Origin: Ampullaceana balthica
Taxonomy: Eukaryota; Mollusca; Gastropoda; Lymnaeidae
Length of the DNA: 64,000 bases
Assembly (NCBI GenBank): GCA_944989445.1
Contig: CALYLW010000209.1
Span: 211,001-275,000 of the forward strand
Direction: 5' to 3'
Shown: positions 1-64,000 of the stretch, one piece after another
Layout of the letters: every line of letters begins with the position of its first letter
Numbering within the stretch: position 1 is the first letter of the stretch
Notes under the pieces: generated by a model
The model's database searches: none
What the model saw: the letters and a program-made list of their open reading frames with translations, nothing else
What the model was told of the DNA's origin: nothing
Translations under genes and position numbers: made by a program

Positions 1-518
1 CACACATGTATATTTAAAAAAAAGTATATTGAATTTATTAAATTTTTTTTATAGAGTGCAATACTTTACTTCCACCTGCATAATGTAAACAAACATTTTT
101 AGTAGCTACATAGTGAATGCTACCAACTTTGAGTTTAGTTAAGATTATTTGATCTTAAGGGAACAAAAGCTTTTTAATCTAAAATTTTATATTTAATTAT
201 ATTTGTAGGCTTGGACAAAAAAAAATCATATTAATTAGATGCTGAGATTTATCAGATAAAATTTTTATTCTATGTAATTATTTTTGAGTCAATGTTAATG
301 GCTGTGCTTGCATCAAGCTCCAATAACAATACTTTTTATAGTGACCACACCCCAATTGATTGTTATATAAGAAGGGCTCAGTGTATACACATCGCTGTGA
401 TAACTACAAGGTCATATTTAATACAAAAGCCTCACTTGTGAACATACAAGTACAAGGTATTACTGTATTTTTATTACTTGAAATATAAGCGCATCACGTA
501 TGTGTAAAACTTTCATAC

Positions 519-540
519 CTTCCTCTTCCTTGGATTTATC
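519..540 (-). CDS. MORC: Candidate 22-nt exon (DKSKEEE)
   Basis: An acidic microexon between acceptor ATTACCAG and donor GGAAG|GTATGA. It has good splice sites but is too short for homology; it may belong to the MORC C-terminus. Confidence 0.3.
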
Positions 541-3500
541 CTGGTAATGAAAGAAAATAAGGCCAATTAATATATTGTGAAACTTTGAGAAATGCAACTG
601 CCCATTATATAATATTGGTATAAATTAATTTTGTTGCTTGTAGTATCAAATTACAATATACTAGTGCAAAGATATTTTTAGTAACAACTAATTTATAAAT
701 ACAGTGAAAATCATTTATCATGAAATTGAGGGAACTGAAATATTTTTCATGTTAAAAGAGTTTCACGTTAAAGGATTGTACTAAAAAGTAAATATACTTG
801 TTGGAACTGTTGTAAAATTTTGTGTTAACCGATATTTCTTCTCAAGCGTTTTCACGTTAAACATATTTCACTGTATTAACAATAAGTAAATTAAAACCAA
901 ACACTCCCTTTCAAATAGTTAACGTCTGACAATTTTTTTATGTGAATGGGGAATTTTAGAAAAAAATATGTTTTGTTAATTGTCCAGTCAATAGCCTGAT
1001 TTTAAAAAGTGTATGATTAACAGTTCTTCATTAAACAAGATATTAAACAAATATTCAATAATTTGATAATTGCAATGACATAGCTTTTTATAAAAACATG
1101 ATTTCAACATGGTTGCAATCTTATGTCTTAGTTATTGTATAATGTTGATCAGAAAAAAATGAACTGAAATAATTTATGTAAAGATCTTTGTGCCCCAGCT
1201 CTTTTGTTTTAAAACCTTTTGATAGTTTTGTAAGATTAAATATGCCAATGAGTTCTTGATGAAAATTCATTTTTAAAATTATAAATAATTTGACTTACTG
1301 TTGTTCAACTTGAGGTACTGATGAGGCAGGGGGTTTTGAAGATGATGGATTATGTGGCTTTGGTGTAGACTGAAATCTTTCAAATAATTTATAGTTAATA
1401 TATAAAATTATTTTTGCTTCTCTATTTAAATCCATTCAATTATTTTTTTTAATCCATTGACTAAATTAAATCTAATGAAAAAAACATGTGTTTAATTGTA
1501 CAGAAAAATTCAATAATTAAAAGTCTACACCACATAAAATAAAGTGAGGTCTTTCTAGGCTATTGGGTGAATCTTTTTTATTTGTTTTTTTATTTACACT
1601 AATGGAGAAAACATAAAGCTTTTTTATGTTATTAAATATCTAACTGGGAAAATATTATTAGTGTTACTGACAAGGCCCTACTCTTACATCAAATGACACA
1701 TGGGGCAAAGGTTGTTAATACTACTCATTGTCTATGACTCTAGAAGTAGAAGGGAACAGTCAAAATCTATTTTCAACCAAGGTTCATAACTAAGCTATTG
1801 AAATTTAAAAGACTTTATAGTCTTTTAACAACTTGTATTGATTTTTATGCTGGATTATTTCAAACACATTGCAATTAGTGCGATTATTTCTTTATTCAAT
1901 ATTTTAATTATATTTTTACTTACTGTTGTCCAACTTGAGGTACTGATGAGGTAGACGGCTTTGAAGATGTATTATTTGGCTTTGGTGTAGACTGTGATCT
2001 TTCAAATTAGATTACATTGAATATAAAGAATTATTAGATTACATTGAATATAAAGAATTATTATAAAGAATTATTAGATTACATTGAATATAAAGAATTA
2101 TTAGATTACATTGAATATAAAGAATTATTAGATTACATTGAATATAAAGAATTATTATAAAGAATTATTAGATTACATTGAATATAAAGAATTATTAGAT
2201 TACATTGAATATAAAGAATTATTAGATTACATTGAATATAAAGAATTATTAGATTACATTGAATATAAAGAATTATTATAAAGAATTATTAGATTACATT
2301 GACTATAAAGAATTATTAGATTACTTTGAATATAAAGAATTATTATTGCTTGTTCAGCACCTCCCCTGATATATTTGTGCACATAATTTAATTTTTCTTA
2401 ATTTTTCATTTAATTGGTGAGCAATCAGAGATGTGTCAATGAAAATTTAGGGACATGTATTGCTGCTCTTTACTTGTATCGTATCTTATCTTATCTATTA
2501 CAGACACTCCTTCTGTACAGAAGAGTATTGCGTCCGACATTCTGATAAGAAAGTATTGGCAAGTGACCCAGCATTCACAGGCCATGGCAATGAGGGACCA
2601 CGCTATTCCTAGCCGCCTTTGTTTCCCTAACTAGTGTCAGGTACCCATTTGGAGCTGGGTGGACTCAGGGACACCCTTGGTCCCAGGAAAAAATCCTTGC
2701 CTTCACAGAGATTTCAACCCGTGAACCTTGGTATGACAGCTGAGCAAAAATGCTGCTTAACCGCCATGCACCATAATATTAAGTGGTAATATGACAATAA
2801 CCTAGTTATAGATCTTATCTTATCTTATCTATACAGACGCTCCTTCTGTACAGAAGATTATTACGTCCACAGACCATGACGGGTCTGTTGGCAAGTGACG
2901 CAGTGTTCACAGGCCATGGCTAAGAGGGTTTCACACTATTCCCAGCCGCTTTTGTTTCCCTAACTATTTTTAGGTACCCATTCGGATCTGGATGGAATCA
3001 GGGACAACTTTGGCCCCGGGAACAAATCCTTGCTTTTACAGAGACTGGAACCTGTGACCATCTGTACGCCATGCCACTCTGCTTTAATTGAGATGGCCCA
3101 CTGACTTTGGTCTCTTATTTTTTAATTTCAAATTATATTACTCACTGTTGTCCAACTTGAGGTACTGATGAGGTAGGAGGCTTTGAAGAAGATGGATTAT
3201 TTGGCTTTGGTGTAGACTGAGATCTTTCAAATTAGATTAGGAATATAATTTAGTTTTCTTAATTTTTCATTTAATTAGTGAGCAATCAGAGATGTATCAG
3301 TATCATTATTTTTTTTTATTTACTCTCGTTGAGAAAACATATAGCTATTTAAGTTATTAAATATCTAACTGGGGGAAAAATTATTAGTGTAATTATCAGG
3401 GCCCCACTTTTACATCAAATGTCACATGGGGCAAAGGTTGCTAATTCTACTAATTGGCTATGACTCTAGGAAAGAAGAGTCAAAATCTATTTTCAAGAAA

Positions 3501-6500
3501 GGTTCATATCTAATGTACTGAAACTTGTCTTATCTTGTCTTATCTATACATAAGCTCCTTCTATACTGAAGATGAATGCGTCCACAGACCATGCCGGTCT
3601 GTTGGCAAGTGATGCAGCGTTCACAGGCCACGGCTATAAGGGTTCCACGCATTACCCAGCCGCCTTTATTTCCCTAATAAAAGACTTTGTAGTCTTTTTA
3701 CATCTTGTATTGATTTGTATGCTGATTATTTCTTTATTCAATATTTAAAGACATAGATTTTTATAAAGTGAATTAACAAAATCACGTTTAATTATTTTAT
3801 TTTTTTGTGCTTTATGTACATTGTGACTTGTGAGTAGATAAATAATTCTACACAACAATTAAGGGAGATTATTCAAAGTTTCCAACTTGGCAAAATGTCT
3901 TCCCGCCTATGAAACCTTTACATAACATCAACAAAAAAAACATTCGGCTCAGCCAATTTGTTTACACTCCATGACAAATTAAATGAAAAGTGAGTTCTTA
4001 AAGTTGTCATTTAAAATTATTTTTAAATATATTGACACATGATGCATAAGTTTGCATTATTTATGTAGATTTATATTAAAAGCCAGCATTTCTATGAAAC
4101 ACCTAAATTATTTTGTGTCTAATGTGAATTAACTTGTGCTTTTACATTTTGAAAATCTTTCACCTTCATATAACTGACTTCATAGGAACAAATGATTTGG
4201 AGGAACTTCTTCTATCTTATTTTCAAATTAGGGTAAATAGTTTTTTACGTAACATATTCGTTTGTAAATTATAAGGCAAAAAATACAATCTTACTGGGTG
4301 TCAGTTTGAAGAGGTGGTTGGAGACGGAATGAAGGTGGCAAAAATAAAACATGTTTCATAGCAGCCTAGATACAAACATAATAAAACAAAGTATGTCAGA
4401 TATAATTTTAAAAATGCTAGTAGCATTTAAAATAAATGAAAATCACAAGACTAAATTTCATGTCTTAGAAAAGCGATGCTTAAGCCAATGATGTTTCTTA
4501 CAAGAGTCCGTTCATAAAGAAACAAATGCATAAATTAAAGCGTTAATGTAACTAAAGTGAAGTATGGAATTTTAATTTTTTTTCTACATTTGAGAAAGAC
4601 CAAGAAATTTAAAGTTTATTTTGTTTAGAAAGATTCTTCTGTTTAATAGCATATATTTTTTTGGCAACATGAATTTAAAAATTATTTTAAGAAATTATAG
4701 AAAATCCCTAAAACGTGTAAAGGCAAGTTTAAATCAAGTCATCTATAAACCTTATATCAGTTTTAAATCAAGTTATCTATAAACCTTATATGAGTTTTAA
4801 ATCAAGTTATCTATAAACCTTATATCAGTTTTAAATCAAGTCGTCTATAAACCTTATATCCATTTAAAATCAATTCATCTATAAACCTTAAAGCAGTTTA
4901 AAATCAAAGTAATCTATAAAACTCGTATCAGTTTAAAATCAAGTTATCTATAAACCTTATATCATGATTCCAGAGACTGCCAAGTTAATTCAATCTATAA
5001 TCTATAAAAATATATAAAGTGTTTTGTTAAGAATGAGAAGTTTTTTTACAATGTTATCCTCTTTTTTAAACTTTTAATTGACTTTTGTCTGATGTTTTAT
5101 GAAGCCCATGTGTATTTTATAGAATCAGATTAAGATAACTAACATCAACTTTGCTAATAAAAATGGTAAGCATTGTTGAAATGCCTGAATGTGAGACAAT
5201 ATTGGCAGTATGTAATTTAACTGAAAATAATTAATGAGGAAAAGGGATTAATTAATTCTTTACTTAGTTCTAATAAACACCTTTATGGTGATTGATAAAT
5301 ATGTAGATCAGTAATAAACTTACAGGCGAGGGCATTTCTTGTTTGATCATGACATTCCTAATGATAACAGAGAAACATTTTTTTAAACTCTTTCACTTTC
5401 AAAGAATAATGTCAAAAATGGCTCGAGCATTTCTTAAGCTAATGTCTGGTTATTATGACTTTTATATAACCTTTTGAACAAAAATGAAGTTACATACTGA
5501 GACTTAAATTATTGTATGTTTTATGGTATATTCACTTCGTATATAAACAAGCATTTAATATATCATCTGAAGAGAGGTATGCATGCATTGTTTTTTGACA
5601 AGTAGACCTTTCAAATGACAAGTGTTCAATAATGTTTACTTATAACTTCAAAAAGTGAACAAAATTGTTTGTCCCAAAATATGGCTGTTGGGAGCTACAT
5701 ACAATTTTGTTTGAATAGTGGGAATTTTAAAAATTATATGTTTTTAAATAATGGTCAATTTAAAAAAATTAAAATTAAAAAACACATTTTAATTAGCTCA
5801 TACCCTAAGTAAAAATATATGAAGTAGAATTATCATGTATGTAAAATGTGGGCTAGGGGCCATTGTTTGTGTCTGTGATTAGATAAAAGTTACTGAAATA
5901 ATTTTCTAAAATCTCTTAACTAAGTGTGTATGTGTGTGTGTGTGGGAGCATGTTTGCTTGCATGCTAGCTGAAGTTACATAAAATTATTTAATCAGAGAA
6001 ATAGTAAATGAGTAGATTATGTTTTCATATTAGTTGTCATGGCTTTCAAAAATGAAAATTCACATTTTGTGATAATGTACTAATACTTAAATGTGTTTAT
6101 AATTCATTCTAATTGTATTAAGAAACATAAACAACATCTGGAAACCAACCACAAGTGGAAAACAGAAAATTACCAACACAGGAATGTTAATCTGTTTTTC
6201 TAAAATTTTGACATACCAATAAAATAAAACTGACTGAGAATTCTTTTACATGAAAAAATAAAACAACCCCGTAAAAACAAAGTTTGTAACTATAAATCCC
6301 TTATAACCGCCCGCCCGCGAACGACAGAGATCATGACAGACAAGATTTCGAAGTTAATATATGAGACATAACTAAAGGGGGGGGGGTGGGAGAGGGGAAA
6401 GGTCTTGTCACCGATATTTACTTTTGTATTATCTCCCTCGGCTTTAAAACTAGGTCAAAACTCTAGCAGACGCGACTAAACGTTCTAAATAGTGATTTAT

Positions 6501-9500
6501 ATAGATAAACTAAAAATGCATTAATTTAATTACGGTACGTTCGATCGATCTGAAATTTTGATAAGATGCATTGTTAGGTGACACGGGCCCGTGTGCCAAA
6601 TTTCAGCTCGATGGCTTCACTGGAAGTGGGTTCATTTTCGACTTTTGTTTTTCCGCGGGCGGACGGGACGAGCCGAGACTAACGAGTCGGCGGTGAAGTT
6701 AATATAAGGGATTTAAAAAAACAAAGTTAGGAAGGATGAAAAAATCTACTCACTCTTTTTTTGGTAAAATTAAGTTTAACACATCTTTACTTTTATCCTG
6801 TTGAAAAGTTCAAATTGATTTTTACTTTTATACTATTAAGACTAATACCTGAACAGACCTTTATTTGACATTAAGAAAGATTTAGTTCAAGCTAATAGGG
6901 CTAACAGATCCCGATGTTTTGTGCACTGATAACAATAGGGTGAAAATAATTAGAACCAAATTTATATAAAAATTATATCTCTTGTTCTTTGTCCATCGTC
7001 ACCAATGAGGACCGTTATCTTCATACTAGCTATGTGTTGTGGCAGCTTGGTGTGTCCTTTGATGGCTTTGTCCGATAGGTGTGTCCACAGGTCTTCAAGC
7101 ATGATCTTTCCTGGCCTGTCTTCTGGACTTAGCTGCCTATGTCTGTTTGTTTGACAGGTTCACATAATAAGACGCCAGGAGGCTCAGTTGCTGGCTGCCA
7201 CAGGTTCACATAAAAAGGCGCCAGGAGGCTCAGTTGCTGGCTGCCACAGGTTCACATAATAAGGCGCCAGGAGGCTCAGTTGCTGGCTGCCACAGGTTCA
7301 CATAATAAGGCGCCAGGAGGCTCAGTTGCTGGCTGCTGCCTCCCAGGAGTCATGCCATGCCCAATGCTGTAAGCCTTCATTGCAGTTTTGAGCCTATCCT
7401 GGTAGCACTTCATTTGACCTCTTTGGGCTCTCTGTCCATCTTTAAGCTCACCATAGTAGAGCCTCTTTGGGAGCCGATGGTCTGACATGCACAAAATGTG
7501 CCCCGCCCAGCATTGTCTGGGCTGCATCAGGCTTGTGTTGATACTTGGGAGTCCTTCCCTGATGAGAACTTCAGTGTCTATAACTTTTTGCTACCTTTTG
7601 ATGTTGAAAAATTTCCTCAGATTTGTGATGTGAAAGCGGCTCATCAACATAGCATGACATTGACACACAGTTGATGTTTCACTTGCACAGAATAAAGTCG
7701 GGAACTGCTCTGTATACTTTTAGTTTGGTTTGAATGCTGATTCCCCTTCTGTTTAGGGGCCTACTGATATATCGGCCAGCCGATATCTGGATATCGGCAA
7801 TATCGGTATCGGTAGCATGTAAAGATCCCGATATTGACGTCACCGATATTTCATAAAAAGTGACATTTTGACAAAAAAAAACGGAAACAAAAAAACTATC
7901 AATTAGATTTACAATATCTCGACAAATTAATATATCGACCCCGATACCGGTATTGAAATAGTCAAAAGAGTCCCAGTATTAATATGTGCAGCCACGATAC
8001 AGCCATGTGCGTTGATATTCATTAGGTATCGGCCGATTTTCGTATACTCAGAAATACTGTGTAAATAGTGCCGATGCCAAGTATACCGTAATATCTCTAA
8101 TAAATGTATAACATGTAAACATTATGTTCACGTAATAGCAAAGATGCACGCAGAATCGCAGATGTCTAAAACATTTCGTTTCGTATGGAATAACAAAATG
8201 TACTGTGTGAAGACTTGTTGTCATTGGCAACCATTCAACCTTCAACCACATTTTCATTCTATTACTATTAGATCTCATTGTTTCATTCATAAAAGTTGGC
8301 CGTGTGCAAAGCCATTAAACTATTGGTTAGAATTAATAATTATGAGTCAAGGTTGAAGTTTCAAAAGAACTTCGTAATTTTCCTTGTACATTTTTATAAA
8401 GGACGGTTCGTTTTGTTATGAGTCCTTTGTAGGTCATGATCTGGAACTTGTAAACACATCGGAAACTTCGTTTCGGGAAAAAAAATGGTAATATCGGCAA
8501 AACTGGATATCGGCTGACCCTTTAATTATAAAATATAAATACATGTAATTACTAGTGATAAATTTAAGAATGACGTCATCAAATATGACAGCTGTTATTT
8601 TTGTCCTAACAAATACTCATATCGGCACTCATATCGGAAAAAAATATCGGTAATATCGGCAAAAATGCTTATCGCCTAATAAAAAAGATAAATAATTAGG
8701 AGTGATAAAATTAAGAATGATGTCATCAAATATGACCGCTGGTTTTTGTCCTAACAAATACCCTATCGGCACTCATATCGGAAAAAAATATCGGTAATAT
8801 CGGCAAAAATGCAGTTCGGTAGTCCCCTAATATAAAAGATAAATAATTACGAGTGATAAATTTAAGAATGACGTCATCAAATATGACAGCTCTTATTTTT
8901 GTCCTAACAAATACTCATATCGGCATTCATATCGGCAAAAAAAATATCGGTAATATCGGTATCGGCAATATCGGCAATAAGGCATATCGGTAGACCCCTA
9001 CTTCTGTTCCACTGTCATACAGTCTGCCAAATGTTGCACTGGCTTTCTAGATATGCACGTTCATCTCGTCATCAATATTGGCATTCAGAAACAATGTGCT
9101 GCCAAGGTTGGGGAAGCAGCTCATTGTGTTGATTTTAAAACTTAAATCTTTGAGATAAGATACGAAGACTAGTTGTAGTTGTCTTTGACTAACATCATCC
9201 GTTATAAATAGATTGATACAAACATTAATATCTCATATAGTACATAAGATGTCCTTAATTATAATGGTATTAAAAAGTAAAAGTGAGTGTCCCTTCAATT
9301 ACCAGTGTGAATCTATATTTTTAATGAGTTATTGAAACATCTGCTTTCAACATATTATGAACCTCAATATTATGAATATCTACTCACTGGTTCTCTCGCT
9401 TGAGAGCTTCTCCTGGGGGAAAAGACAATAATGCAACAATGAATCAAACTTTCTAATATAGATTAGGTTTAGTTTTTCTAGGCTCAGTTATAAACACTTT

Positions 9501-10146
9501 ACTTTCAAAATGTATTTAATAACAATCAAACATTTCTTTAAATGCTAAACGTATCTCATGTGCACTGTAATGCCATTATATGTTGTAGTTATGATATTTA
9601 TGTATCTCATGTACACTGTAATGCCATTATATGTTGTAGTTATGATATTTATGTATCTCATGTACACTGTAATGCCATTATATGTTGTAGTTATGATATT
9701 TATGTATCTCATGTACACTGTAATGCCATTATATGTTGTAGTTATGATATTTATGTATCTCATGTACACTGTAATACCATTATATGTTGTAGTTATGATA
9801 TTTATGTATCTCATGTACACTGTAATGCCATTATATGTTGTAGTTATGATATTTATGTATCTCATGTACACTGTAATGCCATTATATGTTGTAGTTATGA
9901 TATTTATGTATCTCATGTACACTGTAATGCCATTATATGTTGTAGTTATGATATTTATGTATCTCATGTACACTGTAATGCCATTATATGTTGTAGTTAT
10001 GATATTTATGTATCTCATGTACACTGTAATGCCATTATATGTTGTAGTTATGATATTTATGTTTACATTGAATGCATTGATTATTATATGTGTGTTACTA
10101 TTTTTATGTGAGGCGCTGTGAGTATTATTATTATTATTATTATTAC

Positions 10147-10206
<60 letters not shown>

Positions 10207-10556
10207 ATAAGCAGAGCATCCACTCTAAGTATTTCTTAAGTTCTAAGTTAACTTGGCAACAATTGTAAAGTGTCTCTTTGATGGCTTCTGAAAATTACAA
10301 AATCATCTTTATGTAGAATAACAAGTCTGTTTCTCACTTACTAATTTATTGTGCATACTAATGGCTGAGCATCATTCAATGGATGTTTAAGACAAATAGG
10401 CAGAAGATGCATGAAAGATACTTCTGAGAGAAAAGAGTCTTTTGAACGATGTCAAAATGTTTAACCAGCAGTCAAGATTCTGGGATGAAATCGTCATCAA
10501 GGATCAGCCTCATATGAACCATTTGTTGAAATGTTATGACAAAAGAATGCAATGTC

Positions 10557-10623
<67 letters not shown>

Positions 10624-13600
10624 GGGGGAGAGAGAGAGAAAGAGAGAGCAAGAGAGAGAGATATATATTAATTGCTGTTGGCTGAAGACAGGCTTAATTT
10701 GTTAACGTGTTGTATAACATGGTTGGTGTAAAAAAATATATATATATTTTATTGTACACTATGGAGACCATATGACATATAATTATGGACTTGTTATTCA
10801 TAGTAATAAAAATATTGGAAACAACTTTTTAAAACTTAATCTTTGAAATTTTTACAGATTGGAGATTGTGTGCTTTCATTTTTTTATAACTGTGGTTTAA
10901 ACAAATTAAAATGTTTGTTTTGAATGAAATCAACAAATCTAAAAAACAATGGCACTGATATTTTTCTCCCATGCACGAAAATCCACTCAGCTAATTCCCT
11001 AATTATGTGGCAACCTTATATATATATATATATAATATTATATAAAATGCACTGGTATTTATTATTTAACCAAGAGTTTTGGGACATATAATAAAAAAAC
11101 ATTTGTTCACTTACCTATTAGGTTTTACACTTTCTACATGATCTGGCTCCTCTGGAATATCACATCGACTATTGGTATAGAATACATGAAATAATAATTA
11201 AATTTATATGCTCAGCTAATTCTCTACAAAATAATATAAACTATTTTGGTTGTCACGTGCGCCTTGCACACGGAAAGTCCTGAGTTCAAGCCCCAGCGTG
11301 AACATTTTATTTGTTTAATTTTTAAAAATGTTTGTTTCTGCTTTTTTTCCATTACTTCGTGCTGCTGTTTGTGTCCTTTCTTCCCCCCCCCCGTTCTTTG
11401 CACTATCTACGATGAGCAAGCTACGCCATGGGTCATATCTCGTACTATATAATATAGATCACAGAAACACTCTGTAATAAACCCAGATAATCTTAATTTC
11501 TAATGAACAAAGAGTTTCTTACAAAAATAACACGGACATGTTAGGTGTGTATTGTTTTCTAGTGTTGTATTTTAGTTCTGAATATATATTTTTTTTACAA
11601 ATGCTCGAGTTTTAATTGAATTAAATTTGTTGTAAAAAAAAAGGTGAAGAAATTAATTATCAATAGATTTTGATGGTATGAAAAATCTGTGTGTTAGTGT
11701 AATAAGGGGAAGAATTCTTATAAAGTGCTTCATTTAAATGCATAATCAAAATACATAATTTGCAATGTATGTCCTGTCCATCCGTCGCACCCGTGACGCT
11801 ACTAATTTTAGAAAGCAGCGCACCAAATTACTGCACCAAAAATAAATCTTTTTGAACGTTCCGCATAAAATTGTTCAATATGAAAATAAATGAATAAAAT
11901 AAATATAAATAAAATAAATGAAAGTTCTGTATTACTTTATTTTTTATTCTGATGTGCATTTGTTCAAAATAAAGAGATTTCAGCTGAAATGTATTTATTC
12001 TGAAAACTTCCGTCATTTCATTTTTGACGGTTGATACACTAGTTTGTTATAAATCTTTAGCAGAAGAAAAGTTCTCTCAACTGTTTGCTGTAACATATAT
12101 TTCAATGGGCTGCCTAGGGAGACACGGGGCTCAAGTATAAAATATTAATGTATGTATATGTTCTTACTTGTACATTGTCAGGGTATGAGAATCACTGCGA
12201 ATGATTGTGGTGAGATTGTTGTGAGCCAGTGTTGGAGTCGGGTCAAGGCGTTGTTGACGGGTATGAACTCCTATCACGTGAATAATGTCTAGTGATGTCT
12301 GAGTGAACTTCTGGTCACACGGGATATGTCAGGGACATGACCAGAGGACACGCCAGGGTCAGTTGAGACCAGTTGGGGGGTATATAAGAGAGTAGTCGAG
12401 ACGAGTGCGGGGGTGTGGCAGAAAGCTGTGTAGTTCGCACAGTGTTGTGCGGTCAGACCGGTCAGGATAGACCGGGGAGCTGCAGGGTTGCAGTAACACA
12501 GAGAGTTGAGTTTAACGTCGCCCAGAAGCGGTCGGGTCGGACCCGAGGGCATGCTTGAGCATACAGCCGTTATATATAGATGTATTTTATGTCAAGGCAA
12601 GACAGCCAGTTGTACAGTTGTTTATAGTAGAATAAACATTGCATCGTTACACAGACTTGTGTCATCTCTTGTGTATGTTGTGTGTAGCGGAGAGCAAGGT
12701 ACAATCCACCTAAACATAGAGACTTAACATACATGTTGTCAGGATTCATGAAGCAGTACCATATTTCTGGTAAAAGATTCTTATTAGTTGAATGTGGTAG
12801 TCGACGCCAATTTCGACAATGATTACATTGTATCCACAGCCAATCTGGTAAGTTACTGTTTAAGAAAAAATAGCATATACACATCTAGTGCAGGCTTCTA
12901 CGGTGTTCTTATTTAAATATTAGAACTTCCATAAAAAGGTATGAATATGTTTACCCAAATTTTTTAACATGATTTTTTAAATTTAAACTTCTTTGAAATG
13001 AGACACATTTTTTTATATCTTAAAGAAATAAAATCTGAAATGAATATATGGCAAGTTTAAATTATAGTTTGTGTTATATTGATTGAGCCTAAACTATACA
13101 ATGATTCCATGGAAGATCCTACATAGAAACATTGCATAGAAAAAGCTACATGTATTGGGTTATCTGCAGGGCTAAGTGCAAAAATATTCAATTGTATTTC
13201 CATGTAAGTAAAAACCATTTTTAAAGAAAGTGCTAAGGGGCCGTCCATAAATGACATCACGTGCCTAGAGGGAAGGGGGGAGGGTGTCATGCATTTGCGA
13301 CGAGGGGGAGGGGGGGGTGTTAATAAATTTGACATCACATCAAAAATGCACAACTTTAAATAAAAGTATATTAGATTGCAGACTTACTTTAAATACATAT
13401 TTAAATTACAAAAAAGTAATTTGTAACATGCTAATTTTGAAATAGAAAATACGGCTTTTAAGGGGGGGGGGTCAAAGCTTTGTGATGTCATATTGGAGGG
13501 GGGTATAACTTTTTGTGACGAAGTGTGATGTGAGGGGGAGGGGGGTGAAAATCAAGTGACGTCATTTATGGACGGCCCCTTAGTTTATTAAATTTTTTAA

Positions 13601-16600
13601 TGATAGTTTTAGATTTCAATGTCTCTTTCATTTTTCAATTTTTTTGTGTGTGCTGATGACAAAGTTTGATGTTAGTCAAAATTATAACCATAACCTTTTT
13701 AAATCCCTTATATTAACTTCACCGCCGTCTCTGTCGTTTGTCGTCGGGCGGGCGGAAAAACAAAAGTAAAAAATGACCCACTTCCTGTGAAGCCATCAAG
13801 CTGAAATTTGGCACGTAGACCCGTGTCACCTAACAATGCATTGTATCAAAATTTCAGATCGATCGAATGTACCGTAATTAAATTAATACATTTTTAGTTT
13901 ATCTCTATACAACCAATGTAATTCAATTTCACTGTTTGTTATTGTTTTTTTTTCATGTGACAGTTCAGTCACGCGTTGACGCTCCCGTCGATGCCCACAC
14001 TCGCTCCCGTCCCTTCCCCCATTTTTAAGGCCAGGGGATATCACTCGGTGTCAGTCTGTAAATGTTTGTCGCCTTTGAACATAATCAATACTTTTAGTTA
14101 TGTCTCATATATAAGGGATTTATAGTCAAAAACTTTGTTTTTACAGGTTTGTTTTATTATTACATTTAGTCACAGATCAACATCTTAATTTTAAAAAATT
14201 CAACATAATGGCATTTTATTACTCATCTACTGAATTTTACTGATTTGAATACATAAACTTAGTTTTGGATTACTCACATTTTAGTAGTTTCACCTTGTTG
14301 ATCTTTCTCCACAATTTTCAAGTATTGATTTAGTTTGACAGCTAAGTTGAAACATACTGGACTGTTAATTCATGGGAAATTATTTAAGTTTTATAAAGAT
14401 ACTGATATTTTGGGTTAAAATGAAAAATGTAAAATGGTCAGTTAAAATAGCTGATATGCATATTTGGTTTAGATTGTTTCATTTAAGATTTGACATAAAT
14501 TGTGTAGTAAAAAATATTATTATAAATCACTCTAAATACTCTTTGAGGAATCACCTTATTTTATCTAATTTATGATATACATTCTTCTATGATTTATAAT
14601 TATAAAATGTATAATATTTAGTTATTTACTTGTATTTGTCATCCCTAACAAAATCTTGCTTGTTCTGTGTTGTGGTTAACATGTCCACTTGCACCACACC
14701 CACCACATCAACACCACGACCTGTGTTCTAAACAAAGATAACAGTCATTAAGGACTCAAAATTTTTTGTCTATAAAAGGCTTAGCTGTTTATTTATAAAC
14801 TTGCTTCACCCAAGAGAGTGTTGGTAAATTTAAACAACTTCTGGCATCTATAATATTATTTGAAGCATTATTTTATTGAGTGGGGTGTTATAATCTCAAA
14901 TAATTACATGCTGTATGTTGAAAAAATGCAGTTCTTTAAAACAGTTGAGCGACAAACATCATACATTTTTTTTTATAATTACACAAAAAGAACGTGTTTG
15001 TAAACCAATTATGAGTCTACATTAGTGAAAAATTATTTCTCAGTTGCTCAGATTTTAAGACAAAAACAAATTATTCATGGTTGTTTTAATACTTTCTTTA
15101 AGGAATATGAATTTAAATAATGAAAAACTTATCCCGAATTTGGCTTGTATTTAGAAATACAGAAATATCTCACAGATTTACATTTTTCTCTTTATACAAT
15201 CTATTGTAATTTAGTTATTTGTGATTTTTTTGTGGTGCAGAGTAAACTCCCTTGTTTTTAGTGTTTTGTTGCAGTAAAATAATCAGTTTGTAACCCAAAA
15301 ATATTATAAACAATAATTAATATTTATTTCAAGAATTAGTTTTAATGAAAATAAAATCATATCACAAAACACACAAATGAATTTTGATTGGGATGGTCTT
15401 AAAATGTAAACTTTGCAATTATTTAGATATTAGTATTATGTATACCCTAAAGAATATCTTATCTTATCTTATCCGTTTACAGACGCTCCTTCTATACAGA
15501 AGATTATTGCGTCCTACGCTTATCTATGGTTTGTGTTTAGTCCTGCATTTTTATTAGAGATTTAAATGTTGATAAAGTGTTGGTTTTCCTGGATTCTTCA
15601 GGCAACCCATTCCACGCCCGAATTCCGGATGGGAAGAAGGAAAACTTGTATGTGTTTGTTCTTGCATACGGTATAAGAAAGGTGTTTTTATCCTTATGTC
15701 TATCTGAGGGTTGTATTAAGTTATCTTTGTGTTGTATTTCTAAATTAGAATTAATTGCTTTATGTATGATTACTACTTTGCTCTTGGTTCTTCTATCCTC
15801 TAGTGTTTCAAGGTTTAATGATTTAACTAATGGTGTTACTCTTGTCAGTTTCGAATATTCTCCAGTAATGAATCTGGCAGCTCTTTTTTGAATTTGTTCT
15901 AGTTTATCAATGTTTTCTTTGGTGGATGGGTCCCATAAAGAAGATGCATATTCTAGTGCAGGTCTCACCAAAGTGAGGTAGCATTTTAGTTTTATATCTC
16001 TATTACATTTGTTAAAGTTCCTTTTTATAAAGCCTAAGGTTTTGTTTGATTTTTTAATAACTTCATTGACATGGGGATTCCATGATAGTTTCTCATTTAT
16101 TAAGACTCCTAAGTATTTTGCATCTTTAGTTTGGGTCAGTTCTTTTCCATGAATGTAATATTTTGAATTTATTTGTTTCTTTTTCTTTGTTACTCTTAAC
16201 AGTTGACACTTTTCTGGATGGAAAGACATACTCCAGTTAGTTTCCCATTTTATCAATTCATCTAAGTCTTTTTGTAAAATTTTGCTATCTTGTTCTGATT
16301 TAATTGTTCTATAGATTATACAATCATCAGCAAATAGCCTAACTTTTGTACCTGTTGAGATGTTGTTGGGTAAATCATTTATATAAATTAAAAAGAGTAA
16401 GGGACCTAGCACAGTTCCTTGTGGAACTCCTGAGTTAACCTTTATTGGTGCAGATTTAGATCCATTAATTATTACAGTTTGCTCCCTGCCCAAAAGGAAG
16501 TCTTGGATCCAGTGATGTAAGGAACCTGAGATTCCAAAGTAGTTAAGTTTTTTAAGTAAACTAAGGTGGTGAACTTTGTCAAATGCTTTTGAGAAGTCTA

Positions 16601-19600
16601 GTAATATTGTATCTATTTGATCATTTTTGTCCAAGCCTTTTGATAGTTCATCTATTAAACCTATTAATTGTGTTTCACATGATCTGTTTTTTCTAAAGCC
16701 GTGTTGATGTGGGCATAGGGCATTATATTTGTCAAGGTGGTTAACTATTCTACTATATATTATGTGTTCTAGTAATTTACAGGTGATACTAGTAAGTGAT
16801 ACAGGCCTGTAATTACCAGGGTCTGATTTATCCCCTTTCTTAAAGAGTGGACTTACATTAGCTAATTTCCAATCCTGGGGCACTTTACCCTGGTTTAGAG
16901 AGGCTTGAAAGAGAACTACAAGGATTGGGGACAGTTCATTGCTTAGTTCTTTTAATAATCTTGCAGGCAAATCATCTGGGCCAGTAGCTTTGTTTATTTT
17001 TAAGTTTTTTAGGAGTGAATGTATACCTATCTCATCTACAGTTATGTTACCTATTTCCTCCATTTTATTTAAATTTATTAAAGCTTCCTTGTCGCCTGAG
17101 GCAGAAAAAGATGATGCAAAATATGTGTTAAGGATATTAGCTTTAGTTTCATTATCATTATAGGTTTTATTATTTGAGCCTTTTAGTGTGGCTATTCCAG
17201 AAGGTTCCATTTTTTTAGATTTGATAAAGGACCATAAGTTTTTATTGTTATCTTTGGTAATTACATTGTTTATATATTCATTTTGGAGGTTCCGACTAAG
17301 TTTTTGTGTCAAGTGTTTAATCATTAATATATTTAAATATAATAATAATAATATTTGAAAATTTATATAGCGCTGTATCCCAGCAAGGAGCCGAGCTCAC
17401 AGCGCTTAACATGGAGATAATAACATACATATACTAACTAAATAAACATTCATATCATAATAACCACATAAATGACAGTACGATACACATAAGCTACGTT
17501 AATCATTTAAAAAGAAATGTTGTTTCATTAATTTTGAAAATAAATTTTGAAAAGATGTGTATTAAGTGCATTCCTGAAGGACTTAGTAGTTGAAATACTC
17601 ATTTAAATAAAATAATCTAGTCATCTCCCATACATATATAGTTGTTTATCATTTTACCTGTTTCTGGCATCCAACCTTTTCATATCCTTTAATTAACCTG
17701 TTCCTGTGGTAAAGCATCATGCCATAATCTTTTGTTAAGCCGTCTTCACAAGTAAAACCAAATGTCATGGCAAGAGTTGTGTCCTGGAAGCCACACAAAA
17801 AAAGGAAAATTGAAATAGGAAAAAAAAGGATTAATTAATTATTGTACAAAAATCATTCTTTTTTATTTATAGTTTCATTCTAAAGCATATAACATAAAAT
17901 TATTTATTAAAAAAATGTATCTACATTATTAACAGCAGTAAAAGAGTGGTTTCCATCTGAAGTGCCTTGATAATGTTAAAATTATTTATTCTTTTTCTTA
18001 ATGAAAAACATTTTAAGCGCAAAGATAGATTTATTACGGTTAGTTACTTATGCTGCTGGATATAAAAAGGAGGTAGATGTCACAGACTACTTGAATAGCT
18101 CAAAACTACACACTTGTGCACTTCAGATTACCTTATTTCAAAGTCTAAATATAAAAAGTATTAATATTCTGATTCAATTATTAGCTCTTTTACCTTCAAT
18201 CCTTAAAATCTCTAATTTAAACCTGCCTTTAAAATGTCATTAAAAAAAAACTTAGTTGATTGGTAGCCTACTAAGGTAACATTTCACTATTTCTACCACT
18301 CATATATTTCAAGACTTTGTACATTTCAAAAATATCTGCTAATCCAATGTCACACAGGGCCAAAAGTTTTGTTAATATTCAAATGAATAAATGTAGGGAA
18401 AATTTTAAAAAGAGTGAGTCTACCATCTTAAATTGTTTAACTTTCCATTTTCTTGATCTACAAATGAAATAAATAAATTTAGACATTTTGTTTCATTAAT
18501 CATGTTATTACATATGTTTTCTTATAAATATACCCAGCTAATCATACAATTGAAAATACCTTTTTATATGTATAATAAAGCTTTCTGGTTTGCCTCAAGG
18601 ACTTTGCAAAATATTTATTTTGGACATCTTTTCCTCGAATAACAATTTTCATTCTAGGACGAAAGTACAGAATGCTGCAGTATTCCTGAGAATATAAAGG
18701 CAGACAGTTGTAAAAATATGTAATACAAATAAATAAATATGATGTAAAAAATAACTTTAACTTAAACAGCTCTCCTAAAAAGTGATTTTTAAACTTTTAA
18801 ATACAAGAATATTAATGTCAACTTTTTAAAAAAATATTAGTTATATAAAATTTATTAAAATAACAATTGGTTGTTAAGATAAAATAGTATTCAGTGCAGA
18901 GCTTAGATTACTTGTAAACAAAGTTTAAATTCAAAGAAAAATGACAGTCAAAATGATATTTGAATTCAAGAATTTGTCCGTCTATTCAAGTTAAATTCTT
19001 ATAATTGCTAATTGTCTTTTTTTTGAAGTTGTCTTTTTTTTTGTTACAAGATAAAAATAAAAATTAAACATGCCTTAAGTGATTGCTTGTATTCTGATAA
19101 TCTTTGTTCAGTAGGTCTGTTGTCTGGTTTTGTTTTGTCAATTTGATGAGCCGCGGGACATCTAACGTCTGTCACATCACTTGAAAAATCTAACTCATAT
19201 CTTCCATCTTCCAACCTGTAACAAGTGAATTTTTTTTAAAACTTCTGCAAACATGATAAATATCAAATATTAAAACTATTTTCAATTAATATATAGTTTT
19301 TGCAATATAGTAATTATTTAAATTAGAAAAGGTGAATCATAAAGCTTAGCAAACTTTCAAAAAACAGCTAGAATTAAATGCCATGTGGTTTGATGTATTT
19401 ATTGAATATTTTATTAATTTTATAAACTCTAACTTGTTAACCACATTAACCCTAACTTGTAAACCACATAAAGACCATTAAGCCCTAACTTGTTAACCAC
19501 ATCTTGGGGGAGCTACCATCTCCTACCAAGCGCGTCCTCAGGCGGTGGATAGAGGAAAGACCTTTAGATATAAAGGTTAGCCGTGAATATTGAATAAGCG

Positions 19601-22600
19601 GCCGTGGTTTGCTGTCATTGAGGATGAGGTGGGGTACCCCTTGGTAAGGATACTCTTAAAAAATGCCTCATAAATCCCAGGAAATGACTGCAAAAAGCGA
19701 ACATAGAGCGCTTAAACTCTAAATCCGGACAGATGAGGCCGTTAGCTAGGGATAGCATTCATCTAGGAGAGAAAACTCCGAAATAAAATCAACTGCTGCC
19801 TTGCAGGAGGTGGAAGGATCCACAAAGGCTAGGGAACCTTACCCGAAAAATAAGGCAGTTATCCAGAGAGCTGAAAGGGAACCCTCCCAGATGGTTTTGC
19901 GCAGGGCCAGCAACCCAGCCATGTAAAAAGAAGATTGTTACTGAAACTGAAAGCAAAGCAAACACACATAACACAGTCAGAGGCGAGAGTAGAGCTCCGC
20001 AAAGGAGACTAATGAAGCCTTGTGGGGAAAGTCAACAGAATCCCACAAGGCCGACCACCCTATTCAAACCGATGGAAAAGAAAAATTACCTCATCCACAA
20101 TGCACCTATCAACTTGGGAACATGGAATGTCCGAACACTACTAGAACCAGGCAGATGCGCCCAAGTCGCCAAAGAGATGGTAAAGTACAAACTACAAATT
20201 CTGGGACTAAGTGAAGTACGGTGGAACACATTTGGAGAAACTAGACTTCAATCAGGTGAAATCCTGCTCTTCTCTGGAAAAGAAAATGAAGAAGACACTC
20301 ATGAAAATGGAGTAGCACTCCTATTGAACAAAGACGCATTTAAGAGCCTCCTTGAATGGGAGCCAATTTCAGACAGAATAATCAGAGCCAAATTCCTGTC
20401 CAGGTTCAAAAATGTCCATATCATTATGTGCTATGGTCCAACCAACCTTGCACCTGAGGAAGATAAAGTTGCATTCTATGAACAACTTCAAAGTATAATG
20501 GATAAAATACCGAAAAGAGACATACTGGTCGTCATGGGCGATATGAATGCTAAAGTTGGCAATGACAACATAGAGAGAGAGAAGGTAATGGGCATACATG
20601 GACTGGGAAACATGAATGAAAATGGAGAGATGTTTGCAAACTTCTGCACATTCAATGAGCTGGTGATTGGAGGCACCATCTTCCCACACAAAAATTGCCA
20701 CAAAGTAACGTGGGTCTCACCAGACAACAAAACAGAGAATCAAATAGACCACATCACTATAGGTCGCGCCTGGAGGAGCACATTGCAGGATGTACGAACA
20801 AAAAGAGGAGCAGACATTGGATCAGACCACCATCTGGTTGCGGCCAAGCTAAAAATAAAGCTAGCCAACCAAAGGCCAAAAACAGACAGGCGAATTAGAT
20901 TTTACCTAGGCAAGCTGCGAAACCCACAGGAAAAGAACGAACTACAGCTAACCCTTAAAAACCGATTTGCTGCACTGCAACTAGACGATGATAATGAAGG
21001 AAACATAGACCAAAACCTGGGATAACTTCAAAGAAATTATTACAGTATCTTGCAAGGAAATACTAAAACCTGCCCCGGAAAACAAAAAACACTGGATCAG
21101 CGATGAGACATGGCAAAGAATTGAAGAGCGGAAACATGCAAAACAAAAAGTGAATCAAGCCAAAACAAGAAAGCATAAACAACTTACTCAACAAGAGTAC
21201 CATACAATTTCAAAAGAGGTCACAAAAATGCTTAGAAATGACAAACGAACATTTTATAATAAGCTAGCTGAACAAGCAGAAGAAGCAGCAGGAAAAGGAG
21301 ATCTAAAACAGTTATACAAAATTACTAAACTCTTGAGTGGCAAGAAATCTAACTACAATGTACCAGTCCGAGATAAACAAGGTAAAGTCATTTCCTCCAT
21401 AGATGACCAGCTTAGAAGATGGAAAGAATATTTCCAGGAAGTCCTAAACAGACCGACCCCTCTGAACCCACCCGTTTTGACCACAGGAGAAACATTGGAC
21501 ATAAATATGGAAGAGATATCCAAAGAAGAAATATGGACGGCCATCAATCAAATGAAGACAGGGAAAGCAGCAGGTGTAGACAACATACCACCGGAGGTCC
21601 TAAAAGAAGGAGGAGCTGAAATCATCAACCAACTCCACAGTATCTTCAACAAAATTTGGTCAACTGAAACCCCTCCTGCAGAATGGAAAAGGGGCTTACT
21701 GATTAAAATTCCAAAGAATGGGGATCTGTCACAATGTGAGAAATGGCGAGGAATTACTCTACTATCAGTACCAAGCAAGGTCTTTAGCAGAACGATACTA
21801 AACAGAATAAAAGATGCCTGCGATGATCTCCTGAGAGAAGAACAAGCTGGGTTCAGAAAAGGAAGATCATGCATTGACCAAATAGCAACACTCCGGATAA
21901 TTAGATAGAACAATCTATTGAATGGCAATCTCCACTCTATGCCACATTTGTGGACTTTGAAAAGGCCTTTGATAGCATAAATAGAGAAACTATATGGTCA
22001 ATAATGAGGCACTATGGAATACCAAATAAAATAACTAACATCATCCGAAATCTGTACGAAAACTTCACCTGCCAAGTAGTACATAATGGTAGACTAACAG
22101 ATGAATTCCATGTCACAACTGGAGTCAAACAAGGATGCCTCCTTTCACCACTTCTGTTCCTTCTTGTGTTAGACTGGGTCACAAAAGAAGCTTATGCAAG
22201 CTCAGGAAAAGGAATCCAGTGGAACCTAATGCAAAAACTAGAAGATTTGGAGTTTGCGGATGACTTGGCCATTCTGTCCCACAGACTCCAAGACATGCAA
22301 GACAAAGTCACAGCCTTGAGCGAGACTGGGAAAAGAGTAGGACTCAAGATAAACATTCAAAAAACAAAATTTTTGAAAATAAACTTCCTACAAGATGGAG
22401 TCATCCAAGTAGAAAACCGCAACCTGGAGCAAGTTAACAACTTTGTATACCTTGGGAGTGTGGTCAGTGTAGCAGGGGGAACAGATGAGGACATCGAACG
22501 AAGAATAAATTTGGCGCGACAGGCTTTTGCCAATCTGAAACAGGTCTGGAGATCTACACACATCTCTGTCAAAACAAAAGTAAGGATCTTTAACACCAAT

Positions 22601-25600
22601 GTTAAAACGGTCCTACTTTATGGATCCGAAACATGGCGGACGACAGAGACAACAAAAAATAGACTCCAGACCTTTGTTAACAGATGCCTCAGAAATATTC
22701 TGAAAATAAAATGGTTCGATAAGGTCGAAAACTCCAAGCTGTGGGAGAGGTGTGGACAAAGAACAGTAGAACAACAAATCATGGAAAGAAAGTGGAGATG
22801 GATTGGACACACCCTCAGGAAAGATAACAGCAGGGCTAGGCAGGCCTTAGATTGGAACCCCCAGGGCAAAGCGACAACGAGGAAGACCCAAGCGTACATG
22901 GAGACGGAGCATGTTGGACGAGGCTGGAAGGACTGGGAAGAGCTGGGAAGAACTGAAGCGACTGGCAAGGGACCGTGTAGAGTGGCGAGCTTTGACAGAG
23001 GCCCTATGTTCCACAAGGAACTCAAAGGACAAATGATGATGATGATGTTAACCACATAAAGACCATTAAGCCCTACGTGTTAACCACATGAAGACAATTA
23101 GTTGGGAGACCAGAGACCACCACTTTCGGTAGGACATCCTAATCCCAAAATAGTGGATATTATAAAAATTGAATCCATGAATGCTAGATAACAAAAAAAT
23201 ATATTTTCTTTATATAAATGGCTGTTGTGAAAAGTCAATGAATCTATTCATCTTTAAAAAAATAACAAAGAAATATAATTACTTTTGTAAAGAGAAGAAT
23301 TTAAATATTTATGGAAATAATTGAAACCAATGCAACTTATATTTTTTAATGTCGACTTGTTGGGGTACATCAATGATTTCATGTAGAGTATGTTGCTATT
23401 TTTTATATGAGGGGCTGTGAGCCCAGATGCTTGCTCGAATACTGCACTATATAAACTATCAAATTATTATTATTATTTAAACTGCTTAACACACATAAAA
23501 AAATTTACTTTAATTTCTTAATTGTTAACACATTCAAAATTATAGTTAATGCAATATGTATCAACTTGTATCAATTTTTTTTAAATGCCAATGTTTATTG
23601 TTATTTTTTGTATATCAGGTCTGCACACAAAGTTGTCAATAGCAGAAATGATTAATTTACTAAATCTATTATGTCATCTTTGTACCTTAATTAATACATG
23701 AAACAAATAATAGTATTAGTAATATCAATAACAATCATGTCATGGCAAAAGTGAGCTTAGTACGATTGACAGATTGCTGATGATCAGAGGAAATATTTAA
23801 AAACAACAGAAAAGCCTCACTGAAAGCATTATATTCAAAACAGAAAACATGGGGATTACTGTTCAAGGATAGATCATCAAGGTCTTTACAAAATACATCC
23901 CAAAAATTGACTGAAGATGTCCAAATAAATCATGGCAAGAACGTTTCATTCCGGAATTGATTTCATCAGCAATCTGCACACCCACAGCCAAGTTTAATAT
24001 TAATGATCAACTTTTACTGGTGAACCGCAGAACTTTATAATCCCAATTAAAATTAAATACGTAATTTGTTAATGCATAAATTAAATCATTTTTTCTCTTT
24101 TGGCTAGTGTGCAGAGTTGTATTGGTAACTATGATAACTAGATTTTTGTACACAAATTTGGTTTATATTTAAAGAAGATGTATTGCAACAACAAAACAAA
24201 ATATTTAATTAAAATTCCCACATTATTAAATATTTTGTTTGGCAAAAAAGAATTTTATGGGAGACTATTGTTATTGTACAATTTTTAAGTGTTGGATTTT
24301 ATAAAGCAAATCAACAAGAGTGTCTGAAAATAAAATACCCAAAACTTCACCTCTTAAGATTATAGATGATTATTTTGGTGCCAGTTGATGCTAATGACAG
24401 CTGTAATGCATGGATTTCCTTTTTAAGTTCTTCCTCTTCCCTAAAGAGAGAGTGTTGAAGGATCACTTTCAAGTTTTTCTGTTCTTCTAAACCCACTGAA
24501 AGTTGAAGTAGCCCCAGGTCAAGGAAAAATAATCATCATGCCTTTAAATTATCAAATAAACAGAAAAATGTGAATAACAAGGGTGTACCAGCACAATGTC
24601 GAGGCAAAAACACAAAAAGACCCAACAATATTTGAATTTGTTTACTTTTAGGTTAATAGATGGATAACATGTAAACAGGGTATGAGTGAGCCTGACAGGA
24701 TGTAACAGATTTTACGTGTAGATTTTACTCCACTTAAGTAGTAAAAATGAAAGGGGATTACTAAGATGTTTGCAACCACTCATAATTAACATCAGTACAT
24801 TGTATTTAAAATTGATTGCAATTTGAAATCGTTTACAATTATAATTATACCTGCCTATAAAAAGTAATATCTTAGTTTGACTCACATTGTTCCAGTTTAT
24901 CAAGTCTAGGAGGTTTTGAAAAAAAAAGGTATACAAGTTTTAATTTAAATTTATTAGTATTAGTGCTGAAAATGAAAGCATCTGGATACTTACTCCCACA
25001 GGTCATGGTTTTTACCTCTTAATATTATGTTATAATACAAGCATAACAAATAAATTGAACCCAAAAAAGCAGTTAGTTTTATCTTATCGCAAAACTTAAA
25101 TTTATTCACATATTTTTCTTGATTTTTCTTAACTAACTGCATTTAATATGTAATATTTTTTTTTAAAAATTCATTAATAATTAGTTTAATCAGACAAAAT
25201 TTCAAAAGGATATTTTGGGGAAGTTTGTAGTGGACTATTGGCACATCAATAGTTTCAGCTTTTATAGACTCCAAATATGTTTGAGACAGGAATCCAACTG
25301 ATGCAGTGTCTTTACATCTTGTAATCACTAAAACATCCTTGCCCAAACGCATAGAACCAGCCTTAAAACCATTTCCATATCTGCCAATAGCCTCATATGA
25401 ATTTTGTTTGTTGTATTCCTCTTTTTCAGAAAAGCCAAAACTAAATGTAAAATTTTATAAATCATTACAAAAATTTCATAATTAAAAATAAAAAAAGTAA
25501 GAAGCAGAATTCATGGAAATTTCAATTTATAGCACATGGAATAAATTTGTGATTCAGTTAAAACAAAAATATTTTATGTGCCATAAATTTAATAGCATGA

Positions 25601-28600
25601 CATTGATATAAATAGAATGAATATGTCAATGGTGGTTGAGCGGCATGTGCGCTCAGCTGGCGTACCAAGAGCCGTGGATATAAATGACTGTAAAGGCAGG
25701 GGTTTGTTCCCATAGCTTCGGTTGATTTACTCAAAATGTTTAAGCTTTGGGAAAATTTGATAGACATGTAATGACCAGGTGCCCAGTCTGATCAGCGCAA
25801 ACATTCGAGAATTCAAAAATGATTTAGGAGATTGGTGTAATTCAATTCTACAGCCCTCTTTTCATGGTTCCTTCTAATGCCATAAGCTTTGGATTTAAAA
25901 AAAAATTTAAACAGGGAGTTGACTGAATTGTAAGATAGTTGTAAATTATTGCAAAATATTTACTAAAAGATATTGAAGAGATTATCTTCTATGTCACTGA
26001 CATGAGTCAATAACATTGCTTTTTATACTTTAAGTCTTATTGCCAGAAGGGGTGTATCGGATTTCGGCTCTGGCTCCGGCAAATCCGGAATCCGGCCATT
26101 TTTATAAATCTGTTTCTGAATCCGGCTTCGGACAGATTTCCTTTATAAATCCAGCCAAATCCAGTTCCGGACGGATTTTTTAAATTTGAATCCGGTACAC
26201 CCCTAATAGCCAGTGATGCTACACATATAGACACTGTGAAACTGCAGCCCCCCTTTTTCCAAATAATATTATTGATAACATTCATTACAATAAGTGAGAT
26301 AACAGCAATTGGCCAGTATCACAGACTTAAGAATCAAGCATAAAGATAAATAATCAAAAAACGTGTGTGTAGAAATTAATGTTTAGATACCTGAGCATCT
26401 TGGTGAGGTCATTTTTATCCATGCCACTGCCATCGTCTTTGACAGTTAAACACAATTTGCCATTTATATCTTCTTTATTTATTTCAACTTTGTTTGCCCT
26501 GACATTTGGATCATAAGCATTGTCTGGAAGTAAAAGTTTTACTGTTGCACAAAAGAACATAGCTAACATAACAATAATATTTCACACTATTGTATTTACT
26601 AATTTACAATACCTTACTTTATCATTTTAATTACAGAATGAGACGTTTGCTGTACACAGAAGATTAGTGAAAATTATTAAGATTAAACCCTAACAGACGG
26701 TGTTTAAAAACTAGATGCAAATTTGCACTCTACCAGTAGAAGTGTCAGAAAGTGTTTAAAACTTGATTTAAATTAGAAGATTTTTTAACACATAATCATT
26801 TTTAAAGATGGTTTTAAACTTACCTATGAGTAAAGCTATAGCACCTAAATCCCAATAGTTTTAAACTTACCTATGAGTAAAGCTATAGCACCTAAATCCC
26901 AATAGTTTTAAACTTACCTATAATTTCAGCTATAGCACCTAAATCCCAATAGTTTTAAACTTACCTATAATTTCAGCTATGGCACCTAAAGCCCAATAGT
27001 TTTAAACTTACCTATAATTTCAGCTATAGCACCTAAATCCCAATAGTTTTAAACTTACCTATAATTTCAGCTATAGCACCTAAATCCCAATAGTTTTAAA
27101 CTTACCTATAATTTCAGCTATGGCACCTAAAGCCCAATAGTTTTAAACTTACCTATAATTTCAGCTATAGAACCTAAATCCCAATAGTTTTAAACTTACC
27201 TATAATTTCAGCTATGGCCCATAAAGCCAATGGTTTTAAACTTACCTATAAGTTCAGCTATGGCACCTAAAGCCCAATAGGCAATAGGTTTAAACTTACC
27301 TATAATTTCAGCTATCTTATCTTATCTTATCTGTTTACAGACGCTCCTTCTATACAGAAGATTATTGCGTCCTACACTTATCTATGGTTTGTGTTTAGTC
27401 TTGCATTTTTATTAGAGATTTAAATGTTGATAAAGTGTTGGTTTTCCTGGATTCTTCAGGCAACCCATTCCACGCCCGAATTCCGGACGGGAAGAAGGAA
27501 AACTTGTATGTGTTTGTTCTTGCATACGGAATAAGAAAGGTATAGCACCTAAAGCCAATGGTTTTAAACTTACCTATAAGTTCAGCTATAGCATCTAAAG
27601 CCCAATAGTTTTAAACTTACCTATGAGTTCAGCTATAGCACCTAAAGCCCATGTGTGGCTTGTTGCATTTGAATTAAGAAATTTTGGATGCACCTGAAAT
27701 TGAAGTTTGTATTACCATTAAAAATATTAGGCTCATTTATTAGACCATGTAATTTAAACATAAGTCTGTCTTAATATTATAGGATTATGTTATTATTAAC
27801 ATTCAATTAAACACTTATCCACTTTAAAGCACAGAAGGGGGGGGGGTTTACAGCTTATAAAGTACAAGGACTAAATTGAGTGATTGACATTTTTAAGGTC
27901 ATTCATCATTTAAGTTAAAAATATTTAAGTAGTAGCTTGTTCAAATGTATGAAGAATAAAAAAAAACCCGTAAAAACCAAGTTTTTGACTATAAATCCTT
28001 TATATAGGAGACATAACTAAAAGAATGTTCATTATAATGCGCAGTGCGAGACAATTCAAAAATACAAAATTTTAGTTATGTCTCGTAAAACATGTTTAAT
28101 ATAATGCGCACCAATCGACAATATATTTTTTTAAAGTATTGTCACTATAATACGCTCCGAATTGCGCAACAGGAAAGTATTAAAAAGGTCGTTCAATGTA
28201 ATACGCACCACGACACTATAACAAAAAAATGTAACATGTTACTACATTTAGTTACATAGAGATAAATAAATTAATCTAAAAATTTATTTATTTAATTAAG
28301 GTACATTCGATTTATTTGAAATTTTGATACATTATTTTTATCATCCGCACGAAACTGCCTGCAAAATTTCAGCACGCTACCTACGAGGAAGTGGGTTAAA
28401 AATATATCCAAAATATAAAGGATTTAATCAAATTAAACCCATTCCACCGTGACCTTGTCAAACAAAAAACGGTAACTCAACCCACCCAGAAAGACAAAAC
28501 TTTAACAATAGATTCTCCTCAATCCATTTTAAAATTTATGTATAACCAATTAAACCAATATATAATCAATAAATAATTTTTATGAATTTCACTGAGTTTC

Positions 28601-29641
28601 AACAAACTCAAACTGATTAGAAAATAAAATTTAGGAAATATTGAGGGCTCAATAAAACATAAATAAAGTTACAATGTAAGCATTTTTGTGAACAATTTAT
28701 TTCTGGTTGCACTGCATCTGGTCAGTGTAATTATTACACTGACCAGATGACCACTGTAATATGGAAACTACTCTAACAAGTTGCAGTTACAATTTAACAA
28801 ATTGTATGATAGCTAGCATAATCTGATCTCTCAGATTGCATAACTGCGTGATTTATCTTAATTTCAGAGGTGTCACTAGAGGTGGGGTGACAGGACAGAA
28901 CAGTCAACCCATTAAGATTTTTTCATGGACCTTCTCCAAGTCAATCTGCGGTGGCATTACAATTCATTTATTGAAAACCTTCCCATACTAGTACATACAA
29001 AAGATGCATATTCTAGTACAGACTTTCCCATGTAAAGAATATCTACAAATCGAATAAGCTATTTGCATTTTTCTTCCATGGACTTTGAAATATTAATTAA
29101 AAATTTGTGACAAGATTGTTTTAAAAAATAAATACAGGAAAATAATATATATCGATACTTAAATAAGATGTCTTTTTAATTACTGTGAATTAAAAACTCG
29201 ATACTTTTCGAGGAAAATTAAAACAAAAATGAGTTGATTAATTTTAGCACCTTTAACTTTAAGTAGTGAACACTTTAAAATATAAAAATAAACTTGCAAG
29301 TGTTTAGAGAACAAGATTAAAACCAGTTTTTCTTGACACTATCAGACTTAATTATTTTATTCTACATTTAAAAAAAAATGATTTTCATTTTAATTCACAT
29401 TCCAAGGGAAAACCCGATTTGCCCATTCAAGCGCCAATTCATTTATTTAAACATATATAAAATTTTTTTTAAAATATAGCGATGCTTTTATCTTTAATAA
29501 ATGTTGAAATTCCTATAAGTATATTTTATTTTGATGTGTTTGTTACAAATTACATGTATCACTAAAAGGAGGCAATGAAGATGAAAGAATTTTAAGTTGT
29601 CTGCTTACCTGGCCTTGACGGAGTGCAGTGAACGTTGACAT
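519..29641 (-). CDS. MORC: MORC-family GHKL ATPase with CW zinc finger (MORC3/4-like), multi-exon gene
   Basis: Nuclear chromatin ATPase. Coding exons on the minus strand, phases checked: 29609-29641 (ATG), 27621-27693, 26391-26523, 25196-25440 (weak donor), 24351-24495, 19074-19215, 18560-18685, 17658-17783, 14630-14727, 14278-14361, 12733-12855, 11115-11168, 9388-9412; together 469 codons. Further candidates: 5324-5357, 4295-4365, 3146-3216, 1924-1991, 1299-1369, 519-540. The GHKL ATP-binding motifs are all visible: ELIDNAYDP around residue 35, DDGSGM around residue 68, and [15 protein letters not shown] around residue 95. The S5-like half follows ([47 protein letters not shown]), then a CW zinc finger at about residues 405-450. 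Known MORC3/4 proteins bind H3K4me through CW and dimerise through the ATPase. Nearly all boundaries are GT-AG; 19074 uses a GC donor. The C-terminal part is incomplete here, and orthology to MORC3 versus MORC4 is not resolved. Confidence 0.9.
1299..1369 (-). CDS. MORC: Tandemly duplicated MORC exon, copy A
   Basis: 71 nt, acceptor TTTCAG, donor CAACA|GTAAGT, reading [20 protein letters not shown]. Several differences from copy C fall at third codon positions in this frame. Confidence 0.6.
1924..1991 (-). CDS. MORC: Tandemly duplicated MORC exon, copy B
   Basis: 68 nt, acceptor ATCACAG, donor CAACA|GTAAGT, reading [19 protein letters not shown]. It differs from the 71-nt copies by exactly one codon, which suggests that the duplicated sequence has evolved as coding DNA. 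Confidence 0.6.
2007..2345. repeat. 27-bp AT-rich minisatellite
   Basis: About 11 copies of AGATTACATTGAATATAAAG plus AATTATT, with periodic 13-bp partial units, directly behind duplicated exon B. Confidence 0.9.
2480..2775 (-). mobile_element. tRNA-derived SINE, copy 1
   Basis: On the minus strand a tRNA-like head (GGCGGTTAAGCAGC box-A-like, ACGGGTTGAAATCTC box-B-like) is followed by a conserved body (AGGTACCCATTTGGAGC on plus). The 3' tail, TACAGAAGGAG and (GATAA)n, matches the tail of the LINE at 15455. Confidence 0.7.
2810..3080 (-). mobile_element. tRNA-derived SINE, copy 2
   Basis: Same body and tail as copy 1: (TATCT)n, then ACAGACGCTCCTTCTGTACA, then CAAGTGACGCAGTGTTCACA and GGTACCCATTCGGATCTG on plus; the head is more diverged. 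Confidence 0.7.
3146..3216 (-). CDS. MORC: Tandemly duplicated MORC exon, copy C
   Basis: 71 nt, acceptor TCTCAG, donor CAACA|GTGAGT, reading [20 protein letters not shown]. It is the first in transcript order of three near-identical exons; flanking intron sequence (3290-3520) is duplicated too. Confidence 0.6.
3527..3679 (-). mobile_element. SINE, 5'-truncated copy 3
   Basis: Tail and half the body only. The paralogous intron next to duplicated exon A lacks it (empty site near 1800: TTTAAAAGACTTTATAG), so it inserted after the exon duplication. Confidence 0.7.
4295..4365 (-). CDS. MORC: Candidate MORC C-terminal exon
   Basis: 71 nt with acceptor ATCTAG and donor CCCA|GTAAGA. Only one frame is open: [20 protein letters not shown]. 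No homology recognised; supported by splice sites and its place in the series. Confidence 0.5.
4715..4965. repeat. ~34-bp minisatellite
   Basis: Seven copies of ATCAAGTTATCTATAAACCT plus TATATCAGTTTTAA, in a MORC intron. Confidence 0.85.
5324..5357 (-). CDS. MORC: Candidate MORC C-terminal exon (IKQE motif)
   Basis: 34 nt between acceptor ATCATTAG and donor GCCT|GTAAGT. One frame reads [11 protein letters not shown], containing a psi-K-x-E sumoylation-type motif, and then runs in phase into the next candidate exon. It does not join in phase to exon 13, so another short exon is probably missing between 5358 and 9387. Confidence 0.4.
6264..6720. mobile_element. MITE-like family M, copy in MORC intron
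   Basis: Starts CCCGTAAAAACAAAGTTTG then TATAAATCCCTTATA and ends GTTAATATAAGGGATTTAA, giving a subterminal inverted repeat TAAATCCCTTATA. The core has GTACGTTCGATCGATCTGAA and GTGTGCCAAATTTCAG. Confidence 0.6.
7000..9150 (-). mobile_element. Degenerate LINE 3' region, split by a hAT-like insertion
   Basis: Two halves of one element. 9010-9150 reads [16 protein letters not shown] and [12 protein letters not shown]; 7276-7740 reads [20 protein letters not shown] and [19 protein letters not shown], the typical C-terminus of RTE/CR1-like RT proteins. Stops and frameshifts show it is old. A 45-bp tandem repeat (CAGTTGCTGGCTGCCACAGG core) at 7155-7340 lies within its coding tail. Confidence 0.7.
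7754..9000. mobile_element. Non-autonomous hAT-type DNA element (1247 bp)
   Basis: Ends TAGGGGCCTACTGATAT and (reverse complement of the right end) TAGGGGTCTACCGATAT, flanked by a perfect 8-bp target duplication CTTCTGTT (7746-7753, 9001-9008), the hAT signature. The interior holds many ATATCGG motifs and about three ~130-bp internal repeats (8510-8960). No transposase frame is recognisable. Confidence 0.85.
9388..9412 (-). CDS. MORC: MORC exon 13, 25-nt microexon
   Basis: Flanked by a CCCCCAG acceptor and ACCA|GTGAGT donor; reads RSSQAREP in phase with exon 12 and ends in phase 0. It lies in the low-complexity linker after CW, where homology cannot confirm it. Confidence 0.55.
9549..10060. 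repeat. 51-bp minisatellite, ten near-identical copies
   Basis: Unit contains CATGTACACTGTAATGCCAT and TTGTAGTTATGATATTTATG. Because 51 is a multiple of three and the unit lacks stops in several frames, long open frames appear on both strands; they are not genes. Confidence 0.95.
10125..10205. repeat. (ATT)n microsatellite
   Basis: Nearly uninterrupted trinucleotide tract beside a GCGCTGTGAG SINE-like module. Confidence 0.95.
10555..10672. repeat. (TA)n(GA)n compound microsatellite
   Basis: TA repeats from about 10557 to 10604, then GA-rich repeats to 10660. Confidence 0.95.
11115..11168 (-). CDS. MORC: MORC exon 12 (last CW cysteine)
   Basis: Encodes [17 protein letters not shown], supplying the fourth zinc ligand of the CW domain; MORC3 has NCEVPEEPEDED at this place. 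Acceptor CCAATAG, donor AATAG|GTAAGT. Confidence 0.85.
11232..11455 (+). mobile_element. tRNA-Val-like SINE, copy 1
   Basis: GTCACGTGCGCCTTGCACAC and GAGTTCAAGCCCCAGCG resemble the anticodon arm and box B of tRNA-Val. A body with GTGTCCTTTCTTCCC, TTCTTTGCACTATCTACGA and GGGTCATATCTCG follows, shared with 32290-32640. Confidence 0.6.
12176..12729 (+). mobile_element. Solo LTR (554 bp) of an LTR retrotransposon
   Basis: Begins TGTCAGGG and ends CTTAACA (TGT...ACA), with a perfect 5-bp target duplication TACAT at 12171-12175 and 12730-12734. Inside are a TATA box (TATATAAG, 12381) and a polyadenylation signal (AATAAA, 12631), in the order expected of U3-R-U5 on the plus strand, so it lies antisense to the MORC gene. 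No internal retroelement coding sequence remains, hence solo. It is inserted in the last codons of the CW exon. Confidence 0.85.
12733..12855 (-). CDS. MORC: MORC exon 11, CW zinc finger, interrupted at its 3' end by a solo LTR
   Basis: Encodes [19 protein letters not shown] and [14 protein letters not shown]: the CW tryptophans and three of the four zinc cysteines. The fourth Cys is in the next exon (RCDIPEE). The exon now ends at AACAT|GTATGT, a donor made from the target duplication and LTR edge. The older donor, ATGTACAA|GTAAGA, survives beyond the LTR at about 12167-12168 and would restore the family's usual five-residue spacing between NPD and the last Cys. Acceptor is AACAG at 12856. 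Confidence 0.85.
13236..13580. mobile_element. MITE with AGGGGCCGTCCATAAATGAC ends
   Basis: A ~345-bp element with inverted ends of about 28 bp and TA on both sides. The interior has G-rich runs and a GTGACGAGGGGGAGG motif on both halves. Same family as the ends at 29869, 31586 and about 58310-58368. Confidence 0.8.
13700..14147. mobile_element. MITE-like family M, inverted copy
   Basis: Reverse orientation of the element at 6264: AAATCCCTTATATTAACTTC at the left, ATATAAGGGATTTATAGTCA and CAAAAACTTTGTTTTTACAG at the right, with the same core motifs. Confidence 0.6.
14278..14361 (-). CDS. MORC: MORC exon 10
   Basis: Encodes [20 protein letters not shown] plus QQGETTK, equivalent to the LG.KLN.YW helix that ends the MORC ATPase module. 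Acceptor TTAACAG and donor AAAT|GTGAGT keep phase with both neighbours. Confidence 0.75.
14630..14727 (-). CDS. MORC: MORC exon 9
   Basis: Encodes [20 protein letters not shown] followed by [13 protein letters not shown], equivalent to MORC GVGVVGIIECNFLKP..NKQDF. Acceptor TTTAG, donor ACAA|GTAAAT; ends in phase 2. Confidence 0.85.
15455..17335 (-). mobile_element. Jockey/CR1-type non-LTR retrotransposon, 5' truncated, intact RT frame
   Basis: A 595-residue open frame at 15537-17324 carries a reverse transcriptase: [62 protein letters not shown] and the catalytic FADD box. A conserved C-terminal region follows ([21 protein letters not shown]). The endonuclease is absent, so the copy is truncated at its 5' end. 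The 3' end is a hairpin-containing tail ending in (GATAA)n. The uninterrupted frame implies recent insertion. Exact clade is not resolved. Confidence 0.9.
17336..17470. repeat. SINE-like fragment with AT-rich tail
   Basis: Contains TTTATATAGCGCTGTATCCC and GAGCTCACAGCGCTTAAC beside an (AAT)n tract. Similar GCGCTGTGAG...CTATATAA modules next to (ATT)n occur at 10108-10215 and 23385-23480. Confidence 0.5.
17658..17783 (-). CDS. MORC: MORC exon 8
   Basis: A 42-codon phase-0 exon encoding [15 protein letters not shown] and [16 protein letters not shown]. It matches the MORC ITFGF and MMYHNNRLIKSYEKVGCQ signatures. Acceptor TTCCAG, donor CAG|GTAAAA. A possible 34-nt exon at 18424-18457 between exons 7 and 8 was considered and left out because it does not fit the phases. 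Confidence 0.88.
18560..18685 (-). CDS. MORC: MORC exon 7
   Basis: A 42-codon exon, both ends in phase 0, encoding [20 protein letters not shown] and ending [13 protein letters not shown]. It matches the conserved MORC AYCSILYLKPRM segment of the S5-like domain. Acceptor CTCAG, donor AAG|GTATTT. Confidence 0.88.
19074..19215 (-). CDS. MORC: MORC exon 6 with GC splice donor
   Basis: Encodes [20 protein letters not shown] and ends SEYKQSLK. This corresponds to the ELDF/DIR segment of MORC proteins. The acceptor is TTACAG; the donor is AAG|GCATGT, a GC-AG type intron, and it joins in phase 0 to [13 protein letters not shown]. The intron before it (19216-24350) contains the RTE retrotransposon. 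Confidence 0.8.
19503..23046 (+). mobile_element. RTE-type LINE, apparently full length but frameshifted
   Basis: About 3.5 kb: 5' leader, endonuclease, reverse transcriptase and a (GATGAT)n 3' tail. The endonuclease frame 20012-21025 has [34 protein letters not shown] and [13 protein letters not shown] follows in other frames: 21150-21908 ([25 protein letters not shown]) and 21950-23059 ([31 protein letters not shown]), then the RTE-type C-terminus ([11 protein letters not shown]). Frame changes near 21010, 21905 and 22870 make it a dead copy. An 11-bp direct repeat GTTAACCACAT flanks it, though the flank is itself repetitive. Confidence 0.9.
20012..21025 (+). pseudogene. RTE endonuclease domain frame
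   Basis: 337 codons of AP-endonuclease-like domain with the metal-binding and catalytic positions visible (N in WNVRT, E in LSEVRW, D and N in GDMNA, SDHH at the end). It runs out of frame at about 21005, where the next frame continues with KHWISDETW. Confidence 0.85.
21026..23059 (+). pseudogene. RTE reverse transcriptase, split by frameshifts
   Basis: RT fingers in one frame (21150-21908) and palm with the FADD active site in another (from 21950). After 22870 the conserved arginine-rich tail switches frame again. Confidence 0.85.
23058..24350. other. MORC intron sequence, little recognised
   Basis: Repeat of the CATTAAGCCCTA flank at 23060-23095 and a SINE-like module with (ATT)n at 23385-23480; otherwise AT-rich DNA with no supported gene. 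Confidence 0.5.
24351..24495 (-). CDS. MORC: MORC exon 5
   Basis: Encodes [20 protein letters not shown] and then a stretch ending [13 protein letters not shown], matching the MORC segment ILEHSLF and KGTRIIIWNLR. Acceptor CTTTCAG, donor AGAG|GTGAAG, phases 2 and 2 fitting both neighbours. Confidence 0.85.
25196..25440 (-). CDS. MORC: MORC exon 4 (ATPase motif III)
   Basis: Encodes [12 protein letters not shown], then [20 protein letters not shown] and [21 protein letters not shown], close to MORC3/4 ([25 protein letters not shown]). The 5' boundary (acceptor TTTAG) is clear. The donor is not: TTTT|GTCTGA at 25195 is weak, but it is the only nearby GT that keeps phase with the next exon, and the frame closes with a stop at 25143. 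Confidence 0.8.
25620..25720 (+). repeat. tRNA-like SINE head fragment
   Basis: GTGGTTGAGCGGCATGTGCG then CTCAGCTGGCGTACCAAGAG, similar in layout to the SINE heads at 2700-2775 but in the opposite orientation. Confidence 0.4.
26047..26205. mobile_element. Short hAT-like MITE (159 bp)
   Basis: Inverted ends AAGGGGTGTATCGGATT and TAGGGGTGTACCGGATT, interior rich in AATCCGG, flanked by ATTGCCAG / ATAGCCAG (7 of 8 match). Located in the MORC intron between exons 3 and 4. Confidence 0.7.
26391..26523 (-). CDS. MORC: MORC exon 3 (ATPase motifs I and II)
   Basis: Encodes [15 protein letters not shown] through [15 protein letters not shown]. The DxGxG motif of the GHKL fold is intact. Acceptor TTCCAG, donor CAG|GTATCT; it splices to the following exon to give MLSFGFSEK, the conserved MORC sequence. 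Confidence 0.9.
26815..27640 (-). repeat. ~47-bp minisatellite made of MORC exon-2 end plus its splice donor
   Basis: More than a dozen copies of a unit that, read on the minus strand, contains GGTGCTATAGCTGAAAT, then ATAG|GTAAGTTTAAAAC. This equals the last ~25 bases of MORC exon 2 (GGTGCTATAGCTGAACTC) and the first ~12 bases of its intron. The true exon copy sits at the upstream edge (27621-27693). The array is interrupted by a LINE 3' fragment (27316-27540). Confidence 0.85.
27316..27540 (-). mobile_element. 5'-truncated LINE 3' fragment inside the exon-derived minisatellite
   Basis: About 225 bp nearly identical to 15455-15685, including the (TATCT)n tail and the C-terminal coding part. 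The repeat unit resumes on either side (CAGCTAT | TATAGCACC), giving a very short target duplication. Confidence 0.85.
27621..27693 (-). CDS. MORC: MORC exon 2 (ATPase motif I, first half)
   Basis: Encodes [23 protein letters not shown], with acceptor TTTCAG and donor ATAG|GTAAGT. It splices in phase 1 to the next exon to give AELIDNAYDP, the Glu/Asn motif that coordinates Mg-ATP in GHKL ATPases. The last ~25 bases of this exon and the start of its intron have been copied many times in tandem just downstream (26815-27620). Confidence 0.9.
27959..28430. mobile_element. MITE-like family M, variant subtype
   Basis: Ends as in the other copies (AACCCGTAAAAACCAAGTTT; AAATATAAAGGATTTAATC) but the interior differs, with several ATTATAATGCGCA-like repeats; a related variant lies at 52190-52690. 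Confidence 0.5.
28431..29608. other. MORC intron 1, no gene seen
   Basis: AT-rich intron; a short inverted CTGGTCAGTGTAATTATTACA palindrome (about 28720-28750) is the only visible structure. Confidence 0.5.
29609..29641 (-). CDS. MORC: MORC exon 1 (start codon)
   Basis: Encodes [11 protein letters not shown] and ends in CAG|GTAAGC. It joins in phase 0 to the exon at 27621-27693, which starts [15 protein letters not shown], the typical MORC opening before the ATPase. The ATG is chosen because it gives the family's usual short N-terminal leader and is followed directly by a consensus donor. Confidence 0.8.
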
Positions 29642-29868
29642 TTTTTACTTTTTCTCCAACTACTAACGAGCGCGGTGAAAAGAATATTGGATATTTCGTT
29701 TCTATAAATATATTTCCAATCTTCGCCATAAATTATGACCCACGATAAATTATTTTTTTGTGGTGGAGCTGCCAGACCTTGTGAAATTTCCACAGACATG
29801 CTTTCTTCTCTTTTCCCTTCCTTTTTTTCCTTTATCGTGACCTCCCTAGACAAATTGTACTTTCGTTT
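29642..29868 (-). promoter_or_regulatory. MORC 5' flank / putative promoter region
   Basis: The 227 bases between the MORC ATG and the MITE end hold no obvious TATA box at a useful distance. On the far side two CRE-like palindromes (TGACGTCA at 29885-29892, TGACGTCAC near 29962) are carried by the MITE. Assignment as promoter is inference from position. Confidence 0.35.
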
Positions 29869-31586
29869 AGGGGCCGTCCATAAATGACGTCACGCACCTA
29901 GGGGGGAGGGGGGGTCACACTTTTGTGACGAGGGGGAGGAGGGAGGGGGGTTGAAGAAATGTGACGTCACATGAAAAGGGTAACTTTAAATAAAACTTCC
30001 ACTGTGATATTTGGTGGCTTGCAATTTATATAATGACTTTTTTTTAAAAAAATTTTTTTATAAACCATCAGTGCTTCTCAAAGTGCCAAAGAAATGCAAT
30101 ATCTGTAGGCCATCAAACGCCGGTTGGCGTAAGTTATCAAGAAATGAAAATTAAAGCTAATTATAATCCTTAAGTTTGAGAACTCATAAGAGAACGTATA
30201 AAAGCGTCGTTTGATGTTGACATCAAAGCATTTGTGATGTAGCCGCAGCTCCGTTTGGTTTTCTTACGGTAGGAGTCGCCGAACCTTTTTGCCCGTTACC
30301 CCAAAATACAAGTTTATGTGTGCGTCCCGTCCCGCCCCCCCCCCAGACTCAAGGTCCTGCCCACATGACTCGGGCGGGGATGTGGGGGAGCGTCGTTAGG
30401 CCCCCCCCAGTGAGTTTTACAAGCCTGATAAGTGTCTAAAAATGCTATGAATAGGATTATGTGTAGATATTTAAAGTCAAAACGACACGGAATATCAATT
30501 TTTTTTATTTTTTATTTTTTTTTGGGGGGGGATCTATATGATACAATTATAAACGTTTTAAGCTTGATATAATTGTTCGATTGGTTTTGGATCTAACGCC
30601 CATGGCCATTCTAAATATAATAGTGTTCATTAACTTTATTGAATGCATCAAATTCTTGACATCGCAATTCGAGGGTAGCACAAAATGAGGTGACCAGATT
30701 TTCCGGGGGGAAAAGCGGGTCGGGGACCCTTGGACCGGGGGTGAGTGCCCAGGTTTCAGTAGCAAAAAATCGGGACGTCTGGTCACCTTACGCGTCGGGA
30801 TCACCGACAAGTCACGGGAAGGCCGTATCAAGGAATAAAATGTAAATAATCACAGAAATCGACGCACCAACTGGCTTAGCTAATAATAAAGCAATTTAAA
30901 TTTATAAAAAAATATCACAATTTTGAATATTTAATTAAATTTAAGAAAATATTAAGACATTCGTACCCAAAATCAAAATAAAACTAATTGTATTTAAAGT
31001 ATTGAAAAAAGCGGGACAAACGGGCGTCCCGCCGGGACAAGCGAGGGTCAGCGGGACATGAGGTCTGAAATCGAGACTGTCCCGTCTAAATCGGGACGTC
31101 TGGTCACCTTACACAAAACAACTTTTCTTCTTAGCTCAGTTTTTAAGGCATTAATTTTAAATATCACAGAAAGGATACTTGATACAGTGAAGCCATGTGG
31201 ATTAAGATTATTGACACTCGTGTCAATATAAATGAAAGTAGGGTGGATTTAGGTGTCTTCGTATAGTACGTAGGTAAGAAATCTACAAAGTAGTAATAGT
31301 AGTCAAATTTAAAAGATTCATTTTCTGGAAGGAACGGGTTCAATAGTGGGCATATGTTCGAAGCGTACACGTACAAATTACGGTACACATGACGTATTTT
31401 AATATATCTAGTGGATAGAAAATAAGGTGGGTTTTTGTTGTTGTTTTTGTATTTTTTCTTGGGGGGGGGGTCAAAGCTTTGTGACGTATTTTTGGAGGGG
31501 GGGTCTAACTTTTTGTGACGACGCGTGACCGGGGGGGGGGTAAAAAATAGGCCAAAATAGCGTGACATCATTTATGGACGGCCCCT
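29869..31586. mobile_element. Composite MITE: AGGGGCCGTCC ends enclosing other repeats
   Basis: Left end at 29869 and inverted right end at about 31560-31586 belong to the family at 13236-13580, both beside TA. The two ends carry the typical G-rich arms, but ~1.4 kb of other DNA lies between them, including a second inverted-repeat element (AGGTGACCAGA ... TCTGGTCACCT) at 30688-30790 and a related half at 31020-31113. Confidence 0.6.
30688..31113. repeat. Short element(s) with GGTGACCAGA inverted ends
   Basis: AGGTGACCAGATTTTCCGG at 30688 and TCTGGTCACCTTA at 30778-30790 form one ~100-bp unit; a second TCGGGACGTCTGGTCACC end occurs at 31091-31113. Interior GGGAC/GTCCC-rich. Confidence 0.55.
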
Positions 31587-31634
31587 TACCGTATATTCTC
31601 TGTCTCTAAGAAATATATATTACTAGGGGCAAGT

Positions 31635-31815
31635 ACCCGGCTTTAACAACAACAGCAACAAAAATAACAACAACAAAGCAACAACAACGACAACAAAGCA
31701 ACAACAACATGAAGGACATTGTCGTCGCAGGGCAAGGGATGTGGACAACAACAGCTGCAAAAACAACACAAAAACAAATCAACAACAACAAAAGCAACAA
31801 CAACAAAACATTTAT
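31635..31815. repeat. (AAC)n-rich degenerate microsatellite
   Basis: Repeated AACAACAAC blocks broken by unique DNA; beyond it, 31900-32105 holds a repeat ending in (GACA)n (AGACAGACAGACAATAAAT). Confidence 0.8.
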
Positions 31816-32287
31816 TTAATGGCGATAGTCGCCTTCTTGTTAATCTCGACACCAAAATGTTTATTATTTTGCGTCATTATTTTACGTCTTAATTTTCAAT
31901 AATTTTTATTTTATATAGCTCATATAAGGAAAAACTACATTTTGGGCCCCCGGTATCTTATATATATGGAACGAAACCTGTTTAATAACCTTTCCGGTAT
32001 AATTTTGTGTACGTGTACCAAATTTCACGTTATTTGGTTGTCTGGATCTTGAGTTATTAGGGAACAGACAGACAGACAATAAATGCGTCTTATATGTATA
32101 GAGATATATTTATATTTAACCTAAACGAGTATGTGCAAGTAAGCATGTCGAATGACCCTGGCTGGGGTCGACCGATCACTGTTGGCAAGCGTAGTTGGAT
32201 GAAAAGAAAGAAGAAGAAAAAAAGGGGGGTGGGTGGGGGGTGGCAACGATGCTTCTTGCGCTGTTCCTTCACAGAATAACATATAAT

Positions 32288-32640
32288 TCGTAGTGTAGTG
32301 CTTATCACGTCCACCTTGCACGCGGAAAGTCCTGAGTTCAAGCCCCCAGCGTGAAATTTTATTTTTTAAAAATGTTTGATTCTGCCTTTTTTCCATTACT
32401 TTGTGCTGCTGATTGTGTCCTTTCTCTCACCCCCTCGTACTTTGCACTTACTCTGTGCTGCTGATTGTGTCCTTTCTCTCACCCCCTCGTTCTTTGCACT
32501 ATCTATGATGAGCTTGTCTGCGGCGTATTACTCTGTGCTGCTGATTGTGTCCTTTCTCTCACCCCCTCGTTCTTTGCACTATGTATGATGAGCTTGTCTG
32601 CGGCGTATGCTACGCCGCGGGTCATATCTCGTTTGAAATA
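32288..32640 (+). mobile_element. tRNA-Val-like SINE, copy 2, with internal triplication
   Basis: Better tRNA-like head: GTAGTGTAGTGCTTATCACG (tRNA-Val box A pattern) and GAGTTCAAGCCCCCAGCG (box B). The body segment GTGCTGCTGATTGTGTCC ... CTTTGCACT occurs three times in a row before the common end GGGTCATATCTCG. Confidence 0.65.
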
Positions 32641-33984
32641 TTGTTCAAAATGTTAATATCCTCAATCCTGTCATTTCACTCTTACTCTTCGTCTTAGTGT
32701 TATTAAGGGGAAGAGCATTAATAAATAAATAGAGAGCATGTATGCATAGCAGAACAAGTGAATCCAAAAGCAGTGAGAATCTAATAAAAAATTAATTGCC
32801 TCAACCAGAAGCGTAAGTGGGTTTTCCGCGCCCTTGGCTAATTCATTTTTGGCGCCCTTGAGAAATAGGTAAAATCTAAATTATGCAGAATAAATTGATT
32901 ATTGAAGGATTAGCCCTCGGCGCCCTTGGCAACTACCTTGATGCCAAGTCGTTGTTACGCCTCTGGCCCCAACGTGAAAGAGTATGTGGTTCTGTGTGGC
33001 TGGCTCTAATTCTACAGAACTGTGTCTACCTTTTTCTCTTAAATATTGACCTTTTTTTTACAAGTATAACAATTTTTTATGTTCATCACTTTATTTATAG
33101 CTGCCAGTTATATGAGCATAACATGTATGGTGATCAATGAAATCAATTGAAAGGATTTTTATGATTGTCAAGGGAAAGATTTATTGTCATTTAAAATTAT
33201 TTTGATTTTTTTCCTTTGATTATTTTTTAGAGATATTTCATTGTGAGAATTCGCTCACACTGGAATGTCTGTTATAGTATGACTGCAGCTCACCATATCA
33301 GTCTGTGGTCTGTGTAACAACTGACTTTGTTTGCCTTCTCTGTACATTTATAGTCACATTAAGTCCACCTCACTAAACATGCACGCAGCCTCCAAACTCT
33401 GTCACTCCGGTCCCATGCTCAAAAAATTTTTTTACCAAAACAAACACATCTATTACAGTGTCAACCATCCTATTACAAATAATATTTTTTGTGAATTTGA
33501 AAATAAAAATTGGTAATGGACTTTGTTCACGGATTACAACATATTGTGTAAACTAATTGTCAGCTCAGGAAAAGAAAGGTTACATAACTTTGTTATATTT
33601 CCATTCAAAATTGATAAAATGACTAAAAACTAAATTAATTTAACTATTGATAGCCAAATTAACAAATAATATATTTTATTTTTCTTCATTTTAAAATCGA
33701 AATCAATATGTGATTTAATTATGAGTATTTAAATAGTTTTGATGTTAAAGATTTTCATCATTGAATCATACTTGGAAGGGACAAGTAATAAGAACGATTA
33801 ATATGTATTGGTATATGAATTAATTTAAGTTAATTTCTACACCACTAACATACTTTGGAGTAAATAAATGAAATAAATAAGAACTCATGTGCGCAATGAA
33901 AGTTAAGGGACAATTTCTTTAATACAGGAAGTGCAGCAAGAATACACTGCAAAGAAGTTTATACTTTAATTAATATATAATATT
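32641..33984. other. Intergenic DNA without recognised features
   Basis: Contains a GGCGCCCTTGG repeat pair (32850-32930) and short open frames without homology signals. Confidence 0.5.
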
Positions 33985-34340
33985 AATATATATATGTGGC
34001 AATGTGCCCCAAGGTTGTTTGACGGGTGCGGACAGGTGACACTTTATGTCCGGGAGTGGCCGACAAATAAAGACTGCGGAACATTTTAGACCGCATCGAT
34101 TGCCCCAGGGCATGTGGTAAACCATTGTATTGACTGGACAAGCTTTGCGCCCGGTCCGACACCACTGGCGCCAACCTTGTATGGCCAGGATTGGCTGCCC
34201 AGACCTGACCAATTACGTAATCAGCATGACATGACTGGACAAGCTTTAGCGCTGTCTTTAGGATACCTATATAAGGGGAGACTCACTGAGATGAACAAAA
34301 AACGGAAGACGTAAACAGGAAAAGGAACGAGAACATAACA
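33985..34340 (+). repeat. Possible LTR or promoter-like repeat fragment
   Basis: Contains two ACTGGACAAGCTTT motifs, an AATAAA at 34066, and a TATA box (CCTATATAAGGGGA, about 34266). The layout resembles the solo LTR at 12176, but no terminal TG/CA pair or target duplication could be fixed. Confidence 0.3.
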
Positions 34341-34350
34341 TGTGAACTTT

Positions 34351-34605
34351 ATCCTACTACTCTAGTATCCATGTCATGGTATCCTACTATTGTAGTGTCC
34401 ATGTCATGGTATCCTACTACTGTAGTGTCCATGTCATGGTATCCTACTATTATAGTGTCCATGTCACGGTATCCTAATATTGTAGTGTCCATGTCATGGT
34501 ATCCTTCTATTCTAGTGTCCATGTCATGGTACCCTACTATTGTAGTGTCCATGTCATGGTTTCTTTTATTGTAGTGTCAATGTCATGGTATTCTACTACT
34601 GTAGT
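34351..34605. repeat. 30-bp minisatellite
   Basis: About eight copies of CCTACTATTGTAGTGTCC plus ATGTCATGG; period 30 leaves frames open on both strands. Confidence 0.95.
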
Positions 34606-34609
34606 GCCA

Positions 34610-37600
34610 GCTGGCATAAGAATGCATGAGAATTCACCAGATGGCATCAGAATGCACCAGATGGCATCAGAATTCACCTAATCGCATCAGAATGCACTGA
34701 AACTTCTAAATTCTCTAAGAGGAATTTCCATTTCTAAAATCGCTAAGACGCATTTCCACTTCAACATTCTCTAAAACGCATATCAACTTCTAAATTCTCT
34801 AAGATGCATTTCCACTTCTAAATACTCTAAGAGACATATCTACTTCTAAATTTTCTAAGGGGCATTTCCACTTCTAAATTCTCTAAGAGGCATTTCCACT
34901 TCTAATTTCTATTTCAGGCATTTCCACATCTAAATTCTCTAAGAGGCATTTCCACTTCTAAATTCTTTAAGAGGCACCAGAATCCACCAGATTGCACTAG
35001 AATGCACCAGATGTCATCAGAATGCACAAGGTGGCATCAGAATACACCAAAATGGCATCAGAATGCACCTGAATGCACCAAATGGCATCAGAATGCACCA
35101 GATGACATAAGAATGCACCACAATGCACCATATGGCATCAGAATGCACCTGAATGCACCAGAAGGCACCAGAATGCACCAGATGGCATCATAATTCACAA
35201 GATAGCCTTAGAATGCAATAGAATGCACCAGCTGGCATTAGAATGCATCAGAATTCACCAGATGGCATCAGAATCTACCAGATGGCATCAGAATGCACTA
35301 TCAGAATGCACTCATCTAATTCTCTAAGAGGAATTTCCATTTCTAAAATCGCTAAAACGATTTTCCACTTCTACATTCTCTAAGAGGCATTTCCTCTTCT
35401 AAATACTTTAAGAGGCATTTCCATTTCTAAATACTTTTAAGAGGCATTTCCACTTCTAAATTATCTAAGAGGCATTTCCACTTCTAAAATCTTTAAGAGG
35501 CATTTCCACTTCTAAATTCTCTTAGAGGCATTTCCACTTCTAAATTCTCTAAGAGGCATTTCCACTTCTAAATTCTCTAAGAGGCATTTCCACTTCTAAA
35601 TACTCTAAGAGACATATCCACTTCCAAATTTTCTAATGGGCATTTCCACTTCTAAATTCTCTAAGAGGCATTTCCACTACTAAATTCTTTTATAGGCATT
35701 TCCACTTCTAAATTCTCTAAGATGCATTTCCATTTCTAAATTCTCTAAGAGGCATTTCCACTTCTAAATTCTTTTACAGGCATTTCCAATTCTAAATTCT
35801 TTAAGAGGCATTTCCACATCTAAATTCTCTAAGAGGCATTTCCACTTCTAAATTCTATTACAGGCATTTCATTTTCTAAATTCTCTAAGAGGCATTTTCA
35901 CTTCTAAATTATCTTAGAGGCATTTCGACTTCTAATTTCTCTAAGAGGCATTTCCACTTCTAAATTCTCTAAGAGGCACCAGAATGCACCAGATTGATCC
36001 AGAATGCACCAGATGTCATCAGAATGCACAAGATGGCGTCAGAATGCACCAAAATGGCATCAGAATTCACTTGAATGCACCAAATGGCATCAGAATGCAC
36101 CAGATGGCATAACAATGCATCACAATGCACCACATGGCATCAGAATGCACCTGAATGCACCAGAATGCACCAGATTGCATCAGAATGCACCAGATGGCAA
36201 CGTAATGCACCAGAATGCAACAGATGTTATCAGAATGCACCAGATGGCCTTAGAATGCAATAGAATGCATCAGTTGGCATTAGAATGCATCAGAATTCAC
36301 CAGATGGCATCAGAATCTACCAGAATGCACTTAAACATCTAAATTCTCTAAGAGGAATTTCCATTTCTAAAATCGCTAAAACGATTTTCCACTTCTACAT
36401 TCTTTAAGAGGCATTTCCTCTTCTAAATACTTTAAGAGGCATTTCCATTTCTAAATACTTAAAGAGGCATTTCCTTTTCTAAATTATCTAAGAGGCATTT
36501 CCACTTCTAAAATATTTAAGAGGCATTTCCACTTCTAAATTCTCTTAGAGGCATTTCCATTTCTAAATTCTCTAAGAGGCATTTCCACTTCTAAATTCTT
36601 TTACAGGCATTTCCAATTCTAAATTCTTTAAGAGACATTTCCACATCTAAATTCTCTAAGAGGCATTTCCACTTCTAAATTCTATTACAGGCATTTCTAC
36701 TTCTAATTTCTCTAAGAGGCATTTCAACTTCTAAATTCTCTAAGAGGCATTTCAACTTCTAAACTCTTTAAGAAGCATTTCCACTTCTAAATTCTCTAAG
36801 AGGCATTTCCACTTCTAAATACTCTAAGAGGCATTCTGTTGTCATCTGATGTATTCTGGTGTATTCTGCCATCTGGTGCATTCTGATGCCATCTGGTGCA
36901 TTCTGATGCCATCTGTTCTATTCTGGTGAATTCCATTGCCATCTGGTGCATTCTGATGCATTCTGGTGCTTTTCTGTGCATTTTGATGCCATCTGGTAAA
37001 TTCTTTATGCCATCTGGTGCATGTCGTGCATTCTGATGCAATGTGGTGCATTTTGATACCGTCTGGTGCATTCTGATGCCATTTGGTGCATTCTGATGCA
37101 TTTTTTTGCATTCTAGTGCATTCCGTTGCCATGTGTAGCATTCTGATGCCATCTGGTGCATTCTGGTGCCTTTTTTTGCATTCAGATGCTTTCTGATGCT
37201 ATATGGTGCATTGTGGTGCATTCTTATGCCATCTTTTGCATTCTGATGCCATCTGGTGCATTCTGTTGCCTTCTGGTGCATTCAGGTGCATTCTGAAGTC
37301 ATTCTGGTGCATTCTGATGCCATCTGGTGCATTCTGGTTCATTCTGATGTCATCTGGTGCATTCTGATGCATTCTGGTGCATTCTGGTGCATTCTGGTGC
37401 ATTCTGGTGCATTCTGGTGCTTCTGGTGTCATTCTGGTGCATTCTGATGCATTCTGGTGCATTCTGGTGCATTCTGATGCATCTGGTGCATTCTGGTGAT
37501 TCTGGTGCATTCTGGTGCATTCTGATGCATTCTGGTTCATTCTGGTGCATTTCGGTGCATCTGGTGCATTATGGTGCATTCTGGTGCATTCTGGTGCATT

Positions 37601-40600
37601 TTGATGCATCTGGTGCATTCTGATGCATCTGGTTCATTCTGGTGCATTCTATGCAACTGGTGCATTCTGGTGCATTCTGTTGCCATCTGGTGCATTCTGG
37701 TGCCTTCTTTTGCATTCTGGGTGCATTCTGATGCATCTGGTGCAGTATGGTGCATTCGTATGTCATCTGGTGCATTATGATGCCATCTGGTGCATTCTGG
37801 TGCCTTATCGTGCATTCAGGTGAATTCGGATGCCATCTTTTGCATTATGGTGCCATCCGGTGCATTCTGGTGCTATCTGGTGCATTCTGGTACCATCTGG
37901 TAAATTTTACTGCATTCTGCCAACTGGTGCATTCTGATGCCATCTGGTGCATTCTGATACTCATGCTTTCTGATGCATTATAATGTCATATGGTGTATTC
38001 TGGTGCATTATGATGCCATCTGGGGCATTCTGGTTCTTCCTGGTGCAAGCGGATGCACCAGATTGTACCGAAATATACCAGATTGCACCAGAATGGACTA
38101 GATAACATTAGAATGCACAAAATGGCATCAGAATGAACCAGTGAAGTGCATTCTGATGGGATGTTGTGCATTCTGATGCCATCTGGTAGATTCTGAAGCC
38201 ATATGGTAGAAATGCCTCTTATAGAATATATAAGTGGAAATACCTCTTAGAGGATTTAGAAGTGGAAATGCCGCTTAGAGAATTTAGAAATTGAAATGCC
38301 TCTTAGAGGCATCAGAATGCATCAGAATGGCATCAGAATGCACCTGAATGCACCAGATGGCATCAGAATGCACCAGATGGCATCAGAATGCACCAGAATA
38401 CACCAGCTGGCATTAGAATGCATCAGAATTAACCAGATGGCATCAGAATGCACCAGATGGCATCAGCATTTACCTAATCACATCAGAATTCACTGAAACG
38501 TCTAAATTCTCTATGAGGAATTCACCAGATGGCATCAAAATCTACCAGATGGCATCAGAATCACCAAATCGCATCAGAATGCACTTAAACGTCTAAATTC
38601 TCTAAGAGGAATTTCCATTTCTAAAATCGCTTAGACGCTTTTCCACTTCTACATTCTCTAACAGGCATTTCCTCTTCTAAATACTTTAAGAGACATTTCC
38701 ATTTCTAAATTATCTAAGAGGCATTTCCACTTCTAAAATCTTTAAGAGCCATTTCCACTTATAAACTTTCTTTGAGGCATTTCCACTTCTAAATTCTCTA
38801 TTACAGGCATTTCTACTTCTAAATTCTCTAAGTGGCATTTCCATTTCTAAATTCTCTAAGAGGCATTTCATTTTCTAAATTCTCTAAGAGGCATTTTCAC
38901 TTCTAAATTATCTTAGAGGCATTTCGACTTCTAATTTCTCTAAGAGGCATTTCCACTTCTAAATTCTCTAAGAGGCACCAGAATGCACCAGATTGATCCA
39001 GAATGCACCAGATGTCATCAGAATGCACAAGATGGCATCAGAATGCACCAAAATGGCATCAGAATGCACCTGAATGCACTAAATGGCATCAGAATGCATC
39101 AGATGGCATAAAAATGCACTACAATGCACCTCATGGCATCAGAATGCACCTGATGGCATCAGAATGCACCCTAATGCAAAACACAAGGCACCAGAATGCA
39201 CCAGAAGGCATCAGAATGCACCAGATGGCAACATAATGCACCAGAATGCAACAGATGTTTTCAGAATGCACCAGATGGCCTTAGAATGCAATAGAATGCA
39301 CCAGCTGGCATTAGAATGCATCAGAATTCACCAGATGGCATCAGAATGCAACAAATCGCATCAGAATGCACTTAAACATCTAAATTCTCTAAGAGGAATT
39401 TCCATTTCTAAAATCTTTAAGACGCTTTTCCACTTCTACATTCTCTAAGCGGCATTTCCTCTTCTTAATACTTAAAGAGACATTTCCATGTCTAAATTAT
39501 TTAAGAGGCATTTCCACTTCTAAAATCTTTAAGAGGCATTTCCACTGCTATATTCTCTAAGAGGCATTTCCACATCTACATTCTCTAAGAGGCATTTTCA
39601 CTTCTAAATTATCTTAGAGGCATTTCAACTTCTAGATTCTCTAAGAGGCATTTCCACTTCTATATTCTCTAAGAGGCATTTCAACTTCTAAACTCTTTAA
39701 AGAAGCATTTCCACTTCTAAATTCTCTAAGAGGCATTTCCACTTCTAAATACTCTAAGAGGCATTCTGGTGCATTCTGTTGTCATCTGATGTATTCTGGT
39801 GTATTTTGCCATCTGGTGCATTCTGATGCCATCTGGTGCATTCTGATGCCATCTGTTCTATTCTGGTTCATTCCATTGCCATCTGGTGCAGTCTGATGCA
39901 TTTTGGTGCTTTTCTGTGCATTTTGATGCCATCTGGTGAATTCTTTATGCCATCTGGTGCATTTCGTGCATTCTGATGCCATCTAGTGCATTCTGATGCG
40001 ATTTGGTGCATTTTGATGCCGTCTGGTGCATTCTGATGCCATTTGGTGCATTCTGGTGCATTCTGTTGCGATCTGGTACATTCTAATGCCATCTGTTGCA
40101 TTCTAGTGCATTCCGTTGCCATCTGTTGCATTCTGATGCCATCTGGTGCATTCTGGTTCCTTCTTTTGCATTCATGTTCATTCTGATGCCATCTGGTGCA
40201 TTCTGATGACATCTGGTGCATTCTGGTGCCTTCTGATGCATTCAGGTGCATTCTGATAAAATTATGGTGTATTAGGATGCCATCTTTTGCATTCTGATGC
40301 CATCTGGTGCATTACGGTGCAATCTGGTGCATTATTGTGCCATATAGTGCAATCTGGTGCATTCTGATGACATATGGTGCTTTCTGATGCTACCTGGTGC
40401 ATTCTGGTGCCGTCTGGTGCATTCTAGTGCATTCTAAAAACATCTGGTGCAAATTGGTGCATTCTGATGCCATCTGGTGCATTCTGATTCCCTCTGGTGC
40501 ATTATGATGTCATCTTTTGTATTATGCATTATGATGCCATCTGGTGAATTCTGGTCCTTCCTGGTGCAATCGAATGCCACAGATGGCACCAGAATGCATC

Positions 40601-43600
40601 AGATTGCACCAGAATGCACAAGATGTCATCAGAATGCACAAGATGGCATCCGAATGCACAAAAATGGCATCAGAATGCACCTAAATGCACCAGATGGCAT
40701 CAGAAATCAACAGATGGCATAATAATGCACCAAAATACACCAGATTGCATCAATATGCACATGACTGCACCAGAAGGCACCAGAATGCACCAGATGGCAT
40801 CAGATGGCACCGTAATACACCAGAATGCACCAGATGGCATCAGAATGTACCAGAATGCACCAGCTGGCATTTGAATGCCTCAGAATTCACCAGATGGCAT
40901 CAGAATGCACCAGATGGCTTCAGAATTCACCTAATCACATCAGAATGCACTGAAACTTCTAAATTCTCTAATAGGAATTTCCATTTCTAAAATCGCTAAT
41001 CACTTTAACATTCTCTAAGAGGCATTTCCACTTCTAAATATCTCTAAGAGGCATTTCCACTTCTACATTCTCTAAGAGGCATTTCAACATCTATATTCTG
41101 TGAGACCTATTTTCACTTCTAAATTCATTAAGAGGCATTTCCATTTCTAAATTCTCTAAGAGGCATTTCCACTTCTAAATTCTCTTAGAGGCATTTCCAC
41201 TTCTAAATTCTCTAAGAGGCATATCAACTTCTAAATTCTCTAAGATGCATTTCCACTTCTAAATACTCTAAGAGACATATCCACTTCTAAATTTTGTAAG
41301 GGGCATTTCCACTTCTAAATTCTCTAAGAGGCATTTCAATTTCTAAATTCTCTAAGAGGCATTTCCACTTCTAAATTTTTAAAGAGGCATTTCCACATCT
41401 AAAATCTCTAAGAGGCATTTCCACTTCTAAATTCTTTAAGAGGCACCAGAATGCACCAGATTGATCCAGAATGCACCAGATGTCATCAGAATGCACAATA
41501 TGGCATCAGAATGCACCAAAATGGCATCAGAATTCACTTGAATGCACCAAATGGCATCAGAATGCACCAGATGGCATAACAATGCATCACAATGCACCAC
41601 ATGGCATCAGAATGCACCTGAATGCACCAGAATGCACCAGATTGCATCAGAATGATCCAGATGGCAACGTAATGCACCAGAATGCAACAGATGTTATCAG
41701 AATGCACCAGATGGCCTTAGAATGCAATAGAATGCATCAGTTGGCATTAGAATGCATCAGAATTCACCAGATGGCATCAGAATCTACCAGAATGCACTTA
41801 AACATCTAAATTCTCTAAGAGGAATTTCCATTTCTAAAATCGCTAAAACGATTTTCCACTTCTACATTCTTTAAGAGGCATTTCCTCTTCTAAATACTTT
41901 AAGAGGCATTTCCATTTCTAAATACTTTAAGAGGCATTTCCTTTTCTAAATTATCTAAGAGGCATTTCCACTTCTAAAATCTTTAAGAGGCATTTCCACT
42001 TCTAAATTCTCTTAGAGGCATTTCCACTTATAAATTCTCTAAGAGGCATATCAACTTCTAAATTCTCTAAGATGCATTTCCACTTCTAAATACTCTAAGA
42101 GACATATCCACTTCCAAATTTTCTAATGGGCATTTCCACTTCTAAATTCTCTAAGAGGCATTTCCACTACTAAATTCTTTTATAGGCATTTCCACTTCTA
42201 AATTCTCTAAGAGGCATTTCCATTTCTAAATTCTCTAAGAGGCATTTCCACTTCTAAATTCTTTTACAGGCATTTCCAATTCTAAATTCTTTAAGAGGCA
42301 TTTCCACATCTAAATTCTCTAAGAGGCATTTCCACTTCTAAATTCTATTACAGGCATTTCATTTTCTAAATTCTCTAAGAGGCATTTTCACTTCTAAATT
42401 ATCTTAGAGGCATTTCGACTTCTAATTTCTCTAAGAGGCATTTCCACTTCTAAATTCTCTAAGAGGCACCAGAATGCACCAGATTGATCCAGAATGCACC
42501 AGATGTCATCAGAATGCACAAGATGGCATCAGAATGCACCAAAATGGCATCAGAATTCACTTGAATGCACCAAATGGCATCAGAATGCACCAGATGGCAT
42601 AACAATGCATCACAATGCACCACATGGCATCAGAATGCACCTGAATGCACCAGAATGCACCAGATTGCATCAGAATGCACCAGATGGCAACGTAATGCAC
42701 CAGAATGCAACAGATGTTATCAGAATGCACCAGATGGCCTTAGAATGCAATAGAATGCATCAGTTGGCATTAGAATGCATCAGAATTCACCAGATGGCAT
42801 CAGAATCTACCAGAATGCACTTAAACATCTAAATTCTCTAAGAGGAATTTCCATTTCTAAAATCGCTAAAACGATTTTCCACTTCTACATTCTTTAAGAG
42901 GCATTTCCTCTTCTAAATACTTTAAGAGGCATTTCCATTTCTAAATACTTTAAGAGGCATTTCCTTTTCTAAATTATCTAAGAGGCATTTCCACTTCTAA
43001 AATCTTTAAGAGGCATTTCCACTTCTAAATTCTCTTAGAGGCATTTCCACTTCTAAATTCTCTAAGAGGCATATCAACTTCTAAATTCTCTAAGATGCAT
43101 TTCCACTTCTAAATACTCTAAGAGACATATCCACTTCCAAATTTTCTAATGGGCATTTCCACTTCTAAATTCTCTAAGAGGCATTTCCACTACTAAATTC
43201 TTTTATAGGAATTTCCACTTCTAAATTCTCTAAGTGGCATTTCCATTTCTAAATTCTCTAAGAGGCATTTCCACTTCTAAATTCTTTTACAGGCATTTCC
43301 AATTCTAAATTCTTTAAGAGGCATTTCCACATCTAAATTCTCTAAGAGGCATTTCCACTTCTAAATTCTTTTATAGGCATTTCCACTTCTAAATTCTTTA
43401 AGTGGCATTTCCATTTCTAAATTCTCTAAGAGGCATTTCCACTTCTAAATTCTTTTACAGGCATTTCCAATTCTAAATTCTTTAAGAGGCATTTCCACAT
43501 CTAAATTCTCTAAGAGGCATTTCCACTTCTAAATTCTATTACAGGCATTTCTACTTCTAAATTCTCTAAGTGGCATTTCCATTTCTAAATTCTCTAAGAG

Positions 43601-44379
43601 GCATTTCATTTTCTAAATTCTCTTAGAGGCATTTTCACTTCTAAATTATCTTAGAGGCATTTCGACTTCTAATTTCTCTAAGAGGCATTTCCACTTCTAA
43701 ATTCTCTAAGAGGCACCAGAATGCACCAGATTGATCCAGAATGCACCAGATGTCATCAGAAAGCACAAGATGGCATCAGAATGCACCAAAATGGCATCAG
43801 AATGCACCTGAATGCACTAAATGGCATCAGAATGCATCAGATGGCATAAAAATGCACTACAATGCACCTCATGGCATCAGAATGCACCTGATGGCATCAG
43901 AATGCACCCTAATGCAAAACACAAGGCACCAGAATGCACCAGAAGGCATCAGAATGCACCAGATGGCAACATAATGCACCAGAATGCAACAGATGTTTTC
44001 AGAATGCACCAGATGGCCTTAGAATGCAATAGAATGCACCAGCTGGCATTAGAATGCATCAGAATTCACCAGATGGCATCAGAATGCAACAAATCGCATC
44101 AGAATGCACTTAAACATCTAAATTCTCTAAGAGGAATTTCCATTTCTAAAATCTTTAAGACGCTTTTCCACTTCTAAATTCTCTAAGCGGCATTTCCTCT
44201 TCTTAATACTTAAAGAGACATTTCCATGTCTAAATTATTTAAGAGGCATTTCCACTTCTAAAATCTTTAAGAGGCATTTCCACTGCTATATTCTCTAAGA
44301 GGCATTTCCACATCTACATTCTCTAAGAGGCATTTTCACTTCTAAATTATCTTAGAGGCATTTCAACTTCTAGATTCTC
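34610..44379. repeat. 10-kb composite satellite with two monomer types and higher-order structure
   Basis: Monomer A (28 bp: CTAAATTCTCTAAGAGGCAT plus TTCCACTT) alternates in blocks with monomer B (20 bp AGAATGCACCAGATGGCATC and an 11-bp shorter form). B blocks lie at about 34975, 35985, 38305, 38985, 40570, 41445, 42470 and 43715. Inverted B blocks (36835-38200 and 39765-40560) break the direct order. 41471 and 42494 start equal blocks 1023 bp apart; 39003 and 43741 start another equal pair. Many MHQ-/SECTRW-type open frames here are satellite translations. The array runs into the N gap. Confidence 0.95.
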
Positions 44380-44889
44380 NNNNNNNNNNNNNNNNNNNNN
44401 NNNNNNNNNNNNNNNNNNNNNNNNNNNNNNNNNNNNNNNNNNNNNNNNNNNNNNNNNNNNNNNNNNNNNNNNNNNNNNNNNNNNNNNNNNNNNNNNNNNN
44501 NNNNNNNNNNNNNNNNNNNNNNNNNNNNNNNNNNNNNNNNNNNNNNNNNNNNNNNNNNNNNNNNNNNNNNNNNNNNNNNNNNNNNNNNNNNNNNNNNNNN
44601 NNNNNNNNNNNNNNNNNNNNNNNNNNNNNNNNNNNNNNNNNNNNNNNNNNNNNNNNNNNNNNNNNNNNNNNNNNNNNNNNNNNNNNNNNNNNNNNNNNNN
44701 NNNNNNNNNNNNNNNNNNNNNNNNNNNNNNNNNNNNNNNNNNNNNNNNNNNNNNNNNNNNNNNNNNNNNNNNNNNNNNNNNNNNNNNNNNNNNNNNNNNN
44801 NNNNNNNNNNNNNNNNNNNNNNNNNNNNNNNNNNNNNNNNNNNNNNNNNNNNNNNNNNNNNNNNNNNNNNNNNNNNNNNNNNNNNNNNN
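44380..44889. other. Assembly gap (510 N)
   Basis: A run of N where the satellite meets G-rich sequence; true length is unknown. Confidence 0.99.
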
Positions 44890-45780
44890 GGGGAGGACAG
44901 GACCGGGACTGGGGGTGGGGGGGGTGGAGGGGGGGGGGTCAGTGGGTGGGGTTTGGGGGCGTGAAGTCGGGGGGCGGGTGGCAGGCAATGGAGGGGGAGG
45001 GAGGGGGTGCGGGATGGGGAGAGGGGGGGGTGGAGGTAATGCGACTGGGGAAGGTGGGGGTGGCGCGGGGTCGGGGCGGTGAGTTGCGGGGTGAGGCGAG
45101 GTTAGGGCTTGGGGAACTGGTCGTCCGCGAGGGTCGGGGGGTTAGGTAGGCGGAAGATTGTGAAGGCTGGCCCGACCCTGTCCGGGGAGTGGGCGAGGGG
45201 GGGGGGAGCGAGCGTCGCGTGGGTCACGGGTCGGGGCCCTGGCACGGGGTGGGGAGGCGTGAGGTCGGGGGGTCAGCGGGGGTGGGAGGAGAGGCGTGGG
45301 GAGGGGGGAATGACTAACGGGGTGGTACAGGGGGAGCGGGGTGGGTTAGGTTGAAAGTGGCCATGGCAGGGTTGGGCGAGCGATGGGGGGCGGGCGGGTT
45401 GGGGGAGGGGCCACAGCGCGGTGGGAGAGGAGGGGCAAGGGGGGCGGCGGGGACCGGGGCGACCCGGTTGGGGAGCGGGGTGGGGGGTGGGTTGCGAGGC
45501 AGGGGCGGGGGGGGCAGGGCGCCGGTAGCAGAGACGTTGGGAGGATCCGAAGGCGAAGGGGGGGCGGGGGTTGGAGGTCATACAGGAAGTGCATGGTCGA
45601 CGGATGGGGAGGTGTGGGCTGGGGGATGGTGCCCTAAGAAAAGGAGGGATGGCCGGTGGGGGTCGGCAGCGTGGAGGGGCTCGTTTTTATTTTCGGATTT
45701 AACTTTCGTACTCTACCACATCCCCGCCTTTGTTTTTTTTTTGTTATTTTTCATTATATTTCCTTTCGCCTCTAATTCAA
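44890..45780. repeat. G-rich low-complexity sequence, suspected unreliable
   Basis: Mostly G with GGGGTGGGG runs on the plus strand, becoming normal sequence only from about 45690. Apparent proline/glycine-rich frames are composition effects. Confidence 0.7.
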
Positions 45781-45782
45781 AA

Positions 45783-47470
45783 GTTTAAATGAAGCTCTGT
45801 TGACATTGTTTAAATGAAGCTCTGTGACATGGTTTAAATGAAGCTCTGTGACATGGTTTAAATGAAGCTCTGTGACATGGTTTAAATGAAGCTCTGTGAC
45901 ATGGTTTAAATGAAGCTCTGTGACATGGTTTAAATGAAGCTCTGTGACATGGTTTAAATGAAGCTCTGTGACATGGTTTAAATGAAGCTCTGTGACATGG
46001 TTTAAATGAAGCTCTGTGACATGGTTTAAATGAAGCTCTGTGACATGGTTTAAATGAAGCTCTGTGACATGGTTTAAATGAAGCTCTGTGACATGGTTTA
46101 AATGAAGCTCTGTGACATGGTTTAAATGAAGCTCTGTGACATGGTTTAAATGAAGCTCTGTGACATGGTTTAAATGAAGCTCTGTGACATGGTTTAAATG
46201 AAGCTCTGTGACATGGTTTAAATGAAGCTCTGTGACATGGTTTAAATGAAGCTCTGTGACATGGTTTAAATGAAGCTCTGTGACATGGTTTAAATGAAGC
46301 TCTGTGACATGGTTTAAATGAAGCTCTGTGACATGGTTTAAATGAAGCTCTGTGACATGGTTTAAATGAAGCTCTGTGACATGGTTTAAATGAAGCTCTG
46401 TGACATGGTTTAAATGAAGCTCTGTGACATGGTTTAAATGAAGCTCTGTGACATGGTTTAAATGAAGCTCTGTGACATGGTTTAAATGAAGCTCTGTGAC
46501 ATGGTTTAAATGAAGCTCTGTGACATGGTTTAAATGAAGCTCTGTGACATGGTTTAAATGAAGCTCTGTGACATGGTTTAAATGAAGCTCTGTGACATGG
46601 TTTAAATGAAGCTCTGTGACATGGTTTAAATGAAGCTCTGTGACATGGTTTAAATGAAGCTCTGTGACATGGTTTAAATGAAGCTCTGTGACATGGTTTA
46701 AATGAAGCTCTGTGACATGGTTTAAATGAAGCTCTGTGACATGGTTTAAATGAAGCTCTGTGACATGGTTTAAATGAAGCTCTGTGACATGGTTTAAATG
46801 AAGCTCTGTGACATGGTTTAAATGAAAGCTCTGTGACATGGTTTAAATGAAGCTCTGTGACATGGTTTAAATGAAGCTCTGTGACATGGTTTAAATGAAG
46901 CTCTGTGACATGGTTTAAATGAAGCTCTGTGACATGGTTTAAATGAAGCTCTGTGACATGGTTTAAATGAAGCTCTGTGACATGGTTTAAATGAAGCTCT
47001 GTGACATGGTTTAAATGAAGCTCTGTGACATGGTTTAAATGAAGCTCTGTGACATGGTTTAAATGAAGCTCTGTGACATGGTTTAAATGAAGCTCTGTGA
47101 CATGGTTTAAATGAAGCTCTGTGACATGGTTTAAATGAAGCTCTGTGACATGGTTTAAATGAAGCTCTGTGACATGGTTTAAATGAAGCTCTGTGACATG
47201 GTTTAAATGAAGCTCTGTGACATGGTTTAAATGAAGCTCTGTGACATGGTTTAAATGAAGCTCTGTGACATGGTTTAAATGAAGCTCTGTGACATGGTTT
47301 AAATGAAGCTCTGTGACATGGTTTAAATGAAAGCTCTGTGACATGGTTTAAATGAAGCTCTGTGACATGGTTTAAATGAAGCTCTGTGACATGGTTTAAA
47401 TAAAGCTCTGTGACATGGTTTAAATGAAGCTCTGTGACATAGTTTCTATAAGGTAGCTCTGTGACACATG
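45783..47470. repeat. 24-bp minisatellite, about 69 near-perfect copies
   Basis: Unit TTTAAATGAAGCTCTG plus TGACATGG. Almost no variation except two single-base insertions (near 46825 and 47330) that lie 505 bp apart, suggesting that one ~21-unit block was duplicated. Units decay from about 47440 onward. The 355- and 519-codon minus-strand frames are repeat translations. Confidence 0.97.
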
Positions 47471-48860
47471 GTTTTATATGAAGCTCTAGTGAAATGTTGT
47501 ATTGATAGCTCGGTGTCAGGGCGTTTTAGGGGTTAGGTTGCGCGGTGTACTGGGTGTAATATTAAGCTTGTGTATTGGTTGATTGTTGCGTCGGTGACTT
47601 AGTTTAATGTTGCATGGGGGATCAGGGTTGTGATTGGAAGCTCGGTGGTCTGGGGGTTTAGGTTGCGCGGTGAACTTGGTGTTTTTATTTGCGCGGGGTC
47701 TGGGTGGGTTGGATGAGCTGGGTCATGGGGTTTTTTGTTTGCGCGGGGTATGGGGGGGTTATAGGTTGACGAACGGTGTAATGGGGGGGTTGGTTGCGAG
47801 GGGGTATGGGTGGTTTGGATAGAGAGGTGTAAGGGGTGATTTGTTAGCAGCGGGGTCATGGGGGGTTTTGGTTGAGCTTTGGGGTCAGGGGGGTTGGGTT
47901 GAGAGGGGTCATTGGGGGTTAGTTGCGCGGAGGTATGGCGGTGTTTGGTTGGACATGTGTCTGGGGGTTTTGGTTTGGCGAGGGGTCTGGGGGGTTTTGT
48001 TGCGGGGGTATGGGGGCAGGGGGGGGGGGGGTGCGGGAGTGGGGGTGAGGCGGGGGGGGGTGGGAGGGGGTGGGGGGGCGGGGGGGGAGGGTGGGGAGGC
48101 GGGGAGGGGGGGCTGGGGTGGGGGAGGGAGGGGGGGGGTGGGGGGTGGGGTTGGGGTGGGGACGATGGGGGGGGGGGGGTGGGGGGGGGGGGGGGGGGAA
48201 GGGGGGGGTGGGGGGGAGGAGCGTGTGGGGTGGTGTGTGGTGTGTGGTGTGTGTGGGGGTGGGGTGTGGTGTGGTGGGGTGGTGTGTGGTGTGTGGTGGG
48301 GTGTGGTGTGTGGTGTGTGGTGTGAGGTGTGTGGTGTGTGGTGTGTGGGGGTGTGGGGTGGTGTGAGGGGTGGGGGGGGTGTGTGTGTGGTGTGTGGTGT
48401 GTGTGTGGTGTGGGACGGGGGGGTGGGAGGGGGGGGGTTGGGGGTGGGGGGGGGGGGGGGGGGGGGGGTGGGGGGGGGGGGGAGGGGGGGGGGGGGGGGT
48501 GGGGGGGGGGGGGCGGGGGGGGGGCGGGGGGGGGGCGGGGTAGGAGAGGGGTGTGGGGGGAGGCGGGTGGGGGGGGGGGGAGGTGGGGGGCGGGTAGGGG
48601 GTGGGGGGAGGGGGGGGGTGGGGGGGAGGGGGGGGGGGGTGGGGGGGGGGGGGTGGGGGGGGGTGAGTGGGGGGGGGGGGGTGTGGGTGCGTGGGGGGGG
48701 TTGGTGTGGGGGGGTGGGGGGGGGGGGGGGGGGGGGGCGGTTGGGGAGGGGTGGTTGGTGGGTGGGGGGGTGTGGTTTGTTCTAGTTGTTGGTATGTTTT
48801 CTTTTTTTTTTGTTTGTCTTTTTTTTTGGATCGTTTCCGTTTTTGTGTCTTTTCTTTTAT
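47470..48860. repeat. Degenerating repeat grading into G homopolymer
   Basis: From 47470 to 48010 a ~25-bp periodicity remains (GGTTGCGCGGTGTACTGGG-like units), each line richer in G; from 48010 to 48780 almost pure G with scattered T. Perfect 24-bp units resume at 48862-48915. Likely a read or consensus artefact. Confidence 0.7.
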
Positions 48861-49055
48861 TAAATGAAGCTCTGTGACATGGTTTAAATGAAGCTCTGTG
48901 ACATGGTTTAAATGATAAAATACATCTTGAAAATACATAAAGGAAACAGTGTAAAGATATAATTTGCAAACAAATACTAATTATGTAATTTTTTTACAAA
49001 AATTTTATACGTAGTCTTGTTAGAGGCGCAACATTATCAGACATAAAAATAAGTA

Positions 49056-52000
49056 AAATGTAAAAAAATCTTTTTTTAAAAATTGACACGCTTTTATTTA
49101 CAGACTGAAACGCGCTGATCTCCCCTGGTCTAGATGTAAACACGTGAATTTGGTAATTGAGAGCTGGAGTGAAACCAGTGAGCCGTGGAGGTCAACTCTA
49201 GCAGACGGCTATACTTTCTAAATTGTGATAAATAGAGATAAACTAAAATTTGATTAATTTAATTACGGTACATTCGATCGATCTGAAATTTTGATACAAT
49301 GCATTGTCATCCAAGATCCATCTGTGGTAAAATTTTGAGATCTCTAGGACCATCAGAAGTGGTTTAATTTTACGTTACAAGATTTGAAGGAAGGATGGAT
49401 TCAACATACAAACATTGTGACTTAAATATAAAATAAATAATTAAATATTTTAAAAATCTTTTTTAAAAAGGACACGCTTTTAACATAATCACTACTTTTA
49501 GTTATGTCTCATATATAAGGGATTTATATTCAAAAACTTTGTTTTTACAGCCATTTTTAAATCTTATAATAAAAACTCTTTAAAATTCACGTCTAAAGCC
49601 CACACATCTTTTTTACCACTAAATTTTTTTATACCAAACACCTCATAAGCGCCCGCCCAACGTTTTATACCACGGTGTCGTGTTCACGTGGTGAACTCAT
49701 GGATGTCAACAAAGCATACGGGTACCGATGCTTATATATAGATTATAGATAAACTAAAAAACAAACCCGTAAAAACAAAGTTTTTGACTATAAATCCCTT
49801 ATTTATGAGACATAACTAACAGTATTGATTATTTTCAAACATTTACAGACTGAATCTGTCTTAACTCAACTTTGCATCATAACCCTAGTGGGGGGGGGGA
49901 GGGGTGGGTGGGGGGGGAGGGGGGAAAAGTCTGGTCACCGATTCGCTTGACCGAGCTCAGAGTGACACGTAAAATGTAAACAAAAGCGCCCGTCGCTTCG
50001 TTGGGTCGCCTCAATGCGTCAGCTCAAAATTTCACGTGGCAAAAAAACAATAAACAAACCGTGAATTTAAATTACATACCTCATATAAGGATAAACTAAA
50101 AATGTATTAATCTAATTACGGTACGTTCGATCGATCTGAAATTTTGATACGATGCATTGTTAGGTCAGACGGGTCCGTGTGCCAAATTTCAGTTTCATCG
50201 GATCATGGGAAGTGGGTCATTTTTTACTTCTGTTTTTCCGCCCGCCGAGCCCAAGACAGAGAGAGAGAGAGAGACGGCCGCGAAGTTAATATAAGGGATT
50301 TAACAAACCCGTAAAAACAAAGTTTTTGACTATAAATCCCTTATATATGAGACATAACTAACAGTATTGATTATTTTCAAACATTTACAGACTGAATCTG
50401 TCTTAACTCAACTTTACATCATAACCCTAGTGGGGGGGAGGGGTGGGTGGGGGAGGGGTGGGTTGGAGGGGGAGAGGGGAAAAAACATTGACAGACTGAC
50501 ACCGAGTGATGTCCCTTGTCTTTAATAAATGGGGGTGGGACGTGAGGGGGTGTCGGCTCGACGGTCGGCGTCAACACGACGGTCGGCGTCAACTCAAACT
50601 CACGTGGAATTGGAAGAAAAAAAACAATAAACAAACCGTGAATTTAAATTACATACCTCATATAAGGATAAACTAAAAATGCATTAATCTAATTACGGTA
50701 CGTTCGATCGATCTGAAATTTTGATACGATGCATTGTTAGGTCAGACGGGTCCGTGTGCCAAATTTCAGTTTCATCGGATCATGGGAAGTGGGTCATTTT
50801 TTACTTCTGTTTTTCCGCCCGCCGAGCCCAAGACAGAGAGAGAGAGAGAGACGGCCGCGAAGTTAATATAAGGGATTTAACAAACCCGTAAAAACAAAGT
50901 TTTTGACTATAAATCCCTTATATATGAGACATAACTAACAGTATTGATTATTTTCAAACATTTACAGACTGAATCTGTCTTAACTCAACTTTACATCATA
51001 ACCCTAGTGCGGGGGGGAGGGGTGGGTGGGGGGAGGGGTGGGTTGGAGGGGGAGAGGGGAAAAAACATTGACAGACTGACACCGAGTGATGTCCCTTGTC
51101 TTTAATAAATGGGGGTGGGACGTGAGGGGGTGTCGGCTCGACGGTCGGCGTCAACACGACGGTCGGCGTCAACTCAAACTCACGTGGAATTGGAAGAAAA
51201 AAAACAATAAACAAACCGTGAATTTAAATTACATACCTCATATAAGGATAAACTAAAAATGCATTAATTTAATTACGGTACGTTCGATCGATCTGAAATT
51301 TTGATACGATGCATTGTTAGGTCAGACGGGTCCGTGTGCCAAATTTCAGTTCGATCGGATCATGGGAAGTGGGTCATTTTCGACTTCTGTTTTTCCGCCC
51401 GCCCGCCGAGCCCAAGACAGAGAGAGAGAGACGGCCGCGAAGTTAATATAAGGGATTTAAAAATGCAATAATTTCAATACGGTACATTCGATCAATATGA
51501 AATTTAGATACAATGCATTGCCATCCAAGATCTATCTGTGGTAAAATTTTTAGATCTCTAGGACTATCAGAAGTGGTATAATTTTACGTTTCAAGTTTTG
51601 AAGGAAGGATGGATACAACATACAAACATTGTGACTTAAATAAAAGCGTGTAAAATGTAAAAAAAAACTTTTTTTTAAAAAAGGACACGCTTTTATTTAC
51701 AAACATTTACAGACTGAAACGCGCTGATTTCCCCTGCCCTTGATGTAGACACGGGAATTTACTAGGGCTAGAGTGAAACCAGTGAGCCGTGGAGGTCAAC
51801 TCTAGCAGACGACTATACATTCGAAATAGTGATAAATAGAGGTAAAGAAAAAATTGATTAATTTCATTACGGTAAATTCGATCGATCTGAAATTTTGATA
51901 CAATGCATTGTTATCCAAGATCTATCTGTGGTAAAATTTTGAGATCCCTAGGTCCATCAGAAGTGGTTTAATTTTACGTTTCAAGATTTAAAGGAAGGAT

Positions 52001-52690
52001 GGATACAACATTCAAACATTGTGACTTAAATAAAAGCGTGTAATAACCCGTTTCATCACATTTAGTTCACAACATAAACACACACACACTCACTGTATTC
52101 ACACACTTGCACACACAAAGATAAACACACAAACAGATAGTACCATTAAAAAAATCACATTTCATTGAAATAACCTCGGCTCTTTTTAAATCCTTTATAT
52201 TAACTCGTGGTGTCTGCACCCTTGATTGCTTGAATGCTTGATTGCTTGATTGCTTGTCACCAAAACTTTAGATCGATTTTTAACCCACTTCCTCGTAAGC
52301 TAGCGAGCTGAAATTTTGCGGGCAGTTTTGTACCGATGATAAAAACAATGTATCAAAATTTCAGATCGATCGCATGTACCGTAATTAAATTATTGATTTT
52401 TTAGATTATTCTATTTATTCCTATGTATCGTGCTATTTTTTGAGATAGAGCGTCGCGGTGCGTATTATATTGAACAACCTTTCTGTCGCGCAATAAGGTG
52501 CGTATTTTATTGACAACTCTTTTTATAAACATATTCCTGATCGGTGCGCATTATATTAAACATGTTTTACGACACAACTGCAATTATGTATTTCTGGATG
52601 GTCTGGCGCTGCGTATTGTAATGAACATTCTTTTAGTTACGTCTCGTACATAATATATTTATAGTGAAAAACTTGTTTTTTTTTACGGTT
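49056..52690. repeat. Cluster of family-M copies, two in tandem
   Basis: At least six copies or variants: 49056-49553, 49755-50301, 50302-50880, 50881-51460, 51460-52045 and 52190-52690. The units 50302-50880 and 50881-51460 are nearly identical and ~578 bp apart, with matching G-rich, C-terminal and (GA)n segments: a recent tandem duplication. Occasional open frames inside are repeat-derived. Confidence 0.7.
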
Positions 52691-53330
52691 TTTTTAAAAA
52701 TTAAATCTTGTTAATATTTTTATTTTTACACAAACATTGTGTATTGTATAAATTAGATTATGATTTTATTAATTCAATCAATCATTCACGCTGGAACGAA
52801 AAATGATGATTTAAATTTACGTTGAAGCCTTTAAACGTTTCTTGTATTTTATTTTACAATAAATATAAACATATAAAAGTAAATCTTTTTTTTTAAAGTT
52901 TATATTATGAAAGTCTTTAAAATATTTGGCACCACACCAAAGGAAGCGTCTTGCATGCATCAAATCATCCATCTTGCCCCCTTTTTTTCCCCCAATAAAA
53001 GAATCACAGCTGAGTTGTAAATTCATCATCTCCTCTTACCAGTCTTTCTATCTATGAGCGTTAACTCTTTCATACCGAAAGTAAAACATTTATTGTAAAA
53101 AGTTTAAAAATTAAAATTGTCTGAAATAACATACACCTGCCAGACAAATATATTTTTCAAGATGTATACAGTAATCATCTTGTAAGAACGGAAGTGAGCT
53201 ACAATCGCATCCAAGGAAAATTAATGGTTCTTGCCATACATATTACATGACCCGTTATCCAAATAATTAGTTTCCCATCTGGTCAGAAATGTGGACTATT
53301 TCAACATGTGTTTAAAAAACCTTTAAAAAA

Positions 53331-54015
53331 AGACACTCATACCAATCCAACAGACACTCATACCAATCCAACAGACCCTCATACCAATCCAACAGACCCT
53401 CATACCAACCCAACAGACACTCATACCAATCCAACAGACACTCATACAAATCCAACAGACACTCATACCAATCCAACAGACACTCATACCAATCCAACAG
53501 ACAACTCATAACCAATCCAATAGACACTCATACCAATCCAACAGACTCTCATACCAATCCAACAGACTCTCATACCAATCCAACAGACAATCATACCAAT
53601 CCAACAGATTCTCATACCAATCCAACAGACACTCATACCAATCCAACAGACACTCATACCAATCCAACAGATTCGCATACCAATCCAACAGAAACTCATA
53701 CCAATCCAACAGACACTCATACCAATCCAACAGACTCTCATACCAATCCAACAGACAATCATACCAATCCAACAGATTCTCATACCAATCCAACAGACAC
53801 TCATACCAATCCAACAGACACTCATACCAATCCAACAGATTCGCATACCAATCCAACAGAAACTCATACCAATCCAACAGACACTCATACCAATCCAACA
53901 GACACTCATACCAATCCAACAGACACTCATACCAATCCAACAGACATTCATACCAATCCAATAGACACTCATACCTATCCAACAGACAATCATACCAATC
54001 CAATAGAAACTCATA
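53331..54015. repeat. 21-bp minisatellite downstream of the lengsin-like gene
   Basis: About 33 copies of ACTCATACCAATCCAACAGA plus C, with variant units (GATTCGCAT, GAAACTCAT) recurring in the same order about 190 bp apart, i.e. a block duplication. Period 21 leaves both strands open. Confidence 0.95.
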
Positions 54016-54381
54016 CTAAAACAAAAGATACCCATTATCATCATGTAACTCCATTGGCTGCAGAAAATGCTACATTTTAATGCCCGAAGAAGACATGGTT
54101 TTAGGTGGATCAACACTTTAAGTTAATCAATCTTGCAGCAGATGTCCTCACATCTTGCAGGAGATCTTGGAACCTCTTTGCAAGTCATCATTTGTAAAAA
54201 TGGACAACATACAAGAATAAGAAAACAATGCAATTTCATTCGAGATTTTCAAAAAAAAATAATTAAACTTTTAATTATTTACGCAAAAGCATGGATACAA
54301 AAAAATATAAGAAGATTAAATACCGCAATTTACATTAAAAATATTTTTGTTGCAAAGGAATCAAAATGTTTTGAGAAATAT

Positions 54382-55257
54382 CTACACGACATGGAAGTAA
54401 ACATTTCTTTGATACCCCAGTTCATCAGACCCGTTTCGTCTATCTGCAAGTCCGTGTCTGAAAATGTTCAAGAAATTATCTACAAGATCTGTACCGATGG
54501 CCTTGGTTAGGGCGTCATCTTGTTCCAAGGCAGCGATTGAGCCCTCCGGCGTCATGGGAATGGGCGGGGCTGCTCTGTCGCCCTGAGGAGGGCAGGTCAG
54601 TTTCTTCGCGAGCCCGTCCATGCCCGCAGCCAACGTTGCAGCGACAACCAGGTACGGATTTGAGGCACTGCTGGGCAGGCGGTTCTCCATGTAAACATTC
54701 TTCTTGTCAGTCTTGACTCGCAGGGAGGTGGAGCGGTCCTTCACGCCCCACGTCGCTGATTTGGGTAACATGACGTCAGCCAGTCGTCGATAGCAGTTGA
54801 TTGTGGGGCTCAGCAAAGCAGTGAGCGCCGGGGCGTGGTTCACTAGTCCCGCGATCCAATGGCGGGCAGCGTCGGACAGATAGGCGGGGTCGTCGGTGTC
54901 TAGAAAGGCGTTCTTTCGATCGGGAGTCAGCAAGGAGTGGTTAAAGTGGAAGCCGTTGGCGTGGCCCTCTGCAAGGGGACAGGCCATGTAGGTGGGCACC
55001 ATGCCGTTCTTGGCCAAATTGGTTTTAACTCCATCCTTCATGACCATGATGGAATCGGCGGAGGCCACGCCTTCTTCCGGTCGGAAAGTAATCTCAAACT
55101 GAGCGGCAGCGAACTCAGTCATGAAAGACTCTAAAGGAAGCCCCGCCTCTCCAAGCAACTGACAGGTACCGAGCAGGGCGTCTTCCCTTCCAGCCATGTT
55201 ATCCGTCCTGGCATAGTATTCGATAAGAACATTGTTGAATGGCGTTATCTCATCTTT
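54382..55257 (-). CDS. LGSN: Lengsin-like last exon (catalytic-domain core)
   Basis: A single 292-codon exon from acceptor CCGTAG to the TAG stop. It carries the HFNHS, NCYRRL and NPYL signatures in GS order. It is more GC-rich than its surroundings, as expected of a conserved exon among AT-rich introns. Confidence 0.92.
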   Translation of the reverse strand, partial: KDEITPFNNVLIEYYARTDNMAGREDALLGTCQLLGEAGLPLESFMTEFAAAQFEITFRPEEGVASADSIMVMKDGVKTNLAKNGMVPTYMACPLAEGHANGFHFNHSLLTPDRKNAFLDTDDPAYLSDAARHWIAGLVNHAPALTALLSPTINCYRRLADVMLPKSATWGVKDRSTSLRVKTDKKNVYMENRLPSSASNPYLVVAATLAAGMDGLAKKLTCPPQGDRAAPPIPMTPEGSIAALEQDDALTKAIGTDLVDNFLNIFRHGLADRRNGSDELGYQRNVYFHVV

Positions 55258-58200
55258 CTACGGAAGAAAACAAAAACATAATTATTTTCTTAGTAGTTAT
55301 TTTATGACGAAGACGTTTAAATACATACATTTGTATATTAGATTCTAGAGAACCAGGTATCTAACTTATGCTTCCCCACTCCGACAACATTTTTGGCGGT
55401 AGGCTAATAAAGCCTTGTATTATCAGGTCAATTTATATTTAGTTTGTATTACCGAGTTGTTAAACACGGGGAATGTGGTCATCGTTGGCTGGGGGTGAAC
55501 TCCGGTGGCAAGCACTTGGATGTAAACAATAGCAGACGGATACAGATGCTATATTGAGATAAACTAATAATGCATTAATTTAAATAGGTGACCCGTCAAA
55601 ACGGCCCCCGACATAACGGCCCCTGTCAAAACGGCCCCAGACAAATTGTTTACATTTTTAAAAAAAAACAACAACTTTTGTTTGCATTTTAAGCCTTTGT
55701 AAACATTTTGCCCTTAAAAAAGCGGTAAAATTGTAAAATTATTTCTTGTGATGTTATTATATTATTTCTTGTAAAAAAAACACCCCGTGACTTGGTACCA
55801 TTTCGCGTAAAGGCTAATAAATTCATTCTTGTGATGTCATTATTATTGTTTCTTGTGAGCAAAACCTGACACTGAATCGGTGAGTGAAAATACGAACATA
55901 AAATTTGATTGAACCTTTCACTATTAGTCCATCTATTAGTCCTGGGCGGTCTTGTCAGGGCCGTTATGTCGAGCCCACTTGTCGGGGCCGTTATGTCGAG
56001 CCCACTTGTCGGGCCAGTTATGTCGAGCCCACTTGTCGGGGGCGTGATGTCGAGCCCACTTGTCGGGGGCGTGATGTCGAGCCCACTTGTCGGGGCCGTT
56101 ATGTCGAGCCCACTTGTCGGGGCTTTTATAATGTTCAAGTATTTAGTTGGGAAACCATAGATGTTAAGAAGTTTCCAGAGCGTAGGTCAGTGGAGACTGT
56201 CGAACGCTTTTTGGAAATCAACAAAATTTATGATGAGCTGTGATTGAAATTCAACAGATTCTTCGATGATAGTTCTGAGTGTGAATATATGGTCAATACA
56301 TGACCGATGAGGTCTGAAGCCTGCTTGCTCTTCTCTGAGCCTTTCGTCTATTGAGTTTTTTTTATTATCTCTAGTAGAATACTGCAAAAAAAGTTTTCCT
56401 GGTACAGATAGTAAAGTTATTCCATGCCAATTGTTGCAGTCTGATAAATCGCCTTTTTTGGCAGTTTAAAGATGGCACCGTTTTTCCATTCTTGTGGTGG
56501 GGATTCATTTTGTCAGACATTATTGAATAACAGCAATACATGCTGTAGAACATTTTTCATCTGCTGACTTCAGCATTTCCCCCTGAAATTTCATCTTCGC
56601 CAGTTGCTTTGTTGTTTTTTAACTTCCTGATGTCTTGTTTTAGTTCTTCAATTGTGAAGTTTTCACATGCTGCAGTTAAAATAGACATGTTCTCTTCTTC
56701 ACCAATAACTGGGGTAATTGTTGGCTGTGGTCTGTTTAATATTTCTTTGAAATGTTCTGTCCCACCTTTGTGTTTGTTCTTCATCTGATGCTAGTAACTT
56801 GCCATTGGTGTCTTTGATAGGCGTACTTTTTGTTGGTGGATGGTTGCACAGCTGTCTCATAATGTGAAATAAAGTTTTGCTGTTACCTGTTTTTGCTGCT
56901 ATTTCTGCTTCCGCGGACAGATTGTTTATAAAATTGTTTTTGTCTTTTCGTGCATCAGATTTCACTTCTTTGTCCATCAGTGCGTAACGTTGCTTGCTGC
57001 TTACGTATAAGGAAGACGTTCTTGCTGATAAAAGGTTTAGCTTCATTTGTTTTCTTTCTTGGATTTTTATCCATGTGTTTTCGCTTATCCATTTTTTCTT
57101 CTTACTCTGTTTGAAGCCAGCTGCGTTGATTGCTGCAATATTCATCGTATTTTTAAGAAAGTTCCATTTTGTTTTGATGTCTTTCTCGGCATTATTATAA
57201 TTATTATCTATTAGGGTTGGCCGGGCTGTGTATTTGTTCTTTATTTCGATATTGTAAGCAGCCTGGATATCTTTTAACTGCAGTCGCTGGGAGTCTATTT
57301 TCTTATTTTTTGTTGGTTTATTCAATTGTTTTAATCTCATTTTTAATTTGGCAATGCAGATGTTGTGATCGCTGCCAATATCTGCTCCTCTGTATGTTCT
57401 AACGTCTCGGACTGACGAACGAAATTTTGTACTTATGCAGAAGTGATCTATTTGGTTTTTGGTGTAATTATCCGGAGAGATCCAAGTAGTTCTATGTATA
57501 TCTTTATGAGGAAATAAGGTGCTTGCTATCACAAGATTTGATAGTTGACAAAATTCTATTAGTCTTTCTCCATTTTGATTTAAGTTTCCAATGCCATGTT
57601 TTCCTAAGCATCTTTCAATACCTTTGTTGTCCACGCCTACTTTGGCATTAAAATCTCCCATCACAACAATAATATCATGTTTTGGTATTTTACTAATTGT
57701 GTCCGTCAACAGATTGTAGATTGAATCTTTTTGGGCGTCAGTGTTATCGTTGGTTGGTGCATAGCACTGTATAACAGAAAGTTTGAAATATTTTGATTGG
57801 TATCTAGCTGTTATTATCCTTTCATTGACTGGTTGCCAGCTGATGAGCGATCGATCAGCTCTGTGTGTCATAGCGATTGCGACACCTTCCGAATGTTTGT
57901 CGTCGTTTCTTCCTGAGTAGATTATGTGTAAATTTTCATTAAATAAGAGTTGTTTACTTGCGTTTGTCCATCTACACTCACTAATACCAAGAATATCCAG
58001 GTCGTAGTTCTTCATTTCGCTACACACTTGGGCACATTTTCCTATTTGGTGCATTGTTCTTACGTTCCAATAGCCAATTGTAAAGGTGTATTTGCATTCA
58101 AACAAGTTGGAACGAAGCGTCGATTTATTGGAAATCATAATTCTGTGTCAGTAACAGTTAATGTTTTACGATGGTGGATTGTTAGGCCGCCGATCAACCG

Positions 58201-59403
58201 CCCGAAGCAAGATAGGAGATAAACATCTCCTCCATCTTGAACCGGAAGCGGAACTAACTAACTATCTTCTTATCTTATCTTAACTAACTTCCCCACATCA
58301 CACATCGTCACAAATGCGTGACCCCCCTCCCCCCTTAATCGTGTGACGTCCTTTTTGGACGGCCCCTTTGAAATAATTTGAGTTTTAAATAACTGGGTTT
58401 ATATTGCATAAAAGCTGATACAAAATTTCAAATAATGAGTTAAAAAATTACTAATAACTAACTTAGATAATTTCTTTAAAGTTATCAATTTGAAAATCTT
58501 ACAAGGTTTTTGAATTATGGATAATATTAATATATTGTGTATTGCGTATATTAACATTATGACTCAAACCTCAAAAATCATAAACTCGGCCTCAAAAGCA
58601 GACTGGACGGTTAGGCCGAATTCCTGCTTTAACCTTTGAACCTGCTTCACCGCAGCTGCCCTCGGGGATAAAATGACGTCAGCTTGATTGATGGGCGGCA
58701 CTAATTGGCACATAGCCCCACCTACTCGAAGTCCGTCGGTTGACAGCCACGGTATGGGTTTCAGGGTTGAGAGGTCAACTTCTGCTAAACCGGCCGCCGA
58801 GCTGACGTCATAAATGAGGGCATTTGAAGAGGGCGCGATGTTGCCAAATCGAAAATTTCCTGAAAATTTAAGAAATGAAAATCAAAACAGAGCAATATAA
58901 AAACATTTGTAGTCGGGCGGTGCGGTCCGGGTGTGTACACTTCTACTCACTAAAACAAAGAATTCAATTAAAAAACAACAACACAACCTTAATTTGATGG
59001 AATTCAATGCAGGGTACTGGATAAAAATTCGTATTTGATTGAAGAGAACTTATTTTTCACGTGATCTCAGCGTACACGCTGGTCAAATATTCATGATGGA
59101 CCACAGGCATACAATGCTTAACTTTGAAAAGACCCCATTAATTCAAATATGATGATCTCAGGATTAATGGGCACCGCCTCTGTCAATCCTCCCGCTACTC
59201 CTCCCATCATACTTTTTAAAGCATTCACTTAAACTTCTTTTCCTCTCTATTTGGCCAGTTGTTAGTAATTTTACAACTCAAAAAAAATTTTTTTTGAGAA
59301 GTGCTGAACATTTTCCGAAAAAAATATATGGATATGGAAGTCTGTAATAATAATAATAATTAATAATAATAATAATGATAATAATAATAATAATATTAAT
59401 AAT

Positions 59404-59468
<65 letters not shown>

Positions 59469-62400
59469 CAATAACAACAATAACAACAAGCAAAGTCAGG
59501 CTGAATGAGAATGAAATATTTTTTTATACAATGGAATTGCCACATGCGGAATGAATGGTTTTTTTTAAGTCAGTGAGTTACAAGAGTGGACCGGCCTGTC
59601 ATTCAGCGACTCTCAAAGGGCAGTACAGGACCGGGACAAATGACGTGTGTTAGTGAGCAGCTCACAATGGTGCCCCAACGACCCAACAACGGGTTAAGGG
59701 AAAGTTCAATTTCAAGAGTTACATCTGGTTCATGTCACCATGCCCTCCTAAACTGATAAGTTTGCTAGTATTAGTTTGGTTGTGGGCGGCGGGCCATTAT
59801 GTTCACAACTCACACGATAAAATCTCAAAACATGAAACTAGAAACCTTTTCAATAAAAGTATAAAGGGATAACACCCAATGTGACGCCCCCCACACCCAA
59901 TGTGACTCCCCCCACACCCAATGTGACTCCCCCCCAAACCAAATGTGACTCCCCTGTAAACCCAATGTGAATCACTCCCCCCACACCCAAGGTGACTCCC
60001 CCCACAACCAATGTGACTCCCCCCACACCCAATGTGAATCACTTCTTCCCACCACACCCAATGTGACTCCCCCCACAGCCAATGTTAATCACTCCCCCCT
60101 CACCCAATGTGATTCACTCAACCCCACACCCAATGTGAATCACCCCCCCCCACACACCCATTGTGAATCACCCCCCCCCCACACCCATTGTGAATCACTC
60201 CCCCCACACCCATTGTGAATCTCTCCCCCCACACCCATTGTGAATCACTCCCCCCACACCAAATGTGATTCACTCCCCCCACACCCATTGTGATTCACTC
60301 CCTCCACACCCATTGTGAATCACTCCCACATCACCCATTGTGAATAACTCCCCCCCCATACCCATTGTGAATCACTCCCCCCAGACCCATTGTGAATCAC
60401 TCCCCCCACACCCATTGTGAATCACTGCCCCCCACACCCATTATGAATCACTCCCCCCACACACATTGTAAATCACTCCCCCCATACCCATTGTGAATCA
60501 CTCCCCCCATACCCATTGTGAATCACTCCCCCCCACACCCATTGTGAATCACTCCCCCCACACCCATTGTGAATCACTCCCCAACACCCAATGTGAATCA
60601 CTCCCCCAACACCCATTGTGAATCACTCCCCAGCCCCAAACCCATTGTGAATCACTCTCCCACACCCATTGTGAATCACTCCCCCCACACCCATTGTGAA
60701 TCACTCCAACACACCCATTGTGAATCACTCCCCCCCACACCCATTGTGAATCAGTCCCCCACACCCATTGTGAATCACTCCCCCCAACACTTATTGTGAA
60801 GCACTCCCCCCAGACCCATTGTGAATCACCCCCCCCCCAAGACCCAATGTGAATCATTCTCCCCACACCCATTGTGAATCACTACAACCCCACCCCCCAG
60901 ACCCATTGTGAATCACTCCCCCCACACCCAATGTGAATCACTCACCCCACACCCAATGTGAATCACTCCCCCCACACTCATTGTGAATCAACTCCCCCCA
61001 GACCCATTGTGAATCACTCCCCCCCACACCCATTGTGAATCACTCCCCCCACACCCATTGTGAATCACTCCCCCCACACCCATTGTGAATCACTCCCCCC
61101 ACACCCAATGTGAATCACTCACCCCACACCCAATGTGAATCACTCCCCCACACTCATTGTGAATCAACTCCCCCCAGACCCATTGTGAATCACTCCCCCC
61201 ACACCCATTGTGAATCACTCCACCCAGACCCATTGTGAATCACTCCCCCCCCCCAAGACCCAATGTGAATCACTCTCCCCACACCCATTGTGAATCACTA
61301 CAACCCCACCCCCCAGACCCATTGTGAATCACTCCCCCCACACCCAATGTGAATCACTCACCCCACACCCAATGTGAATCACTCCCCCCACACTCATTGT
61401 GAATCAACTCCCCCCAGACCCATTGTGAATCACTCCCCCCAGACCCATTGTGAATCACTCCCCCCACACCCCAATGTGAATCACTCCACCCAGACCCATT
61501 GTGAATCACTCCCCTTCACATACATTGTGAATCACTCCCCCCACACCCAATGTGAATCACTCCACCCAGACCCATTGTGAATCACTGAAAGGGCACTGAC
61601 ATATAACCTGTTCAATAAATATAAATGGCATGCGGATTACCTCATCAGAAAAAGACAAAACTTAATGAAATACTTTCGCAAATACATACTGAATTGGCCC
61701 AAATGCATGCAGAATAGACTAAAATACATACAGAATCGATCCACATAAATACATAACTGAGCCAAATATATCAAGAATCGATCATAATGTATATAGAATC
61801 AACACGAATACATACAGAATAGAATAAGCTGCATGGTGGGTAAATGAGTTTAATACTTCCACCACTCGAAGGGGATATGGCCTTTTATTCTGAGATTGTT
61901 TTGCCAGCTTTCATATGGATTTTCATTTTCTAGGGGCTATTTTACAACATGGTGCTTGCCCACGTGGCTTTGAAGATTTTCATATGAATTGTGAATGACT
62001 CTTTCGATCTACATCTCAGAATGACAATGAAATATTGTCATATTGTCATATGGCTATCACTAGCGTCAGAACCTAATTGTACATTGTCAAACGCCAATCT
62101 GCCAGGCTTCAGTCAGTACGTGACTTGTCAGTATTTATTCAAATGTTCTGGATATGTTGATTTTCCGCCTAAATGAGACAACAACATATCAACGTTGTGT
62201 CGATTTATGTTTTTCGTTAAAAATTAATATTTGTTGAAACATTAGACCTAGTAGACTGTGTTGAATCCTAACTGATCATAATTGATATTTTTTACTCTTG
62301 ACCTGGATTTGTCGAGACCTTGGAAGTTTCGCGACAGTTATCCTACATCGTCAGCCCTTGCCCTTCACTACTGGACTGTCAGTACTAGAACCTCAACACC

Positions 62401-62913
62401 AGATCCTTAATAGAAGTCCTTCTGCACTAGTCCATCCATACAGATCGCATATCTCGCCACTTCCATGGTTTGATTTTAGTAGCATGTATTCTTCATTAAA
62501 TTGTTAAAAACGAATCTATTGAAACACTAATCTCTATTTTTACACCAGTCTCTAATAGAAAAGCTTCATTCAGTTGATGCTTGCGCTTGAAGCTCTCACA
62601 TTCATTCAATGAATATTCTCAAGGTCAAGAACTTTAAAATATTGTTGTATTTTCAATGATCAATCGTTTGAAAATTTGTAAAATATATTTTTAAAAAAAG
62701 ACAAATAATAGAAAATTGTATCCGACCGTATCTCTACACAAAGGTATCACAGTTAAGTCTGAGTAGCCTTATATTAAATTTTACCGAGTTTCCAAGAATG
62801 TCCTTCACCTTTTTTGCTGATACAGTTAAATGGCGCACGACACCACTAAGCCCGCAAAGGGAGAGTTGCATGACGTCATACTGGTCCAGCTGATCAAGAC
62901 TAGGGGACTCCAT
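54382..62913 (-). CDS. LGSN: Glutamine-synthetase-like protein (lengsin/GLULD1 type), multi-exon
   Basis: Exons found: 62785-62913 (ATG, 43 codons), 58570-58859 (about 96 codons) and 54382-55257 (291 codons plus stop TAG). The first has the beta-grasp start QYDVMQLSLCGLSGVVRH; the second SAAGLAEVDLSTLKPIPW and QSAFEAEFMIFE (the ExE metal-site region); the last AAQFEITF, EGHANGFHFNHSLL, LSPTINCYRRL, DRSTSLRV and ENRLPSSASNPYLVVAATLA plus AGMDG. This is a class-I-type glutamine synthetase fold; animal lengsins belong here and the vertebrate protein is reported non-enzymatic. Whether this one is active cannot be told: many active-site positions remain. Exon 1 ends in phase 0 but the second exon starts needing one base, so an exon of length 3n+1 is missing between 58860 and 62784. 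Confidence 0.87.
55590..56125. repeat. 27-bp GC-rich tandem repeat and related CGGCCCC motifs
   Basis: Seven copies of GTCGAGCCCACTTGTCGGGG plus a CGTTATG-like end (55955-56125) abut the truncated LINE; related ACGGCCCCCGACATAACGG motifs lie at 55597-55645. Confidence 0.85.
56120..58258 (-). mobile_element. RTE-type LINE in a lengsin-like intron, 3' truncated
   Basis: An intact endonuclease frame with start of RT linker (56699-58138, 479 codons): GYWNVRTMHQ, LGISECRW, GDFNAKVGVD, NQIDHF, SDHNICIAKLKM and KKKWISENTW. RT fingers follow in another frame (56557-56784, NNKATGEDEISG), then [16 protein letters not shown] and FVDFQKAFDSL (56187-56387). It stops at about 56125 before the FADD box, where tandem repeats begin. 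Related to, but distinct from, the element at 19503. Confidence 0.88.
58300..58370. repeat. Solo end of the AGGGGCCGTCC MITE family
   Basis: GTGACGTCCTTTTTGGACGG followed by CCCCTTT, with the C-rich arm ACCCCCCTCCCCCC. The partner end was not found nearby. Confidence 0.55.
58570..58859 (-). CDS. LGSN: Lengsin-like middle exon
   Basis: Acceptor TTTTCAG, donor TGAG|GTTTGA. Reads NFRFGNIAPSSNALIYDV, then LAEVDLSTLKPIPWL and ends EAEFMIFE, joining in phase 0 to KDEITPFNNVLIEYYA of the last exon. Confidence 0.85.
59340..59470. repeat. (AAT)n microsatellite
   Basis: Nearly pure trinucleotide tract in a lengsin-like intron. Confidence 0.95.
59875..61590. repeat. ~25-bp C-rich minisatellite
   Basis: About 65 copies of CACACCCATTGTGAATCACT plus CCCCC in the intron before the middle lengsin-like exon. 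The rare variant ACTACAACCCCACCCCCCAG recurs at about 60871 and 61287 with the same neighbours, so a ~415-bp block has been duplicated. Confidence 0.95.
61591..62784. other. Lengsin-like intron, no exon identified
   Basis: Short repeats of the ACATACAGAATNGA type at 61685-61825. The missing lengsin-like exon could lie here or between 58860 and 59870, but I found no convincing candidate. Confidence 0.4.
62785..62913 (-). CDS. LGSN: Lengsin-like exon 1
   Basis: ATG preceded by an in-frame TGA 39 bases upstream, so the start is well defined. Encodes MESPSLDQLDQYDVMQLSLC and onward to KDILGNS; donor TCG|GTAAAA. Confidence 0.8.
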
Positions 62914-63839
62914 TCTGATTTCATGAAAATGAATAAAACAACAATTATTTCAAATTGTCTTCAATTTTTCAAAAGTTGTCACTTTTTTAAAAAAGTGGAT
63001 ACATGCCATTTGGAATGAAGAAGAAACATAAATTTTACAGACGGTTATATCTCCCTGTTTGAGAGTTGTCCCCCCCCCCTAAGAAAAAACAACAAAAATA
63101 AATAACAATAACAATAAAACAAAGTTAAAATATAAAATAAAATTGCTTGCTAAAGAGTTTAGATTTTTAGATCTACATCTCAGTCGCCCCAGAGCGACAT
63201 ATTGGGGTTAAAAGACTGTTGTTAATGTAGGATGAAAGACCAGCAAACTAAATGGCTCTAGTTCTAGAGCTGTAATGCGCATGCAATACAGATAATATCA
63301 TGCCTGTATACATTTAGCTATAATTTAAGCTCTCTCTAATTTATTATCTTGCCTCTTTAAAAGGTGTGTATGACGACATAATTAAATGATGGGTCTGATG
63401 CAGTTACGGGCAGGCACCACCAATGTTCCCTTAAAGCTGCGTGGCTACGAGGCCACGCAGATATCTGACTGACACCGCGCAACAATTTAGAATTACCGAT
63501 CAGCAAATTTGGTAAAATATTTGCACACGAAGTGAAAGCTATGCAACTTTGCACGGGAGTTTTTTTTTACTTTGCACACGGACCAACGAGCTTTAGAGGG
63601 AAGATTGGAAGGGACATCTATACAAAAGGGGGACACTTCTGGTCTCACTAAAAAAAGATTTGAGACCTCCCGCTATTCTCAGAGAATGTCACGATTTTCA
63701 AATCAACAGTTCACCTGACAGACTCTTGCAATCTTTTATTTGCGATGAGGACCCCCCCCCCACCCAATTTTACTTTAGTCATCCTGTTTTCTTAAAATCA
63801 TACATTTAAAAAAAACGATTTGTGGATTTGTGAAGTATT
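62914..63839. other. Upstream flank of the lengsin-like gene
   Basis: AT-rich; a CTGCGTGGCTACGAGGCCAC inverted motif at about 63437-63460 lies in a probable repeat. No gene supported. Confidence 0.4.
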
Positions 63840-64000
63840 TTATAACACGTTTTATAGTACCTCGGAATTTGGACGTGGAATGGGTTGCCTGATGAAACCA
63901 GGAAAACCAACACTCTATTAACATGTAAAACTCTAATAAAAATGCACGACTAGACATTAACCATGGATAAGCGAAGGACGCAATAATTTTCTGTATATAA
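63840..64000 (+). mobile_element. LINE 3' fragment, plus strand, cut by window edge
   Basis: Matches the reverse complement of 15480-15640: GGACGTGGAATGGGTTGCCT, then CCAGGAAAACCAACACT and ATAAAAATGCACGACTAGAC. A third copy of the Jockey/CR1-like family, in the opposite orientation. Confidence 0.8.

Follow-up and report, generated by a model that had tools for sequence, protein, structure and literature searches.

A solo long terminal repeat (LTR) interrupts the zinc-finger exon of a MORC3-like gene in Ampullaceana balthica, and the probable explanation is a recent, damaging insertion into a redundant gene family, with partial rescue by splicing and maybe still polymorphic. Throughout, "the window" means the whole 64,000-bp stretch of DNA analysed (C209:211001-275000, C209 being contig CALYLW010000209.1), and positions are those of the window unless a contig is named. 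We propose that a Ty3/gypsy-type element, with its integrase ahead of its reverse transcriptase, would have inserted very recently and antisense into the exon encoding the CW domain, and that recombination between its LTRs would later have left a solo LTR. This would have moved the native splice donor 559 bp downstream, behind a stop codon. Some transcripts may be rescued in frame, via a donor formed at the insertion junction (two residues fewer) or by exon skipping; on balance, the allele would be damaging or hypomorphic for CW function. Other MORC3-like genes retain an intact CW exon, and we propose that this is why the insertion is tolerated.

The LTR (12176..12729, plus strand, 554 bp, ends TGTCAGGG ... 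CTTAACA) is antisense to the MORC gene and lies between the two copies of a perfect target-site duplication, TACAT, at 12171..12175 and 12730..12734. The original prediction, made from the sequence of the window alone, gave the same length and duplication. TG...CA termini, the duplication and the absence of internal sequence mark it as a solo LTR, and the same LTR flanks full-length coding elements elsewhere in the genome. Its plus strand carries TATATAA at 12381 and AATAAA at 12631, and a comparison with phage and plasmid records gave zero matches, as expected for an animal element. The feature is a genuine insertion into the CW exon of a gene on the minus strand, and it separates the codon for zinc ligand 3 from that for ligand 4.

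To date the insertion, we used the rest of the assembly (1.1 Gb, 3363 contigs). Scoring covered the 40 best of 1570 first-look candidates. One of these is the copy in the window, and the other 39 were all at 99-100% identity. Seven of the 39 were fetched: three have no mismatches, two have one and two have two, and gap positions number two in six copies and three in the other. Against one mismatch-free copy, that on C1346, the two gaps are single bases, and the one shown sits in a G run. With so many near-identical copies, three of the seven fetched being free of substitutions, the insertion must be very young.

All three other insertions of the family for which both ends were read have 5-bp duplications as well (TTTAT, CTGTC and ATTAC). 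ATTAC belongs to another solo LTR, and CTGTC flanks a full-length copy at C1346:185987-193345. This copy has TGGGGGCCCG after its 5' LTR (a primer-binding-like site, labelled by position) and AACGGAAGAGGGGGGATA before its 3' LTR (a polypurine tract, also labelled by position). Its domains run from a zinc-knuckle gag-like frame to integrase and then to reverse transcriptase and RNase H. An integrase before the reverse transcriptase is the order that, according to an excerpt of PMC6238403, marks the Gmr1 clade of Gypsy elements. The full-length copy shares with that clade an integrase upstream of a gypsy-type RT/RNase H, which suggests a young Ty3/gypsy-type family of Gmr1-like order, an assignment made here by domain order alone.

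Two further LTRs, at 96% identity, lie at C209:185883 and C209:190719. A shorter element with related LTRs occupies C209:185883-191278, and its two LTRs are identical over the 541 bp compared. Its single frame, of 720 aa, matches no Pfam family and resembles gag weakly (32% over 81 aa), so the element is perhaps a non-autonomous derivative.

The host gene was modelled as 13 minus-strand exons, which form one open frame of 558 residues if the junction donor is used. The model spans C209:207583-238693, from exon Ea (starting at window position 27693) to the stop-bearing exon Em (C209:207583); no true first exon was found upstream of Ea, and more exons between El and Em are possible. The exons in the window are Ea (27621..27693), Eb and Ec (26391..26523 and 25214..25440, both GHKL ATPase), Ed (24351..24501), Ee (19074..19215), Ef (18560..18685), Eg (17658..17783), Eh (14630..14727), the exon preceding the CW exon (14278..14361, donor AAT|GTGAGT), the CW zinc-finger exon (12733..12855 if ended at the junction donor) and the exon after it (11115..11168), which contains RCDIPEEP and carries the fourth zinc Cys. 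El, at C209:210393, is beyond the window. Since it opens with a codon for Cys in paralog A (His here), El was at first considered to follow the CW exon directly, and this was dropped once the RCDIPEEP exon was found at 11168.

We call the gene MORC3-like because it encodes a GHKL ATPase followed by a CW domain, which Pfam recognises as PF07496 in the joined CW peptides and which has the four zinc Cys. MORC3 proteins have the same arrangement, and MORC3 CW chains in the PDB are the best sequence matches; what sets this paralog apart is the LTR that parts the codon for zinc ligand 3 from the codon for ligand 4. Across the ATPase part, the 558-aa model matches MORC3-like proteins, and its two top protein matches, among the best 120 of 1285 listed, come from the freshwater snails Biomphalaria and Lymnaea. 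A protein of this very gene was found neither among those 120 nor in a second search (one match of one). The 13 modelled exons contain no frameshift or stop, so a pseudogene was rejected, although this speaks to the modelled exons and not to function after the insertion.

Some introns of the model have unusual features of their own. A 47-bp tandem array lies at 26811-27315 (10.6 copies) and 27541-27651 (2.4 copies). Its unit is the 3' end of exon Ea plus the splice donor of that exon, so an exon end with its donor is repeated about a dozen times more within the first intron of the model. The intron between Ec and Ed (25214 to 24501) reads AAA|ATATCCTTTT ... TTCCTTGAC ... CTTCAAC, with similar signals in paralogs A and B, and it resembles a U12-type AT-AC intron. 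Exon Ee has a GC-type donor at 19074 (AAG|GCATGT), and the corresponding donor of paralog A is AGG|GCAAGT.

Paralogs show what the exon looked like before the insertion. Paralog A (on C145 and C253), which is 88% identical over the CW exon, has an uninterrupted site reading NPDNLY, AA|GTAAGA and then the following exon. Paralog B, also uninterrupted, has NPDSLY-AA|GTAAAA, and the Lymnaea stagnalis co-ortholog P0121 has NPDSMYNRC. Before the insertion, the site therefore read NPDNMYNRC, and these relatives bear out the original reconstruction of the empty site, including its phase and residue counts. A fragment of 248 aa from L. stagnalis shares 71% identity with the window model and 72% with paralog A.

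Beyond the LTR, the final 8 bases of the CW exon (ATGTACAA, 12168..12175, minus strand) are now orphaned, and with them the second copy of the target duplication; in paralog A they are continuous with the exon. They are followed by the native donor GTAAGA at 12162..12167 (CAA|GTAAGA, last exon base 12168, CW exon start 12855), which has been shifted by the 559 bp first proposed. Reading through to this donor meets a stop 54 codons after NPDN, close to the 50 or so originally given. As that stop is about 400 bases short of the exon end, RNA decay is expected, and we infer that transcripts extending as far as the native donor contain a premature stop and would be degraded.

The insertion itself supplies a candidate for a replacement donor. 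The last three bases of GTATGT (12727..12732, minus strand) are the LTR terminus TGT, and the first three, GTA, come from the target duplication. With 12733 as the last exon base, CAT|GTATGT is in phase, and the earlier reading of AT|GTATGT as an in-phase donor that shortens the stretch from zinc ligand 3 to ligand 4 by two residues was correct. It is possible, though on the unlikely side, that this is the main donor of an accommodated allele, which would encode NPDN-I-RC in a protein that works with a loop two residues shorter. In support, the donor opens the whole 558-aa model, and the preceding exon of the same gene already has AAT|GTGAGT. On a matrix of base frequencies taken from general knowledge, the junction donor scores 2.27 and the native donor 3.67, and 28 MORC-family GT donors range from -0.1 to 8.5; the junction donor outscores seven of those 28, and of the 43 GTs in the exon/LTR stretch none but the native donor ranks above it.

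However, pairing with U1 points the other way: at -1.9 kcal/mol, the junction donor is the weakest of 30 (28 family donors at -3.0 to -10.3, the native donor at -4.5, and itself). A cryptic LTR donor at 12709 (TAG|GTGGAT, matrix 0.51) pairs better, at -6.0, but would shift the frame.

The shortened loop can be judged against homologs. Cys3 and Cys4 are separated by 10 residues in the empty-site form and 8 in the junction form. Among the 106 four-Cys homologs in the best 120 of 1285 matches, 104 have a spacing of 10 and two fish predictions have 7 and 9; none has 8, so the junction loop is outside the range that is normally kept. The other 14 of the 120 depart from the four-Cys pattern: five show a 10-residue Cys3-Cys4 spacing, two stop at the exon end and seven are without the CW stretch. 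Pfam still recognises the CW domain of the junction form, at 55.2 bits, which compares with 64.5 for the empty-site form and 47.0 for read-through.

The 13-exon model, which is open end to end with the junction donor, fits accommodation just as well as damage; a recently struck gene would be open whether or not it works. The chance of such a donor at the LTR edge was also estimated. When the 12-base LTR end was placed at each of 125 positions of the empty-site exon and the flanks joined, two positions, one of them the real site, gave an in-phase junction donor of at least the same score. The same two come out with either LTR orientation (about 1.6% per insertion). Because the donor was noticed after the fact and the family has many copies in the genome, it is no argument for selection by itself; it is a coincidence, uncommon yet not extraordinary.

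The original prediction offered a choice between a damaged CW domain and a donor of the element's own making. Either may hold, but the choice was incomplete because it left out two in-frame outcomes: skipping of the CW exon and splicing of the LTR as an intron. In the first, 14278-14361 would be joined directly to 11168, giving a MORC protein without its CW domain. The frame would be kept because the exons on either side are compatible in phase and the CW exon, without the LTR, measures 129 nt. We give exon skipping a small chance. Seven of the 120 listed homologs, snail and bivalve proteins included, likewise have no CW stretch or CW Pfam domain, but such predictions may be annotation errors, and the CW exon here retains a strong acceptor (score 6.4, the best of 12).

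In the second, the LTR would be spliced out as its own intron, from the donor at 12732 to an acceptor at 12195/12194, and the CW loop would gain seven residues, IDSHTLT, before MYN. The best acceptor-like AG in the antisense LTR, CATTCGCAG|TGATTC (12195..12196, minus strand), has CTCAC branch-like motifs 17 and 28 nt upstream. Of the 13 AGs scored in the LTR stretch, all more than 60 nt from the junction, it ranks first, and it outscores 8 of the gene's own 12 AG acceptors. From this site to the native donor, a 27-nt segment (12168..12194, minus strand) is in frame and stop-free, while the other three AGs that give a length divisible by three leave stops. Even so, splicing of this kind is very unlikely here: it depends on the weak junction donor, a 27-nt exon is short, and the acceptor weights are simple ones set from general knowledge. 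Hairpin-driven excision, such as SOS splicing, was also considered, from general knowledge.

A broader form of the idea is that the LTR family acts as a portable intron whenever it lands antisense in an exon, and that it made an in-frame variant of the CW loop here. Given any target duplication ending in GTA, its TGT terminus would complete a GTATGT donor, and the opposite terminus would bring an acceptor about 19 nt inside. We regard this as improbable. If it were true, a mobile element would have edited the zinc finger of a protein of the type that silences such elements.

We return to the preferred reading, a damaging insertion in a redundant family. Over 532 codons, dN/dS between the window gene and paralog A is 0.295 (dS 0.46); by region, it is 0.229 before the CW domain (362 codons), 0.228 within it (40) and 0.655 after it (130). 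For this comparison, Eb-Ek were taken from C145, El and Em from C253, and Ea was left out. These values indicate that the gene was under purifying selection, mostly before the insertion, since the paralogs have been diverging for far longer than the age of the LTR.

As for redundancy, the genome has 15 CW-type zinc-finger matches, a count not limited to genes shown to be MORC, and these include close paralogs with an intact CW exon. A second intact CW exon elsewhere had been named in advance as a possible objection to the reading of the exon; such exons do exist in paralogs, but none belongs to this gene. A second CW exon within the gene was considered and rejected, as the genome-wide search places a single CW match in the span of the model, C209:207583-238693. 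The contig has a further CW match at C209:181866-181991, which contains one in-frame TAG.

Some of the 15 matches are probably allelic copies, e.g., the C145/C253 pair, and these two contigs seem to represent two haplotypes that differ by large insertions or deletions. Exons Eb and Ec of paralog A are present on C145 and were not found in the first 90 kb of C253 searched. For the window gene, no alternative haplotype was found in the assembly: its CW exon and a 1.7-kb stretch of gene body each have a single 100% match, namely to themselves, and paralogs reach 89% at most. The allele may nevertheless be polymorphic, a suggestion that comes from the youth of the LTR alone.

Retroelement insertions in exons are usually lost before they can be studied. 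A nearly fresh insertion with close empty-site paralogs is a clean natural test of whether LTR ends can rescue splicing, and the same insertion tests how much change the CW zinc loop tolerates. According to PMC8516933, Morc3, a member of the family to which the host gene belongs, silences endogenous retroviruses in mouse cells; a disturbed CW loop would matter if this paralog works in a similar way. Among the papers listed by our literature searches, one of them with narrow terms, none reports this insertion.

Comparable cases are known from other organisms. In Drosophila vermilion, the retrotransposon 412 lies in an exon and is reportedly removed by splicing of the precursor RNA (Fridell, Pret and Searles, 1990). 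The likeness is an LTR retroelement in a host exon, with splicing maybe rescued by sites of the element; the differences are that here only a solo LTR is left, that it sits at the 3' exon edge with the native donor displaced, and that the case is known from DNA alone. Giroux et al. are said to have described in 1994 a de novo intron from maize Dissociation, and a 1996 paper reportedly dealt with Tc1 splicing in C. elegans. In these two cases, the target duplication and the element ends reportedly supply splice sites. They resemble ours in that an exonic mobile element is involved in splicing, but Dissociation and Tc1 are DNA transposons, whereas the element here is an LTR. Spliced insertions of elements in exons are thus already known, and the present case would add another.
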